Made by a program: the position numbers and the translations under genes
NCBI RefSeq assembly: GCF_947260015.1
Contig: NZ_CAMYOM010000008.1
Coordinates: forward strand, 1 to 64,000
DNA length: 64,000 nucleotides
Direction: 5' to 3'
DNA from: an uncultured Eudoraea sp.
GTDB lineage: Bacteria > Bacteroidota > Bacteroidia > Flavobacteriales > Flavobacteriaceae
Shown here: positions 1 through 64,000 of the stretch, piece by piece
Position numbering within the stretch: position 1 is the first letter of the stretch
Layout of the letters: each line of letters starts with the position of its first letter
Notes under the pieces: model-generated
Told to the model about the DNA's origin: nothing
The model's database searches: none
The model's input: the letters and a program-made list of their open reading frames with translations, nothing else

Positions 1-157
1 ATTAAATGGCATCTGTCAAATCTATTGGGCAATTACTTGAGATAAACTGTGTTTATAAAGGTTTTATAAAAGGGAATTGAATATGACTTTTATCATTTGC
101 TAAACATAATTCTTACCATACTTTAGAAAGATTAATAGAACATAAAAATAGAGCAAC

Positions 158-1522
158 ATGATAAAAAAAAGAATTTTGATCATGGGCGCTGCCGGCCGTG
201 ATTTCCACAACTTTAATACTGTTTACAGGAACAATGAGAATTTTGAAGTGGTAGCTTTTACCGCCGCTCAGATTCCGAATATTTTAAACCGTAAATATCC
301 AGCCTCACTGGCAGGGAAATTATATCCCGATGGCATTCCAATTTATGATGAAAAAGACCTTGTAAACTTAATTGTTGAACTTAAAGTTGATGATGTTATT
401 TTTTCATACTCGGATATCTCTTATGAACAGCTAATGCATAAAAGTGCATTGGTAAATACTGCAGGAGCAAATTTTGTCTTGTTAGGTAGAAAAGATACCT
501 CGGTTAAAAGCACTAAACCAATTATAAGTATTGGAGCTACCAGGACTGGTTGTGGTAAGAGTCAGACTGCCAGGCGCATAATTGAGATCCTTATTGACAA
601 TGGACTTAAGGTTGTGGCCATAAGACACCCAATGCCCTATGGAGATCTTGAGGCTCAGCGGGTACAGCGTTATGCCAATTTGAAGGACCTAGAGAAATAC
701 GACTGTACTATTGAAGAAATGGAAGAATACGAGCCGCACATTGTTAGAGGAAATGTCATTTATGCGGGGGTGGATTATGAAGATATTTTAAGGGCAGCTG
801 AGAATGATCCGGATGGTTGTGATATAATTGTATGGGATGGTGGTAACAATGATTTTCCATTCTATGAATCTGATTTGCATATTACCGTTACAGATCCTCA
901 TAGAGCAGGACATGGAATGAAATATTATCCCGGAGAAGTTACTTTAAAGATGTCTGATGTTGTTATCATAAATAAGATAGACAGCGCACACCCGAAAGAT
1001 ATCGATAAACTTCGAAGATTAATTACTCAAGTTGTTCCAAACGCAATTGTAATTGATGCTGCCTCACCAATAAGTGTTGCCGATCCTTCCGTAATACGAA
1101 ATAAAAGGGTGTTAGTGGTAGAGGATGGGCCAACATTGACTCATGGAGGTATGAAACTTGGAGCAGGTACTTTGGCTGCGGAAAAATTTGGAGCTTCTGA
1201 GATCGTAGACCCCAGACCATACCTTGTAGGACAATTGAAGGATACCTTTGAGACCTATCCGAAAATCGGAAAATTATTACCGGCTATGGGATATGGTGAT
1301 GACCAGCTCAGGGATTTGGAAGTGACAATAAATAGCTGTGATTGCGATGCAGTAGTTATTGGTACGCCCATAGATTTAAGCAGGATTATAAATATTAGAA
1401 AACCGAGCACGAGAGTTTTTTATGACCTGCAATCTATTGGGAAACCAAGCCTGGAAGAAGTGGTTGAGGAGTTTTTAATAAAGCACAATATAGAAACCGG
1501 GATAGAAGAAATGGTTGAATAG
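158..1522 (+). CDS. cyclic 2,3-diphosphoglycerate synthetase-like GTPase/P-loop protein
   Basis: 454-aa ORF; P-loop-like ISIGATRTGCGKSQTARR; overall resemblance to the cPGS family. Confidence 0.8.
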   Translation: MIKKRILIMGAAGRDFHNFNTVYRNNENFEVVAFTAAQIPNILNRKYPASLAGKLYPDGIPIYDEKDLVNLIVELKVDDVIFSYSDISYEQLMHKSALVNTAGANFVLLGRKDTSVKSTKPIISIGATRTGCGKSQTARRIIEILIDNGLKVVAIRHPMPYGDLEAQRVQRYANLKDLEKYDCTIEEMEEYEPHIVRGNVIYAGVDYEDILRAAENDPDGCDIIVWDGGNNDFPFYESDLHITVTDPHRAGHGMKYYPGEVTLKMSDVVIINKIDSAHPKDIDKLRRLITQVVPNAIVIDAASPISVADPSVIRNKRVLVVEDGPTLTHGGMKLGAGTLAAEKFGASEIVDPRPYLVGQLKDTFETYPKIGKLLPAMGYGDDQLRDLEVTINSCDCDAVVIGTPIDLSRIINIRKPSTRVFYDLQSIGKPSLEEVVEEFLIKHNIETGIEEMVE

Positions 1523-1554
1523 GTTTTAAAGATTTGTTATTTCTCTCAAAGAGT

Positions 1555-1588
1555 AGTAAAGAGTGCGAATGCACTCTTTACTTTTTTT
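1555..1588 (+). terminator. Rho-independent terminator downstream of the cPGS-like gene
   Basis: 12-bp perfect stem AGTAAAGAGTGC-gaat-GCACTCTTTACT followed by a T run. Confidence 0.9.
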
Positions 1589-3203
1589 GGGATTTGTCTG
1601 GTTGGAATGATAGATAAAGTTGTTGCAATTTTGCTGTTTTTTCCGGGGTTAAAGTAAAAAAGACATCAATAACTCCTTTCTCGGTATTTATTTTAAAACC
1701 ACCCCGTAGCTGATTATATGGCTCAATTTCTTCTGTGCTGAGAACAGCGCCCCCTTTGTCAAAAAATTCTTTTGCCTCTGCCATCCTGTGTTTACGCGAT
1801 TTGTCCATAAAAAAATTTTCGGCCAGCAGCTCCTTTTCCAATTCAGGACTCCAGGTTTGAATTAATTGTTCAACTTGCTGCTGTCGCTCTCTTAAAATAT
1901 CTGAAATGGGAAGTTTACGTGGCTGTAATTCCAAGGTTTCGAATAGTAATTTCTCTATCTTCCTCAGTGGCCATGGAGCAGTATAGGTAAGATTGCCAAA
2001 GGCCATTATCCCAATGCCGTAAACAGGATAAAATACATAATTACTCCCAAAACCGGGTAAAGCTCCGCCATGTCTTACTAGAGTTAGACCTTCGCAATTA
2101 GTGTGAATCCCCAATCCATATCCATATCCGGATACTGTTGCACATGGAGTATTGTTGAAGTCTGTGGCTTCTGTATTTAAATTTGGGAACCGAGGCGTAT
2201 GCATTTCTCTTAGTGTACTTCGTTTAACAGGTCCTTTATCTGTATCGCTTCTGGGCGGCCACGCAGAAAGGTGAAAGCTAACATATTTGCTAAAGTCTTC
2301 TATAGAAGTTATTAATCCTCCCATTGCACCGTAAGATCCATCATGAAGCATGGGTTCCAGTTTCCATTGATCATCTTCCCATCTATATCCAATAGCTAAT
2401 TGTTCCTTTGGAATTTTATCATATTCCCAGTAGGTATGCTTCATTTCAAGGGGTAGTAAAATATTCTCTGTGATATATTGCTGATAGGACATTCCGGAAA
2501 CACGGCTAATAATATTGCCCAACAAAGCATATCCTGTATTACTGTACTCAAATGTATAGGAGGGAGGGTTAGAAAATGCAATGCCTTCTTCAACAAGATT
2601 CAGGAGCATTTGATCAGACTCATCTAATTGACGGTCCCCCCAGGGATTATCTTCCGGGAAGCCAGCGGTCATTGTCATGAGGTTTTCAATATCAATGACA
2701 GGAGAATCAGATGTAAGGTATTCCAAACCTGACATTTCCGGAATATAATTAGCGACCGGATCACTAAGGGATAATTTCCCTTCATCCCTCAGGTTTAGTA
2801 TGGCCATAGCCGTAAAGCTTTTGCTCATAGATGCAATGCGGAATTGAGATTTGATGGTAGCGGGCAGTTCCTTGGAAATATCAAGCAGTCCGGTAGCCCC
2901 TGCAACAATAAGTTCATTATCTACTACTATGCCGTATGCAACCCCTGGTATATTGCGTTCTAAGGTATGTGCTTCAATTAGTTCCTGCATTTGCGTAGCA
3001 ATGCTCTTTATCTTTTCCACACGATTGTCATTGGAGAAAACAGGAGGGCTATAGGATGTGGAGACGGATTTGGAAGCTGAATCAATTTTTTGATCTGTTG
3101 TTTGAGGTGAGTTACATGAAATTAGCAGTGAAAGTAAAAAGAAGGGGATGAAATGCTGTTTAGAAATTGTCATTGTCTGTTTAATTTTTACCTTTTTCGT
3201 CAA
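1578..3203 (-). CDS. serine hydrolase, beta-lactamase family (class C-like), lipoprotein
   Basis: SxxK-type motif SMSKSFTAMA, YSNTGYALLG, lipobox-like LLISCN; the true start may be an internal Met. Confidence 0.85.
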   Translation of the reverse strand: MTKKVKIKQTMTISKQHFIPFFLLSLLISCNSPQTTDQKIDSASKSVSTSYSPPVFSNDNRVEKIKSIATQMQELIEAHTLERNIPGVAYGIVVDNELIVAGATGLLDISKELPATIKSQFRIASMSKSFTAMAILNLRDEGKLSLSDPVANYIPEMSGLEYLTSDSPVIDIENLMTMTAGFPEDNPWGDRQLDESDQMLLNLVEEGIAFSNPPSYTFEYSNTGYALLGNIISRVSGMSYQQYITENILLPLEMKHTYWEYDKIPKEQLAIGYRWEDDQWKLEPMLHDGSYGAMGGLITSIEDFSKYVSFHLSAWPPRSDTDKGPVKRSTLREMHTPRFPNLNTEATDFNNTPCATVSGYGYGLGIHTNCEGLTLVRHGGALPGFGSNYVFYPVYGIGIMAFGNLTYTAPWPLRKIEKLLFETLELQPRKLPISDILRERQQQVEQLIQTWSPELEKELLAENFFMDKSRKHRMAEAKEFFDKGGAVLSTEEIEPYNQLRGGFKINTEKGVIDVFFTLTPEKTAKLQQLYLSFQPDKSQKK

Positions 3204-4095
3204 TATTTACCATCGGAATTCTCACTATTTCGACGGTTGCGGAAGCCAACATAACTTTACCATTGGTTTTTTCAAACTCTTTACCAATCAAATCATTTAA
3301 AATATGTTTTGTAACCCTCCTTTTTTTATAATCTACAATGTACCTCAGATTAAACTCGATCCAATTATCGGTCATGGTTATGGCCAGAGTAGGTTCTACC
3401 TTAGCATCTTCGATATAATATCGCTCAACAACATCTTTCCATTTGGCTATAGATTTCGCTACATATTCAGACAAATTTTCAGTTGCTACTTTGATAACAA
3501 TATCTTTTGCCAAATCAATATCTGATCCATACCTAATAGGTAGATTAAATTCGTCCCAAATAAAAGGGAAATCCATAGAATAATTATAGATGGGGCCTTT
3601 AAAAACAAATGCATTGCTCAATTTAATTATTCTTCCGCTGTAATTGTCACTACTAACCCATTCCCCAATTTCCATCATTGTAGTATAAATACTGTCTATA
3701 TCAATAACATCACCTTTAATTCCATTTATCTCTATTCTATCACCAGGTTTGTAAACTTTTACAAAAAAAATGTACAAAGACCCCGCAATACTTAAGATTA
3801 GCTCCTGTAGGGTAATTGCAATCCCTGCCGATAAAAGTCCGATAGCTAAGGTAAAGTCCTTAATATTCCCTGTAAAATAGGAGAGCGTTAAAATAATCAG
3901 GATCAAATAACCAATCACTTCTATTCCTTTTTGAGACTTATATTTAACCTTAGTGTTTGGTAAATTCTTACGAATGAATCTTCTCAGGAATTGAATGAAC
4001 CCAATTACCAATAGTACCAGGACAATATATTTTAAAAATATTGCTGTAGAAGGATGAGCTTCCAACCATTGTTTAATGAGCTCCAAATATTTCAT
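3181..4095 (-). CDS. mechanosensitive ion channel family protein (MscS-like)
   Basis: TM segments followed by a beta domain: GDRIEINGIKGDVIDIDSIYTTMMEIGEW. Confidence 0.85.
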   Translation of the reverse strand: MKYLELIKQWLEAHPSTAIFLKYIVLVLLVIGFIQFLRRFIRKNLPNTKVKYKSQKGIEVIGYLILIILTLSYFTGNIKDFTLAIGLLSAGIAITLQELILSIAGSLYIFFVKVYKPGDRIEINGIKGDVIDIDSIYTTMMEIGEWVSSDNYSGRIIKLSNAFVFKGPIYNYSMDFPFIWDEFNLPIRYGSDIDLAKDIVIKVATENLSEYVAKSIAKWKDVVERYYIEDAKVEPTLAITMTDNWIEFNLRYIVDYKKRRVTKHILNDLIGKEFEKTNGKVMLASATVEIVRIPMVNIDEKGKN

Positions 4096-4157
4096 AGTTT
4101 TAAAATTATTTCATTATAGCCATCATGATCTTGATAATTGGTAGCATTATTATATTC

Positions 4158-4457
4158 TTAAAAGTCATTCTCATAAAGGCGTAACCTATTATGTAGTGTG
4201 TTCAATTCATTTTGTAAACTATCTATTTTATTTAGCAAATTGAAAACCGCATCTATTCCTTCAGTATTTATATTTAATTCCTGGTGGATTCTAATCATTT
4301 TTTCCACATCACTAATTTTATCCTGATGAAGATAGGAAGTTTGTTCAAGAGTTGTGATGCTAATTAAGCCCTCTTCATGGAGTTCATCAAAAAATGAAAT
4401 TTCCACACTGTAATGTTCACATAACTGGACAATTGGTATAAAATCTTTTCGCTTCAT
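4158..4457 (-). CDS. cbpM: chaperone modulator CbpM family
   Basis: 99-aa MerR-like helical protein directly downstream of a CbpA-type DnaJ. Confidence 0.75.
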   Translation of the reverse strand: MKRKDFIPIVQLCEHYSVEISFFDELHEEGLISITTLEQTSYLHQDKISDVEKMIRIHQELNINTEGIDAVFNLLNKIDSLQNELNTLHNRLRLYENDF

Positions 4458-4459
4458 AT

Positions 4460-5347
4460 CTATCTTAGTTTTGCCAATTCCTTAATTAATTCCTTTTCCT
4501 TATCTGAAAGATTTGTTGGTATTTTTATCTGATAAGTAATGTACAGATCACCAAAATGACCTTCTTTTTTATATACCGGAAAGCCTTTACCTTTTAATTT
4601 TACCTTAGTCAGGTTCTTTGTTTCCGGCTTCACATTTAGCTTTACTTTTCCATCAAAGGTGTCAATAACTACCTCCCCTCCCAATAAGGCTTTATACAAG
4701 TCCAGATCTATGGTAGCGTAGAGGTTGTCTTTATCACGTTTAAATTTCGAGTGATTTGAGATGGAGAATTTAATATGTAAATCTCCCCTTGGTCCGCCAT
4801 TAATCCCTTCGCCACCATGCCCCTTAATTTTGATTACCTGCCCGTTCTTAACCCCTGCCGGAATAGTTAACCTGATATTCTTACCATTTACTGTAAGTGT
4901 ACGTTTGTGGGTGCGATAGACATCTTTCAATTCAAGCTGTAGTTCCGCATTATAGTCCTGTCCTCTAAATTGTACATTTCTGCCTCGACTTTCTGCAGAT
5001 CTCCCTCCAAACATGGAACTAAAGAAATCTGAAAAGTCTTGCTCCGAATATTGGGCAGAGCCTCCTCGACGGCTGCTACTTTGATATTGCTGCTGCTGCT
5101 GTGCTTTTTCAAATTCTTCTGCATGTTTCCAATCCTTGCCGTATTTATCATATTTTTTTCGATTTTCCGGGTTACTTAGGACTTCGTTGGCTTCATTTAT
5201 TTCCTTGAATTTCTTTTCTGCTTCTTTATCGTCCGGATTTAGATCAGGATGGTATTTTCGGGCCATTTTCCGATAGGCTTTTTTAATATCCTTATCATTG
5301 GCCTTCTTATCAATTCCCAATACTTTATAATAATCTATATAGGTCAT
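4460..5347 (-). CDS. cbpA: DnaJ-family co-chaperone, CbpA-like
   Basis: J-domain with HPD ([10 protein letters not shown]) plus DnaJ C-terminal domain, no zinc finger. Confidence 0.9.
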
Positions 5348-5415
5348 ATTTTTTTCCGAAATTAAATTTTGTCAACGGGTTCGAAATTATTTAGCATTAA
5401 TAGCTTTTAACTGAT

Positions 5416-5973
5416 TTACTTCCATTTTAAGCGCCTAACTCCAACTATAATAATAATTACAATCAATATCAAGAAGAATAGCGTTGTCGACAGGCTCTTT
5501 ATAAGAGTAAAAATGTTTGTAACGTTTACCTGAGTCATTGATAAATCTGGAAAATCATTTAGCATGGTGATTATTCCAAAATTCTCCAGATAGTCCGCTA
5601 TTCCGGCAATAATGGGAACCAGGCATAAATAGAAAAAGGGTGTATTTAATTTATCCAATTTTTTCAGGAAATAGGCAATTAACAGGGAGTAGGTCATTCC
5701 AAAAAGGAAAGGATATATCATATCAACAGGGATCTGATTAAATAAATAAACTTCTCGGCCTTCTTCTCCTAGTTTGTTAAAAAGCTCACTTACATATTCA
5801 AAATCATATCCTTGTGGCATCATATCCAATAATTTCATACCACCAGCAAAGGCAACAGTTTTTGGAATGGTCACAAAAAGCATAAATGCATATACAAGAT
5901 TGGTAAGAAAGAACAGAAAGGCGACTTTTTTCCCTGTTATATTTTCTGATATGATTTTTCTTAGCTTATTCAC
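5416..5973 (-). CDS. hypothetical integral membrane protein
   Basis: ORF with several predicted TM helices. Confidence 0.6.
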   Translation of the reverse strand: MNKLRKIISENITGKKVAFLFFLTNLVYAFMLFVTIPKTVAFAGGMKLLDMMPQGYDFEYVSELFNKLGEEGREVYLFNQIPVDMIYPFLFGMTYSLLIAYFLKKLDKLNTPFFYLCLVPIIAGIADYLENFGIITMLNDFPDLSMTQVNVTNIFTLIKSLSTTLFFLILIVIIIIVGVRRLKWK

Positions 5974-6147
5974 CGGACATTGAATTTGAACCTTCTATGC
6001 TTCTATAAATTGGTCTTTTTTTTGGTTTTTATATACTTAAAATATCCAGAAAACTCTAAGTATAGCAATAATAAATCCCTTGGTCATTTGGTTGGTTAAT
6101 GGCACTATTAAAGGTAGAAAAATAGTTTGGTTTATTCGTTCTAATTA

Positions 6148-6531
6148 TCAATACATAGTATTGTTATTTGCCGAAGTCTTGGGTATCTGTTGCATGGAAT
6201 CCCAATGTTCCACAATTTTACCATTTGCATCAAATCTAAAGAAGTCCATGGTAACATATTCCTCCTCATCAGGCCACATCTGATGTGTATGAAGGGCAAT
6301 CAAATCTCCTTCAGCTACAGATCTGACAAACTCAATTGATTTATCGGGGTATTCACCGGCCATGCGATTGAAATACTCAATAAAGGGTTGGGGCCCATCT
6401 CCAACCAAGGGGTTATGCTGTATGTATTCTGCGCCTACGTATAACTCTACAGCTTTTTTTGGATTGCCGTTATAGGCCATTTCGTAAAATGCGATGGCAT
6501 TTTTTCTATTTTGATTTAATTTTTCACTCAT
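6148..6531 (-). CDS. nuclear transport factor 2 / SnoaL-like protein
   Basis: YIQHNPLVGDGPQPFIEYF, HWDSMQQIP: SnoaL-like pattern. Confidence 0.8.
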   Translation of the reverse strand: MSEKLNQNRKNAIAFYEMAYNGNPKKAVELYVGAEYIQHNPLVGDGPQPFIEYFNRMAGEYPDKSIEFVRSVAEGDLIALHTHQMWPDEEEYVTMDFFRFDANGKIVEHWDSMQQIPKTSANNNTMY

Positions 6532-6567
6532 CTTAGTTTGTTTTTTAAATTCCTTAAGAGCGATAAT

Positions 6568-8139
6568 TTATTTTGTTTCTTGAGATAGGGGAACAAATCT
6601 TGCCTTTAAATCAGGATCTTTCATATCCTTGTCTAAAGGGTACATAGGCCTAATAATGTGCTTATAGCCAAGTCGTTCTAAATCCTGGTCAACACCTCCG
6701 GGGGTAAGCGCCATGATCCAGCCGCCCCTCATATTATATAACTCCGGCACCAGATAGCCTATTTTAACGACAACAATATCAGATTCCCGTGGATTCAATT
6801 CCAATCGGGTAAAATCGGCTTCTTTATGATATGGTTTACGCTTCTTCGTTACAATGACGTCCACACTTCCTACCCTAACTACTACTTCGGTCTCTGCATG
6901 TAGGTCACCATGTTCAATGGCCATAATAATTCCCTCAAGCTCAACAGGTCCTGCGTATCTGTCATCTACCATCGCCCCGACAGGGGCTTTGATAGGATCG
7001 CCCACTTTTAATTCTCTGGCCTTTTCAATTAGTTCTGGTCCTGGAATTGAGGCATAAATAAGTGAGGGCCCATTATTTGATTTAAATTCTTTACGCGCCA
7101 GTATTTCTTTTAATGTCCAGCTAACATCTCCTGCGCCCCCAGCGGTAGGGTTATCTCCCATATCACTAATTATAAAAGGTTTCTTTTTGCTGGCAATGGC
7201 CATGTCAAGACTTTCTGATAAAGTGGCGGTAGGGGCCACAAATTCAAATTCTGACCTGACCAGCCAAAAATGCTGTGCTAACTTTTCCGCGGCATCACCC
7301 ACTTCTTTTTTATTATCTCCTGTAACCATTACCACGGCATGGTTGCGAACTTCGTCTGCCCATGCATATCCGATCCAGATGGCAGCATCAATAACTCCTT
7401 CACTTTTGGTAGCATCAGGGAGCATAGCGTACAAGCTTTTTGCCGGTTCTATCCTTGTACTGGTTTTTTCTCCGGGCAACAAGATGGGAACAGGTATCCA
7501 TGCTTTATATTTTGGTTTCCCTTTCCCTTTTTCTAATCTGTTTAAGAGATTATCAACTGCACGTTTTTTAGATTGAATGGCATCCTCGTGGGGTGCCATA
7601 CGGTAGCATGTTATAAGGTCGGAGTTTTGAGCCAGACGCCAGGAAACGTTACCATGTAAATCCATGGAGGTAGAAATTAAGGTTTCATATCCTACTACTT
7701 CACGAACGCGAAGGATAAAGTCGCCCTCCGGATCTTCTAGTCCTACAACACTCATAGCGCCGTGAATATCAAAAAATAAACCATCATAAGGGCCATTTTC
7801 CTTAAGCATGGCAAGAGTTTTTGACACAAGTGATTCATAGGCTTCCCTGGTGACAATCCCGCCCGGAAGGGCATGTGCCCTTAAGGTAGGAATCCATTCG
7901 GCCCGCTTTCGGTTAACTGAATCTTCAGAAAGAAACGGATAAAAGGAGAAAACGTCTTCTGCTACCCTGGCATGGAATGCTTCTTCATGGGTTAGAGCAG
8001 GAGAAAAGGTGCTTGACTCTATAGCTAATCCTGCAATTGCAATGCGAGGCAACTTTTTATTTACTTCCTCCTTCTCTTTGGTTTGTTTGCATGCAAAAAC
8101 AAATAATAGAGGTATTATAAAGAGAAAACTGTTTTTCAT
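6568..8139 (-). CDS. M81 family metallopeptidase (MlrC-like), lipoprotein
   Basis: GLAIESSTFSP N-terminus, FFDIHGAMSV, DMGDNPTAGGAGD. Confidence 0.9.
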   Translation of the reverse strand: MKNSFLFIIPLLFVFACKQTKEKEEVNKKLPRIAIAGLAIESSTFSPALTHEEAFHARVAEDVFSFYPFLSEDSVNRKRAEWIPTLRAHALPGGIVTREAYESLVSKTLAMLKENGPYDGLFFDIHGAMSVVGLEDPEGDFILRVREVVGYETLISTSMDLHGNVSWRLAQNSDLITCYRMAPHEDAIQSKKRAVDNLLNRLEKGKGKPKYKAWIPVPILLPGEKTSTRIEPAKSLYAMLPDATKSEGVIDAAIWIGYAWADEVRNHAVVMVTGDNKKEVGDAAEKLAQHFWLVRSEFEFVAPTATLSESLDMAIASKKKPFIISDMGDNPTAGGAGDVSWTLKEILARKEFKSNNGPSLIYASIPGPELIEKARELKVGDPIKAPVGAMVDDRYAGPVELEGIIMAIEHGDLHAETEVVVRVGSVDVIVTKKRKPYHKEADFTRLELNPRESDIVVVKIGYLVPELYNMRGGWIMALTPGGVDQDLERLGYKHIIRPMYPLDKDMKDPDLKARFVPLSQETK

Positions 8140-8290
8140 ACAAAGCTATTTTGGTTAATAATCTAAATGTACAACAGGATTTTAAAAAAGAAGAAATTAT
8201 TAAAAATTCAATTGGATAAAAATTCGAGGAGATATTGGGATAATTCTACGGAATACTATAATCAAGTGATTAAACTACTGACTAATAGTT

Positions 8291-9007
8291 TTAATCTTTC
8301 ACGATTCCCAGCTCTGTATCTATTAATTTTATAATTGTATCTATTTCGCGCAAGGCCTTATTATAAACTGAGTCCTTTGCAGAAGTCAGATAAATACTTT
8401 CCACAAAAATATTTTGCATTTCCACCTCATAAAGTTTTTCAGGTTTTACGGCTTTAAAAGCATCAAAATTTACTACCCCTCTTAGCGTTGGAGATAATTC
8501 ATTAATAATAATCTCCCAGTGAATAGTTTCCAGCTTGTTGGCATAGATGTACGTAGTTTCCAATTGTTGAATTAAGCTGGTAATCTCATCGTTCTTAAGA
8601 AGCTTTATGTTTCCGCTATTAACCAGGGTCTCATAAATATTACCACTACTATTAAAATCGGAATACTGAGACAATCCCATGGCAATTAGGGCCAGGGAAT
8701 CTGATTTAGTAAAATCTTGTGCTCTGATTATTTTGTTAGCATGTTTGTAAGTAGCGGAGAAATAGTTATTAAATGCCTTAGCATCGGTAAGCTCCTTTCT
8801 GTCATCTTCAATCTGCCGTTTAATATTCCGATAAGACTTTTTTTCCTCTTCCTTTTCTATCCGCCGATTATTCCAATTATTGATTTGCAAAGCTATCAGA
8901 ATCCCAATGACCACTAGAATAATTTCACCAAAGGCATAGAACAGGTATTTTGTAAACTTGTTTTCTGTTAATAATTGTTTCCTTGTATTTCTGAAAAACT
9001 TTATCAT
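8291..9007 (-). CDS. DUF6090-like membrane-anchored protein
   Basis: MIKFFRNTRKQLLTENKFTKYLFYAFGEIILVVIGILIALQINNWN signature N-terminus. Confidence 0.8.
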   Translation of the reverse strand: MIKFFRNTRKQLLTENKFTKYLFYAFGEIILVVIGILIALQINNWNNRRIEKEEEKKSYRNIKRQIEDDRKELTDAKAFNNYFSATYKHANKIIRAQDFTKSDSLALIAMGLSQYSDFNSSGNIYETLVNSGNIKLLKNDEITSLIQQLETTYIYANKLETIHWEIIINELSPTLRGVVNFDAFKAVKPEKLYEVEMQNIFVESIYLTSAKDSVYNKALREIDTIIKLIDTELGIVKD

Positions 9008-9082
9008 CTATTTCATCTTTGACACTTCCCGGGAAAGTTAGTGACCGTATGGAATTTGAAAAAACGGAAAACTAAAATTAAC

Positions 9083-9259
9083 CTAAGCTTTTCTGGAAGA
9101 CAAAATTGCTGTTAGTACTAATCCAAATCCAATGCCGGCGATCAGGCAAGCCACGAACCAAATAGGAGAGGTTTGTAGAAAGAATAGGCCAACTCCCAAA
9201 CCAATAAGCGTAGTTCCACCAATAGCCCAAGAACTTTTATCTTTTTTATCGGAAGTCAT
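9083..9259 (-). CDS. small hypothetical membrane protein (58 aa), absent from the supplied ORF track
   Basis: Translated by hand: MTSDKKDKSSWAIGGTTLIGLGVGLFFLQTSPIWFVACLIAGIGFGLVLTAILSSRKA*; two TM helices; antisense to the spurious ORF 9132..9317. Confidence 0.7.
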   Translation of the reverse strand: MTSDKKDKSSWAIGGTTLIGLGVGLFFLQTSPIWFVACLIAGIGFGLVLTAILSSRKA

Positions 9260-9419
9260 AATTTATTATTTGGTATTAAGCCTAAAAGGTAAGAGTTTGA
9301 CAAAGAAGGAAATATGACATTTATCATGCTAAAAAAGCCAGATAGTGTAGTGGAATAAAGTTAGAAAAGATGGGTAGAAAAAGCGATTGATTCTAACAAT
9401 GGCCTATTGAAAATAAAAC

Positions 9420-10202
9420 TTATTTAACGTCTTTTTGCATACTTTTCTGCACTGAAATCATTGATTGTTGTCCTACTTTAAATAATCCTTTTTGAGGGCG
9501 GTTAAGATCAGCAATAAGTGTAGTAAGGGCAGCGAACGCCAATATCATTGGAATTACAGCAATCAAACCCCTTGGTTTGGTAAAACCTGCCTTAATACCA
9601 ATTGTTGTCATGGTCATGAAGGAGATGGCCAGCAGTGTTATCCAAATGCTAAGGGGAATTCGATTACGCAAACCTGCAGTGACTCGATTTTCATGCAGGT
9701 CAATGATTTTATTGATAGATTGAATCATCATTGAGGTATTTGTATTGGGTTTAGCTAAGGCTGCCGCCGATACTTCACTCCATAAAAGATTATGAAGCTC
9801 AACCGATTTAAGGAGTTCATTGTTGATATTTGTACTGTTTACTGCCCGGAGACGGGTGTCAACATATTGTCTTAATAATTGCTTAACTTCTGTTTTGTAT
9901 TTCGAATCAATAAGGTCCGCCCTCAGGTAAGCGGTTCCAATTTCGTTGGCTTCCTCAAGAACGTATTGTTTACGCTGACTAAATTGTTCTGTGGCAATGG
10001 AAAATGTAAAAGCCATGAGGAATCCCAATAATCCAATTAATCCGCCAATAACTGGTGCTAGAGTAGCGGGTTCCACCTCTTCTTTAATTCCTTTAGAACG
10101 CCTGCTAATTTGATAACCAATCTCAAAAGCGATTAGCATCAAAATACAAATACCAAAGTAAATATAATAGATGGGTATGGAATCAAAAATTGAAGTAGTC
10201 AT
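9420..10202 (-). CDS. DUF4239-like (bestrophin-like domain) membrane protein
   Basis: TM architecture and FSIATEQFSQRKQYVLEEANEIGTAYLRADLI. Confidence 0.75.
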   Translation of the reverse strand: MTTSIFDSIPIYYIYFGICILMLIAFEIGYQISRRSKGIKEEVEPATLAPVIGGLIGLLGFLMAFTFSIATEQFSQRKQYVLEEANEIGTAYLRADLIDSKYKTEVKQLLRQYVDTRLRAVNSTNINNELLKSVELHNLLWSEVSAAALAKPNTNTSMMIQSINKIIDLHENRVTAGLRNRIPLSIWITLLAISFMTMTTIGIKAGFTKPRGLIAVIPMILAFAALTTLIADLNRPQKGLFKVGQQSMISVQKSMQKDVK

Positions 10203-10407
10203 ATTTTCTATTATTGGTAATACTCCGTTTGTGTTTAACTATTATTCTATTAAGTTTTAAATTCTCTTGAATTTTCTTATAAAAATGCAAGTAAACCTAA
10301 TTGTAAAAGTACATGTACAAAGGATAAGGGCAAAATAATAGTATTGGTAACATTTAAACTAAATAATTGTATATATAAAGCATATGATTTTTCATTCCAA
10401 ATTTTAC

Positions 10408-11013
10408 TCAAAAAGATGATTGGTTAACTTGCCCATTCAGAATCTTCTTCGCGTCTAATCCCAATTTTTTATAGATTTTCATTGCGCTTAACTCTGGTAA
10501 ATCCAGTATTTTAAGACGCTCATTTTTGACAAAAAAGACATCCCCGGACATTGGGTTTGGAGCACCCGGAATATACACAGAACACAATTCGTCATCAATC
10601 TTATCCATTAAAAAACCAATCTGCCAGACTTCTTCTATATTTACCAGTACGACATCTTTTAAATCATCAGATTCAATTCCTGCAGCAGATTCGGTCATAC
10701 CTTTTAACAAAGTATAACCAGGTATATGCGAAAGAATATTAGTTTCAATCCATTTCCTCAACTCTTTTATTTTTTTTGTATTGGCAAATAAACCAGCTAT
10801 AAAGCAGACCAATAAAAGTATAAGTAACGCGATTATTCTGGATATGGTAATTCCGCCGATTGCTTCAATGGGAATTTTATCCGCGATAGGTGCAACTAAT
10901 TTTCGAAAAACATCCAGAACCTTAACTATAATTAAAGCAAGCAATACCAAGGGGATTACAAAAAACAATCCTCCAATCAGAGTTGTTTTAATAAAAGACG
11001 TAATATTTTTCAT
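10408..11013 (-). CDS. DUF502 domain-containing membrane protein
   Basis: GGLFFVIPLVLLALIIVKVLD and PGAPNPMSGDVFFV motifs. Confidence 0.85.
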   Translation of the reverse strand: MKNITSFIKTTLIGGLFFVIPLVLLALIIVKVLDVFRKLVAPIADKIPIEAIGGITISRIIALLILLLVCFIAGLFANTKKIKELRKWIETNILSHIPGYTLLKGMTESAAGIESDDLKDVVLVNIEEVWQIGFLMDKIDDELCSVYIPGAPNPMSGDVFFVKNERLKILDLPELSAMKIYKKLGLDAKKILNGQVNQSSF

Positions 11014-11077
11014 AAGAGCTATTTTTGTGGTAGTACGAAATATAAAAATAATAAGTTCAATTTTGTAAATTTTTTAT

Positions 11078-12256
11078 CTAAAGATAACTAAGCCACCACT
11101 TATCTCTATTATTACTCTTGTATGTATTGAACCAGTTGCATATAGGGTATAATCCTATAATAAGCAATACCCATACAAGATAAACCACCCAAAGGCTGAA
11201 GCCATATCCCTTTAATTCGGGTTGCATGTTTACCCATACATCAATAACCATATCGGAAGCTTTGAAGCCGGTTAGTACTGCAGCGATTAAAGCCAGCAGA
11301 TGTATTATATAAATATGGATTATGTAAAAGAACATAGGGACCCTACCAATGGTGATTAATTTATCAAAAAATGAGCCTCTCCATTTCTCCGCTAGTGCAA
11401 GGAAAATTATTGAAGGCCCTAAGGTGATTAACAAATACAAAAGAGAAGGGGGGTACTTGGTCACGTTTAAGAATGACATGACCGTAAAAACAAAAGATTT
11501 TTGAGTAGACCATGCATAGGGATCTCCGTAAATATTTATAAAGCGTAATACAAAAAATGCTAAGGTGATACCAATTCCCAATTGCCATAATCTTTTAACT
11601 CTAAAAGAGGAATTGACTGTTGGCTTATAAAGTTCCCCAAAGTAATAACCCAGAGGCATTACAAACACCCAGGGAATTATAGGATATACCACAAAAAGCT
11701 CCATAATTCCCATATCTACAATATTAAATGCGTGTAAAAAAGTCCATAGTCCGGATGCAAAAATACCAGTAGGAACAAAAGAGTCAAATGCATTGTGCCC
11801 TACGATAACTATTATTGACAGGAAAATAGTAAGTTTTTTAGGTAAGTGAATAAATGCTGCAAGCAGGATCATGCTCAACCCAAGAATCCAGATTACCTGA
11901 AGTACAACACTAGAATAATCCAGTTTGAAAAGCCATGCCAATTTTATAATGGTAAATTCTACTAAAACCAGCCATAGGCCTCTTTTTAAAAGCCATACAG
12001 AGAGCGATTTCTTGTCCCGTCGCTGACTAACAAAAAAAGCTGAAGTACCTGCGAGAAAAACAAATACCGTGGCACAAAAATGTGTAACAAAGCGAGTCCA
12101 GAAAATGGCTGCATTGGTCTGGTTTAAGTCTGTAGGATTATAGAAAAATGCATCATAATTGAAATAATCTCGAACATGATCCAGGGCCATGATGACCATA
12201 ACTAACCCTCTGAGCATATCAATGGAAGTTATTCTTTTTCTGGTTGTGGCTTTCAT
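11078..12256 (-). CDS. heparan-alpha-glucosaminide N-acetyltransferase-like (DUF1624) membrane protein
   Basis: RITSIDMLRGLVMVIMALDHVRDYF. Confidence 0.85.
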   Translation of the reverse strand: MKATTRKRITSIDMLRGLVMVIMALDHVRDYFNYDAFFYNPTDLNQTNAAIFWTRFVTHFCATVFVFLAGTSAFFVSQRRDKKSLSVWLLKRGLWLVLVEFTIIKLAWLFKLDYSSVVLQVIWILGLSMILLAAFIHLPKKLTIFLSIIVIVGHNAFDSFVPTGIFASGLWTFLHAFNIVDMGIMELFVVYPIIPWVFVMPLGYYFGELYKPTVNSSFRVKRLWQLGIGITLAFFVLRFINIYGDPYAWSTQKSFVFTVMSFLNVTKYPPSLLYLLITLGPSIIFLALAEKWRGSFFDKLITIGRVPMFFYIIHIYIIHLLALIAAVLTGFKASDMVIDVWVNMQPELKGYGFSLWVVYLVWVLLIIGLYPICNWFNTYKSNNRDKWWLSYL

Positions 12257-12327
12257 ATTTTTATGTGTGCTATGGTTGTTTGGTTTAGGTATTTGAAATA
12301 TTTAGAAACAAAAGTGTATAAATTACG

Positions 12328-13311
12328 CTAATCTCCTATGGTGATTGCAACATTTCCGGTTTTTTGTCCTTTTTCGACATACCTGAATGCATCAGCAACA
12401 TTTTCAAGCGGATAAGATCTATCAATTACAGACTTAAATTTACCCTCCTCTATCAGCTTTTTAACCAAAAGCACACTTCGCTTTATATTTGGTGGATAAG
12501 GAAATTTCACTTTTTTTCCTGTATGACCCGGAAGGCTGCCAAAAATGGCAGAAATAAGGGAGTAGAATAGATTTTGAGACCAGGGCCCCAACTCAGATGA
12601 GATATAAACGCCACCTGGTTTTAATAATGACTTGCACTTGCCAAAAGTACTTTTACCTACGCTGTCAAAAACATATTCGTATTTCTCCGGGTCTTTTGTG
12701 AAATCTTCTTTTGTATAATCGATGACTTTGACCGCTCCCAGTGATTTCACTAACTCCATATTTTTCGTATTACAAACAGCAGTGATATCAGCACCATGGT
12801 ATTTAAGTAATTGTACGGTAGCAGAACCAATACCTCCGGAGGCTCCATTTACCATTACTTTATCACCTTCTTTTAAATTTACTTTGTTTATAATATTATA
12901 AGCATAATGGGCACCTTCAATACAAGCTCCTGCCTGTTGGTATGTAAAATTTTCTGGCATTGTGGAAATTCCTTTTTCATGAGAGAATACGAGATATTCT
13001 GCATAAGAGCTTAAAACGGTGTCGTCAAATCCGAAAACTTTATCTCCGACAACAAATGAAGTTACGCCTTCGCCAGTTTTCACAACATCACCGGCAAATT
13101 CAGTACCCAGAATTCTTTTATTTGGTTTAAACAGGCCGAGCATAAACCGCATAATAAATGGCTTTGCCCTCAGGTTGGCACAGTCAGTTCTGTTTACAGA
13201 GGCTGCCCTGACCCTTACAAGGACTTCATTCTCCTTAGGTTCAGGTTTTTGGACCTCTTGAACTTGTAAAACATCCGGGGATCCGTATTGAGCGTAAACA
13301 ATTGCCTTCAT
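12328..13311 (-). CDS. NAD(P)-dependent alcohol dehydrogenase / quinone oxidoreductase (MDR superfamily)
   Basis: GTEFAGDVVKTGEGV, VNGASGGIGSATVQLLK. Confidence 0.9.
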   Translation of the reverse strand: MKAIVYAQYGSPDVLQVQEVQKPEPKENEVLVRVRAASVNRTDCANLRAKPFIMRFMLGLFKPNKRILGTEFAGDVVKTGEGVTSFVVGDKVFGFDDTVLSSYAEYLVFSHEKGISTMPENFTYQQAGACIEGAHYAYNIINKVNLKEGDKVMVNGASGGIGSATVQLLKYHGADITAVCNTKNMELVKSLGAVKVIDYTKEDFTKDPEKYEYVFDSVGKSTFGKCKSLLKPGGVYISSELGPWSQNLFYSLISAIFGSLPGHTGKKVKFPYPPNIKRSVLLVKKLIEEGKFKSVIDRSYPLENVADAFRYVEKGQKTGNVAITIGD

Positions 13312-13325
13312 TTATTTAAACTATT

Positions 13326-13775
13326 TTAACCTGCCGGCAGCATATTCCGGATAGCACTAATTTTCCATTCGTCTTCACTGAAGACTACTATAAAACTACT
13401 CCACATCTTTCTTGTAGTTCCGTTGGTATTTTTAATTTCATATCGGGCATCCACTATTGCGCACTGTGGATTTAAAAGCCGTATATTTTCAATTTTCAGG
13501 GTTCTTGTGCCAGGATTGTTTTTTGAGCTTTGCAGCATGCCTTTCATGGACTCTTCTTTACCTTTTCTCCATTTACCAGAAGATACTAATTGATCTATAT
13601 CTTCTGTCAAAATATGACTTAGTAGAACCGTGTCTTTATTTTCTCTGGCTTTGGAGTAGTCCTCAATTAAGGAGTGAATGTCTTTTGTTTGTTTTTTGCC
13701 GGGTGTAATTTCCTGTGCACTAAGATTCGTGACTATAAAATTTGACAGAAGGAGGAGGATTAATGAATTTTTCAT
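13326..13775 (-). CDS. secreted SnoaL/DUF4440-like protein
   Basis: signal peptide and NTF2-like fold pattern. Confidence 0.65.
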   Translation of the reverse strand: MKNSLILLLLSNFIVTNLSAQEITPGKKQTKDIHSLIEDYSKARENKDTVLLSHILTEDIDQLVSSGKWRKGKEESMKGMLQSSKNNPGTRTLKIENIRLLNPQCAIVDARYEIKNTNGTTRKMWSSFIVVFSEDEWKISAIRNMLPAG

Positions 13776-13795
13776 GAAGTGATTTTATTTATGGA

Positions 13796-14545
13796 TCAAG
13801 CCAATATTTTTTTCAACTCACTAAAGCTTATCAGATTAAGACTTTCTTTTCTGTTTTCATCCAAAACCTTGTATTCATAAAATGGATTGGTATTCTTTAT
13901 ACTGTTGCCAATAGGATGTTTTTTAGATAAAATGCCAACACCCCAATCTGTATCAATACAACAGGAATACAAACCGGAATCGGAACGTGATTTTAAAAAG
14001 GCTTTCCAGGTAGTTCCGTTCCAATACCCGCTTGCAGGAGAATTCGTATACTGATATTCCTCCCTTGCGTGCCATTCCGTTGGGGGGTTGCAGTCATGTA
14101 ACACTATAAACCCATCATCTTTTATGTGGTCCAATGAATTTTTAATGTCCAAATCTACTTGAGCTGCAAGATGCAGACCATCAATAAAAATAACATCAAA
14201 CTTAATGTCCTTTGCTAAAATTTCATTTTTATTTAATTTATCAAAGAAACTATCACTGGTCATTTTAAAATCTATTGATTTCTCCTTGTATTCCACACCA
14301 GGGTCCACACTGTACTTTGTGTCAGCATTTATGTGGTTATAGTTGTGCTCCGGATTTCGGACGCCAATTTCTAAATAACAGGTTTCACGTTGAAAGAGTG
14401 ATAATAAAAAATTTATCACCTCAGTTCTTTTGGGCGTTTTTTTGAGTTCTAACTTAGTTTTTTCAATGGTGTTCTTATGAAATGGATCATTTACCACTCG
14501 TCGCCCGTGTTTATTGTAGGTTTTGATTTTTTTAAAAATGTTCAT
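13796..14545 (-). CDS. class I SAM-dependent methyltransferase (Methyltransf_24-like)
   Basis: CYLEIGVRNPEHN, KFDVIFIDGLH, DGFIVLHDCNPP. Confidence 0.75.
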   Translation of the reverse strand: MNIFKKIKTYNKHGRRVVNDPFHKNTIEKTKLELKKTPKRTEVINFLLSLFQRETCYLEIGVRNPEHNYNHINADTKYSVDPGVEYKEKSIDFKMTSDSFFDKLNKNEILAKDIKFDVIFIDGLHLAAQVDLDIKNSLDHIKDDGFIVLHDCNPPTEWHAREEYQYTNSPASGYWNGTTWKAFLKSRSDSGLYSCCIDTDWGVGILSKKHPIGNSIKNTNPFYEYKVLDENRKESLNLISFSELKKILA

Positions 14546-14586
14546 ATATAAGATGATTTTATGATAGAGTTCAAATTAAAAATTAA

Positions 14587-17500
14587 CTAATTCAGCCTTT
14601 TTTGAATGGTCTTGTACTTATTTTCCAATTCAATAAACCTGTCTAATGCGTCCTGCCCAATCTCCTGATCAGCCTTGTTCATCATATTGTATAAATATTT
14701 GATTTGGCTCGTTAGCATAGGTTGCTCATAAATTCCTTCTCTGGTTCTTAGTTCATCAAGGACTATTTTTATTTTCGATAATATAGTTTTATCTGCTTCG
14801 GTTACTTTCCCTTTAGTCTCCAAAGTTTCCTGTTCTCTTTCCAAATTGTTTACCAATAATAAAGCCTTATTTAATAAGTCGCGTACCTTTATTTGAAAAT
14901 CTACCTGCTCATTAATGATTTTTTCCGAGATTCCTGTAGCATTTACCCTGGGATCTATAACTATTTCAAAGGATTTCGATAATATTATCTCATCAATTGT
15001 GAGCTTTGCGATATATAATCCGGGTTTTACAAGTGGACCATTTTTATAACGGTCTTCGACTTTCTTATTCCATGGCCCGGTTGCGGTCATATCCCATTTA
15101 AAACGATTAAATCCTTTCTTTGCATTTAATTTATCAGATACCTGATAATTAAGGAATTCGGTACTCATATCACGTTTTACACTATCTTTAGAAATCCCTG
15201 TTGTATCGCTAATGTAAGTATTTACAACTTCCAATCTTTCGTCTAAAATTTCCAATTTTAATAGAGAACTCATTTCTTCTTGTAAGAAGTAATCCAGGGT
15301 CACCCCAGGTTTTGGATATTTTGGGGACTCACTTTTTCGGGTCCCGGAAGGGGCTCTATATCGAATTGCGAAATTAGGTTTGAACAATATATGATTTTTA
15401 TTATTCACTAAATTCTTTTGTCTCAGAAGGTTTATATCATCTAAAATCCAGAATCCACGGCCCATGGTAGCCAAAACCAGATCTCCTCTATGAATTCTCA
15501 GATCGGTAATTGGCGTAATGGGTAGATTTTGTTGGAACGCATTCCATGTTGCTCCGTCATTAAATGAAACAAAAAGCCCATATTCTGTACCTGCAAATAA
15601 AAGACCTTCCTTTGCAGGGTCTTCGCGAACTACTCTTACCGCATATTCCTTTGGTATGCCGTTATTACCTGGTGTAATTAACTGCCAGGATTCACCATAA
15701 TTATCGGTTTTATAGATATAAGGCCTCCGATCGCCTAACTGATATCGAAGAACGCAAACATAGGCCTTGGCCGGATTATGCGACGAGGGCTCAATGGCAT
15801 CTACCCTGCCACCCGGGGGGAGGTTTTTTGGAGTTACGTTTTTCCAGGTTTTACCACCATTCCGGGTTACATGAACAGGTCCGTCATTGGCACCAACCCA
15901 AATTAGTCCTTCCTCTACAGACGATTCCTGAATGGCATAAATACTACTATAGAATTCTTCACCTGTGATGTCTCGGGTAATCGGACTTCCAGAAACCACT
16001 TGTTTATCTGCTTCAAAAGCTGTGAGGTCAGGGGAAATGATTTTCCAGGTTTTACCTTCATCAGTAGTTTTATGTACATATTGCGATGTGTGATAAATAA
16101 CTTTTGGATTATGAGGAGAAACCAGAATTGGGGATACCCGCTGAAATCTGAATTGCAGGTCTTTTGGATTATGCCCGTACATATTTGAAGCTCCAACGTA
16201 AAATGATTTTTCGGTTCCGGTTTTTTTATTAAAAACCGTAAATCGGCCTTTACAATTGGAATAAACAATATCTGGATTAGCTGGATGAGGTACTGCCGGT
16301 CCGGTTTCACAACCACCTGTATTTATGATATAACCAATTCCGGGTACCTGAATTCCATAAGGAGCCATACTGGGCACTGCCACTGTGGAATAGTTATCCT
16401 GTTGCCCTCCATAGAGCCAGTAAGGGTATTGGTTGTCAACTTCTACCTGGTAAATTTCTGCTGTTGGTTGGTTGTATTGAGTAGACCAGCTTTTACCTCC
16501 ATTATGAGTAACGTTTGCTCCACCATCATTGCTTTGAATAAAAAGATCTGAATTTGAAGGATTGATCCACATATCGTGATTATCGCTATGTGGCGAGTCG
16601 AGTAATGTCCAGGTTTTTCCCCTGTCTATCGATTTCATATAGTCTGTGGCCAGACTATATATTATGTCTGGGTTTTGTGGGTCTACTTTTACGTTTGTGT
16701 AATAAAAAGGTCTGGTACGTATTTTTTTATCGTCAGATACTTGTTCAAAAGTGTCACCATGATCATCTGAAATATACAAGCCGCCTTCTTCTTTAGGGGC
16801 TTCAACTAATGCATAGAGTAACTTGGAATCTGCCGGACATACTTCCAGGTCAATTTTGCCAATCAGTTTTGCCGGAAGCCCACTCTCAATTTTGTTCCAG
16901 TTTTTCCCGGCGTCAAAAGATTTGTAGATTCCTCCTTCTTTGGGTGTGCCTCCGCTAATTATGGTCCATGGCTTACGTTCCGCTTTCCATGCGGCTGCAT
17001 AAAGGATATTCGGGTTGCCAGGCATCATTTCTAAATCGGAAATTCCGGTTTTATTAGAAATGAATAAAATGTTTTTCCAGGTCTTGCCTCCATCTGTGGT
17101 TTTGTAAAGGCCCCTTTCAGGATTTGAATTAAAAGCGTGTCCTATAGCGCCAACGTAAACCGTATTATGGTCATTGGGATGAATTCGTACCGCTCCGATC
17201 TGCCCAACCTTTGCAAGACCGGTTTCTACCCAGGTTTTACCGCCATCAATAGATTTATACATGCCTTTACCCTCAATCAGGTTGCTTCGTAAACCGTCTG
17301 ACCCTGTTCCAACATAGATGATATTTGGATCATTTTGGGCAACTGCAATTGCGCCAATGGAAGGGGTCTTAAAAAAACCATCGGAAACATTAAGCCAGGA
17401 AGTGCCATAATCTTCCGTTTTCCAGACACCACCTCCGGTAGCACCTAAAAAAAAGGTGGAAGGTTTAGATGGAACACCTGCTACAGCCGTAACTCGCCCT

Positions 17501-17622
17501 CCTCTGTATGGTCCTACATTTCGGTATTCCAACGAAGAATAGTCCTGGGAATAAATTATGGAGAAATTGGCAGTCAAGAGAGAAAATACAACGGCTACAA
17601 ATGCAGTTCTGATAATAATCAT
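14587..17622 (-). CDS. VPS10/sortilin-BNR repeat protein ('glycosyl hydrolase'), secreted
   Basis: repeated S-x-D-x-G-x-T-W Asp-box motifs (SIDGGKTWVETG, TTDGGKTWKN, SFDAGKNWNKIE). Confidence 0.9.
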   Translation of the reverse strand: MIIIRTAFVAVVFSLLTANFSIIYSQDYSSLEYRNVGPYRGGRVTAVAGVPSKPSTFFLGATGGGVWKTEDYGTSWLNVSDGFFKTPSIGAIAVAQNDPNIIYVGTGSDGLRSNLIEGKGMYKSIDGGKTWVETGLAKVGQIGAVRIHPNDHNTVYVGAIGHAFNSNPERGLYKTTDGGKTWKNILFISNKTGISDLEMMPGNPNILYAAAWKAERKPWTIISGGTPKEGGIYKSFDAGKNWNKIESGLPAKLIGKIDLEVCPADSKLLYALVEAPKEEGGLYISDDHGDTFEQVSDDKKIRTRPFYYTNVKVDPQNPDIIYSLATDYMKSIDRGKTWTLLDSPHSDNHDMWINPSNSDLFIQSNDGGANVTHNGGKSWSTQYNQPTAEIYQVEVDNQYPYWLYGGQQDNYSTVAVPSMAPYGIQVPGIGYIINTGGCETGPAVPHPANPDIVYSNCKGRFTVFNKKTGTEKSFYVGASNMYGHNPKDLQFRFQRVSPILVSPHNPKVIYHTSQYVHKTTDEGKTWKIISPDLTAFEADKQVVSGSPITRDITGEEFYSSIYAIQESSVEEGLIWVGANDGPVHVTRNGGKTWKNVTPKNLPPGGRVDAIEPSSHNPAKAYVCVLRYQLGDRRPYIYKTDNYGESWQLITPGNNGIPKEYAVRVVREDPAKEGLLFAGTEYGLFVSFNDGATWNAFQQNLPITPITDLRIHRGDLVLATMGRGFWILDDINLLRQKNLVNNKNHILFKPNFAIRYRAPSGTRKSESPKYPKPGVTLDYFLQEEMSSLLKLEILDERLEVVNTYISDTTGISKDSVKRDMSTEFLNYQVSDKLNAKKGFNRFKWDMTATGPWNKKVEDRYKNGPLVKPGLYIAKLTIDEIILSKSFEIVIDPRVNATGISEKIINEQVDFQIKVRDLLNKALLLVNNLEREQETLETKGKVTEADKTILSKIKIVLDELRTREGIYEQPMLTSQIKYLYNMMNKADQEIGQDALDRFIELENKYKTIQKRLN

Positions 17623-17816
17623 TTATGATAATTTGAATTTTAAAGAAGAACAGGATTAATTATTACGGGTGTGAAAGATAAATTCCTTTGATCATTTTTC
17701 CTATTAGTTAAAATGATCATGCCCTGATGAATTTTTCGACATCTTCTTTTCTTATCATTTTTTTAAGGTATTTTCTGTATAATGTTTCAAATACTACTTT
17801 CCTGGCTACTTATTTT

Positions 17817-18464
17817 TTAAACGGGTAATCTTTTTTTAACGAATTTTATTTGACCGTTATGATTTGATTCATGTTCGCATACATGAAACCACTTACAATA
17901 ATTATTAGTAGGTTGGTCCTGGAAAAATGGTTCAGTCTTATTAAGCCAATCATCGTCTCTCTTGGCAAATTCTTTTTTAGTGTTTTCTCTTACTTCCTCC
18001 AATTTGGAAAGATAGTATTCTACTTTATTACCCTTAATCTGCTCTCGCCCTTTTTCCCCCAGACCCATAGGTACATCCCACTCTTTTTTTATTTCCTCAT
18101 TCCAGGTACCCCATTCCAACTCTTCAAAGGTGTTTAATTGATAATACCTTTCGGTAGCCGCCAGGTGAAGCAGCATGGCACCAATAGAATTTGACTGTTC
18201 ATCAATTTGGAAATCCAATTGTTCCACCGTCAAATCTTTAACACTATGTATCAGCCATGCCCGCATCATGGTCATGGTAGATAAAAGAGTGCCGATTTGC
18301 GGTGCATATCCTTCTTTTGGCCCAATTATATAGAGACCATCTGAATTAGGAACAAATTTTTTATTTGCAAGGCTTATTAGCGGGGTTGAGAAAAATCCTG
18401 CGGTTAGAATAGTGGATCCTTTAATAAATTTTCTTCTGTTGGTTTTGTTAGTGTTACTTTTCAT
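17817..18464 (-). CDS. DinB family protein with Tat-like signal
   Basis: RRKFIKGSTILTAGF; LLHLAATERYYQLNTFE; HVCEHESNHNGQIKFVKKR. Confidence 0.8.
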   Translation of the reverse strand: MKSNTNKTNRRKFIKGSTILTAGFFSTPLISLANKKFVPNSDGLYIIGPKEGYAPQIGTLLSTMTMMRAWLIHSVKDLTVEQLDFQIDEQSNSIGAMLLHLAATERYYQLNTFEELEWGTWNEEIKKEWDVPMGLGEKGREQIKGNKVEYYLSKLEEVRENTKKEFAKRDDDWLNKTEPFFQDQPTNNYCKWFHVCEHESNHNGQIKFVKKRLPV

Positions 18465-18473
18465 ATATATTGA

Positions 18474-18665
18474 TTATTGATTTGTATTCTCCTTACTTCT
18501 TTTCTTATTCAATCCAGCTCCAATTGCAACCCCAATAGCTACTCCAATTCCGACACCAACAGCTATTTCGTTTATGACTACTCCGATTGCTCCTCCAACT
18601 CCGGCGCCAAGGGCAATACCAACTCCTGCATAATTTTTCTGTTTCATATTTAATATATGACCCAA
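18474..18665 (-). CDS. small glycine-zipper membrane protein
   Basis: repeated GVGIGVAIGVAIGAG; 63 aa (start may be the internal Met, MKQKNYAG). Confidence 0.5.
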   Translation of the reverse strand: MGHILNMKQKNYAGVGIALGAGVGGAIGVVINEIAVGVGIGVAIGVAIGAGLNKKRSKENTNQ

Positions 18666-18720
18666 AAGATAGTAATTTCTTTATGATCAAAGCTTAATCA
18701 GGCAACCAAAAATCCAGGAT

Positions 18721-20682
18721 TTACCCCACTTTAGAATTCAGTTCTTGTCTATACTTCTTTAATGCCAATAGTGAGAAATAGCGCTTGTAGTTTCTGTAAG
18801 AAACCATAGTTGTTTTATAAAATAATCCGCTCATTGGCTGCACCGGCCAGTCACCATCTTCAAGCTGTTGGTCAATAAGCCAGTCTATAGCTTTAATTAA
18901 GCGGGGATCTTCAGCATAACCTCCGTTTAATAATGCGAGTATGCACCAAGCTGTTTGATCAACTACACTGGCATCTGCCTGAATATATTCCCTCGCAAGG
19001 GCAGATTCCTGCGCTTCTCCCCAACCGCCATCTTCTTTTTGTTTGGACCATAGGTAGGTACATGCACTTTGTATTGCCTTATGGTCCTTACTCATTCCAT
19101 ACATGGTCAGTCCTTCTACAACAAAACAAATTCCATAGGTGAAACACAGGCCCCATAAGGCTTCCCAGCTTCCATCTTTATATTGGGAATTCAAAAGGTA
19201 TTTAACGGCACGTTCCATCGCTTTTTCCATTTCATTAGTAAACAAATGGGGTCTGCTTTGTTTTATTTGTACAAAACACTGAATAATACTACCCGTGCAT
19301 TCTACATAAGAATGATCAACCATAATATCAACAAATACATTTGCCGCATTAAACCACTCCAGCTTGGGGTTGCCAATGGCTTTGTCCACACTGGTCCATC
19401 CTCCGTCATCGCCTTGTAGTAGCATTATAAAACCTATGGCTTTTTTTATTCTTGCATCAGATAATAATTCGTCGCCTAAGCCTTCGGTTTCCAAAAGTGC
19501 TTTAATTGCTTCTGCAGTACAATCAGATACCACCCAGCCATTGTCCAGATAGCTAAAAGTCCAGCCACCTGCCCTGGGAAGACGGTGGTATTTAAAAGGG
19601 TTTTCCAGTTCCTTCATTACCTGGTTATCCAACAAGAATTTACGGGTCTTAAGGGCCAAAGGTTTTAACAATGGATCAGTACATTCTTTACCCATAGCCT
19701 GTAAATAGAATCCATTGTCCCAGGTATAAGTGTTAGTAAAGCCCTGCATCAATATTTCATCATCATTTTCCCATAAATATAGGGGTAGTTTTTCCCAGGA
19801 TTTTTTCAGTTTCTCCTGTTCCCCTCTAAAATGGTATATCAGGGTATTATAAACCGCATTTACGGGCGCTTGCCTTATAAAACTTGAATTTTCATCTTCA
19901 TATTCTATGTGTTCATATACTAGTGCCAGTGCTTTCTTTTTGATAAACTTGGGGATAATGGGATCAATTCTCTTGATCCACCACATAGAGATTTTAAATA
20001 TTCTGGTTTCAGGAAATATATTATCTGTGTCTGCAAAGGTCCCTCTATGTTTGGCAAAATTAATTTGCTCATAGGGTTGGAGGTATAATTCCTTCCTTAA
20101 TTGGAGTATTAGTTCATCTGGTTCTATGGATAGACGTTCACGATAGAAGTAACACATCGGTAAATAAATAATCCTTACATAACCTGAAATTTTACGGGGA
20201 TGAAACGGAAACCAGCTGGGTAACATATACAACTCAGGGGGCACAGGAGCAACCCCTTTATAAGAATACAAATTGAGAAATGACAGTATAAATTTGCACC
20301 AACTTGTAGAGTACAAGGGTCCTCCTTTCTCATGTATCCAATTTAATGCTTTTTTTAATTCGGATTCTGAGGCAGAATGACCCAAAAAGCGCAAAGCCAC
20401 ATAATTAATTACACTGGTAAAAATCGTACCCACTTTTGATTCCTGATGAATACCAAAACTGCCATCTGCCAATTGATGTCTTAGTATATACCTACTCATC
20501 TTGGTTTTTGTTACCATAGTCATAGGCTGCCCGCATATTCTCATGGCAAAAATGTATAATGGTAAAAGAAAAAAAGGACCGTCATACGGCACAGGCCAGG
20601 TTCCTTCTTCGGTTTGATTTGCAGCCATCCAACCGTAAACTTTTTGGATAGCCTGCTCAACTTTTTGCTTGGGATTGACCAT
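18721..20682 (-). CDS. osc: oxidosqualene cyclase (terpene cyclase/mutase family)
   Basis: VSDCTAE catalytic motif (19510..19524) in place of the squalene-hopene cyclase DxDD; N-terminal W...YDGPFFLLP; LPSWFPFHPRKISGYVRIIYLPMCYFYRER; DIMVDHSYVECTGSIIQCF; multiple QW repeats. Confidence 0.93.
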   Translation of the reverse strand: MVNPKQKVEQAIQKVYGWMAANQTEEGTWPVPYDGPFFLLPLYIFAMRICGQPMTMVTKTKMSRYILRHQLADGSFGIHQESKVGTIFTSVINYVALRFLGHSASESELKKALNWIHEKGGPLYSTSWCKFILSFLNLYSYKGVAPVPPELYMLPSWFPFHPRKISGYVRIIYLPMCYFYRERLSIEPDELILQLRKELYLQPYEQINFAKHRGTFADTDNIFPETRIFKISMWWIKRIDPIIPKFIKKKALALVYEHIEYEDENSSFIRQAPVNAVYNTLIYHFRGEQEKLKKSWEKLPLYLWENDDEILMQGFTNTYTWDNGFYLQAMGKECTDPLLKPLALKTRKFLLDNQVMKELENPFKYHRLPRAGGWTFSYLDNGWVVSDCTAEAIKALLETEGLGDELLSDARIKKAIGFIMLLQGDDGGWTSVDKAIGNPKLEWFNAANVFVDIMVDHSYVECTGSIIQCFVQIKQSRPHLFTNEMEKAMERAVKYLLNSQYKDGSWEALWGLCFTYGICFVVEGLTMYGMSKDHKAIQSACTYLWSKQKEDGGWGEAQESALAREYIQADASVVDQTAWCILALLNGGYAEDPRLIKAIDWLIDQQLEDGDWPVQPMSGLFYKTTMVSYRNYKRYFSLLALKKYRQELNSKVG

Positions 20683-20988
20683 TATCGGATAACAAATTTC
20701 AATTTATGTCATTTAAATCTTAGGCCTCTGTACAAGGATAATTAATTGTAAGTCGAAGGTTTCAAATTACCATGTAAATATAATTCAATTTAGTTTTGAA
20801 TAATTGCTTTTATGTATACTTATCCTACTTTGCAGAGAACAAAAACAAATGAAATTTTTAGGTTTTGCCCCAAAAGCGATATCTTTGTATGGTTTAATAT
20901 CAATGATTCTATCTTTTTTCCTTTACTCAAGTTATTTGAAAGGAAAACAAAAAGGGAAACTGAAGTTTAGGATATTTATAAAAGACAA
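20683..20988. promoter_or_regulatory. 306-bp divergent intergenic region between OSC and squalene monooxygenase
   Basis: only non-coding space between the divergent genes; must hold both promoters unless transcripts start elsewhere. Confidence 0.55.
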
Positions 20989-22380
20989 ATGTCAAACACC
21001 GGAGTAAATAAAGAAGTTGATGTCCTAATTGTTGGTGCTGGTATTGCCGGTGCAACTTTGGCTGCCAATTTGGCCAAAACGGGAAAAAACATTGTGGTTG
21101 TTGAAAGAGACTTAAGTGAAAGAGATGTCATCATAGGTGAATTGTTACAACCTGGAGGAGTTCAGAAGCTTGGTGAGATGGGCTTTACTTCTTTTATAGA
21201 CCAGATTGATGCCCAGCCTGTTTATGGTTATGACATTATTTTTGAAGGGCAGGATTATGTTATTCCTTATCCAAATAAAAACGGGGAACCTTCTGGATAT
21301 GGTTTTAGGAATGGGGCGTTTTTACAGAATATACGAAAACATGTATTGGCCCTTGATAATGTCCGGGTCATAGAAGGCGCAGTAACGGATTTAATTGATG
21401 AAAAGGACACAATAGTCGGAGCAAGTTTCAAACGTAAGGATGCCATTGAAGAAGAGCAGGTTTATGCAAAACTTACTGTTCTTACAGATGGACCTTTATC
21501 AACTTTTCGGGAAAAATTATCTAAGCCTGTTAATAAATTGAATGGCTATTTCTTAGGGTTACTTTTAAAAAATTGCGAATTACCCTATGCAAATCATGGG
21601 CATCTTGTTATGGGTGATCACCCCCCAATGGTTATATATCCTGTGACTTCTACATCATGGAGGGTATTAATAGATTTTAAAGGAGAAAAACCTCCGAGGA
21701 TGGGCAGGGATTTTAAGAAATTCCTTTTGGAAGAGTTTGAAAACGCAATACCCCAATCTGCTCGTAAAGCCTTTAAAGCAACGGTAGAAGAGGGTAAGTT
21801 CAAGACTTTTCCTAACCACAGACTTCCGGCTAACCCCATCAAAAAAGAGGGCGCTGTTATTTTAGGTGATGCATTAAATATGAGGCATCCTTTAACAGGC
21901 GGGGGAATGACAGCTGCTTTTAATGATGTACTAAGGTTGAGTAATAATCTTGCAAGTATTACGGATTTTAGTAACAAGAAACAAATAGGTAAAGCCATCC
22001 AAAAGTTCTATGAAACACGGCACTTAGGAACACAGACTACAAATATATTGGCAGACGGCCTTTATGGGGTTGTTTATAATCCAGATTTAAGAAAAGCATT
22101 TTTCGAATACGTTAGCAGGGGGGATAAATATGCTGAAGAAACCTGTTCCATCCTTGCCGGACTTAACAAGGATAAAAAACTGTTACTGAATCATTTTATT
22201 GGAATGGCGCGTTATGGTACACAAATGCGAATAACGAATTCTGAAAAATCAAAGGAAACAGTAACCCAATCTCTTACTATGGTAAAGGATGCTGTAGGTA
22301 TTATAACCCCATTACTTCTTTCAGAAAAACCGGATACCGGAAATAAATTGATGCTGGAAGCCTTAAATCGAATCATATAA
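20989..22380 (+). CDS. sqmo: squalene monooxygenase (squalene epoxidase), FAD-dependent
   Basis: GAGIAGATLAANLAKTG...VVVERD; VIIGELLQPGG; GDALNMRHPLTGGGMTAAFNDV: hallmark SQMO motifs. Confidence 0.93.
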   Translation: MSNTGVNKEVDVLIVGAGIAGATLAANLAKTGKNIVVVERDLSERDVIIGELLQPGGVQKLGEMGFTSFIDQIDAQPVYGYDIIFEGQDYVIPYPNKNGEPSGYGFRNGAFLQNIRKHVLALDNVRVIEGAVTDLIDEKDTIVGASFKRKDAIEEEQVYAKLTVLTDGPLSTFREKLSKPVNKLNGYFLGLLLKNCELPYANHGHLVMGDHPPMVIYPVTSTSWRVLIDFKGEKPPRMGRDFKKFLLEEFENAIPQSARKAFKATVEEGKFKTFPNHRLPANPIKKEGAVILGDALNMRHPLTGGGMTAAFNDVLRLSNNLASITDFSNKKQIGKAIQKFYETRHLGTQTTNILADGLYGVVYNPDLRKAFFEYVSRGDKYAEETCSILAGLNKDKKLLLNHFIGMARYGTQMRITNSEKSKETVTQSLTMVKDAVGIITPLLLSEKPDTGNKLMLEALNRII

Positions 22381-22487
22381 AGGACCAGATTAAACATTTA
22401 TCTCAGTTATCAACTTATTTATTCGCTCTTATAAATTTTATTGTTTACTAGCTGAAGTTTATGACAAATTTATTGTAGCAATATTGC

Positions 22488-23405
22488 GTGAAACTTAGTT
22501 TAAGATTTAAAATGAGTAGAGTATTTAACTTTATAATCATTGTAATTAGAACCTTTGTTAAATGGGGAAAATACGAGCCACTTAGTAAATACCCGTTTGG
22601 ACATTTTTACTCCCCTATTGTATCCGGAGGTGAACTTATTGAACTTGAGGACCAGATATGGGAAGATGTAGCACAAGATTCTATTTTAGGAATAAATTTG
22701 AACCTTGAGAATCAATTTTTATTGCTAAAAGAATTTTCTAAATATTATCCTGAAATGCCTTTTAAGGATGAAAAATCGGATAAACATAGATATTGTTTTA
22801 ACAACGGAGCCTATGCATATACAGATGCAATAGTCCTTTATTCTTTTATCAGACATTTTAAACCTAAAAAAATTATAGAGATTGGATCCGGACATTCTTC
22901 AGCAGTAATGCTGGATACAAGAGAGACTTTCGTAAATGACATAAACCTTACATTTATTGAGCCCTACCCACAAAGGCTTTATCGTCTAATTAAAGATACT
23001 GACAGGGATAATTGTACAGTTTTGGATACAAAAGTTCAAAAGGTTGAATTAGAAAAATTTCGTGATTTAAAAAGTAATGACATTCTTTTTATTGATAGCA
23101 GCCATGTCTCAAAAACGGGAAGCGATGTTAATTATGAGATTTTTAAAATTTTACCCAGTCTAAACCCAGGTGTTATTATTCACTTTCACGATGTATTCTA
23201 TCCTTTTGAATATCCTAAAAGCTGGGTTTCTGAAGGACGCAATTGGAACGAAGACTATTTATTACGGGCCTTTTTAAGTTATAATAATAACTTTGAAATA
23301 TTACTCTTTTCAGATTACATTCATCAACATCATAAGACAGCTTTTAAGGAAATGCCGCTTGCCTATAAGAATACCGGAGGTAATCTTTGGATTAGAAAGA
23401 TGTAA
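22488..23405 (+). CDS. class I SAM-dependent methyltransferase (Methyltransf_24-like)
   Basis: KKIIEIGSGHSSAVMLDTRE, DILFIDSSHVSK, PGVIIHFHDVFYPFEYP. Confidence 0.75.
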   Translation: MKLSLRFKMSRVFNFIIIVIRTFVKWGKYEPLSKYPFGHFYSPIVSGGELIELEDQIWEDVAQDSILGINLNLENQFLLLKEFSKYYPEMPFKDEKSDKHRYCFNNGAYAYTDAIVLYSFIRHFKPKKIIEIGSGHSSAVMLDTRETFVNDINLTFIEPYPQRLYRLIKDTDRDNCTVLDTKVQKVELEKFRDLKSNDILFIDSSHVSKTGSDVNYEIFKILPSLNPGVIIHFHDVFYPFEYPKSWVSEGRNWNEDYLLRAFLSYNNNFEILLFSDYIHQHHKTAFKEMPLAYKNTGGNLWIRKM

Positions 23406-23481
23406 CCTTTACTCCATAAAACCATAGGCCTCACTTATATCATTGTGAAGACCTATCACAAAAATAGTCTGAAGCTAAATA

Positions 23482-24162
23482 TCAGGATTCTTGTTCAGGA
23501 AGATTAACCCCTTTCAATAAAATTGCAATCCCCATCATTGCAAGCCATAAAACTTTCACATGAAAAACGGGTTTGTAGATTTCAAAATTATCAGGAATAC
23601 CCATAATGATAGCCATTGCCGCGAGACCCAATAGTGCGGTAAACCATCCCAACAATGGGTGGACAATTTTCCATTTTACAAATCCGAAACCTAATAATAC
23701 CAGGCCAACTCCGGAAAAGATACGCCCAAATCGTACAAAACAAGTAACATATTGGTTTGTGTAAAGGATATTATCCATGAACTCCTGAATTTCAACCGCT
23801 GATAAGCCCATAGTCTTGCCAACTCCCCAGGCCCCGAAATTGTAATAAAATGCAGACGCAATAGCCAGGGTCATCGTTCCAATCACTACCATTCCAGCAC
23901 CAGGTACCAGAACAACCCTGTAGGGTTTTTTAGCTGTAATTGAGGCAAGAGCAAAAATAGCTATTGCCATGGTAACCCAGCCAAAAATATGAAACCGAAA
24001 CATCCATATCCAATACCACAAATCTTCATTAATAGCAGTAAAGTCTGATGCAACGATATACTCACCTATATGATGTGGTGAAAGTGCCCAACCACCCCAT
24101 AATAAAATGGCCGCAAAAATAAATGCCCAAGCTGTAAATTTAGTTTCAAAATCTTTTTTCAT
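23482..24162 (-). CDS. hypothetical integral membrane protein
   Basis: 226-aa multi-TM ORF. Confidence 0.65.
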   Translation of the reverse strand: MKKDFETKFTAWAFIFAAILLWGGWALSPHHIGEYIVASDFTAINEDLWYWIWMFRFHIFGWVTMAIAIFALASITAKKPYRVVLVPGAGMVVIGTMTLAIASAFYYNFGAWGVGKTMGLSAVEIQEFMDNILYTNQYVTCFVRFGRIFSGVGLVLLGFGFVKWKIVHPLLGWFTALLGLAAMAIIMGIPDNFEIYKPVFHVKVLWLAMMGIAILLKGVNLPEQES

Positions 24163-24353
24163 GGTATAAAAATTTAAAATTTAATTCGCTACTATATAGA
24201 ATTATAAAGTAGCTATGTTTTTGTTTTGGTATTTATCAAATTTCTTATTGCGAACAGGAGTTTAATTTCACAAAAATAAATACCCCCATATTTTACTATA
24301 AAGCGTATATTATTGCTTAAAATGAAATTAAAATACCCTTGCAAATAATGTAC

Positions 24354-25244
24354 CTATGTCATTGCATAGTCTTTAACTTCCGTTAATTTATGTAGGGATA
24401 CTTGCATATCACTATCTATAAATACGGCATGGTTGGTAGGGATCTCTTTCCATAAATTCCTGTCATCTGTCAAAATTTCTGACGAAATTAAAGCGGCACT
24501 TCTTTTAACGATACCTTCTTCTATTTCAAGATCTCCAGTTTCATTATTAAAACTGCAAGCGATCTTTTCTGCAAAATGAAGGGAACGATTGTCCGAAGCG
24601 GCATCAGTGCTATAGCGTGTAGCAATCATACGATGACCGTTTGACAGCACAATATTATAATTGGATGTGCTATTTATTCCCTTGCTTTGTTTTAAATTTT
24701 CTATATCGCTAAAGGTCATGTTGAAGCAGGCAACTAATTCTTCTGGAGTTGCGGGTTTTTCAATACCCATTTTCCTGAAATTCGTCATGAATAAAGCCAA
24801 AATATATTGGGTATCGCTCTGTCCTTGAATCCATAAAAACGCTTCTTCATCTAAAAGAGATACTAAGTCAAGTTTTATTTTCTCAAAATCTTGTATACCC
24901 CCATTGTGCATCATTAAATGTTCGTTGTATTTAAAAGGATGACAATTTTCCTGGGAAACACCACCAGACGTGGCCGCTCTAATATGCGCCAAAAAACAAG
25001 TAGTTTTCATGATGGAGGCATTGTTCAATAAATTTTGATCATTCCACGCTGGTAACACCGATTTATATAATCCAGGTTCTTCCTGAATATCTTTATAATA
25101 CCAACCTAAGCCAAAACCATCTCCATTTACTGTCATAATAGATTCTTCAGCGTCATAACTTTGATGAACCAATGAATTTTCCGGCTTAACTAGTATATCT
25201 TCAACGATTATTGGACTCCCTAAATACGCTACAAATCTGCACAT
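24354..25244 (-). CDS. class II glutamine amidotransferase (EgtC/YafJ-like)
   Basis: N-terminal MCRFVAYLG; NGDGFGLGWY; HIRAATSGGVSQENCHPF. Confidence 0.9.
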   Translation of the reverse strand: MCRFVAYLGSPIIVEDILVKPENSLVHQSYDAEESIMTVNGDGFGLGWYYKDIQEEPGLYKSVLPAWNDQNLLNNASIMKTTCFLAHIRAATSGGVSQENCHPFKYNEHLMMHNGGIQDFEKIKLDLVSLLDEEAFLWIQGQSDTQYILALFMTNFRKMGIEKPATPEELVACFNMTFSDIENLKQSKGINSTSNYNIVLSNGHRMIATRYSTDAASDNRSLHFAEKIACSFNNETGDLEIEEGIVKRSAALISSEILTDDRNLWKEIPTNHAVFIDSDMQVSLHKLTEVKDYAMT

Positions 25245-25561
25245 AATAATTAGGTTTTAAAAGTGCAATAAAGTTACGAAATTTGCAGTATATTTTTGAC
25301 CTTTTCCGCCCTAAAGTTTAAATAGAAAAAGGACTTTTTAGGTCTTTCAATTTTTGGACTAAAGACTTTAAATATTTGCAATTCAGCCACCTTAATCTGA
25401 ATTCTATTCCAATAGGAAAATCACCTATGTAGGTTGATTAAGAAGTAAGTTTTCGCAGCTGGGATAGCAATAGTTTAGAGCCCCGGTGCTCCCAAAAATT
25501 GCCCCTCAAATTATTAGATACAATTTATGTGATTTCCAAAACTCAGGAGGACTGAACCTTT

Positions 25562-26527
25562 CTATAGTGTAAATATATCTTTAAATCTGGCAATATGATA
25601 ACCTTTGGATATCACCAATTTGGATTGCTCACTCTCTGGATTTAGCATTGGATTGGTGTGATTCATATGAATAAACCAAACCTTATTTTTTTCCTGAGTA
25701 GGCAATTTGTCAAAAAGTGCCATACTCTCCAATACCGTTGGGTGTGGAATCTCTGAAATATCCCTATTGTCTATTTCAGTTTCACTAAAAAACCCCGCAT
25801 CAAGAAAAGCATAGTCAACCTGTTTTATCTCATCAACAATATTGGTGTCCCACTTATGCCATTTATCAATATCCGGGATAAAAAGTACCGTTTTATTGGG
25901 ACCTATTATCTTGAATCCGACAGTTTCTGAATATTCATCACGATGGGGCACAAGAAATGGGATTACACTTAGATTTGAAGTAAGTGAAATTACTAGCTTA
26001 TTATTCAAAGTTTGTAGTGAAATATTCTGATTCCCAACAAGCTGACTCCAGGGACCGTTATTCCTTAAATAGGAATCCATTACAGGCATTGCAAACACAT
26101 TAACATTAGAAGCACCCAATGCTTCTGTTCCAAGATACATCAGGCCTGTATAATGACCAATATGAGCATGTGTCAGAAAAATACCATCAACTATCTCGTT
26201 TGTATTTTTTGGGAGGTAATTCTTTAATGTTTTAAGCTGTTCCGTCATATCGGGAGTGGCGTCAAACAGATATTTCCGGTTATTTTCAGGATCAACAATG
26301 CCTAAAGAGACCACTTTTCTGCTCTCATCGGGGTTTTGGAAGAGTACCCGGCAACATTCCTTTTTACAGGCAATATGTGGCGAACCGGCGTCTTGCACAT
26401 TGCCAAGAACTATCAATGAAGTTTGAGTAGTACTAACCTGCTCAGATACCGCCGCTGTTGCTTTTTTATCCGGGGCAAGATTGCAAGAGTAAACACAAAC
26501 CAGTAAAAGGTAAATCAGATTTTTCAT
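25562..26527 (-). CDS. MBL-fold metallo-hydrolase, PqqB-like, lipoprotein
   Basis: THAHIGHYTGL metal motif; CKKECC; FLDAGFF. Confidence 0.75.
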   Translation of the reverse strand: MKNLIYLLLVCVYSCNLAPDKKATAAVSEQVSTTQTSLIVLGNVQDAGSPHIACKKECCRVLFQNPDESRKVVSLGIVDPENNRKYLFDATPDMTEQLKTLKNYLPKNTNEIVDGIFLTHAHIGHYTGLMYLGTEALGASNVNVFAMPVMDSYLRNNGPWSQLVGNQNISLQTLNNKLVISLTSNLSVIPFLVPHRDEYSETVGFKIIGPNKTVLFIPDIDKWHKWDTNIVDEIKQVDYAFLDAGFFSETEIDNRDISEIPHPTVLESMALFDKLPTQEKNKVWFIHMNHTNPMLNPESEQSKLVISKGYHIARFKDIFTL

Positions 26528-27331
26528 TTATTTTTTAATTTGGGCCCATTCTGTCCATGAACCATCATATACAGATTTGTCATTCTCCAATACCAACGCA
26601 CTAGCCATTAGAATAATACAAGCCGTAACTCCTGAACCGCAACTAAAAACCAGGGGTTTTTCATTGATCATCAATTTATTGAATATCTCCGAAAGATCTT
26701 CCCTGGATTTGAATTTTCCATTCTCAAGGACTTCGGTATAGGGTAAATTAATGGAACCTGGGATATGTCCGCTTGGTAATCCTTCTCTTGGTTCAGGAGC
26801 AATTCCCATAAATCTCCCTGCCGAGCGGGCATCAATTAAAACAGACTCTTTTAAGGACACATTGGATGACACAAAATCATAATCCTTAACCATTTCAGAC
26901 TGAAATTTTGCTTCAAAATTTCCCGGGATAATATTATTTTCTTTGCGCTGTACGGTCTCATAGCCCTGACTTATCCAGTCCGGAAGGCCACCATTGAGTA
27001 AGGCAATATTTTGGTGCCCCATTGCTTTAAACATCCACCAGACCCTGGGACTTAAGTAAATCCCAAGATTGTCATATACCACAATTTTACTGGAATTGTT
27101 AATCCCCAGCTTTCTACAACTATTTTCAAACTGCTCAGGACTTGGGAGTGTATTGGGAAGTTCACTGGAGGTATCACTAAACTCATTTTGCAGATCAAAT
27201 TTTCTGGCCCCCTTGATACCGAAGCTTTCATAATCGGCTTTATCCGTTTTTGGGCTGACATCTAAAACTATCAAATCAGGATCTTCCAAATTATTATATA
27301 GCCAAAAAGAAGATAAAATGGGTTCTGTCAT
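26528..27331 (-). CDS. sulfurtransferase (3-mercaptopyruvate/thiosulfate type, two rhodanese domains)
   Basis: VFSCGSGVTACI active-site loop; GINNSSKIVVYDN; GHIPGSINLPY. Confidence 0.9.
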   Translation of the reverse strand: MTEPILSSFWLYNNLEDPDLIVLDVSPKTDKADYESFGIKGARKFDLQNEFSDTSSELPNTLPSPEQFENSCRKLGINNSSKIVVYDNLGIYLSPRVWWMFKAMGHQNIALLNGGLPDWISQGYETVQRKENNIIPGNFEAKFQSEMVKDYDFVSSNVSLKESVLIDARSAGRFMGIAPEPREGLPSGHIPGSINLPYTEVLENGKFKSREDLSEIFNKLMINEKPLVFSCGSGVTACIILMASALVLENDKSVYDGSWTEWAQIKK

Positions 27332-27399
27332 GAATAAAAGCTTCTATTTAACATTATTTTGAGCCCTAATTAATGTTTGTTTTTTTAGCACAATCAGGC

Positions 27400-29184
27400 C
27401 TATTTGTAGGCTGGAATAAACTCTTCTAAAACCGCTTTTTTAATTAACTTGGGAGGAAGTAGTCCCTGCCCTAAAACAAAATCGTGAAAAGCCAGCTGAT
27501 CGAACTTATCTCCCAAAATTAGTTCGGTTTCGGCTCTTAATTCCATCAGTCTTAAATAACCATTAAAATATGAGGTGGCTTGTCCGGGTGCTCTAAACTG
27601 GTACCGTTCTAATTCTGACCGGACCAATGCCTCAGAGAGTACAATCTCGTGACTTAATATATATCTGGCATCCTCTGGTGTAATTGTTCCCAAATTTAAT
27701 CCCGGGTCGAGGAAAGCGCGACCAGAGCGAACCAATCTGCTCCACAGTGTCATAAACTGCCCTTCAACGGGTAAAAAAGGTTGTATAATCTCTTCTGAGT
27801 ACAGGGCCCAACCTTCTATATTTACACTATTTGCAGCAAAAATGACCCGCGCCTGAGACACACCTCTTTCTACCATTGCCGTAAATTGTAACTCATGACC
27901 GGGACGACCTTCATGTGCGGTCAAAGGCCATGAAGCGGCCAAATGAGTAAAATCATCAATTTGAAGGGAAGTCCCATCAGAACCTCCTGTTGCTTTTAAG
28001 GGCAATACAAATTCGCCATATTCACCAGTATTCCCAATAAGACGCGGCGGACTCATAAAGGGGGCAGGAGCTGCAGCACTTTCCGCAGGAGAAGCCAGAC
28101 GAATTACCATTTCCCGATCTGGTAAAGTCAATATTTGTTCGTCTTTTATAATTGCCTCAATCTCTTTGATCTGTTGTCTGTATACGGTTAAAATGTTTGC
28201 ACTATCCAGTTGTTCTTTTTTCATAGCACGAAGAACATCCCTGTAATCATTAGACGGATAGTTATGTTTTTCTGCGATAATTTTCCCCAACACCTGCAAT
28301 TGCGTCTGTAATTCTTTAAAGGCAACCATTGCTCTCCGCTGCAATTCTTCTATGGGCATATCCACCCCATATTCCCTTAAGTTGAAAGAATAGATGGCCA
28401 AAGGAAGTTTAAAGTCTGTTCGTGTTTTTGGTAAAACCTCCTCCCGAATATAAGTATGATAACTTTCTAATTGAGAAACCAACTTTTTATAATCCTTTTC
28501 AAACCCTTTGATCTTGTATTTTTTAAAAAGGTCTTCAATTTCTTTAATGTATTCACCACTTGTTTTCAAGTCGCGTTCAACCTCTTCTTTATAGGGTGGA
28601 ATTCTATCTTTATTTTTATTCCATTCCCTTTCCATTTCTTCGCGAGCCAGGTTTGTTAAGGGCACATAGCCTTTTTCACTACCCACATATTTTTTTAAAC
28701 GTACCAGGGCCGCCTGTCTGCGCTCCGCAGGAATGCGCTCTTCCAATAAACCACGGATTCCGCTATAAATCCTACTTGTAGCATTGTAATAGGGTAGTAA
28801 ATTGGTTTCAGTTAATTGAATTTCTTCAATCTCGTTTTCTGTACTTTCTATTAAGATGAGAAGATCTTGCTTAACGAGTTCATCACTGGTAAGCGGTAGT
28901 TGGGCTTTAAAATATTCCGCAACCATATTTAGGTCCAAAAGAGCCCGTTTATTAAACCCTTCTGAGAGATCAGAAATTTGGTCATCTAATCCATCTATTC
29001 CAAGTCTTGCGGCAGATTCCGGGTTATTCTTTGCAATAACATCAAGAATTCTTTCGGTATAACTATTACTTTTTGCTATCCAATCAGGTGTGTCCTGAGA
29101 AAAAGTGGTTTGAAAACTTATACTACAAAACAGGAAGACCAAGCTAGCTACTTTGTTCCATTGGTCTTTAGTGAAATTAATCAT
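27400..29184 (-). CDS. DUF885 family secreted protein
   Basis: HEGRPGHELQFTAMVERGVSQAR; C-terminal PGQATSYFNGYLRLMELR. Confidence 0.9.
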   Translation of the reverse strand: MINFTKDQWNKVASLVFLFCSISFQTTFSQDTPDWIAKSNSYTERILDVIAKNNPESAARLGIDGLDDQISDLSEGFNKRALLDLNMVAEYFKAQLPLTSDELVKQDLLILIESTENEIEEIQLTETNLLPYYNATSRIYSGIRGLLEERIPAERRQAALVRLKKYVGSEKGYVPLTNLAREEMEREWNKNKDRIPPYKEEVERDLKTSGEYIKEIEDLFKKYKIKGFEKDYKKLVSQLESYHTYIREEVLPKTRTDFKLPLAIYSFNLREYGVDMPIEELQRRAMVAFKELQTQLQVLGKIIAEKHNYPSNDYRDVLRAMKKEQLDSANILTVYRQQIKEIEAIIKDEQILTLPDREMVIRLASPAESAAAPAPFMSPPRLIGNTGEYGEFVLPLKATGGSDGTSLQIDDFTHLAASWPLTAHEGRPGHELQFTAMVERGVSQARVIFAANSVNIEGWALYSEEIIQPFLPVEGQFMTLWSRLVRSGRAFLDPGLNLGTITPEDARYILSHEIVLSEALVRSELERYQFRAPGQATSYFNGYLRLMELRAETELILGDKFDQLAFHDFVLGQGLLPPKLIKKAVLEEFIPAYK

Positions 29185-29208
29185 ATGTATTATGCTTAAA
29201 TTTTATCT

Positions 29209-29604
29209 TTAATTGTTGAGGTTTTCAATCACCTTTATAAGTTTTTCCTGAACTTCCGACGCAAGACTGCCTAAAGCTTCATTTTCAACTGTACTCATGG
29301 ATGCAATTGGATCTACAGCCGAAACTTCAATTTCTCCGTTTTCATGCTCTTCAACAATTACGTTACAAGGAAGGAAAACACCAATTTTATCTTCACTTTG
29401 TAAGGCCTTATGGGCAAAATGAGGATTACAGGCCCCCAAAATCTTGTATTTTTTGAAATCAACGTCAATTTTGTTTTTTAATGTTTCTTTCACATCGATT
29501 TCAGTAAGTACTCCAAAACCTTCTTTTTTAAGTTCCGTCGTAACCAGTTCGATGGCTTCTTCAAAGCTTTTTCCTTTTAAAAGGGTATTAAAATAATAGC
29601 TCAT
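29209..29604 (-). CDS. DUF302 domain-containing protein
   Basis: GFGVLTEIDVKETLKNKIDVDFKKYKILGACNPHFAHKAL; LPCNVIV. Confidence 0.9.
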   Translation of the reverse strand: MSYYFNTLLKGKSFEEAIELVTTELKKEGFGVLTEIDVKETLKNKIDVDFKKYKILGACNPHFAHKALQSEDKIGVFLPCNVIVEEHENGEIEVSAVDPIASMSTVENEALGSLASEVQEKLIKVIENLNN

Positions 29605-29685
29605 AGTTTATTTTTTTAAGTGTTGGATAATTTAGATAATTATGATGGAATTATGGCAGAAAATAATCATGTAAATGAAAATAAA

Positions 29686-29720
29686 TAAAAACGGCATCAA
29701 TTGTTTATAATTGATGCCGA
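29686..29720 (-). terminator. Rho-independent terminator for the minus-strand ADH gene
   Basis: 11-bp perfect stem CGGCATCAATT-loop-AATTGATGCCG followed on the minus strand by TTTTTATTT. Confidence 0.85.
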
Positions 29721-29752
29721 AGCAGTAAAGGTTTTACATGGTTTCTTGATTT

Positions 29753-30763
29753 TTAGGATACTTTCAAAACTATCCGATATCTGGCTTTACCCTGCTCCAA
29801 ATGATCCATCGCTTCATTAACCTCTGACAACGGAAATTCTTCAACCTTTGGATAAATATCATGTCGTACACAGAATTCAAGCATTTTTAGAGTTAATGCC
29901 GGACTTCCCAAAGGGCTTCCAGCAACAGACTTTTCACCCATAATGAGAGAAAAAGCCGGAATAGCTAAGGGTTCCAAAACGGCCCCAACATTGTGAAACC
30001 TACCTTTTGGAGCAAGTGCGGTTAGATAGGAATTCCAATCCAGAGTAACGTTAGTAGTGTTGAGAATAAAATCGAGACTGCCTGCAATAGACTCCAATTC
30101 TTCCGGATCTCTTGAATTAACTATTTTAGTTGCCCCCATGGCCATTATTTGGTCTTTTTTATCAGGGTTAGAGCTAAAAGCCACCACTTCGCACCCCCAT
30201 TTATTTAAAAATTTCAGGGCCATATGCCCTAATCCACCAATGCCAATAACTCCTACACGATCTGTAGCTTTAACGTCTGCCAGCAGTATAGGATTAAATA
30301 CTGTAATTCCGCCACAGAGCAGGGGACCGGCCTTTTTTAAATCTATGCCTTGCGGTAGTGGTATTGCCCAGGACCAATGACTTCGTACAGTATCAGCAAA
30401 TCCACCATGCCTCCCTATTATAGTTCCTTCCACGGTATCACAAAGATGATGACTCCCATCCATACATTGTTTGCAATGCATACAGGAGGCTGAATTCCAA
30501 CCCAGACCTACCAAATTTCCGGGTTCAAGGTTATTTACATTGCTACCTACAGCAATCACCTCACCTACAATTTCATGTCCCGGAACAAATGGGTATTGCG
30601 TCATTCCCCATTCGTTATTGAGCATACTCAAATCTGAATGACAAATTCCGCAATAGTGTACCTTAATATCAACCTGGTCCGTTCCTAATTCAGGTAATTC
30701 ATATTGGAAAGGAATTAATTTACCGCCCACATCATTTGTGGCATATGCATTTACTGTTTTCAT
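29753..30763 (-). CDS. NAD(P)-dependent zinc alcohol dehydrogenase (YahK-like)
   Basis: GICHSDLSMLNNEWG, GHEIVGEVIAVGS; start trimmed to MKTVNAYA (the track ORF begins at 30913 but its first 50 aa look non-homologous). Confidence 0.88.
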   Translation of the reverse strand: MKTVNAYATNDVGGKLIPFQYELPELGTDQVDIKVHYCGICHSDLSMLNNEWGMTQYPFVPGHEIVGEVIAVGSNVNNLEPGNLVGLGWNSASCMHCKQCMDGSHHLCDTVEGTIIGRHGGFADTVRSHWSWAIPLPQGIDLKKAGPLLCGGITVFNPILLADVKATDRVGVIGIGGLGHMALKFLNKWGCEVVAFSSNPDKKDQIMAMGATKIVNSRDPEELESIAGSLDFILNTTNVTLDWNSYLTALAPKGRFHNVGAVLEPLAIPAFSLIMGEKSVAGSPLGSPALTLKMLEFCVRHDIYPKVEEFPLSEVNEAMDHLEQGKARYRIVLKVS

Positions 30764-30992
30764 ACTAATTTTTTTGTGTAACAATTTGTTTTGACTAATA
30801 TTCCCTATGTTCGAGTATACTAAAATAAGGTTTAATAATAGTTCATTAATGATAATGAAGTTAAGTTTTTGTAAATCTTTAAAATAGAAACTCTCAAAAA
30901 TTTTTACATTCAATCAGCATAACCTTATCGCCTTTACGTTAGTCTTAAGTAGGAGACTTTATTTATTACAAAAAGTAACCATTAAGCTAATG

Positions 30993-31023
30993 AAAAAAGG
31001 TGGCCCAAAGAATTGACCACCTT
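30993..31023 (-). terminator. Rho-independent terminator for the gene at 31044..31616
   Basis: minus strand AAGGTGG-13 nt-CCACCTTTTTTC. Confidence 0.7.
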
Positions 31024-31043
31024 AGATTTTAAATCGTAATTGG

Positions 31044-31616
31044 CTATTCTTGGGCTGCAATCTGTGCAGCAAGACCATGTACGTCAAAATAATCTGATGA
31101 CTGTACAATCTTCCCATCTTCGTTGACCGAAGAAAGGTTAAAATATTTAACGCCAATTTCTTTTCCGCTTTCAGTATGAGTAGCGGACCAGGTGCCGTAT
31201 ACCCGGATAATACCTGCACTGGCGTTTGCATTTTTCACCGGGAAAACAGAGCCGGACCAGAAGCCATTGGCTGTAGAATCGGGCATTACGATTCCTTCTG
31301 CATATTTAATATTGTCAAAGCCATCATGATAGCCTTTTAAGGCAGCAAGAAGATCTTCTTTGCCTAACCATTCGTTACCATTATAACCTGGAGGGCTCCA
31401 TTTCATGTCATCAGAAAGCATTGAGCTTAGTGCGTCAATATCCTCGTCGCAGTGAGCCTGGTAAAATGCGCTTACAACAGCCACTTTTTTATCAAAGTCC
31501 GCAGAATCCGGAGCCTCAGCTTCCTCCATTGCCATATCGGCCTCTTTTTCTATTTCTTTACAGCTGAAAAAGGTCAATACAGCTAGCATTAACAGTCCAA
31601 ACAATTTTGTTTTCAT
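31044..31616 (-). CDS. SnoaL/NTF2-like lipoprotein
   Basis: lipobox LTFFSCK; FYQAHCDEDIDALSSMLSDDMKW. Confidence 0.75.
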   Translation of the reverse strand: MKTKLFGLLMLAVLTFFSCKEIEKEADMAMEEAEAPDSADFDKKVAVVSAFYQAHCDEDIDALSSMLSDDMKWSPPGYNGNEWLGKEDLLAALKGYHDGFDNIKYAEGIVMPDSTANGFWSGSVFPVKNANASAGIIRVYGTWSATHTESGKEIGVKYFNLSSVNEDGKIVQSSDYFDVHGLAAQIAAQE

Positions 31617-31796
31617 TATTGTTGTATTTAAAGGTTAGTATTGCCGGGGGAGTGATTAACAAGATACGAATTTTTCAGGGATACTTCTATTTCCTGACGT
31701 ATAAGAATTCTCAGAGTCCGGGACAATTGGGATCAAATTATAGACAAAATAAATAAATGAATATCCGTATTGCTATTACCAATTAGAAAATAAGCT

Positions 31797-32600
31797 TTAG
31801 TCTATGGTTTGACCGTGTCTGATCTGTTCTTCTTTATTTTTACGCAAATCGAAATTACTATAAAAAAACAGGCGGATTGTGTGGTTTAGGTTATAATCTA
31901 TCCCACTGGGTAGCTGCTGGTAAACCATCATATAGCCAAAGTCAAAACTCCAGGTCTTGCTAAGTTTTTGTTTGATCCCCACGGTAAACCGATTTTGATC
32001 AAAAGTATTGAAGACCACTTCTTTTCCAAAATTAAGGTGAACCTCATTCGCAACTAAGAAAGAAGTTTTCCCATCCTTTTTAAATGGGATAGTAATGCTG
32101 AGAAGAAAACGGATGCGATTAATAAAAAAATCGTCCTGCAATGATTGCCCCTCCTCCACATTGTTAAAAAAGCGCTGCTCAGTACGTATTCTGAACAAGC
32201 CGCTAAAAGTTGACCAGGTGTCGGCCAGGATAAACTCCTGGTAGATCCTGTTTTCGTTCAGATAAAGAGTCCAGTTTTCGTCTTTAGCCAGCCAAAGGTG
32301 TGCATAGCCGGCAGAGAGTTTTAGGTTGTTGTTAAAGCCATATCGAGCCCCGAAACGGATAAAATTAAAACTCGGATTTTTTACAAAATTGCTGCGCCGC
32401 ATATGAAAGTCGGCCAGACCTGACCAATGCTTGGTAAGTTGGAAAACACTGTTAAGCGAAATCCAGGTTTGCGACTGCTGGTTTACATTTTTGGTCGGTG
32501 GTTCTTCTGTAGTTTGTGCATATATCCAAACAGGCAGGAAGAAAAGAATTAAGAAAAGGTTTTTTAGCCTGTTGCGGATCACTAATCCAATTTTGCACAA
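31797..32600 (-). CDS. DUF2490 outer-membrane-like protein
   Basis: signal peptide, beta-strand-rich, W-S-x-x-F and RIRTEQRFF patterns. Confidence 0.75.
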   Translation of the reverse strand: MCKIGLVIRNRLKNLFLILFFLPVWIYAQTTEEPPTKNVNQQSQTWISLNSVFQLTKHWSGLADFHMRRSNFVKNPSFNFIRFGARYGFNNNLKLSAGYAHLWLAKDENWTLYLNENRIYQEFILADTWSTFSGLFRIRTEQRFFNNVEEGQSLQDDFFINRIRFLLSITIPFKKDGKTSFLVANEVHLNFGKEVVFNTFDQNRFTVGIKQKLSKTWSFDFGYMMVYQQLPSGIDYNLNHTIRLFFYSNFDLRKNKEEQIRHGQTID

Positions 32601-32780
32601 AGATATCTGTTCCTATCACTACAAAAAGAGAAAAAGATTATTTTTTTCGACTGATTACCGAGTGTCTTTTTACTATCTCATGGTTCAGGAGATAAACAGT
32701 AAAATGAACAATCCAAGTTTAGAACTAATTGGATTATTTTTACCAATGATAATAGGGTATTCAGCTGATCTGCTCCAGGG

Positions 32781-33239
32781 CTATTGTGTCTTCAGATACT
32801 CGTTTAACCTGTCGAAAGTAGAATTCCAACCCTTGTAAAAGCCCATTTTCTCTTGTTGCCTGCAGTATTCCGCTGTTGGATGTACAACTTTAAAAGTAAA
32901 ATTGGTTTTGTCTTCTTTTGCTTCAAACAAGGCTTGTATTTCCACGCCTTCTGTCATTGGTTTGAAATCTGCGGATGAAACTATTTTTTCCTGCTTAGCT
33001 ATTTCTGAATACACACCTTCAGTAATAAATTCATTACCGTCTGGCATTATCATAACATACTTCCAAATTCCACCCACTTTAAAATCATGTTGAATTACTT
33101 TGGTCTGCATTCCTTTTGGACCCCACCAAAGAGCAATTTGTTCGGCCTGAGTCCAGGCATCCCAAACTAATTGGATTGGTGCGTTATATGTCCTTTCTAT
33201 TGTTAATGTGCGATTGTTAAATTCGTTTGTATTACTCAT
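32781..33239 (-). CDS. SRPBCC / AHSA1-domain protein
   Basis: RTYNAPIQLVWDAWTQAEQIALWWGPKG. Confidence 0.9.
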   Translation of the reverse strand: MSNTNEFNNRTLTIERTYNAPIQLVWDAWTQAEQIALWWGPKGMQTKVIQHDFKVGGIWKYVMIMPDGNEFITEGVYSEIAKQEKIVSSADFKPMTEGVEIQALFEAKEDKTNFTFKVVHPTAEYCRQQEKMGFYKGWNSTFDRLNEYLKTQ

Positions 33240-33243
33240 CTTT

Positions 33244-34212
33244 TTAAAACACTTTAATTATTATTTTGCCTATATGTTTCCCTTCACCAAAATACTGAAT
33301 TAACCCAGGTATTTCATTTAGTTCGTAAGGTCCATCTATTACCGGTTTAATTTTGCCAGCATCGAAAATTTCGTTTATATATTCCAAATCTTTATTTGGT
33401 TTTAAGGCAACCATATGGACACGCTTTTTACTAAAAACGGAAATCCAGGGTTTTAGGATTAATACCTGTATTAGCCGGATTAGATATCCGCCAACGGTTA
33501 CGTACTTGCCATCTGGGTTTAATGCCTTCAAATACCGGAAAGTTGAGCGGGTGGTCTTCGCATCCAGGATCAGGTCATAACGCTGTTTGTTGTTAGTGAA
33601 GTCCTCTTTTTTATAATCTATGATATGATCAAAACCAAGCTCCTTCATCATCTTTAATTTATCCCCTGTATCAACTCCGGTTACTTCGGCATCATATAGC
33701 TTTGCTATTTGTAAGCCTAATGTTCCCACACCACCACCTGCACCGTTAATCAGAATCTTCTGCCTTTTTTGAAGCTGGCCAATATCCAGCAGACCCTGTA
33801 CCGCCAACATGGCTGCATGCGGGATGGCCGCGGCTTCCTCAAAACTCATTTTAGCTGGCTTTAGGGTCAAGGCCTTTTCATTAATGCAGGTATATTCTGC
33901 AAAACTGCCAAAACCATATTGCGAGATATCTCCATATACGGCATCGCCAATTTTAAACAAATTTACATTTGCACCAAGCTCTTCTATAGTTCCGGCCAGT
34001 TCCATACCGGGTATTTGGTGTTTTGGCTTTAGAATACCAAATAGTAATCGATAGAGATATGGCTTCCCTCTTATCAAACTCCAGTCGTAATCATTCACTG
34101 CCGTAGCGTGAATTTTAACCAAAACTTCATTCTCTCTAGGTGTTGGTTTTGCGATCTCCTTGAGCTGAAGGACCTCCGGGGAACCGTATTTTTTAAATAT
34201 TAATGCTCTCAT
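33244..34212 (-). CDS. NAD(P)-dependent quinone oxidoreductase-like MDR (paralogous to 12328..13311)
   Basis: GMELAGTIEELGANV, INGAGGGVGTLGLQIAK. Confidence 0.88.
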   Translation of the reverse strand: MRALIFKKYGSPEVLQLKEIAKPTPRENEVLVKIHATAVNDYDWSLIRGKPYLYRLLFGILKPKHQIPGMELAGTIEELGANVNLFKIGDAVYGDISQYGFGSFAEYTCINEKALTLKPAKMSFEEAAAIPHAAMLAVQGLLDIGQLQKRQKILINGAGGGVGTLGLQIAKLYDAEVTGVDTGDKLKMMKELGFDHIIDYKKEDFTNNKQRYDLILDAKTTRSTFRYLKALNPDGKYVTVGGYLIRLIQVLILKPWISVFSKKRVHMVALKPNKDLEYINEIFDAGKIKPVIDGPYELNEIPGLIQYFGEGKHIGKIIIKVF

Positions 34213-34233
34213 AAGATTTCCATATTGTTTCCC

Positions 34234-34896
34234 CTATAAATTCTCTCTACGAATTAATGAGTAAGTGATACTAATATGTGCAAGATAGTAAGTAGGTAAA
34301 ATTATAAAATCAAGCTCAGTATATCCTAAAAATTCAGTAAGAGCAATAATTGTATCCGAAAATACAATTAGAAAAATCCCAAAAATATAAGCCCATTTAA
34401 ATACCGTATCCCCCTTAATTCCCATAGATGAGCCAAAGGTGAGACAGGAAATTAGCAAATAAATAAGTCCAGCATACCGCAGTATCTTATCGTCAATGGA
34501 AGGAGACAATAAAAGGAAGAAAAACAATAAATAAGCTATCAGAATAATGAGTGTAAATCTCCATTTTATTTTTCCGTTTACTAAAGCAAAACCTAAATAT
34601 CCCAGATGGGCAATAAAAAATAATGCAATGCCCTTACTAAACATCATAGTATCCCCAAGCTTATTGGACATGAACCAGTCCCCGACAATAGAAAATATAA
34701 ATGCCCCAATAATCATCCAGGTATCATTGGGTTGTTTTGTCTTTCTGAAATTGATAATTAATATAATAAGAATACCCACCCCCGCTGATCCGGACTTATA
34801 AAAAAAGTCGGAGGTGTTCAATGCCATAATTGCCGATATAACCGCAAAGAGTAAAAGCAAGTACAACCAGTTATTTTTAAACCAATTATCTTTCAT
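34234..34896 (-). CDS. lysoplasmalogenase-like (YhhN family) membrane protein
   Basis: multi-TM, FSIVGDWFM and FSDTIIAL motifs. Confidence 0.7.
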   Translation of the reverse strand: MKDNWFKNNWLYLLLLFAVISAIMALNTSDFFYKSGSAGVGILIILIINFRKTKQPNDTWMIIGAFIFSIVGDWFMSNKLGDTMMFSKGIALFFIAHLGYLGFALVNGKIKWRFTLIILIAYLLFFFLLLSPSIDDKILRYAGLIYLLISCLTFGSSMGIKGDTVFKWAYIFGIFLIVFSDTIIALTEFLGYTELDFIILPTYYLAHISITYSLIRRENL

Positions 34897-35102
34897 TTTT
34901 TAGTTTCATACTATGTCCGTTGTTCGTTATTGTTTAAGTTCAGATTTAATTAATTGAAGAATTTTATCATTTTTAAGTTCTTAGTAGTTCAGAAGACCGA
35001 AATTTATTCCCAATTTGCTCATTTATCAGAATTTGTATTTGAACGAAATAATTATTCAATTTAGGGAAGGATTTGTAATTAGTTACAGCTATTTTTAGAG
35101 CA

Positions 35103-35456
35103 TTACTTTTTTACTAACATCAGGCATTGTTTTCCAAAAATACCGGCGACACCAGCAGCCAAACCTCCAACAATACCTGTAACTAATATTAGAAGGAAAG
35201 GACTACCACCCAAAGGTAATAATACTGCTATTTTTTTGGCCAGTATAAAGTCGTTGCCGTTGGCAAGTAAAAATGAATACCCTGCCCAAAATACAAAGAC
35301 AGCCAAAAATGGCGTAAAGAATACAGCTGCACGTTTTAAGGAAAACACTACTGCAGTTATAAATGCAGCTAACATAGCGGACCACCAAGGCAGAAAAAAC
35401 GAAAAGACTACAGCTAAAACAAGTGTGACTATAAAATTGAGGATTTTGATTTTCAT
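35103..35456 (-). CDS. hypothetical small membrane protein
   Basis: 117 aa, TM-rich. Confidence 0.6.
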   Translation of the reverse strand: MKIKILNFIVTLVLAVVFSFFLPWWSAMLAAFITAVVFSLKRAAVFFTPFLAVFVFWAGYSFLLANGNDFILAKKIAVLLPLGGSPFLLILVTGIVGGLAAGVAGIFGKQCLMLVKK

Positions 35457-37868
35457 TTAATTTGAAATTAAAGTTTGGGTGTCGATTACAGCGTCGGTTT
35501 TAATGTCTGATTGCAAATAGTTTAAACTGTGGTAGTTGCCTGCTGCCCAATCGTCTATAAAATTATCGTAATATTTACTGCCCGGATTACCAGATTGACC
35601 TCCGGGATAAATTCCCAGAGCAGTTGGTGGTGAGCTCATCTCCACAATCATTCGCCATGAAGGACCATGATTTTTTTTGGCTGCGTTCACAATGTTTCCA
35701 CCACCCCCAATTGGCAGGTTAAACCTTGAAAATGCAGGTAAGGCCTGTAATAAATGACCAACATAGGTGCTCTTATAGGCATTCCAGTTATAATCTCCAT
35801 TTTCAGCTTTCCAATCCATTAAGGATTTCGCTGCTTTTTTGAAACTGATTAGGAATAGATCTTTAGCGGTTTCGGTTTCAGGTGTTTCTACAATATCCAT
35901 AAATTCATCCTTGCCTTTGGTTTTTAGTAAGTGAATGGTTTGGTAGGTGAATGGTTTATCCAATGCAACATTATCAACATCGTATTCATCCCAAACCAGA
36001 TCATAGAGTTTGTTCCACCAATTACTCCAAATACTTGGTCCCAGTTCCTCTATATTATTGTTAAAGTCCCATGATTTTACTTCGTTGAATATGTTTAACT
36101 CCTCTGCGGTGAGCGTAGATGAGTCCATATTTTTAAAAATATAGGGTAGGAGTTCCGCTGCCTTAAGGTTATAATTATTATTGTGTAAATCCTTGAAATC
36201 CTGAATATTGAAAGTGTCCTTAGAATTAAAAAAGTTATTGATTACACGGTTTCTGTAGGTTTCGTAGCCATCGTTATATACATAGAACGGATAGGATTCA
36301 TCTACAGGATGCTGATTTGCGGAACTCACAAAGCCACGCTCCGGATTTTTGGTATGGGCATTAAAAGGTTGTGGGATAAAACTTTGCCAGTCGTGCTTTG
36401 GATTGCTGCCATCCATTAAAAATTTGCCTTGTCCTTTCCATTTATTGGGCAGTTTTCCCTGAACCCAAATAGCGATATCACCTTCTGTAGAAGCAAAGAC
36501 AAAGTTTTGTGCCGGGGCTGTATAATGTTTGAGGGCATTAACATAATCATCATAATTTCTTCCTTTGTTGAGCTCTAAAAATGTCCTTTGATTGTTGCCC
36601 CCCATATGGCCCGACCATTTCATGGCATAGCCGGCAAGTTTATTGTCACCCATAAAGTTTTTATCATAAGCCACAGGGCCATGATGGGTATAACATACAG
36701 AGTCAATATAAGCGGCTTTACCCTTTATTTTAATTTCTTCAACTCTAAAACTCACAGCTTTCCAATCATCACCATATTTGTATTGTTTACAGCTTTCGTC
36801 TTTAAATTGAATCTTGTACCAATCCAATACATCTCTGGTAGCGTTGGTTTCTCCCCATGAAATATGATTGTTAAATCCTGAAATTATACCCAGAGCTCCG
36901 GGCAATGTGGCGCCAAAAGCATTATGGGTTGGGGTACTTAATTGCATCACAAACCAAATAGAAGGGAGGTTTAGTCCCAAATGCGGGTCGTTTGCCAAAA
37001 TAGGATTTCCAGAATAGGATTTTTGACCAGAAATGGCCCAGTTATTACTGCCATTAGCAGGATTTGGCTTGTCTAAGGTTTTTGAAATAGAGTCGAGTGG
37101 TAATTCACTTTCTGGTGTTTCAGTTATAGGCACATCAATAAAACTCCAATCAGTTCCTTTAGGAATAATAGGATCTATGACATCAAAAAAATCGGGATAT
37201 AATAAATCAAAGCGTTCTTTCCCAAACATCCGCAATGCATTGGTGTATTCTAAATCAGAATCTCCTCCGGCCAAATCCTTGGTCATATACATCAATAACA
37301 AAGCTGTTTTTTTTATCGTCCAGGGTTCTGGTTGATAATCGAGTAGTTTATACTCAATAGGAAAGTCTTTCGGCTGTAGTTGGTTTATGTAACTATTTAC
37401 ACCTTCTGCATAAGCCTCTAAAAAAGCCGTAGTTTCAGGGTCTTCTTTGATCTTTTCAATGGCCCGGTCGGCGCCAAATCCCATTCCGCGTCTACGCTGC
37501 TGACGGTCGTAATTTAAAGCAGCTTCGCCAATAATTTCAGATAACCGACCTGCGGAGGCATACGTCTGGAATTCCATTTGCCAGAGTCGGTGCTTAGCCG
37601 TAATATAACCCTGGGCCCTGTATAAATCATTTTCATTCTGAGCAAAGACGTGTGGAATTAGCTGTGCATCGTAATGCACGGTAACCTTGTCCTTGAGTCC
37701 ATCAATGGAAACAGTTCCCGTAATGGTTTCATCAGTTTCATTTTGCCAAACACCGGTTGAGGGATTTAAAAATTTTCCGATGGGTGGAATAGAACCAAAC
37801 TTATTGTTCAGGCCATAAAAAATAGATGCTGTAAGAAGAAGAGAAAGTGTAAACTTCAGGTATTTCAT
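35457..37868 (-). CDS. penicillin acylase family protein (Ntn hydrolase)
   Basis: NGSNNWAISGQKS nucleophile region, NDPHLGLNLPSIW, GATLPGALGIISGFN. Confidence 0.92.
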   Translation of the reverse strand: MKYLKFTLSLLLTASIFYGLNNKFGSIPPIGKFLNPSTGVWQNETDETITGTVSIDGLKDKVTVHYDAQLIPHVFAQNENDLYRAQGYITAKHRLWQMEFQTYASAGRLSEIIGEAALNYDRQQRRRGMGFGADRAIEKIKEDPETTAFLEAYAEGVNSYINQLQPKDFPIEYKLLDYQPEPWTIKKTALLLMYMTKDLAGGDSDLEYTNALRMFGKERFDLLYPDFFDVIDPIIPKGTDWSFIDVPITETPESELPLDSISKTLDKPNPANGSNNWAISGQKSYSGNPILANDPHLGLNLPSIWFVMQLSTPTHNAFGATLPGALGIISGFNNHISWGETNATRDVLDWYKIQFKDESCKQYKYGDDWKAVSFRVEEIKIKGKAAYIDSVCYTHHGPVAYDKNFMGDNKLAGYAMKWSGHMGGNNQRTFLELNKGRNYDDYVNALKHYTAPAQNFVFASTEGDIAIWVQGKLPNKWKGQGKFLMDGSNPKHDWQSFIPQPFNAHTKNPERGFVSSANQHPVDESYPFYVYNDGYETYRNRVINNFFNSKDTFNIQDFKDLHNNNYNLKAAELLPYIFKNMDSSTLTAEELNIFNEVKSWDFNNNIEELGPSIWSNWWNKLYDLVWDEYDVDNVALDKPFTYQTIHLLKTKGKDEFMDIVETPETETAKDLFLISFKKAAKSLMDWKAENGDYNWNAYKSTYVGHLLQALPAFSRFNLPIGGGGNIVNAAKKNHGPSWRMIVEMSSPPTALGIYPGGQSGNPGSKYYDNFIDDWAAGNYHSLNYLQSDIKTDAVIDTQTLISN

Positions 37869-38077
37869 AAGCGGAATTAATTAGGGTTATTACAATACTA
37901 AATAAATGCAAATGCCAGCTGTAAATATTGTTTGAGATCAATTTCAAAAAGAAAAGTTTACCAATTGTACGAAAGTAAGAAACCTATCTCTTATCATTAC
38001 TAAAAGACCTGAATTCTCCGTTTTAGGTTTTAGCTTAAAAATTGTATACCTAACATGTCGAAACTTAGCTACAGTTT

Positions 38078-38659
38078 TTATTCCGCTTTCAGATAAGCCT
38101 CTTTCAACCAATCTCTTAGTTCACCATCAATTTGAGACACTTCCGATAATTTCACGCGATGTGTGCACATAGATCCAAATGGACCGGAATTTTCAAGACG
38201 GTCTGTTGTTGGTTTGTCTTTTATTTTTAATCCCAAATCAATTCTCGTTTTGGTAGAAGGCTGTATTAGGGCGAACTGTTTTTTTCTAATAACGCTAACG
38301 CTTGCTTTTTTCGGGCTTATTGTAACATCCTCTCCAAAGCTTTCAACAATGGATAAGAGTTTTTTGTAAATGGGCATTAAATCTTCTTTCCCTTTATATT
38401 GATTCTTTACCAGATCGGCCGGCGGAGTGTTTTCTTCTTTTGACAGTGTAACAATAGTGTTGGCAAAACCATGTGTTACTTGGTGTTCTTTCTTTAGGAA
38501 GTTAACAGCCTCAGAATGTTTAGTGAACGACTTTTGTTTAAGTAGCGATTTCCAATCATCTAATGATTTCCCGGTTTTATCGGGCATATTGTCAATCATT
38601 GTTTGCAGTGCTTTGTCCATAGTTGGTGTTTTTTTCTTTGTTAATGGTCTTCCGGGCAT
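38078..38659 (-). CDS. DUF4287/DUF5655 domain protein
   Basis: KTGKSLDDWKSLL...HGFANTIV; FGEDVTISPKKASVSVIRKKQFALI. Confidence 0.85.
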   Translation of the reverse strand: MPGRPLTKKKTPTMDKALQTMIDNMPDKTGKSLDDWKSLLKQKSFTKHSEAVNFLKKEHQVTHGFANTIVTLSKEENTPPADLVKNQYKGKEDLMPIYKKLLSIVESFGEDVTISPKKASVSVIRKKQFALIQPSTKTRIDLGLKIKDKPTTDRLENSGPFGSMCTHRVKLSEVSQIDGELRDWLKEAYLKAE

Positions 38660-38920
38660 GGTCTGCTCTACACATTTTACATATTCAGAAGTATCATTAT
38701 CAATAGTCTTCTAAAGTAGTGAATTTGCACCTTAGTTTCAAATCATCTGAAGCCGTATGGAATAAACGGTTTGATAGTTTGAATTTCCTTTGATATGCTT
38801 TTTAAGTTAATCAATTTTAAGACATTTTTGACCTATAAGGGTTATGCATTGGTCATAGTTATTTTCTATTAGAATCCAACTTATATGAGCAAACAAATGA
38901 GTATTTTTACTATTCTATAA

Positions 38921-41197
<2,277 letters not shown>

Positions 41198-41232
41198 TCT
41201 TGGTTTAAACTACCAGAATACCTATAGAAGTT

Positions 41233-41263
41233 AAAGGTGGTCCTGTATTGGACCACCTTTTTT
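41233..41263 (+). terminator. Rho-independent terminator after katG
   Basis: AAAGGTGGTCC-tgtatt-GGACCACCTTTTTT. Confidence 0.9.
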
Positions 41264-41281
41264 GCTATAAGGAAAAAGCTA

Positions 41282-42337
41282 TTAGAATTGAGTGTGATGT
41301 TTTATGGCGAATTGCTCTGGAATTTCTTTTTCAGATTCTCCCAAATTTTCTCTGAGGTCAATTTCAATTCCTCTTGCAATTGTTGAAATTGGAACATCAT
41401 TGGCGGTGCCTTCAAAAGGATTTTCTCCGGTTCTGCCTATTCTTTCCATAGTATGGAAAATCCAGGCTACAATGACATAAAAAGGAATTGAAAACCAAAC
41501 AAACAGTTTTCCGATAAGAGGACTTTTAGTTATAAGTTCATTGCCAATTTCGGCAAATTGTGGCACCAGGGCCAGAGGAAGTAACAAGACAAAAAGCCAC
41601 ATAAAAAAATGATTGAGTGTTGCAAAATGTCTAGGATAAGGAAAGTTTTTAATTCGTTCACTCTTGCCTTGCAGCGTAAAAAATTCCTGAATAACCCCTT
41701 CCAGTTCTAAAAAGGAAAATTCCCAAATTACCCCTTTTTCTTTGAGCTGCCTTAGATGATGGGATTGCAGGTACAATAATGCCGTTTGCTTATTACTCTT
41801 GCCCATAATATATTCATAATCACTTTCAGATATATACGGTTTTAGGTCCTCATCTAAAGTAGAATCATGTTCGGGTGGACGAGTATCCCATTCTTTGTTT
41901 GTCCTATGGTGCACAGACGTTTCCCAGGGTTTAGATGCGCGCATGGCATATCGCAAAGCCGTCATCCAGGCTATATGCCTATAGGTCAATGTTTTAATTT
42001 CTTTTTGGAGTTCTGAATTTTCTATTGGTGTTTTAGCGTATTCATTGTTAACCATGTCCTGAACAAACACCCCAAATGTTCTCGAAGTATTTACGATTCC
42101 TCCCCAAATTTTTCTGGCTTCCCAGATTCTGCCATAGGCTGCATTATTTTGAAAACCAATAACAAACGCCACTGCTGTCCCAATTAAAGCTAAAGGTGTC
42201 CATGGAATTTTTAACCACTCCAAATCCAAAAAATAATAAACGGCTACCCAGGAAATTATAATAGCAAAAAATAATAATGTTTCGAAGCGGGTCCACCAGG
42301 CCATTTCAAAGGCAGTGTAGTTTTTTTTAGTGTGCAT
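41282..42337 (-). CDS. bestrophin family ion channel (YneE-like)
   Basis: IGFQNNAAYGRIWEARKIWGGIVNTSR; NPFEGTANDVP. Confidence 0.9.
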   Translation of the reverse strand: MHTKKNYTAFEMAWWTRFETLLFFAIIISWVAVYYFLDLEWLKIPWTPLALIGTAVAFVIGFQNNAAYGRIWEARKIWGGIVNTSRTFGVFVQDMVNNEYAKTPIENSELQKEIKTLTYRHIAWMTALRYAMRASKPWETSVHHRTNKEWDTRPPEHDSTLDEDLKPYISESDYEYIMGKSNKQTALLYLQSHHLRQLKEKGVIWEFSFLELEGVIQEFFTLQGKSERIKNFPYPRHFATLNHFFMWLFVLLLPLALVPQFAEIGNELITKSPLIGKLFVWFSIPFYVIVAWIFHTMERIGRTGENPFEGTANDVPISTIARGIEIDLRENLGESEKEIPEQFAIKHHTQF

Positions 42338-42501
42338 AATTCAAATTTCTAAATAATTGTTTCAATAAGCTACAAGATTAATCATTTCTATATTACTTCG
42401 GGGTAAAGCCCGTTTAATGAGGATTATGTTTTTTTAAATAGTAAGAATTGCTCATTTTATAAAGCGCTGCATACAATCAGATTCTATGAGATTCTATAAT
42501 T

Positions 42502-43059
42502 TTAGCTGTTGGCCTCAAGTTTTTTCCCTATTCGTTCAATAGTTTTCCAATTTCGGGTGGTAATATCCTTTCCGAAATATTTCTCCATAACTTCCATTGC
42601 TTTTGGTGTTCTTGATACCGAAAGGTCCAGAACACTAAAGATGGTTTTGTCGCTTTTTCCGATTATTATGTATGCGTTATCAGAACTTTTCCAGGGCAGT
42701 TCCAATTTAGTGCCATCATTCATTCGCAAAAATGATACATATAATCTAATATCTTTGGTAAGTTTTACATCTTTGAACGGATTATTACTCAATAATTTAT
42801 AAATCATGTCAGATTTTCTAATTATAGTTGGAATGGAGAATCCAAACGTTTTTTCCAAATGCTCTGAAACCTTCTTTTCAAGGCTGGAGATACTTTCACA
42901 GGTTGAATCAAAGATTATGTTGCCCGAATTTAATAGAGTCACTATGTTTTCAAGTTCCAATTTTTGTAACTCCTTTTTCAGCTCAGCCATTGGAACTTTA
43001 TGGTGACCACCAACATTAATTCCACGTAGAAACGCAACATATTTTACTGAATTTTTCAT
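42502..43059 (-). CDS. DUF1697 domain-containing protein
   Basis: VAFLRGINVGGHHKVPMAELK, LNSGNIIFDS. Confidence 0.92.
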   Translation of the reverse strand: MKNSVKYVAFLRGINVGGHHKVPMAELKKELQKLELENIVTLLNSGNIIFDSTCESISSLEKKVSEHLEKTFGFSIPTIIRKSDMIYKLLSNNPFKDVKLTKDIRLYVSFLRMNDGTKLELPWKSSDNAYIIIGKSDKTIFSVLDLSVSRTPKAMEVMEKYFGKDITTRNWKTIERIGKKLEANS

Positions 43060-43285
43060 TCAATGTAGTTTTTACTTAAATCTCAGGATGTACCTCCTAG
43101 GAGGTCACTTGTACAATTTAGTAAGTTTTGAGCAATTTTGAATTTTTCTGAACATTCTCCGTTGCTATTATAGGTTTTGTTATCAAATGTTCTTATTGTT
43201 TTTTACCATGTCCCTTTTTCCCACAAATCCAAGAAGGCAGCTGCGGATAAACCTAAAAAATCTACCAAAAAGTGAGCAAATATTG

Positions 43286-44836
43286 TTAGCGGTAGTTATC
43301 CTTTAATTCTTTCATCATATTCTTATAGAATATTTTAGCTTTATCATTCGGTGATTTGCATAAGTATATCTTAGTTCCATTTTCTCTGAAATACTTATTA
43401 TCAATTGTTTTAATAAGTGTAACTTTTTCAAATAATTGCGGCAGGCGAGTGTCGGGATTTATATCATTTCCTAAATCTGAATGAATATAAATGACATAAT
43501 CTTTTGAGATGCTGTCGGGAGCCCAAAACACAAAGCTTCCATTGGGTGAAATGGGTTGTGGAATTCCAATTTCTTTACCATAGAACATCACGGCACCGGC
43601 TTGTCCGTAGTGATAACAATAAATATCACAATTGTCTTCATTCTCTTCACCCAGGCTTATATATATCTCCTTAACCACTTCACCAATCTCTTTCCAACCT
43701 GTCATATCCGCCATATCCTGGGGAATATCGTGATCAACACCATCCTCCCATCTAAAAGCTCCCTTATTGTTAACCTTATCTGGCGTTATAAAAGGAATCC
43801 CATCAACTGAGAGCGAAACATATAATGAAAAAAACATTGATATCACCAGGAAGCTGTAAACGTAGCTCGTGTATTTCTTAACGTACTTCTCTATAAAATA
43901 TGACCCGAACACAAACAGAATGGGATAAATACCTAATGTATAATAGGGTTTACCACTTCCTGCCAATAGTAAAAGAATAAGAAATATATAGATATAGCCA
44001 AACAACCTATACTGCTTTTCTTTTCTATAAAATAACAAAATGATCAAGGCAAGAATCCAAATTAAAAGAGCTTGAATATTCATTAAAAATTGCGCTATAA
44101 TAAAATCTGAAGTTCGAACATGAATAAGTTGGGTTTCCCGAAGTTCTGTCATGTGCTGTAAAACGGGCCAGCTATTTTCATATTGCCAAAATAAGTTTGG
44201 AGAAATTATGGTTAGTCCTATGACTAAAGCCATTATGAAATACCTGGATTTATACAAATACCTGTATTTCGATAGTATTAACGAAAATGCAAAGGCCGCA
44301 TAAAAGAACACAATCGAGTATTTATTCAGAAAAGCAAAACCGAAGACTACAGCGATCCACAGCCAGATTTTAGGATTGTTGCGTGAGATCATCCTAAGGA
44401 TCAAATATCCGGATAATAACCAGTAAAAATGATTAAAGGCAACTGGTTGAAAAAGAGCATTGGTGTGCAGGAATGAGGGAGAAAGTATGTAGGCAAGACT
44501 GGCAAGTACGATTGCCTTTTTTTTACCACCCAATTCTTTAATAAACAAGCCAATTATAATGAGATTTAATGCGCCAATAAGTGCAGGAAAAAACCTTAGG
44601 CCAAATACTGTATTACCGAAAATTGATGTAGCCAGTTTCCCGATGACAGCAATTGATGGAGGTACCGAAACATAACCCCAGGCAAGATGTTCACTCTGTG
44701 CATAATAGAGATAGGCATCCCTGTGTAATTCAAAGTTAGAGACAGTAAAAAAGTGAATAAGAAGCTTTGCTAAGGCAAAAATTAATATCAATTGCCATTC
44801 AGCAGAAATATTGAGTCTTAATCTGGCTGGTTTCAA
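43286..44836 (-). CDS. glycosyltransferase family 39 (ArnT/PMT-like) membrane protein
   Basis: HRDAYLYYAQSEHLAWGYVSVPPSIAVIGKL, multi-TM. Confidence 0.85.
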   Translation of the reverse strand: MKPARLRLNISAEWQLILIFALAKLLIHFFTVSNFELHRDAYLYYAQSEHLAWGYVSVPPSIAVIGKLATSIFGNTVFGLRFFPALIGALNLIIIGLFIKELGGKKKAIVLASLAYILSPSFLHTNALFQPVAFNHFYWLLSGYLILRMISRNNPKIWLWIAVVFGFAFLNKYSIVFFYAAFAFSLILSKYRYLYKSRYFIMALVIGLTIISPNLFWQYENSWPVLQHMTELRETQLIHVRTSDFIIAQFLMNIQALLIWILALIILLFYRKEKQYRLFGYIYIFLILLLLAGSGKPYYTLGIYPILFVFGSYFIEKYVKKYTSYVYSFLVISMFFSLYVSLSVDGIPFITPDKVNNKGAFRWEDGVDHDIPQDMADMTGWKEIGEVVKEIYISLGEENEDNCDIYCYHYGQAGAVMFYGKEIGIPQPISPNGSFVFWAPDSISKDYVIYIHSDLGNDINPDTRLPQLFEKVTLIKTIDNKYFRENGTKIYLCKSPNDKAKIFYKNMMKELKDNYR

Positions 44837-44875
44837 TTTATTATTCTTCCCCTTTTTGAATTTCTTAAATCGATT

Positions 44876-45295
44876 TTAATTCTTAGACTTCTTAATTATT
44901 GCAAGTTTTCCGCCTATCCAAGCCATTGGAATATAAGCAAATGCAAGGTCTGTAACCACAAACCAAGTTGGTGCAGGGAGCATTAAGCTGGCAAGAACTC
45001 CACCAATCAGGAATAATACTCCAATACCAAGAGCAAATTTCATCTTGTGGTTTGTTGCAATCAACCCGGCAATAACAGCTCCAATCAAGGTGCCTAATGC
45101 GTGTGCTAAAAATGGGAATATAAAATATTTAAAGTCTAATGTAGGCATTACGTTCGCTAAAGCCTCCATATCATTTGGGTCAATACCTTCAATCGGAAAT
45201 GCACCATGACCAATTTTGATCAGACTTAAATTAATAACACTTCCAATTAACCATCCTGCTATTACAGCTAAAATATTTCTAATTATTGGGTTCAT
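44876..45295 (-). CDS. hypothetical membrane protein
   Basis: 139 aa, 4 TM. Confidence 0.65.
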   Translation of the reverse strand: MNPIIRNILAVIAGWLIGSVINLSLIKIGHGAFPIEGIDPNDMEALANVMPTLDFKYFIFPFLAHALGTLIGAVIAGLIATNHKMKFALGIGVLFLIGGVLASLMLPAPTWFVVTDLAFAYIPMAWIGGKLAIIKKSKN

Positions 45296-45322
45296 AGTTA
45301 CTGTTCTTGTAGTTTAATTATA

Positions 45323-45452
45323 CCAAACGCCTTTGTATATGAAAGGTAGCGGGTTTCTACTTACAAATTTTCAGTTTAAAACTGACCTATACTTTATTCA
45401 TTTTATTTCGTTTAAGCACCAAAATCTCAATTTTTATATACGTTGTCAGCTA
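45323..45452 (-). repeat. attC-like intergenic element 1
   Basis: left AAACGCCTTTGTATATGAAAGGTAGC, right TTATATACGTTGTCAGC; inner hairpin TCAGTTTaAAACTGA. Confidence 0.65.
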
Positions 45453-45480
45453 CTTTTGTTCAATTAATTATTTAATAAAA

Positions 45481-47625
45481 CTATTTTTTCTGCCCAGTGA
45501 CTGTAATTCCAAAGGCCTCTATTTTGATCTCAATCCCTACTACTTTTCCTGCTTCCTCTTTAAAATTTATTTCCATTGCACCGTCTGTTGTTGTAAAATT
45601 ATTTTTATCTATCGGCAATAAGTATCCAGAAAATCCGGAACGTGTTATTTTAAAAAAGAAAATCCCTTCTTTTTCAGTAATGATCGCTTCAACAGGAAAT
45701 TCATTTACCTTATACACACCTAAAACTCCTTTATTTAAATCAAGTTTTTTATAGCGCTCGGCCAGAGGAGGAAAATAATTGTCCAGCTCATTAAAATCCG
45801 GAAAGTCAGAATTTAGCACAAAGGACTCTACTTGTTTTTCATTCGGGATTCTTATAGACAACCTCTTGTTGTCATCTTGCCATGTAGATGAACCAATAAT
45901 AGTAGAATACGTTTTAGGTTTACCATTTATTTTAGTTTGGTATTCAACATTCACACTAACAGGTACAGGTCTTTCTCCGAGCCTCTTCACTACAAGTTTA
46001 CCATTCTTATAGGACTCGATAGCCACATCGGGATAACCCATTTTAAAATACCAAGACTCCCAAAGCCAGCTAAGATCTTCCCCGCTTACATCTTCAAAAG
46101 TGTAGAAAAAATCATAGGGCGTGGGTGATTTCTTAGCCCATCGGCGAATATATTCTCTAAATACTTCCAGAAACTTTTCTTCACCAAGATGCTGATAAAG
46201 AAGCGCATAGGTAAATCCCGGCAGGGCGTAAGAGTGATATCCATAATTGTTACCCATATACTGCGAAGAGGTTACAGTTGGCAAATCGCCAATAGTCCCA
46301 ATGGTACTTTGCATGCCAAACTTAAAACTGGAGTAAAATGAAGCAGTATTATCCTCATCTGAAAAATATTTGTGTGTAACCAGGGCGGTAATAAAGTCGG
46401 CCCAGCCTTCGTCCATCCAGGCAAATCGTCTTTCATTAATTCTCACATACATTGGGAAATAAGTATGAAACATCTCATGGATAGTTACTCCTTTGCCCGG
46501 GCCATCATTATTGGCCATCATCGGAAATTCCATACCTCCACCTCTAAGACCAATAAATGTAGTGAATGACGGATATGGATAGGGGATGCCGGGAATATCT
46601 TCTGAGAAGTGTTTCATTGTCTTTTGCTGAACAAGAGTCACTTCCTTGTAGTCTTCCTCTTTTGCCATAGGATAGGCTGTACTGATTAGCACATCATTGC
46701 CCGATACCTTCTGAGATAGAGCATCCCATAGAAAATGGTCACTCATAGCAAATGCAAAATCCGAAACTTCGGTAGCCTTATAATTCCAGGTGTTACTTTT
46801 TAACTCTAAATTGGTTAAGTCCTCTTTTGTTACCACCTTAACAAGCTCGGTTGAAGTCTTTGCTCTTATGTATCGCTCGTGGATTTTTGAAGGGAGTACC
46901 GCTGAGCTATTTTCCAGGGTCCCTGTTGCCCAAACCAGAAAATTATCTGGTGCGGTAATGTTTACATCAAAATTCGCCAGGTTATTATAAAACTCTGTGT
47001 CGAAGGTGTAGTTGATTCTATCCCATCCAAAAATGTCATCATATACTGCTATTTGCGGATACCAATAGGCAACAAAGAAAGAGGTACTATCTATGGCTCC
47101 TGTTCTTCTTACTGTAAGCGGCACCTTTTGTTCCCATTGAAAACCTAAAGTCACCTCACCTCCGGATTTTAGAGGTTCCGTTAAAGTTATGATTAGATTC
47201 GTGCCTGATCTTTGAACCATACCTCTGTTGGTCATATCATATTTCTGGCCATTGACGGTAAGTTCTTTTATGTTGACTCCTTCCCCAATATCCTTTTCAT
47301 TTACTGACATTCCCCTTGCATTTCCCTTTTTGAAAACATCATAATAGAGACGGACAACTATTGTGGGTAATTCGTCTGGGCTATTGTTTTTAAAAACGAC
47401 TGTTTCTTTTCCATCGATTGCTCTTGTTTCGGGTGTAACAACAACATCTATTTCATATGTTACTCTATTTTGCCAATATTTAATTCCGGGTTTACCATCT
47501 TTTGATCTCGTATCATTCTTATAGGCCTCCTGAATTTCTTTTGGAATGTGAAGCTCACTTTGAGCATTAATAAGATACGTGGTCAACAAAAAACTCAATC
47601 CGATAAGTATTGTTTTTATTTTCAT
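45481..47625 (-). CDS. M1 family metallopeptidase
   Basis: HEMFHTYF...DEGWADF (HExxH-18-E), signal peptide. Confidence 0.9.
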   Translation of the reverse strand: MKIKTILIGLSFLLTTYLINAQSELHIPKEIQEAYKNDTRSKDGKPGIKYWQNRVTYEIDVVVTPETRAIDGKETVVFKNNSPDELPTIVVRLYYDVFKKGNARGMSVNEKDIGEGVNIKELTVNGQKYDMTNRGMVQRSGTNLIITLTEPLKSGGEVTLGFQWEQKVPLTVRRTGAIDSTSFFVAYWYPQIAVYDDIFGWDRINYTFDTEFYNNLANFDVNITAPDNFLVWATGTLENSSAVLPSKIHERYIRAKTSTELVKVVTKEDLTNLELKSNTWNYKATEVSDFAFAMSDHFLWDALSQKVSGNDVLISTAYPMAKEEDYKEVTLVQQKTMKHFSEDIPGIPYPYPSFTTFIGLRGGGMEFPMMANNDGPGKGVTIHEMFHTYFPMYVRINERRFAWMDEGWADFITALVTHKYFSDEDNTASFYSSFKFGMQSTIGTIGDLPTVTSSQYMGNNYGYHSYALPGFTYALLYQHLGEEKFLEVFREYIRRWAKKSPTPYDFFYTFEDVSGEDLSWLWESWYFKMGYPDVAIESYKNGKLVVKRLGERPVPVSVNVEYQTKINGKPKTYSTIIGSSTWQDDNKRLSIRIPNEKQVESFVLNSDFPDFNELDNYFPPLAERYKKLDLNKGVLGVYKVNEFPVEAIITEKEGIFFFKITRSGFSGYLLPIDKNNFTTTDGAMEINFKEEAGKVVGIEIKIEAFGITVTGQKK

Positions 47626-47651
47626 AATTATTTATTTATTCTCCAATTGTT

Positions 47652-47780
47652 GTTAATGTTCCTATATGTGAAAAGTATCATTTTTTTATTCGCTCTTCTT
47701 TCGGTTAAGCCTGTGCTTTGAATTTATATATTTTTTCATTTAAGTATAGATTCTGACCTTATTAATACGCGGCGTTGGAA
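47652..47780 (-). repeat. attC-like intergenic element 2
   Basis: left GTTAATGTTCCTATATGTGAAAAGTA, right TTAATACGCGGCGTTGG; central TTTCGGTTAAGCC. Confidence 0.55.
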
Positions 47781-47792
47781 TTTCATCATTTT

Positions 47793-48269
47793 TCAAATTT
47801 CAATTTCTAAAACGATTATTAGAATCAATATTCCTAAGCAAGCAAGTCCACTTATCACCGCTTTTACAATATCCGAATTTTTAGTCGTTTTTTTCAGTTG
47901 TGAAATCCGATTATTAAAAATAAGAACTAAAATAAAAGGTAAACTTATTAAAAATCCGTATCCGTAAAACGTGGTCGGATGATATAATTGTTCCATTGCA
48001 TTTCTAATAAGTCCAAAGAAGATATAGTCCATTATTAAAGCCAATAGAAGGAAAATTAACGAAATTATTAAGGCGCCTTTGATCAAATTTGATTTTGGAA
48101 AGGTTTTCAATGCCAGGAAAGTCGCATAAGCCCATAAAAAGGGATTAATAGTTAACATCAATGTTATTCCTAAGGTTGTGTTATAGCTCCAGGGAAACCA
48201 TAAAATAAGATTGGAAGCCCAATAAACTGCAAATCCAATTGTAAAAACATATAGCAGCCATTTATTCAT
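47793..48269 (-). CDS. hypothetical membrane protein
   Basis: 158 aa TM-rich. Confidence 0.6.
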   Translation of the reverse strand: MNKWLLYVFTIGFAVYWASNLILWFPWSYNTTLGITLMLTINPFLWAYATFLALKTFPKSNLIKGALIISLIFLLLALIMDYIFFGLIRNAMEQLYHPTTFYGYGFLISLPFILVLIFNNRISQLKKTTKNSDIVKAVISGLACLGILILIIVLEIEI

Positions 48270-48278
48270 ATCATTCGG

Positions 48279-48671
48279 TTAAATTCTCCAAAAAGGCATG
48301 TATTCAGTCCAGCCAAAACAAATTGAGAAAAATGCATGAATTAATGGTGCAGATAAGAAGCTCAGTACTAAATACAGTAAAGTCCTTTTAAAATTCATTT
48401 TTAAGACCAGTGGTGGTAACAAAACATTCATTAATACCGGGATTGTATAATAAATCCACCATTTCAGTCCCCAATTTGCACCATATTTTCCAAATAACAT
48501 TCCAATAATTACAACAATTACAGAAAGTAAAAAAATCAGTTTTTTCTTTTCTATAAATTCTTGTTTTCCAATGACTATCCTGATTACAACAAAGAAAATT
48601 ATAAATGAAGCAAGAATCATTATTGGAAAATGCCAATTTGTTGAAATGCCTGGTAGCATTAATTTTTGCAT
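48279..48671 (-). CDS. hypothetical membrane protein
   Basis: 130 aa TM-rich, 9-bp gap to next ORF. Confidence 0.6.
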   Translation of the reverse strand: MQKLMLPGISTNWHFPIMILASFIIFFVVIRIVIGKQEFIEKKKLIFLLSVIVVIIGMLFGKYGANWGLKWWIYYTIPVLMNVLLPPLVLKMNFKRTLLYLVLSFLSAPLIHAFFSICFGWTEYMPFWRI

Positions 48672-48681
48672 TGGTCTTGTT

Positions 48682-49473
48682 TTAATTTTTGCCTCTCACT
48701 TCATTCAACTTCATTGTCATTGAAATTGCATCATTTTCTACCCAATTATCATATTCCGAAATAGCTCTAAGTCTCAAGGCGTTATCCAAATATCCTTCTT
48801 CAACCATTTGCATTGAACCTGCTACTTTCGACCAAATCCCCACTTTTGAACTGAAATCTTCTCTTATTCGCTCGTAAACCTCATTTGAATTTATGATCTC
48901 AATTGAATGAAATCCGACTTCTTGCATCATATCTGATAAATCATCAGCAATTTTATTATTCATTCCTTCGTCTTTCCGCCACTTTAAAAAAGTTTTGTAA
49001 AATGATTTCATAGATTGTGGAGGTTTTGGATCCCATTCTAATTTTTCATGGTTATAGTCAAGTATAGATATTTGCCCATTCGGTTTAAGTAAGCTTTTCA
49101 TTCTTTTTAGAGCATCTTTTGGATTACTAAGCCATTGTAAAACACGGGCAGATACTATTAAATCAAATTTTTCTCCCGTCTCAAATTCAAATAAATCAAC
49201 ATGGATTAACTCTAAATTTTCGACATACTTATAAGTTTGTTTTCCACTTTCTATAAATTTTTCGGTATTATCAATTCCTATTACTCTTCCTCTATTTCCA
49301 ATAATATTCGCTATATCCTTTGAAATAGCTCCTGTGCCACATCCAACATCCAAAACAATCATTCCTGTTTTTAATATTGGGATTAAAGTTCTATAATCAA
49401 TTTCTAAACTTCTGTTGTCAAAAATTTTTGTTGCACTATGGCCATCTCTTTCAATATGCTTATTTCCTTCCAT
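48682..49473 (-). CDS. class I SAM-dependent methyltransferase
   Basis: MIVLDVGCGTGAISKDIA; LLKPNGQISILDYNHEKLEWDP. Confidence 0.9.
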   Translation of the reverse strand: MEGNKHIERDGHSATKIFDNRSLEIDYRTLIPILKTGMIVLDVGCGTGAISKDIANIIGNRGRVIGIDNTEKFIESGKQTYKYVENLELIHVDLFEFETGEKFDLIVSARVLQWLSNPKDALKRMKSLLKPNGQISILDYNHEKLEWDPKPPQSMKSFYKTFLKWRKDEGMNNKIADDLSDMMQEVGFHSIEIINSNEVYERIREDFSSKVGIWSKVAGSMQMVEEGYLDNALRLRAISEYDNWVENDAISMTMKLNEVRGKN

Positions 49474-49518
49474 ATTTTCTTGTAAATTTCAAAGAGGTAT
49501 ATTCTAACTATTAGGAAA

Positions 49519-49839
49519 TTAATCTTTATAATCAAAGTCTATTTTAAGTCCACCAAACCACCTTGCAAATATATTATACAGAACAGCCTCAACAATTCCT
49601 GCTAAAAATCCAAAGACTGCAAATATAATGGGCATACCAATTATTGCTCCAAAGGCCAGAACTGTGCCATAACTTAATCCCGGCGTTTCCTCCGAAGTAA
49701 TCAATCCAAAACTTACAAGTGCGTCAATAATCAGTCCTCCAAATGAATACAGTGTGCCGGCAAGCAAACCAGCAAGTGCCATAAGAACAGCCTGGAATTT
49801 TGCGAAAGAGAATACTCTAATTCTACTTAATGTTTTCAC
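49519..49839 (-). CDS. hypothetical membrane protein
   Basis: 106 aa, 2-3 TM. Confidence 0.6.
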   Translation of the reverse strand: MKTLSRIRVFSFAKFQAVLMALAGLLAGTLYSFGGLIIDALVSFGLITSEETPGLSYGTVLAFGAIIGMPIIFAVFGFLAGIVEAVLYNIFARWFGGLKIDFDYKD

Positions 49840-49840
49840 T

Positions 49841-50164
49841 CTATTTTGGTTCCAGCGTCATTACATAATCAAAACTCTCATTTAAGTAGTTGGCCAAATT
49901 GTCTAAATCTTTTAGCATTTCATCCGGAATTAAAATGTACCCCCTCATTGTAGCTCCATATGATTTATAAATCGTAGTATCAAGTTCTTTCATGTATTTC
50001 TCCTGTACTTCCTTAGAAAACCTGATTCCTATTTCACCAGCTTTATTGAATAGTGAGAACATATATCCATTTGCGGATGTGTAAGGCATTGTTTTTCCTT
50101 TTCGCTCAAATCTTGGGCATTTTGCTACAAGTTCATCATATATTTTTAATCTTTTATCCCACAT
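49841..50164 (-). CDS. TfoX-N-like domain small protein
   Basis: FERKGKTMPYTSANGYMFSLFNKAGEIGIRF resembles TfoX N-domain. Confidence 0.55.
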   Translation of the reverse strand: MWDKRLKIYDELVAKCPRFERKGKTMPYTSANGYMFSLFNKAGEIGIRFSKEVQEKYMKELDTTIYKSYGATMRGYILIPDEMLKDLDNLANYLNESFDYVMTLEPK

Positions 50165-50280
50165 AATTTTAGATTTAAAAATGTATTTCTAATTACCCCT
50201 AGCTTTTGGAACTTATTTAGTGTTTGATTAATGTATACTTGGATTATATAGTTTAATTTTTATTATCTGAATTGTTCTAA

Positions 50281-50360
50281 TTACAGCCAACGTTTATTTT
50301 TTGTTTTAGCCCGTTTAAATCAATTGCAAAAGACAGTTTCTGTTTGAATATGTTATTACA
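50281..50360 (-). repeat. attC-like intergenic element 3
   Basis: left CAGCCAACGTTTATTTTTTGTTTTAGCC, right GAATATGTTATTAC. Confidence 0.4.
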
Positions 50361-51888
50361 TTTTGTTTTTTAAATAATTTGATAGTCTTAGTGATAATGC
50401 TGTCAAAGTAAGTGTAGGATTAGGTGCCCCGGAAGTTGGGTAGCATGCTGCCCCGGCAATGAACAAATTAGAAATACCATGAACCTGGCAATTGGAATCT
50501 ACGACTCCTTTCTTTGGGTCATCAGCCATTCTTGTTGTGCCCATATGATGCCACCCCCCATTAGTACTATCTGGGAAAGTATCGTCATTTTCATCCCTCA
50601 AAAATTCTTTAAGTTTAATTCTACCAATTCCTGCAACACCTACCTGCTCCCCAAGAATTTGATAAATTTTTCGAACACTGTATTTGTCAAGAGCAGTCAA
50701 TTGCCAATGAAGATTGGCTCTTGGTACGCCAAGTTCATCCTTTTCTTCTCCAAGTGTAATTCTGGAATTTGGATTGGGAGCTTGTTCTATTCTGGTATTG
50801 AGCTGATAAGCACGTTCAATGTTTCCTTTTTCTCCTTTGCTTTTTTTTGCTGCCTCACCCCAGTTGGCAAACATGTTATCAGCACTTTTTCTGGGGTCAC
50901 CCTCTTGCCAGGTTTCCATTCTAGGTTTTTGATGTTTGCCAACACTAAGGGGCAAAAGCGACGCAGTCCCGTTCAACATTTTTTCTTTCGACTGTACCTC
51001 TTCTGTAATGGCCAACTCTGCACTTGCCTTTGTCTCTCCGTAATCCCAGGAATACAAATCTGTAGGAAATGGTTTAGCCAACCACAATTCAGCAGAAGCT
51101 ACTTCTAAATGTTCCTGAAAATATCTACCAACCAAATCATTCTCATTACCTAAGCCTTGTGGTGCTTGAGAGTTTGCAGCCAGCAACATACGCGCATTCT
51201 GAATTGTTCCGCAAGCCATGACAAAGTGCCTGGCACGGACCTTATGTGTTTTCCCTGCATAGTTCTTGACAACTACCTCCTTAACTTTGGAGATATTATC
51301 TTCAGTTTTGATATCAACCGCATTCGCATAAGTATAGAGATGAATATTTTTAGCCTCAATAACAGTTTTCTTATATAAATCACCATAGTGGGCTTGGCTA
51401 TACTGCCACATCTTGTTCCAAACTACTTTTTTGTCAAGCGGAAATGGGGTTAAATTTGGCAGTTGCTCATTCCAGTAGTCGTACTCATAATTATATGGAC
51501 CTAGTTTCAGAACTTTATTCGCTTTTTCATAAAAGGGATCAAGGTCTTTTTTGGTGATTGGCCATCCGCTGTTTGGCACCCAGGCTCGTTCTTTAAAATC
51601 AACTGGATCTAATGGTGAACACATGCCAGCCCAGTGGCCTGTTGTTCCTCCAAAATAATGAAGACGAACAGATTTTAGTGGAAAGTACCTTTGGCCAGTT
51701 GTCTTCCCTGCATAAAGTTCTTGAACTTTATCGTCATATTCAAACCCGCCCCCTTCAAGTAAGATTATTTTGTAAGGAGAATCTATCCAATCCAAAGCTA
51801 TACTGATTCCTGCAGCTCCTGCTCCCACAATGCATATATCCCCTTCTATAATCGAGTTATTTTCTAATTCTCTAGCGTCAATATGCAT
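50356..51888 (-). CDS. GMC family oxidoreductase
   Basis: DICIVGAGAAGISIALDW; C-terminal WHHMGTTRMADDPKKGVVDSNCQVHGISNLFIAGAACYPTSGAPNPTLT; start trimmed to MHIDARELE. Confidence 0.9.
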   Translation of the reverse strand: MHIDARELENNSIIEGDICIVGAGAAGISIALDWIDSPYKIILLEGGGFEYDDKVQELYAGKTTGQRYFPLKSVRLHYFGGTTGHWAGMCSPLDPVDFKERAWVPNSGWPITKKDLDPFYEKANKVLKLGPYNYEYDYWNEQLPNLTPFPLDKKVVWNKMWQYSQAHYGDLYKKTVIEAKNIHLYTYANAVDIKTEDNISKVKEVVVKNYAGKTHKVRARHFVMACGTIQNARMLLAANSQAPQGLGNENDLVGRYFQEHLEVASAELWLAKPFPTDLYSWDYGETKASAELAITEEVQSKEKMLNGTASLLPLSVGKHQKPRMETWQEGDPRKSADNMFANWGEAAKKSKGEKGNIERAYQLNTRIEQAPNPNSRITLGEEKDELGVPRANLHWQLTALDKYSVRKIYQILGEQVGVAGIGRIKLKEFLRDENDDTFPDSTNGGWHHMGTTRMADDPKKGVVDSNCQVHGISNLFIAGAACYPTSGAPNPTLTLTALSLRLSNYLKNKM

Positions 51889-51890
51889 GA

Positions 51891-52274
51891 TTAGTTGTTT
51901 TGGGTTAAAGAAAAAAGTGCACATTGGCGGGCTTCTGTCCTGGATAAGATCCAGCCAGCTATCATTATCGTATTACCTGTTTTGTAATCATTGGTTATTT
52001 GCTGATTTAACATTTCGGTGTTTTCAATAATGTCGGTCGAAACATTATTAGATAAAAGTTCAATAAGCTTAGGCTCACTGTTTTCATCTGAAAATTTCTC
52101 AAGATATAACATCCCAATTTCACTGATTGTGTTATCATCCCATATGTATGATAACAATTCAGGCTCAGATAATAATTGATCGTTTTCCGGATCACGATAT
52201 TTATAATACCAGGTTGAAATTGCAATAGCTGAAATCCCAATTCCCGTCAATAAGACAAAATTTCGTCTTTTCAT
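51891..52274 (-). CDS. gluconate 2-dehydrogenase subunit 3-like small subunit
   Basis: 127 aa, MKRRNFVLLTGIGISAIAIS signal, directly upstream of the GMC subunit. Confidence 0.55.
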   Translation of the reverse strand: MKRRNFVLLTGIGISAIAISTWYYKYRDPENDQLLSEPELLSYIWDDNTISEIGMLYLEKFSDENSEPKLIELLSNNVSTDIIENTEMLNQQITNDYKTGNTIMIAGWILSRTEARQCALFSLTQNN

Positions 52275-52324
52275 TTATCAGTGTTTTTAGGTAGTTAGTT
52301 TTCTTTTTATTTATTTTCAAAGAG

Positions 52325-52434
52325 GTACAACGGTATGGTATAAGCTTTCGTTTTCCTGCCCGTCCGGTCTCCGTCGGACACAACCTTTGCCGACGGCTCA
52401 CATGGAGGAAAGCCACAAATAATGTTGTATTTCG
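52325..52434 (-). repeat. attC-like intergenic element 4 (GC-rich stems)
   Basis: left TACAACGGTATGG, right AATAATGTTGTA; inner CCGTCGG (52371-52377) / CCGACGG (52390-52396) and GCTTTC..TCCT / AGGAAAGC. Confidence 0.55.
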
Positions 52435-52467
52435 TTTACAATGTATTTAATTATGCGCCCATTAAAT

Positions 52468-52704
52468 TTATGAAAAAGCCATTTCACGTTTAGACTTTCT
52501 GTGGTATTCTTTAGGCGATAATCCAGTATATATTCTAAAAGTTATTCTAAAATCCTTTTCATCATTGTAACCCAAGCCATACATTACTTCCAGAATGGTT
52601 ATTGTAGTGGCTTCCAATTTCTTTTTAGCAACTACAATTTTAACTCGTTGAACATATTCTAAGGGGGTATTGGTAATAACCCTTTTAAATCTACGTAAAA
52701 AATT
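52468..52704 (-). pseudogene. C-terminal remnant of an AraC/GlxA-type HTH regulator
   Basis: hand translation NFLRRFKRVITNTPLEYVQRVKIVVAKKKLEATTITILEVMYGLGYNDEKDFRITFRIYTGLSPKEYHRKSKREMAFS*; no start, in-frame TGA immediately upstream. Confidence 0.85.
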
Positions 52705-52737
52705 TCAGCCGTTCAAATTTACTATTCCGGCTTTAAT

Positions 52738-52824
52738 TTAGTAGGCATTGTTCTGAGCTATTGCCGAATTTATGGCAAACGATAAGTAACAAAGTATCAT
52801 TACACATTTTAGTAATCTATTCAT
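52738..52824 (-). pseudogene. orphan signal-peptide fragment
   Basis: MNRLLKCVMILCYLSFAINSAIAQNNAY*: a signal peptide plus cleavage site, then stop. Confidence 0.55.
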
Positions 52825-52982
52825 ATTGGTGGTTTTTTAATAGTTGCCGGCTGGCAATGAATTTAGTTGGCTAGAGTTAGGTATTAAAAACAGCTAATTT
52901 TGAATTGTATGAAAAGGAGTCCTGAATTATAGACGTTTTTATGTGCTTTGTTGTTCGTGCTTGAAGATTTTTCATATTGCAC

Positions 52983-53048
52983 ATAACGGTTTGTGCATGA
53001 AACCTAGGGCATAAAACAGCTATTTTTAATAAACATTGTTGCCACGAG
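52983..53048 (-). repeat. attC-like intergenic element 5
   Basis: left ATAACGGTTTGTGCATGAAACC, right AAACATTGTTGCCAC. Confidence 0.6.
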
Positions 53049-53056
53049 TTTTTACT

Positions 53057-53629
53057 TCAGAGGTCTTTTTTAATTTCGCAAGGATTTCCAAAAGCTAAAA
53101 CATTATCAGGAATATTCTTCGTTACAACACTTCCTGCTCCTATTGTTACATTATTTCCAATCGTTACACCTGGAAAAATTACAGAATTGCCTCCAATCCA
53201 AACATTATCGCCTATGGCTACTGGTTTTGCGTAAGTCAAATAACGAGATTCAATTCCTTTTCCAATTATTCTTTCTGATGCTTTCAAAGGATGACTAGCG
53301 GTGTATATTTGTACATAAGGTGCAACCAATCCATTTTTCCCAATGGTAATTTTATTGTTGTCCAAGAACATACAGTTCGCATTAACGAATGTATTTTCTC
53401 CAATGGAAATATTCGCTCCATAATCGCAATAAAAGGGTGTCTCAATCCAAACACCTGAACCTTTAAATTCAAAGAGTTCAGTTAAAATATTTTCACGTTC
53501 CTGGGTTAGTTCCGAATCGAGATTATTGTAAGCTTTTAGTAATATTTTTGCTTTGTGGTACATTTTTATCAATTCCGAATCTCTGGAATTATAAAAATCT
53601 CCATTAAGCATTTTCTCTTTTTCAGTCAC
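53057..53629 (-). CDS. maltose/galactoside O-acetyltransferase-like (left-handed beta-helix)
   Basis: TEKEKMLNGDFYN, GENTFVNANCMFLDNNKITIGKNGLVAP, IGDNVWIGGNSVIFPGVTIG; GTG start proposed at 53629 (the longer track ORF reads into element 6). Confidence 0.9.
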   Translation of the reverse strand: MTEKEKMLNGDFYNSRDSELIKMYHKAKILLKAYNNLDSELTQERENILTELFEFKGSGVWIETPFYCDYGANISIGENTFVNANCMFLDNNKITIGKNGLVAPYVQIYTASHPLKASERIIGKGIESRYLTYAKPVAIGDNVWIGGNSVIFPGVTIGNNVTIGAGSVVTKNIPDNVLAFGNPCEIKKDL

Positions 53630-53649
53630 AAGTATTTTTTTAAATGTGT

Positions 53650-53824
53650 GGCAACGGTCCTGGCGATGATTTAGGCACGGGTTAAGTGCGCGTGCTGCGT
53701 CGGGCAAGCTGGCAAAACGAACGCATCCTATCTACCTTGAAGCCAAGATCTAATTTTTTTAAAAATAGCAATTTTTGAATTGAGTTCTAAGGAAGCACTG
53801 AATTAGAGCCATTGTTGTACGAGG
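53650..53824 (-). repeat. attC-like intergenic element 6
   Basis: left GGCAACGGTCCTGGCGATGATTTAGG, right GAGCCATTGTTGTACGAGG. Confidence 0.55.
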
Positions 53825-53827
53825 CTA

Positions 53828-54208
53828 TTATTTTCTTAATTCATCTACCATTTCTCGACTTTTTACAGTGTCGTAAATAATTTTGAGCCTATTGATGGAA
53901 TTGTAGTCGTCGAATTCCAAAATATCCACTACATCAAATTCTACCAGTTTGTTATTTTTCATTGTCCATTTATATTCAAAATACAGGGCTAATTTATTTG
54001 AATCATTTTCTTCAAATATTCCCTTTAACCTTAATTTGGAATTAATGGTATCATTACTTAGTTCCACATAAAATTTATTGGCATTTAATACTCCATAAAC
54101 AGGAGAATCCACAAGCCCATTTTTCGTGAATAATTTCAGCAACTCTTTTGTATTTCCTTTTTCAAGTAAGTCCAAGTACTTTAATGCAACTTCTTTTTTG
54201 CTCATCAT
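53828..54208 (-). CDS. SnoaL-like/hypothetical protein
   Basis: 126 aa; KKEVALKYLDLLEKGNTKELLKLFTKNGLVDSPVYG resembles NTF2-like. Confidence 0.6.
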   Translation of the reverse strand: MMSKKEVALKYLDLLEKGNTKELLKLFTKNGLVDSPVYGVLNANKFYVELSNDTINSKLRLKGIFEENDSNKLALYFEYKWTMKNNKLVEFDVVDILEFDDYNSINRLKIIYDTVKSREMVDELRK

Positions 54209-54241
54209 ATGTTATAGGGATTAGGTTATTTTTTTGACTTG

Positions 54242-54338
54242 CTTACAACGCTTTGTGTATGCGAAGTATTAGATTTCAATTCACTTAATTTTCGGCTTAT
54301 CACTGACGCAGCCATTACTGATACGCAATGTTACCAGA
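54242..54338 (-). repeat. attC-like intergenic element 7
   Basis: left TTACAACGCTTTGTGTATGCGAAGTA, right GATACGCAATGTTACCAG; termini imperfectly complementary. Confidence 0.65.
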
Positions 54339-54347
54339 CGTTTAAAT

Positions 54348-55232
54348 CTACTTTACTTTATACACGCTATAATTCCTGGACCATTCAGTTGACTTGCCAG
54401 GTTTAATAAATATACTAAAGAATAATTCCGGGCTTATTACATGCTTCAATCCCCAAAGATTCACCTTATTTGTTTTAAAACTTCCGGTTTCTCTAATTCC
54501 AATTTTACTTTTGAGGTTTATTAATTCCCATGCTGCATCAACATTTTCACCACCTGTGAGGTTACTAAAAAAGAATGGCTCTTTTGGCGTACTATTAAAT
54601 TTAATTTCATTTTGCCCGATGTCAACTTTTTGTTCAGGATTAACCGTTTCCTCAAATAATTCAGGTTTTAATTGAAATGGAAATTTTAATATATAATTGT
54701 CTCCTATTGCATCATTATTTATTGCCGTAAAGTTGTGGACGTATTCATTTGTAATAATATCTTTTATACCGGTATTTTGTAAATTATATTTAATTGTAAA
54801 ACTATTTTCACGTAATTCAATTTCTTTTCTCAAGAAATACGAATAGCCATTTACAACTTTTGATTTGCAGCTAATTAAAATTCTATTCGCTTCATAAATA
54901 ATTTTAAATTCGGCTGGTTTAATCTCGTAAGTTTTACTAAACAGGTATTGAGTATCATCTTTTTTTAATAAACCAATACCTATTTTATGAAACCAACCAC
55001 CTATGTCGGTCTCATCAAAACCTAATGCGGTATCAATTCCGAATTCATTATAAAATCCTTTTCCAAAATAATTCTCATTTTGGCAATCAGTTCTTTCAAT
55101 ACCTGACAATTGAATGTTTTGAAATTTTACCTCCACAATTTTACCGGTCCAATCAAATCGTGAGAAATTATAATTTTCAAATGGAATATCAATTTGAATT
55201 TCCAGGTTTTTGTTTTTAAGTATATGTGTCAT
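54348..55232 (-). CDS. galactose-mutarotase-like fold protein (aldose epimerase-like)
   Basis: VNGYSYFLRKEIELRENSFTIKYNLQNTG; TNEYVHNF. Confidence 0.5.
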   Translation of the reverse strand: MTHILKNKNLEIQIDIPFENYNFSRFDWTGKIVEVKFQNIQLSGIERTDCQNENYFGKGFYNEFGIDTALGFDETDIGGWFHKIGIGLLKKDDTQYLFSKTYEIKPAEFKIIYEANRILISCKSKVVNGYSYFLRKEIELRENSFTIKYNLQNTGIKDIITNEYVHNFTAINNDAIGDNYILKFPFQLKPELFEETVNPEQKVDIGQNEIKFNSTPKEPFFFSNLTGGENVDAAWELINLKSKIGIRETGSFKTNKVNLWGLKHVISPELFFSIFIKPGKSTEWSRNYSVYKVK

Positions 55233-55301
55233 CGCAGGAAAAGAGGAATAGATTAAACCTAAAAGAACAGTTTATAATATTTACTCGTACAATCAATGTC
55301 T

Positions 55302-55438
55302 GGTTACGTTTCTGTGTATGATTTGTATGGCAAAGGATCCGACGGATTTTCAACCGTAGCAAATCGGTTAATTAAATATAGGATTTTTATTTAAAGTTCA
55401 CGCGAGGGCATGGCTTATATACATTTTTACCCACTGGC
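55302..55438 (-). repeat. attC-like intergenic element 8
   Basis: left GGTTACGTTTCTGTGTATGATTTGTATGGC, right TATATACATTTTTACCCAC. Confidence 0.5.
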
Positions 55439-55439
55439 T

Positions 55440-56507
55440 TTATCCGTTCTGCCTGGTTTTAAGCGTAGGCTTTTCGTAGTACTTTTTCCGCAACCAAAAT
55501 GAAACCCGAACCAATAAAATCAGAGCGGGAACTTCTACTAAAGGACCAATAACTCCTGCAAATGCTTGTCCAGAATTCAGTCCGAAGACTGCTATGGCAA
55601 CTGCAATAGCCAATTCAAAGTTATTTCCTGCTGCTGTAAAAGCTACCGAAGCGGTTTTATCATATTCCGCACCCGTTGCTTTTGTAAAGAAAAAACCAAT
55701 AATAAACATTAAACTAAAATATATAAGAAGTGGAACAGCTATGATTAATACGTCCATGGGAATTTCAACAATCAACTCTCCTTTTAACGAGAACATTACA
55801 ACTATAGTAAATAAAAGTGCAATCAAAGTGATTGGCGAAATAGTTGGAATAAATTTTTTCGTGTACCATTCTTCGCTTTTGAGTTTAACCAAAATCAATC
55901 GGCTCAAAATTCCCAGCACAAACGGAATACCTAAATAGATAGCTACACTTTCGGCAATAGTTCCAATTGAAATATCCACAATTGCACCTTCAAATCCGAA
56001 ATAAGGCGGAAGAATAGTTATGAAAATATAAGCGTAAAAACTGTATGCAAAAACTTGAAAAATACTGTTCAGCGCTACCAACCCTGCACCATATTCGCTA
56101 CTACCTTCGGCAAGGTCGTTCCAAACGAGTACCATTGCAATGCAACGAGCCAAACCAATCAGAATCAATCCAACCATATATTCAGGATAATCCCGTAAAA
56201 ATGTGATGGCCAAAACGAACATTAAAACAGGACCAATAATCCAATTGAGGATTAGTGAAATAGAAAGGATTTTTGTGTTTCGAAAAACTTTTGGCAAAAG
56301 TGAATAATTGACCTTTGCCAATGGCGGATACATCATTAAAATTAATCCGATGGCAATGGGGATATTTGTTGTTCCGCTACTGAAAGAATTTATGATGTCT
56401 GGAAATGAAGGAACAAAATAACCAATTCCAACACCCAAAGCCATTGCAATGAAAATCCAAAGTGTCAGATAACTGTCGAGAAAACTTAATTTTTTATTGG
56501 ACGCCAT
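55440..56507 (-). CDS. acr3: ACR3 family arsenite efflux transporter
   Basis: [61 protein letters not shown]. Confidence 0.93.
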
Positions 56508-56509
56508 AT

Positions 56510-57124
56510 TTATGAGTTGATTTGAGCGAAAACGTAAAATAGTTCGGTTGCAATTTGAAGACTTCTTTCGTTGTATTTTTCTGCCTGTTGCGGAGTATTG
56601 TCAAATACTTTTGGGTCTTCAAAAGTTATTGGAATTCGTTTTTCTGCACCTGCAATAAAAGGACAACTACCATCTGCTTGCGAACAAGTCATTATAGCTG
56701 CAAACTCCGATTTTGGGTTAAAATCGTCATCCAGTTTTTTAGAAAATCCGATTATAGGATGCTCGTTTTCTGCATATTTAATGCTGTAAATTGGGTTTAT
56801 GTTTTCTGAAATCGTTTTTACTTCAAAACCAGAATTCTCCAAAGTTTCGGCAACCATTGGAAAAAGAGCTGTAGATTCCGTTCCGCCCGAATAGCAAAAC
56901 ACATTTTTTATATTAAAATAAAATGCTATTGTTTGTGCCCAAACTTGTGATAAATGACTTCTGCGAGAATTATGTGTACAAATAAAGTTTATGCGGATTT
57001 CCTGGTTGTATTTTACTTTTATTTGGATGAAATCTATTAATGCTTGAAGGGTTTCTTTGCGTTCCTCCGATATACTTTCAATATTTAATGAATTGATAGT
57101 ATTTTCTATTTTGTTGAATAGCAT
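56510..57124 (-). CDS. arsC: low-molecular-weight phosphatase-like arsenate reductase / protein-tyrosine phosphatase
   Basis: [43 protein letters not shown]; between acr3 and arsR. Confidence 0.85.
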
Positions 57125-57175
57125 AGTTTTAATCGATATTGGTTATTTGTTTATACGATTAATGAATTGATTTTT

Positions 57176-57505
57176 TTAACAACAATCTCCTTTTGGAATG
57201 TTCTGGTCTAGAAACTGTATCATAACTTTTTTCATTTTAGTCCAATTATCGGCGTTGATACAGTAACAAACACTTGTTCCTTCAACCTTGCCTTTAATTA
57301 AACCCAAATGTTTTAATTCCTTAAGGTGTTGAGAAATAGTTGGTTGAGCAAGTCCGATTTCGTTTACCAAATCTCCGCATGCACAAGTGTCAATTTTGAA
57401 TAAATGCTGTAAAATTGCCACTCTTGCAGGATGCCCAAAAACTTTCGCAAATAAAGCAATTTCGTTTTGCAGGTCGGTAAACATTTCCGTTTTGGCTAAT
57501 CCCAT
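57176..57505 (-). CDS. arsR: ArsR family transcriptional regulator
   Basis: KVFGHPARVAILQHLFKIDTCACGDLVNEIGLAQPTISQHLKELKHLGLI: CxC metal motif. Confidence 0.92.
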   Translation of the reverse strand: MGLAKTEMFTDLQNEIALFAKVFGHPARVAILQHLFKIDTCACGDLVNEIGLAQPTISQHLKELKHLGLIKGKVEGTSVCYCINADNWTKMKKVMIQFLDQNIPKGDCC

Positions 57506-57663
57506 ATCGTTGATTTATTAGTTCATTGCAATATTACGATTAATATTCTAATACACTGTTTTTTGAGGATAAAGGCAGAAACAGGCCTTTTATTTTTTTG
57601 AGCTTTGGCTGTGTGGTTGGAAAAAATAAATGGGCTGTATGCGGGTTGGCTTTTCAGTTTGCA

Positions 57664-57733
57664 GGTAACTTTACGGGTATGTGGCGTGATTGACTGGTTT
57701 ACGCCATGATCTCATACCTATTGTTAACTGCTG
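57664..57733 (-). repeat. attC-like intergenic element 9
   Basis: left GGTAACTTTACGGGTATGTGGCGT, right ATACCTATTGTTAACTG; inner TGGCGT/ACGCCA. Confidence 0.55.
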
Positions 57734-57760
57734 TTTTATTTCCATACATCTTATCTTCTC

Positions 57761-58141
57761 CTATTCATGAATCTTAATCCAGTCTATTGAGTTGTCGTCT
57801 GATAGTTTAATGACCAGTGTTTTAGTATGCAAAGGCCAAAATCCCAGACGTTTCTGAGTTATCATGTAGTATAGATGGCCTTCATTACTTCGGTCTGGCT
57901 CCCCAAGTAGCTCTAAAATTTCATCTTTATTTAGCGCCCTCAAGGTATCGTTGTAAACTAAGTCATTAAGCATTTGAGCTCTGTAAGGATAATCCGGGCC
58001 TTCATTAGCTCTCCACCGGGTTTTGTCAAATGTAATTTCGGCCACTGTCCCGCGGTCTGATAAGTCTGATTTTTCTTCCTTTTCAGTATTACAGGCTAAA
58101 CAACAAATGAGCAGTAATGGTATAAGAAATCTTATTCGCAT
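57761..58141 (-). CDS. hypothetical lipoprotein
   Basis: LLLICCLACNTEKEEK lipobox. Confidence 0.65.
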   Translation of the reverse strand: MRIRFLIPLLLICCLACNTEKEEKSDLSDRGTVAEITFDKTRWRANEGPDYPYRAQMLNDLVYNDTLRALNKDEILELLGEPDRSNEGHLYYMITQKRLGFWPLHTKTLVIKLSDDNSIDWIKIHE

Positions 58142-58160
58142 AGGGATTTTATTATTTTAT

Positions 58161-58299
58161 TACAGCTAACGGACTTGTGTATGTGTAGTAGCCAGATTCA
58201 ACGCAAAAAGTTTTCAGTTCAGCACTGAAATTAGTATTAGGTTTATATTTTTGTTTTGTCACTATCTCCATTATTATTTAAATACATTGTTGTCCACAG
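58161..58299 (-). repeat. attC-like intergenic element 10
   Basis: left CAGCTAACGGACTTGTGTATGTGTAGTAGCC, right AAATACATTGTTGTCCAC; inner hairpin TTTCAGT-tcagc-ACTGAAA (58212-58230). Confidence 0.65.
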
Positions 58300-58924
58300 T
58301 TTTTAGATTAATGCTCAGTTCTATGTCATTATCCACTAATGTTTTATCGACTAAATTTCCTTCGTAAGCTATGTTCCATTGAAATCGGTCGAAAGTGAAT
58401 TTTGTCAAAAATGTATTGGCTTGATATGTGGCTCTAAACTCTATGTTCTTTGTCACATCTTTTAAAGTCAAATTTCCTGAAATCAATAAACTATCTGAAG
58501 ATATTTGATTGCTGTTTGTAATCTGAAATTCAGAAGTTGAAAACTTCTCCACGTCAAAAAAATCTGAACTTTTCAAATGTTCGTTAAGGTTTTTCCTTGG
58601 AATAGGCTCGTGTTCCGGGATATCTGTTACTCCGATTGTAGACATATCTACGATAAAATTACCACTTATTAACTTCCCCTTTTTAGTAATAAAATAACCA
58701 CTCTTTAACTTAATTTCTCCTTCGTGTTTTCCAGCACCACGCATTTTGGTTCCCTTCCAATGAACAGTTGATTTAGCAAGGTCAACTTTTATAGTGTCGC
58801 CTGTAAGTTTTGAAGTTTGCGTAATTTCCTCTGCTACAGTGGCTTTTGGAGCATCTGAATTGTGTTTGCCAATGCAAGACCAAAGAAGTAATGAAAACGT
58901 AAGAATTATAAAAACCTTATTCAT
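58274..58924 (-). CDS. YceI-like family lipoprotein
   Basis: STVHWKGTKM...GEIKLKSGYFITKKGKLISGNFIVDMSTI...LKSSDFFDVEKF. Confidence 0.9.
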   Translation of the reverse strand: MNKVFIILTFSLLLWSCIGKHNSDAPKATVAEEITQTSKLTGDTIKVDLAKSTVHWKGTKMRGAGKHEGEIKLKSGYFITKKGKLISGNFIVDMSTIGVTDIPEHEPIPRKNLNEHLKSSDFFDVEKFSTSEFQITNSNQISSDSLLISGNLTLKDVTKNIEFRATYQANTFLTKFTFDRFQWNIAYEGNLVDKTLVDNDIELSINLKTVDNNVFK

Positions 58925-59546
58925 AGTTTGGAATGTTTAAGCCTAAAACGATATCTCTATTTAAGGTTAAAATACCATCTTCAAATTTTGGTTTTACAAT
59001 TCCTGAACCACCGCGTTTTTCCAAATTTTCTTTTTCTTCTTGCGTTAACAGCGGGTCATCATCGAACACAAATTCATCAAGGTAGTATTCATTCTTATTG
59101 GGTTCTTTTACTGTAATATGAATGTGTTCAGGTTCTATGCCGCCCGGATAAGCACCTGGTCTAAAGGTGAAAAACGTATATTTTCCTGTTTTGTCCGTTT
59201 TAATCCAACCGCGAATGTAGCCGTGTCTTTTCGCCCAGCCTTGCTCAGTACCTTTGGTGGCATAAATCCCGTTTCGGTCTGTTTGGTATATGTAGAGAAT
59301 TACATTCTCGGCAGGCGTTTTACCGTCTTTTTTAAATACAGTTCCTGTCAGTTTTAATTTGGGTTCAGTTTGATCATAATCAGGAAGAGTATCGGTTGGT
59401 AAAAGTTCCTTATCACCATACTCAAAGATAGCTTCACATCCTTCACAAGGTCCGCCTACAATTTTGTTCGAGTCATTTTTCCTGGTCTGTGATTGACAAG
59501 CTGTTATTGTGAGCATCAAAAACAGAATGGGCATATATATTTTCAT
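58917..59546 (-). CDS. intradiol ring-cleavage dioxygenase-like protein, lipoprotein
   Basis: LTGTVFKKDGKTPAENVILYIYQTDRNGIY; RPGAYPGGIEPEHIHITVKEP; start trimmed to MKIYMPILF. Confidence 0.85.
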   Translation of the reverse strand: MKIYMPILFLMLTITACQSQTRKNDSNKIVGGPCEGCEAIFEYGDKELLPTDTLPDYDQTEPKLKLTGTVFKKDGKTPAENVILYIYQTDRNGIYATKGTEQGWAKRHGYIRGWIKTDKTGKYTFFTFRPGAYPGGIEPEHIHITVKEPNKNEYYLDEFVFDDDPLLTQEEKENLEKRGGSGIVKPKFEDGILTLNRDIVLGLNIPNYE

Positions 59547-59563
59547 TTTTGGTTCAAATTTTG

Positions 59564-59630
59564 GGTAACGGTTGGGCTGTAATTTCATTGCGCCTGCGAC
59601 GTGATGAAGTATAGCCTTTGTTACAAATAC
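59564..59630 (-). repeat. attC-like intergenic element 11
   Basis: inverted termini GGTAACGGTTGGGCT ... AGCCTTTGTTAC; inner TTCAT/ATGAA. Confidence 0.55.
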
Positions 59631-59635
59631 TTGTT

Positions 59636-60430
59636 TTAATTTTTGAATTCTTTAATTACCAATTCCGCTATTTGATTGTGGCAACTTGTCATTGGGTGCC
59701 ACTCATCGTACCATAGATACTCTCCCGGTTCAGGGAATTTGTAAGTTCCTTTCCAAGGGGTTTTATTAAATTGATTTTCATTTACTAAATCATTCATAAA
59801 TGTGTAGATATCTATGAAGTATATCTTTATATCCGGATGGGCTTTCACCAATCCGGTATCCTTATCAAAAAGCATACTGGCAAGTTCTGAATTAAACCTT
59901 TTGGTCAATTTTTTAACCGCTGGAATAAGATGATGATACTCCGTCTTTGGGCCATATCCAAGTGATATGGTAAGATCAAAATTATTGAAGATAACGAAGT
60001 GTTTTCCACCTTTAGCAATTAATTTATTAAGTCCGGTTTTAATATTCTTAACTGAATTTGACGGGTCATCTTTATTGTCCCAATAGTCGTTGACACCAAT
60101 CCAAACAGTAAACAATGTCTCGTCCGGATTTGTCGACATTTTATAGTGGTCTATTTGCCAATTAAAGCCCGACCAATCGAACCCAAGGAAATGACCGTCA
60201 TCTGTCCTGGCGCCCCCCCACGCCCTGTTGTCAACTTCTTGACTTTCCATCTTCTCCGCAAGATATTCGACCCATACATAACCATTCGTGTCGCGATTAA
60301 ACCCATGGCCATTTATGTATCCATTATCTGTGAAACTGTCACCAAAGGCCACTATATTTTTGAATTTTTGGCTACTCCCATTAATTGGAAAGAAGAAAAG
60401 GGATATAAATAGAAGGAGTAAAGTTCTCAT
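59636..60430 (-). CDS. SGNH/GDSL-type hydrolase, secreted
   Basis: FGDSFTDNGYI; WIGVNDYWDN; DEWHPMTSCHNQIA. Confidence 0.88.
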   Translation of the reverse strand: MRTLLLLFISLFFFPINGSSQKFKNIVAFGDSFTDNGYINGHGFNRDTNGYVWVEYLAEKMESQEVDNRAWGGARTDDGHFLGFDWSGFNWQIDHYKMSTNPDETLFTVWIGVNDYWDNKDDPSNSVKNIKTGLNKLIAKGGKHFVIFNNFDLTISLGYGPKTEYHHLIPAVKKLTKRFNSELASMLFDKDTGLVKAHPDIKIYFIDIYTFMNDLVNENQFNKTPWKGTYKFPEPGEYLWYDEWHPMTSCHNQIAELVIKEFKN

Positions 60431-60460
60431 CTAATTTCTCTATAACGCTATTGTGAATGA

Positions 60461-62110
60461 TTATTTCCGACCAACTTCCTTGGCCCAATCACCTCTATAA
60501 ATTATTTTTTGGTCGTGAATTTTAAAAATGAACTTACCATATTTAACTGAAATTCCGGCAGATGCGTTTACAATCCAGCAATTATCAGGAATAATAAAGA
60601 AATTTTCAGAGGTAATTATCTTTTTATCCAATTGATCATTAATGGAAACTGATGCCTGTGGTCCTATTTCCCATCCGAGGTGGGTATTATAGCTTAACTT
60701 CAAATCACCAACAAATTCAAAATCTTCACTGGTCTCTATTTTGGTTTTGATGCTCGCTATTTTTCCTTCATTTAAATCTTCTCCGGGAGTCACTTCAATG
60801 GTTAATCCAGGCAATTCGAAAGCTGTTTTTGACGCCAGAATATTGATAGATTCGTTTTTAATAATTTTATTGTCATTATCGTAAAATTCGAAAGCAAGTT
60901 CCATATCCTCTATTCCAACAGGGTCAATTGTCAATTGATCGGCAAAATAGCCTTCGCTTGTTATGTTTTTAGTGTAAATAACTTTATCACGAAATTTCAC
61001 AACAACTTTTTTTACATCCTTGTCATTAAAAAGCTCTAAAGGTATTTTAGTATTGGTATGCAATGATTTGTTTTTTGGACTTATTATCAGCCCTTTCATA
61101 TAATCTCGCATTGCAAACCAAACCGGACGGGGCGAACCAAATTTGTCGTTCAAATCGCTATAGCCCCAGAAACCAAACCATTCTTCGGGTTGCTCTAAAC
61201 TATGATCACTTTTTGAGCCACCTTTCCACCAACCATCGGCATAATAAAATGGACACATACCCACAGCGCCGGCATCAATAAGGTCTCGATAATTCGAGAT
61301 AAGCCCATCGCTTTGTTGTTTTAGGGTGTTCGAACCATAACGGCCATTGCCTCCTTCTGGCGAAACTGAATATCCAAATTCGGTAGTTATAAACGGTTTG
61401 TCTAATCCGTTTAATTCATTTAAACCTTTAATATAATCTTTAAAACCCATTGTTGCTGTTTGACCCTCATTGTGGTCATAACAATTGTAGGCATAAACAT
61501 CAAATAAACTTTCATCCATAAAGTCGCTAATCATAGCATTTGCCGAAAGTGTTACCGGAATTCCGGGATGTTCTTTATGAATAATATCTATTAGGGTTTT
61601 CATCAGGTCAACAAATGCCTTGCCTGTAACTTGATAGATATGATCTGTTTGAGGTTCATTGATAACCAGATAAGTAATTATACAATCATATTTTTTTGCA
61701 TAGTTCAAAACTCTTTTCAACTCTATCTCGCTCTCTTTCACAAATTCAGGATCGCCATAATCTTCTTCGGGCTTAATATCTATACCCATGATAAGTTTCA
61801 AACCCGATTCTTGTACGAGTTTCAATTGAGCTTCAGAATATTGGCTCCAGGTTCTAATAGTATTGTAACCACCTTCTTTAATCTTTTCCAGATCAAATTT
61901 CATTAATTCCAGTTCATCTTTTTTTGCATCCTTATAAGGGTGTTGGCCTGGACGAGCACCAATTTCATAACCGATTGCCTTTATAAAGTACTTCTGTCCG
62001 TTAAGGTGGTACCAATTGTCTTTTAATTCAATTTTCGTTTTAGATTGAGAATATCCGGAGATATCTATAACAAGAAACAAGATGATTGTTAATACTAAAT
62101 TTAGTTTCAT
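60461..62110 (-). CDS. glycoside hydrolase, TIM-barrel (GH2/GH5-like), secreted
   Basis: GGYNTIRTWSQYSEAQLKLVQESGLKLIMGIDI; YLVINEPQTDHIY; FITTEFGYS; start trimmed to MKLNLVLT. Confidence 0.85.
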   Translation of the reverse strand: MKLNLVLTIILFLVIDISGYSQSKTKIELKDNWYHLNGQKYFIKAIGYEIGARPGQHPYKDAKKDELELMKFDLEKIKEGGYNTIRTWSQYSEAQLKLVQESGLKLIMGIDIKPEEDYGDPEFVKESEIELKRVLNYAKKYDCIITYLVINEPQTDHIYQVTGKAFVDLMKTLIDIIHKEHPGIPVTLSANAMISDFMDESLFDVYAYNCYDHNEGQTATMGFKDYIKGLNELNGLDKPFITTEFGYSVSPEGGNGRYGSNTLKQQSDGLISNYRDLIDAGAVGMCPFYYADGWWKGGSKSDHSLEQPEEWFGFWGYSDLNDKFGSPRPVWFAMRDYMKGLIISPKNKSLHTNTKIPLELFNDKDVKKVVVKFRDKVIYTKNITSEGYFADQLTIDPVGIEDMELAFEFYDNDNKIIKNESINILASKTAFELPGLTIEVTPGEDLNEGKIASIKTKIETSEDFEFVGDLKLSYNTHLGWEIGPQASVSINDQLDKKIITSENFFIIPDNCWIVNASAGISVKYGKFIFKIHDQKIIYRGDWAKEVGRK

Positions 62111-62130
62111 ATACTTCTTTTTTTTGTGTT

Positions 62131-62203
62131 GCACACAACTTCTCGTGTATGTGGCGCGGCAGGCTTTTGCCCTACATGAAGACATATACTATGTTAGTCA
62201 CTG
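62131..62203 (-). repeat. attC-like intergenic element 12
   Basis: left CACAACTTCTCGTGTATGTGGCGCGGC, right CATATACTATGTTAGTCA. Confidence 0.6.
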
Positions 62204-62685
62204 ACTTTATTTTTCAATTTAATTGGTATCCATATTTCTTGTTCTGCACCAGGTACCTTTTGCTGGTATTTTTCTCCTAAAACATCAAAATGAGGTCTGT
62301 CATCCACTATAAAGTCAGAGTTTGGCAACCATTTCGTAAAAATGTACTGGAATATGTTATTATCAGTGTATATTCCTTTTTGTGTAAAAACCGCATATTT
62401 CCCACCTTCTAAAATAAAAGCCTCCATTTCATTTGGAACATTCTCTATGTCTGATACCTCTACTAATGCCCATTTAGTAAAATAATTCGAAGGATTAAAA
62501 TTCAAATAATAGTCTTTGGGATAAACTATCAAATCCAAAACATCATTATTTATTGAATTTAGTATTTCTTTTCTTCTTGGCATAAATGTACTAAACAATT
62601 TGAAAGTTTTGTTTTCCGCCAAGGACATTGAAACAAACATTCCAACTAGTTTTCTCTCTTTTAAAATTTTAATTCGCGGTTCCAC
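62194..62685 (-). CDS. GyrI-like small-molecule-binding domain protein
   Basis: RKLVGMFVSMSLAENKTFKLFSTFMPRR...ILEGGKYAVFTQKG. Confidence 0.8.
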   Translation of the reverse strand: MEPRIKILKERKLVGMFVSMSLAENKTFKLFSTFMPRRKEILNSINNDVLDLIVYPKDYYLNFNPSNYFTKWALVEVSDIENVPNEMEAFILEGGKYAVFTQKGIYTDNNIFQYIFTKWLPNSDFIVDDRPHFDVLGEKYQQKVPGAEQEIWIPIKLKNKVSD

Positions 62686-62767
62686 AAATTTACTTTATTA
62701 GTTTCTGTCAATTTACATTTTTAAGTAAGAGCTTATCTATTCAGATTCATTTTCTTTTACTTTGTTT

Positions 62768-62924
62768 GCCGCCAACGTTTTTTGTATGATTTGCCGCAGT
62801 GTCAAACAAGTAACAAATTGGAGTGACACGAGCGATGCGAACTTGCGAAGTAATTTACACTAATGAAATTCCGCTGCAACCTGCCTGCCGGCAGGCAGGT
62901 TAATTATGCACCCTGTTGGAGGTT
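62768..62924 (-). repeat. attC-like intergenic element 13 with embedded perfect palindrome
   Basis: left GCCAACGTTTTTTGTATGATTTGCCGC, right TTATGCACCCTGTTGGAGG; 24-bp palindrome at 62878-62901. Confidence 0.55.
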
Positions 62925-62963
62925 GTTTACTTTTTTAATTTATTTTCTTTTTTAGCCTGAATT

Positions 62964-63404
62964 TTATTGTCTTTCAGCAAATTCTTTAAATTGCTTAAGC
63001 CATTTTTCAGCTGGTTTTCGATACATGCTTGGAAATAAAAGTGAAATCAGTTTTGGTATAACCCAATTTATACGAGTGTACTCGTATTCGAATTCATATT
63101 TGGTTTTATTCTCATTGAGAGCGACAAAATTACATTTCATTGTGTTATCCATATGTTTATGGTGATAACTAGCCTCAAACGAATGGGGGAGAGCATTTTT
63201 GGTTATTGTCTCGACCAGCTCCATTTTGTGCTTTCCGTGTTTGTAAAACATTTTGGACACAGCACCAACTTCACCCTTCTTTCCACTGATCAATTCTTTT
63301 TTAACAAATCCATCTTGATATTCTTTTAGGTTCTCCGGATTAGCAAAAAGTGTAGCTACTTTATTTAAAGGCTGATTAATCTCAATAGAACCTTTATGTT
63401 TCAT
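62964..63404 (-). CDS. SRPBCC family protein
   Basis: KGSIEINQPLNKVATLFANPENLKEYQDGF. Confidence 0.8.
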   Translation of the reverse strand: MKHKGSIEINQPLNKVATLFANPENLKEYQDGFVKKELISGKKGEVGAVSKMFYKHGKHKMELVETITKNALPHSFEASYHHKHMDNTMKCNFVALNENKTKYEFEYEYTRINWVIPKLISLLFPSMYRKPAEKWLKQFKEFAERQ

Positions 63405-63449
63405 TTTGATTTAGTTTAAATAATTTCGGAATAAGTTAATAAAATTACT

Positions 63450-63546
63450 TCCAACGGGTTCGTATATGAAAAGTAACAAATTTATGTGGGTTATTTTTCA
63501 GATTAAAATAAAGTTAGGAGAAAAGAAGCATACTTAAAGTTTAGCT
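63450..63546 (-). repeat. attC-like intergenic element 14
   Basis: left TCCAACGGGTTCGTATATGAAAAGTAAC, right GCATACTTAAAGTTTAGC. Confidence 0.55.
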
Positions 63547-63559
63547 CTTTCCTATTAAA

Positions 63560-63856
63560 TTAATTCATCAATAACCCCAATTTTTTGGTTATCATCCAAT
63601 CATGCTCTGCTTTGTACATGGACTCTTCATTGTTAAAAAATAAAAGAAAATTTATGGGTACAGCATCTTTCCTATTTTTGATTTCCAAATATTCTAAGTC
63701 TGGTGGCATCACCACATCATTTTTAATATATGAATCAGTTATTATTGCCTGATAAGTAATCTTACCCTTCAAAGTTTGAGAATAAGAAAAATTAAAGAAT
63801 ACTATAATTACAAATACTCCAAAAATCTTTTTCATTTTAGTCAGTGTGCTATTCAT
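63560..63856 (-). pseudogene. truncated GLPGLI family protein (N-terminal part only)
   Basis: signal peptide and LKGKITYQAI...LFFNNEESMYKAEHD typical of the GLPGLI N-terminus, but stops at 98 aa next to element 14. Confidence 0.6.
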
Positions 63857-63871
63857 ATTTATTTGGTCTTA

Positions 63872-63996
63872 TTGCAGCTAAGGTATTTGTGTATGATTTG
63901 TTCGGAAAATTTGATTTGAATTTGCCTAGTAGTGAATATACGAAAATGTAGAAATTGTTCCTTGTCTTAACTAACAACTGCATGCGTTGTAGCCAG
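63872..63996 (-). repeat. attC-like intergenic element 15
   Basis: left TGCAGCTAAGGTATTTGTGTATGATTTG, right TGCATGCGTTGTAGCC. Confidence 0.55.
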
Positions 63997-64000
63997 AGTA

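What the first reader, a model, noticed from the sequence alone, without database searches (positions are those of the whole stretch)
18721..22380. Divergent oxidosqualene cyclase / squalene monooxygenase pair: sterol-type triterpenol biosynthesis in a Bacteroidota
Seen: the 653-aa cyclase has VSDCTAE (the OSC acid motif) rather than the SHC DxDD, plus other OSC signatures (YDGPFFLLP, YVRIIYLPMCYFY, VDHSYVECT). The divergent 463-aa flavoprotein carries squalene monooxygenase hallmarks (GELLQPGG, GDALNMRHPLTGGGMT). Established: SQMO plus OSC are the two committed enzymes that turn squalene into cyclic 3-hydroxy-triterpenols; they are rare in bacteria. Within Bacteroidetes, the marine flavobacterium Eudoraea adriatica is reported to use an OSC to make arborane-type triterpenols (eudoraenol, adriaticol). 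Inference: this window is from that lineage or a close relative and encodes the same or a related pathway.
Basis: partly seen in the sequence, partly recalled or inferred. Interest (0 to 1): 0.93.

Follow-up and report, generated by a model that had tools for sequence, protein, structure and literature searches.

The report
Arborane-type triterpenol genes of a Eudoraea
A marine Eudoraea bacterium carries the two adjacent genes (squalene epoxidase and oxidosqualene cyclase) that its relative Eudoraea adriatica is already known to have and to use for five-ringed, plant-like triterpenols; the finding is real, and it is an ordinary new member of a published case.

Summary
The 653-aa cyclase is an oxidosqualene cyclase (OSC): best solved relative human lanosterol synthase (E=5.6e-118), catalytic Asp-Cys pair present, no DxDD, and split from squalene-hopene cyclases at 100/100 support. 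The 463-aa flavoprotein is a squalene monooxygenase (Pfam SE 242 bits; best solved relative human squalene monooxygenase, E=2.3e-79). The genome is a Eudoraea, a different species from E. adriatica DSM 19308 (OSC 88%, SQMO 84% identical, same gene order). Nine of ten held Eudoraea genomes, and none of 70 other sampled relatives, carry the single-enzyme squalene synthase that would supply squalene. The cyclase keeps the OSC protonation site but has Eudoraea-specific pocket changes (W230S, C231G, H232Y, C233V, Y503V, human numbering), fixed in all seven Eudoraea copies read; His232 and Tyr503 are unchanged in all 50 other bacterial OSCs compared. Losing the His credited with stopping lanosterol synthase at four rings fits the published five-ring arborane product better than a sterol. 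Both genes are under strong purifying selection (dN/dS 0.03-0.08). Product chemistry is inferred, not shown here.

The parts
18721..20682 (-). oxidosqualene cyclase, predicted eudoraenol/arborinol-type synthase, 653 aa
   Evidence: ORF; TIGR01787 over cut-off; human LAS 5.6e-118; active-site residues; tree; dN/dS
20989..22380 (+). squalene monooxygenase (squalene epoxidase), 463 aa
   Evidence: ORF; PF08491 242.3 bits; human squalene monooxygenase 2.3e-79; orthologues in 7 of 9 other Eudoraea genomes; dN/dS
20683..20988 (.). 306-bp divergent intergenic region; a TAnnTTTG motif (the flavobacterial -7 element, from recall) lies 99-110 nt upstream of the SQMO start in all seven Eudoraea loci compared
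22488..23405 (+). Methyltransf_24 protein, 107 bp downstream of SQMO; role in the pathway not established: intact in four of seven other Eudoraea loci, a fragment in L005, absent from L004 and L037

Best explanation
The pair is the two-step oxidosqualene cyclisation module of a Eudoraea species. A single-enzyme squalene synthase encoded elsewhere in the genome makes squalene (inferred from family). The FAD enzyme epoxidises it to 2,3-oxidosqualene using O2 (inferred from family). The cyclase protonates the epoxide with the Asp of VSDC (Asp455 equivalent) and folds the chain chair-boat-chair as lanosterol synthases do. Because the His232 and Tyr503 that lie at the quenching end of the lanosterol synthase pocket are replaced by Tyr and Val, and the wall beside them reads Ser-Gly-Tyr-Val, the tetracyclic cation is not quenched and goes on to a fifth ring. 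It is then deprotonated to arborane-type 3-hydroxy-triterpenols, as published for E. adriatica (eudoraenol, adriaticol). Shown here: the genes, orthology, conserved catalytic residues, genus-fixed pocket substitutions and purifying selection. Inferred: the reactions, the product and any membrane role.
For: OSC 87-92% identical to the copies of its closest Eudoraea relatives, 88% to E. adriatica DSM 19308, 73% to G005. Same divergent gene order and neighbours. Asp455, Cys456, Cys533, Trp387, Trp581, Phe444 and Phe696 equivalents kept; W230S, C231G, H232Y, C233V, I335Q and Y503V fixed in all seven Eudoraea copies, while all 50 other bacterial OSCs keep His232 and Tyr503. 29 of 31 scored pocket positions identical to E. 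adriatica. His232 is credited with ending human catalysis at four rings, and plant pentacyclic OSCs have Tyr there (PMC6515059). TIGR01559 squalene synthase over cut-off in 9 of 10 Eudoraea genomes and in none of 70 other sampled relatives. Only one cyclase in the genome. For E. adriatica only SQMO and OSC are listed among sterol genes (PMC4919349). The arborane paper is confirmed by title in reference lists.
Against: No product data here. The arborane paper (Banta et al. 2017) is not held, so its diagnostic residues could not be checked; the named products rest on the finding's text, the cited title and my own recall. The 2016 paper labelled the Eudoraea enzymes lanosterol synthases by sequence. 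One Eudoraea genome, G002, rated 100% complete, lacks the pair.
Confidence: 0.8

Rival explanations
1. The cyclase is a lanosterol or parkeol-type (tetracyclic sterol) synthase and the organism makes simple sterols.
For: It groups with human LAS and Group-2-type Methylococcales OSCs (97/91 support) and was labelled LAS in 2016; Tyr98, Phe696, Val453 and Ile524 equivalents are as in human LAS.
Against: His232 and Tyr503, unchanged in human LAS and all 50 other bacterial OSCs compared, are both replaced; the only P450 in the genome has an AGHETT motif that does not look like CYP51 (judged from memory); the E. adriatica orthologue is reported to make arborane triterpenols.
Confidence: 0.07
2. The pair makes an arborane precursor, but the end product in this species is a further modified or different triterpenol from eudoraenol/adriaticol.
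For: A Methyltransf_24 gene follows SQMO here; two other Eudoraea loci have a short-chain dehydrogenase directly downstream of the OSC; in wheat a dehydrogenase oxidises the 3-alcohol of 19-hydroxy-isoarborinol (PMC9169793).
Against: Pocket positions nearly identical to E. adriatica (29 of 31); the methyltransferase is missing in L004 and L037, and the dehydrogenase is not next to the OSC in the window.
Confidence: 0.12
3. The cyclase is a divergent squalene-hopene cyclase and the flavoprotein an unrelated monooxygenase.
For: Both belong to larger superfamilies shared with SHC and UbiH-type enzymes.
Against: SHC model 268 bits against a cut-off of 431; no DxDD; split from SHC rows at 100/100; SE domain 242 bits.
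Confidence: 0.01

Closest known systems
Eudoraea adriatica DSM 19308 OSC (eudoraenol synthase, G504DRAFT_2316) with squalene monooxygenase (G504DRAFT_2315)
   Same: OSC 88% and SQMO 84% identical, same divergent order and neighbours, same pocket substitutions
   Different: Different species; 2 of 31 scored positions differ (535 A to G, 702 I to V); a few neighbouring genes gained or lost
Human lanosterol synthase (1w6k)
   Same: Full-length homology, Asp455-Cys456 and Cys533 protonation site, aromatic residues Trp387, Phe444, Trp581, Phe696
   Different: W230S, C231G, H232Y, C233V, Y503V in the Eudoraea pocket; the human product is a sterol
Plant pentacyclic triterpene synthases (beta-amyrin type; plant-like chain 8j5z)
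   Same: Tyr at the His232 position and Phe at 381/382
   Different: Eudoraea copies form their own clade, lack the Trp-Cys-Tyr-Cys context (Ser-Gly-Tyr-Val instead) and have Val where 8j5z has Trp at 503; resemblance is probably convergent
Group-2-type Methylococcales OSCs (L008, L096-L108)
   Same: Same broad clade in the tree; L008 is 34% identical to the window OSC
   Different: Keep His232 and Tyr503; 47-50% identical to human LAS

Membership tests
Oxidosqualene cyclase | VSDCTAE acid motif (Asp455-Cys456) and Cys533 equivalent | tested here: met
Oxidosqualene cyclase | Full-length match to the squalene/oxidosqualene cyclase model above cut-off, and grouping with OSCs apart from SHC | tested here: met
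   TIGR01787 525.7 vs 322.7 bits; 100/100 split from SHC rows
Bacterial OSC subfamily TIGR03463 | Score above 851 bits | tested here: not met
   550.7 bits; Methylococcales OSCs of the other group also score only 575-751, so the cut-off marks one subgroup, not OSCs at large
Squalene-hopene cyclase | DxDD motif and TIGR01507 above cut-off | tested here: not met
   VSDC instead of DxDD; 268 vs 431.1 bits
Squalene monooxygenase | Pfam SE domain, and best solved relative a squalene monooxygenase | tested here: met
   PF08491 242.3 bits; human squalene monooxygenase 6c6n 2.3e-79, next solved hit 5.9e-13
Bacterial arborinol (eudoraenol) synthase | Orthologue of the E. adriatica enzyme with the same pocket residues | tested here: met
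   88% identity, shared gene order, 29 of 31 positions
Bacterial arborinol (eudoraenol) synthase | The diagnostic residues defined experimentally by Banta et al. 2017 | not tested
   paper not held
Bacterial arborinol (eudoraenol) synthase | Arborane triterpenol product by GC-MS/NMR | not testable with these tools
   needs expression or lipid extraction
Sterol pathway beyond cyclisation | CYP51-type C14 demethylase in the genome | tested here: inconclusive
   one P450 only, beside ruvB, with an AGHETT motif unlike CYP51 by recall
Sterol pathway beyond cyclisation | C4-demethylation and C14-reduction genes | not tested

The most novel reading that the evidence does not exclude
Within Eudoraea the arborane module has been extended by species-specific tailoring genes (a short-chain dehydrogenase directly behind the OSC in two species, a methyltransferase behind SQMO in others including this window), giving a family of modified bacterial arboranes that could leave distinct molecular fossils.
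Probability: 0.12. Interest if true: 0.6.

Novelty: new member of a known kind. Interest (0 to 1): 0.35.

Why it matters
Arborane fossils in rocks older than flowering plants call for a microbial source, and E. adriatica is the reported bacterial producer (from recall of the 2017 work). Finding the same pair with the same unusual pocket, plus a squalene synthase that marks the genus, in most held Eudoraea genomes suggests that arborane synthesis is a genus trait under selection. The genus-fixed H232Y/Y503V signature is a simple sequence screen for other candidate arborinol synthases in metagenomes.

Tried and rejected
Squalene-hopene cyclase and unrelated-monooxygenase readings were rejected by models, motifs and tree. 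Two squalene synthase copies in the genome looked like a duplication, but one (contig C50) is 99% identical to that of G002 while the other (C73) is nearest G006, as the window OSC is; C50 is probably contamination and no duplication is claimed. Other OSC-bearing Bacteroidota were sought in 396 genomes of the phylum: four besides this one, all of the fused SQMO-OSC clade (one cut by a contig edge), with His232 intact. Absence of the pair in G002 was followed up: the whole 20-kb block is missing there, so true deletion and an assembly or binning gap cannot be told apart. Sigma-70-type promoter and terminator scans gave no more than shuffles. The key 2017 paper could not be read. No structure was predicted, because OSC and SHC share one fold and a model would not discriminate.

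Full report
Observation. The window holds two divergent ORFs exactly as reported: a 653-aa cyclase on the minus strand (18721-20682) and a 463-aa flavoprotein on the plus strand (20989-22380), 306 bp apart, with the quoted motifs present. The cyclase passes the general squalene/oxidosqualene cyclase model (525.7 bits, cut-off 322.7), falls well under the hopene cyclase cut-off (268 vs 431) and under the narrower TIGR03463 cut-off (551 vs 851). Its best solved relative is human lanosterol synthase, E=5.6e-118, well ahead of squalene-hopene cyclase at about 1e-44. The flavoprotein has the Pfam squalene epoxidase domain (242.3 bits), and its best solved relative is human squalene monooxygenase, E=2.3e-79, with the next hit at 5.9e-13.

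Lineage. The genome (G000, 3.42 Mb, 98 contigs) shares its genus with G003, whose 531,854-bp contig C4 has the length of the E. adriatica DSM 19308 contig NZ_KB907549.1 carrying an 88% identical OSC. One genome is held per species, so this is a different Eudoraea species; its nearest OSC is the 92% identical one of isolate 2-1786-n2 (G006/L004). Of nine other Eudoraea genomes, seven have the OSC; among 110 further relatives there are only two weak partial matches. The SQMO follows the same pattern: strong matches in the same seven, weak flavoprotein matches elsewhere. Gene order around the pair is shared, E. adriatica keeping nearly the same neighbours on both sides.

Substrate supply. The genome has a single-enzyme squalene synthase (TIGR01559, 444-449 bits, cut-off 286.75) rather than HpnC/HpnD. 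Among 80 relatives it occurs in 9 of 10 Eudoraea genomes (the exception is 76% complete) and in none of the other 70. Two copies are seen in G000, but the C50 copy is 99% identical to that of G002 while the C73 copy is nearest G006, like the window OSC; the two contigs end in a 413-bp stretch that is 93% identical. I take C50 as probable contamination (inference).

Active site. Sixty-two cyclases were aligned to human numbering. All Eudoraea copies keep Tyr98, Trp387, Phe444, Asp455, Cys456, Cys533 and Trp581 (and Phe696 where the sequence reaches that far). All seven replace W230 by S, C231 by G, H232 by Y, C233 by V, I335 by Q and Y503 by V. His232 and Tyr503 are kept by human LAS and by all 50 other bacterial OSCs; the plant-like chain 8j5z has Tyr and Trp there. 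A systematic scan found 14 sites that are invariant in Eudoraea, at least 95% another residue in the 52 other OSCs, and never shared; Y503V is among them. Against E. adriatica the window enzyme matches at 29 of the 31 positions scored. The literature read here credits His232 with deprotonating the cation and so ending human catalysis at four rings, and notes Tyr at that place in plant pentacyclic enzymes (PMC6515059). This gives a coherent mechanism for a fifth ring, but it is an inference.

Tree. In a 37-row maximum-likelihood tree the six Eudoraea copies form one clade (100/100) within the half that holds human LAS, the plant enzyme and Group-2-type Methylococcales OSCs (97/91), and all OSCs split from the SHC rows at 100/100. 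This agrees with the separate Group 2a of Wei et al. 2016 (PMC4919349). Myxobacterial OSCs could not be included, and the long human, plant and SHC branches make exact places unsure.

Selection and control. dN/dS of OSC (0.03-0.06) and SQMO (0.05-0.08) against four relatives is low, and somewhat lower than for the neighbouring methyltransferase and BNR-repeat genes (0.09-0.12). A TAnnTTTG element lies 99-110 nt upstream of the SQMO start in all seven loci compared; that this is the flavobacterial -7 motif is from recall.

Surroundings. The Methyltransf_24 gene behind SQMO and the DinB-like and BNR-repeat genes behind the OSC have no demonstrated role. The methyltransferase is missing from two relatives. 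Two relatives, L004 and L037, have a short-chain dehydrogenase directly behind the OSC; it is not there in the window. The only P450 in the genome lies beside a ruvB-like gene and does not look like CYP51.

Comparison and novelty. This is the E. adriatica pathway in another species of the genus: OSC and SQMO listed in 2016 (PMC4919349) and arborane triterpenols reported in 2017 (Banta et al., known here by title and citation only). Added here are conservation across the held genomes, the genus-restricted squalene synthase and the fixed pocket signature. They extend a known case and do not change its kind.

Noticed in passing
L051-L054 (G503, G360, G383, G413; Bacteroidota) and L094-L095 (G814, G694; found in the class of an alphaproteobacterial genome): The OSC is the C-terminal part of a single ORF of about 1,150 aa whose N-terminus carries a squalene-epoxidase/FAD domain (L052 is cut by a contig edge). 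'Fused SMO/OSC homologs' are already mentioned in PMC10070321, so this is known.
   Followed up: partly
L051, plus-strand open frame from 346, 351 aa: A protein that looks by eye like a sterol C-24 methyltransferase lies next to the fused SQMO-OSC in G503; not searched against families.
   Followed up: no
G000 contigs C50 and C73 (L045, L046): Two squalene synthases, each behind the same kind of small secreted protein; one is 99% identical to that of genome G002, suggesting a mixed assembly.
   Followed up: partly
G001 contigs C12 and C38 (L006, L003): Two full syntenic OSC/SQMO loci in one MAG, one of them with a frame break in the OSC; probably two species in one bin.
   Followed up: partly
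L004:12030-12923 and L037:9789-10652: Short-chain dehydrogenase directly downstream of the OSC in two Eudoraea species, a candidate 3-alcohol oxidase for arboranes.
   Followed up: partly
G002: A Eudoraea rated 100% complete that keeps squalene synthase but lacks SQMO, OSC and the surrounding 20 kb.
   Followed up: yes

Follow-up and report, generated by a model that had tools for sequence, protein, structure and literature searches.

A complete oxidosqualene cyclase (OSC) gene lies in the window (the whole stretch of 64,000 nucleotides analyzed, from an uncultured Eudoraea sp.), and its product is predicted, with a probability of roughly 0.9, to be an arborane-type enzyme of the Eudoraea kind, orthologous to the cyclase of Eudoraea adriatica and making an isoarborinol-like pentacyclic triterpenol. 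An arborane-class product appears most likely because the protein combines orthology to the E. adriatica OSC with a near-identical cavity. The active-site changes discussed below are real; the same enzyme was described in a sister species in 2017, so the gene constitutes a further example of a known discovery.

The 653-residue open reading frame is complete, and Pfam profiles located both halves of the cyclase fold (PF13249 and PF13243). The protein exceeded the cut-off of TIGR01787 and did not reach that of TIGR03463. Judged by sequence as well as fold, the nearest solved structures were human lanosterol synthase (1W6K/1W6J; phmmer E value of 5.6e-118 against 1W6K) and the plant enzyme TwOSC1 (8J5Z). 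An AlphaFold2 model built on a shallow alignment of 8 sequences reached a pLDDT of 80 and a pTM of 0.82, with low confidence at residues 435 to 455 and 617 to 628. The preliminary description had proposed comparing such a model with human lanosterol synthase, and the two matched at the level of the fold, 1W6J/1W6K being the top PDB matches (TM of 0.88, 31 to 32% identity, 651 columns). The full two-domain fold and a DCTAE motif at residues 387 to 391, in place of DXDD, identify the protein as an OSC; where the Eudoraea protein reads VSDCTAE, the squalene-hopene cyclase rows of the alignment have DD. Asp387, Cys388, and Cys462 of the retained acid machinery correspond to human D455, C456, and C533, and Trp321, Phe376, Trp510, and Phe621 align with human W387, F444, W581, and F696.

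Table 1. Coordinates of the cyclase gene, its active-site codons, and the divergent epoxidase gene within the window
Feature	Position	Strand	Basis
OSC, 653 aa, predicted Eudoraea arborane type	18721..20682	-	PF13249 + PF13243; TIGR01787 above cut-off; best PDB match human OSC (sequence, fold)
Tyr622 codon (human Asn697 position)	18817..18819	-	Codons
Val432 codon GTG (human Tyr503 position)	19387..19389	-	phmmer, L-INS-i alignment, codon read
Asp387-Cys388 of DCTAE acid motif (human D455, C456)	19519..19524	-	Alignment, codons
Val385 codon (human Val453, lanosterol/cycloartenol switch position)	19528..19530	-	Alignment, codons
Tyr168 codon TAT (human His232 position)	20179..20181	-	phmmer, L-INS-i alignment, codon read
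Gly167 + Ser166 codons (human Cys231 + Trp230 positions)	20182..20187	-	Alignment, codons
Intergenic region of divergent OSC/epoxidase pair, blocks conserved between Eudoraea loci	20683..20988		Locus comparison
Squalene epoxidase (monooxygenase), 463 aa, divergent neighbor of OSC	20989..22380	+	PF08491 242 bits; pair conserved across Eudoraea

Lanosterol and cycloartenol synthases are recognized by a dyad of His232 and Tyr503 (human numbering), and in this OSC the two positions are occupied by Tyr168 and Val432. In the phmmer alignment, HPRKISGYVRIIYLPMCY of the OSC pairs without gaps with HPSTLWCHCRQVYLPMSY of 1W6K, which sets Tyr168 against H232, and DGGWTSVD pairs without gaps with human DGGFATYE, which sets Val432 against Y503. 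An L-INS-i alignment of 22 sequences gave an identical register at both sites. Together with the codons themselves, these alignments bear out the preliminary description, which had placed a Tyr at the conserved lanosterol synthase His and a Val at the conserved Tyr. The dyad is believed to perform the deprotonation in lanosterol formation (PMC9236903), and in the yeast enzyme either H234S or H234T, at the equivalent of H232, is alone enough to switch the product (PMC4191879). Further changes nearby or in the cavity are W230S, C231G, C233V, I335Q, T381F, and N697Y. At human position 453, the OSC has the Val expected of a lanosterol synthase (Val385), and on the strength of this residue Eudoraea OSCs were called lanosterol synthases in 2016 (PMC4919349). 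Because the E. adriatica enzyme carries Val453 as well, Val at this position is insufficient for calling a lanosterol synthase; the rule fails for the Eudoraea OSC and, used alone, mislabels such enzymes.

Protein and genome-wide searches assigned the window to the genus Eudoraea (Flavobacteriaceae), with OSC identities of 92% to an uncultured Eudoraea, 88% to E. adriatica DSM 19308, and 72% to the deepest member found. Every readable Eudoraea OSC, including the 72%-identical one, has both dyad substitutions (8 sequences at position 232 and 7 at 503), and residues 230 to 233, 453, and 503 are uniform among them. His232 and Tyr503 are retained in all nine sterol-type OSCs in the comparison (one each from human, a Methylococcales, and Planktothrix, plus six from other Bacteroidota), among which the product was checked for the human enzyme. 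This consistent difference between the Eudoraea and the sterol-type sequences argues that the substitutions did not arise by chance. Over 31 positions that we take to be the OSC cavity, based on the human structure, the OSC matched each of five Eudoraea OSCs at 30 or 31; the match to E. adriatica was 30/31, the exception being human position 702, with Val here versus Ile. The residues at 230, 232, 503, and 697 (S, Y, V, and Y), presumably the published diagnostic positions of arborane-type OSCs, are the same as in E. adriatica and constant in the genus. Phylogenetically, the Eudoraea OSCs form one clade (support of 100/100) on a long branch apart from the plant OSC, which, along with shared gene order and the 88% identity, establishes orthology to the E. 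adriatica enzyme. A sample of 100 other Flavobacteriaceae genomes yielded no OSC of this kind; one of them gave a weak partial match (24% identity). One Eudoraea metagenome-assembled genome (FCS_Bacteroidota_06) contains two OSC copies, L003 and L006, the former with DCSAE where others have DCTAE. Reading L003 as a second, frameshifted copy was rejected, given that the break is an assembly gap; as the two loci have identical flanks, they are probably two strains binned together rather than paralogs.

A squalene epoxidase gene diverges from the cyclase gene, and this arrangement was present in 7/7 Eudoraea loci compared, with the two genes co-occurring in the same 8 of 10 genomes of the genus. 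In E. adriatica, the pair corresponds to G504DRAFT_2315 (epoxidase) and G504DRAFT_2316 (OSC) (PMC4919349). Conserved blocks between the two genes, TGTAAATATAATT and ATACATTTGTA among them, are presumably promoter elements. A search of the genome found no second cyclase, and squalene synthase family genes are located elsewhere in it. There is no obvious triterpenoid-modifying cluster around the pair. The single P450 of the genome is not evidently a CYP51, and the six matches to PF04116 are to a broad model that is unspecific for sterol C4 demethylation. Directly downstream of the epoxidase lies a methyltransferase-like gene (PF13578; positions 22488 to 23405, + strand), which is kept beside the epoxidase in several Eudoraea loci (L002, L003, L006, and L007) and was not found in L004; a function in lipid modification is possible. 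One Eudoraea-genus genome (G107, 100% complete) has squalene synthase family genes and no OSC or squalene epoxidase, which suggests that the pair was absent or lost as a unit.

Arboranes arise via the chair-boat-chair manifold followed by ring expansion, and, to our knowledge, cyclases of the Eudoraea type are the bacterial route to them. Banta et al., in 2017, are said to have named the compounds eudoraenol and adriaticol and reportedly obtained arborinols from a bacterial lanosterol synthase by means of four substitutions. A passage in a later source, citing Banta et al. 2017 (doi 10.1073/pnas.1617231114), reports that Eudoraea synthesizes arborane triterpenols (PMC9360977), the published bacterial source being the E. 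adriatica OSC. The adjacent epoxidase would supply 2,3-oxidosqualene, the epoxide of which would be protonated by Asp387, backed by Cys388 and Cys462, with the substrate folded chair-boat-chair as in sterol synthases. The dyad that ends lanosterol formation is missing and its cavity neighbors are remodeled (Ser, Gly, Val, and Tyr at positions 230, 231, 233, and 697), so a protosteryl-type cation could undergo expansion of ring D and closure of ring E before deprotonation; an analogous route from the protosteryl cation has been proposed for protostahopenol (PMC11951148). The end product would be a pentacyclic isoarborinol-like triterpenol, probably serving as a membrane lipid. A non-sterol, pentacyclic product is thus well supported, and the expectation in the preliminary description that the enzyme makes neither lanosterol nor cycloartenol, and more likely a pentacycle, gains support from the passage on Eudoraea arboranes noted above and from the cavity match to E. 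adriatica.

Other products were weighed against this reading. Val at position 453 correlates with lanosterol production in the bacteria tested (PMC4919349), and the fold and many cavity residues are common to the OSC and human lanosterol synthase, so the enzyme could conceivably still make lanosterol (or parkeol) by way of an atypical active site in which Tyr168 or another residue serves as the base. We consider this very improbable, given that the deprotonating dyad is lost in full, as are W230 and N697, and that the genus of the close ortholog is reported, in the passage cited above, to make arboranes. The preliminary description had also likened the Tyr motif to the WCYCR of plant beta-amyrin synthases, and the OSC and the plant enzyme 8J5Z do have the same residues at 232 (Tyr) and 381 (Phe). 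The likeness is superficial, as the motif here is SGYVR, the residues at 98, 453, 503, 521, and 523 differ from those of the plant enzyme (Tyr, Val, and Val at the first three), several of them being lanosterol synthase residues, and the OSC stands apart from the plant OSC in the tree. Moreover, beta-amyrin, an oleanane, is formed through the chair-chair-chair manifold, so the plant analogy does not carry over, and the chance that the OSC belongs to the oleanane/dammarane manifold is minute.

A different concern is that the manifold is as predicted and the end point is another pentacycle, either a different isomer of arborane or a compound resembling protostahopenol. Plants have protosteryl-derived pentacycles besides isoarborinol (PMC11951148), and replacing a single residue or a few can alter the product profile of a cyclase, which weighs against the arborane reading for a protein that differs from the E. 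adriatica OSC at 12% of its positions. With all but one of the cavity positions the same as in E. adriatica, we regard such an outcome as highly unlikely, and an arborane remains the predicted product.

Recovery of the same active site in more species shows that most of the genus holds the trait stably, and it makes natural variants at 72 to 93% identity available for structure-function work. Arborane biomarkers, often of ambiguous origin, are known from sediments that predate flowering plants (PMC10646143). Considering the isolated, long-branch position of the Eudoraea cyclases and a cavity that is constant down to 72% identity, we tentatively raise the possibility, on balance doubtful, that arborane synthesis arose in them from a sterol-type ancestor, separately from its origin in plants, and that the deepest member (L019/G102) and the OSC described here differ from E. 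adriatica in arborane isomer.

Other OSCs encountered in the comparison had different architectures and contexts. In other Bacteroidota, single open reading frames of ∼1156 to 1202 aa carry an OSC after several hundred additional N-terminal residues (L028:22-3528 on the + strand, L026, L027, L056, L057, and L078). Six of these putative fusions, from two families, are full length, and one more is truncated by the end of its contig. The N-terminal part of L028, the one for which Pfam confirmation was obtained, is a FAD squalene-epoxidase-like domain (PF08491 and PF01494), and its cyclase has His232, Tyr503, and Val453. A squalene epoxidase-OSC fusion would unite consecutive steps of the pathway in a single polypeptide; a narrow literature search found no report of one, and a natural fusion is probably a more novel lead than the Eudoraea OSC itself. 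We also observed a plasmid-borne OSC that keeps His232 and Tyr503 (L054; Planktothrix agardhii plasmid p2), with squalene/phytoene synthase, FAD monooxygenase, and several P450 genes as neighbors.

Among known systems, the closest is the OSC of E. adriatica DSM 19308, which shares with the present enzyme the genus, the divergent epoxidase pair, the flanking genes, and the Tyr/Val, Ser/Gly/Val, and Tyr residues at 232/503, 230/231/233, and 697, respectively; it differs in species and in its Ile at position 702, and the product here is a predicted one. Human lanosterol synthase is similar in fold, in the DCTAE motif, and in Cys533, Trp387, Phe444, Trp581, Phe696, and Val453, but it has the dyad that is replaced here and differs at 10 more of the 31 cavity positions, including W230S, T381F, and N697Y. 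TwOSC1, a stand-in for plant triterpene synthases, agrees at positions 232 (Tyr) and 381 (Phe), but its residues at 503, 453, and 98 are Trp, Leu, and Asn, and it belongs to a separate lineage. The isoarborinol synthases of wheat (TaIAS) and rice, which have been suggested to have arisen independently even of each other, resemble the Eudoraea enzyme in predicted product class (PMC9169793).
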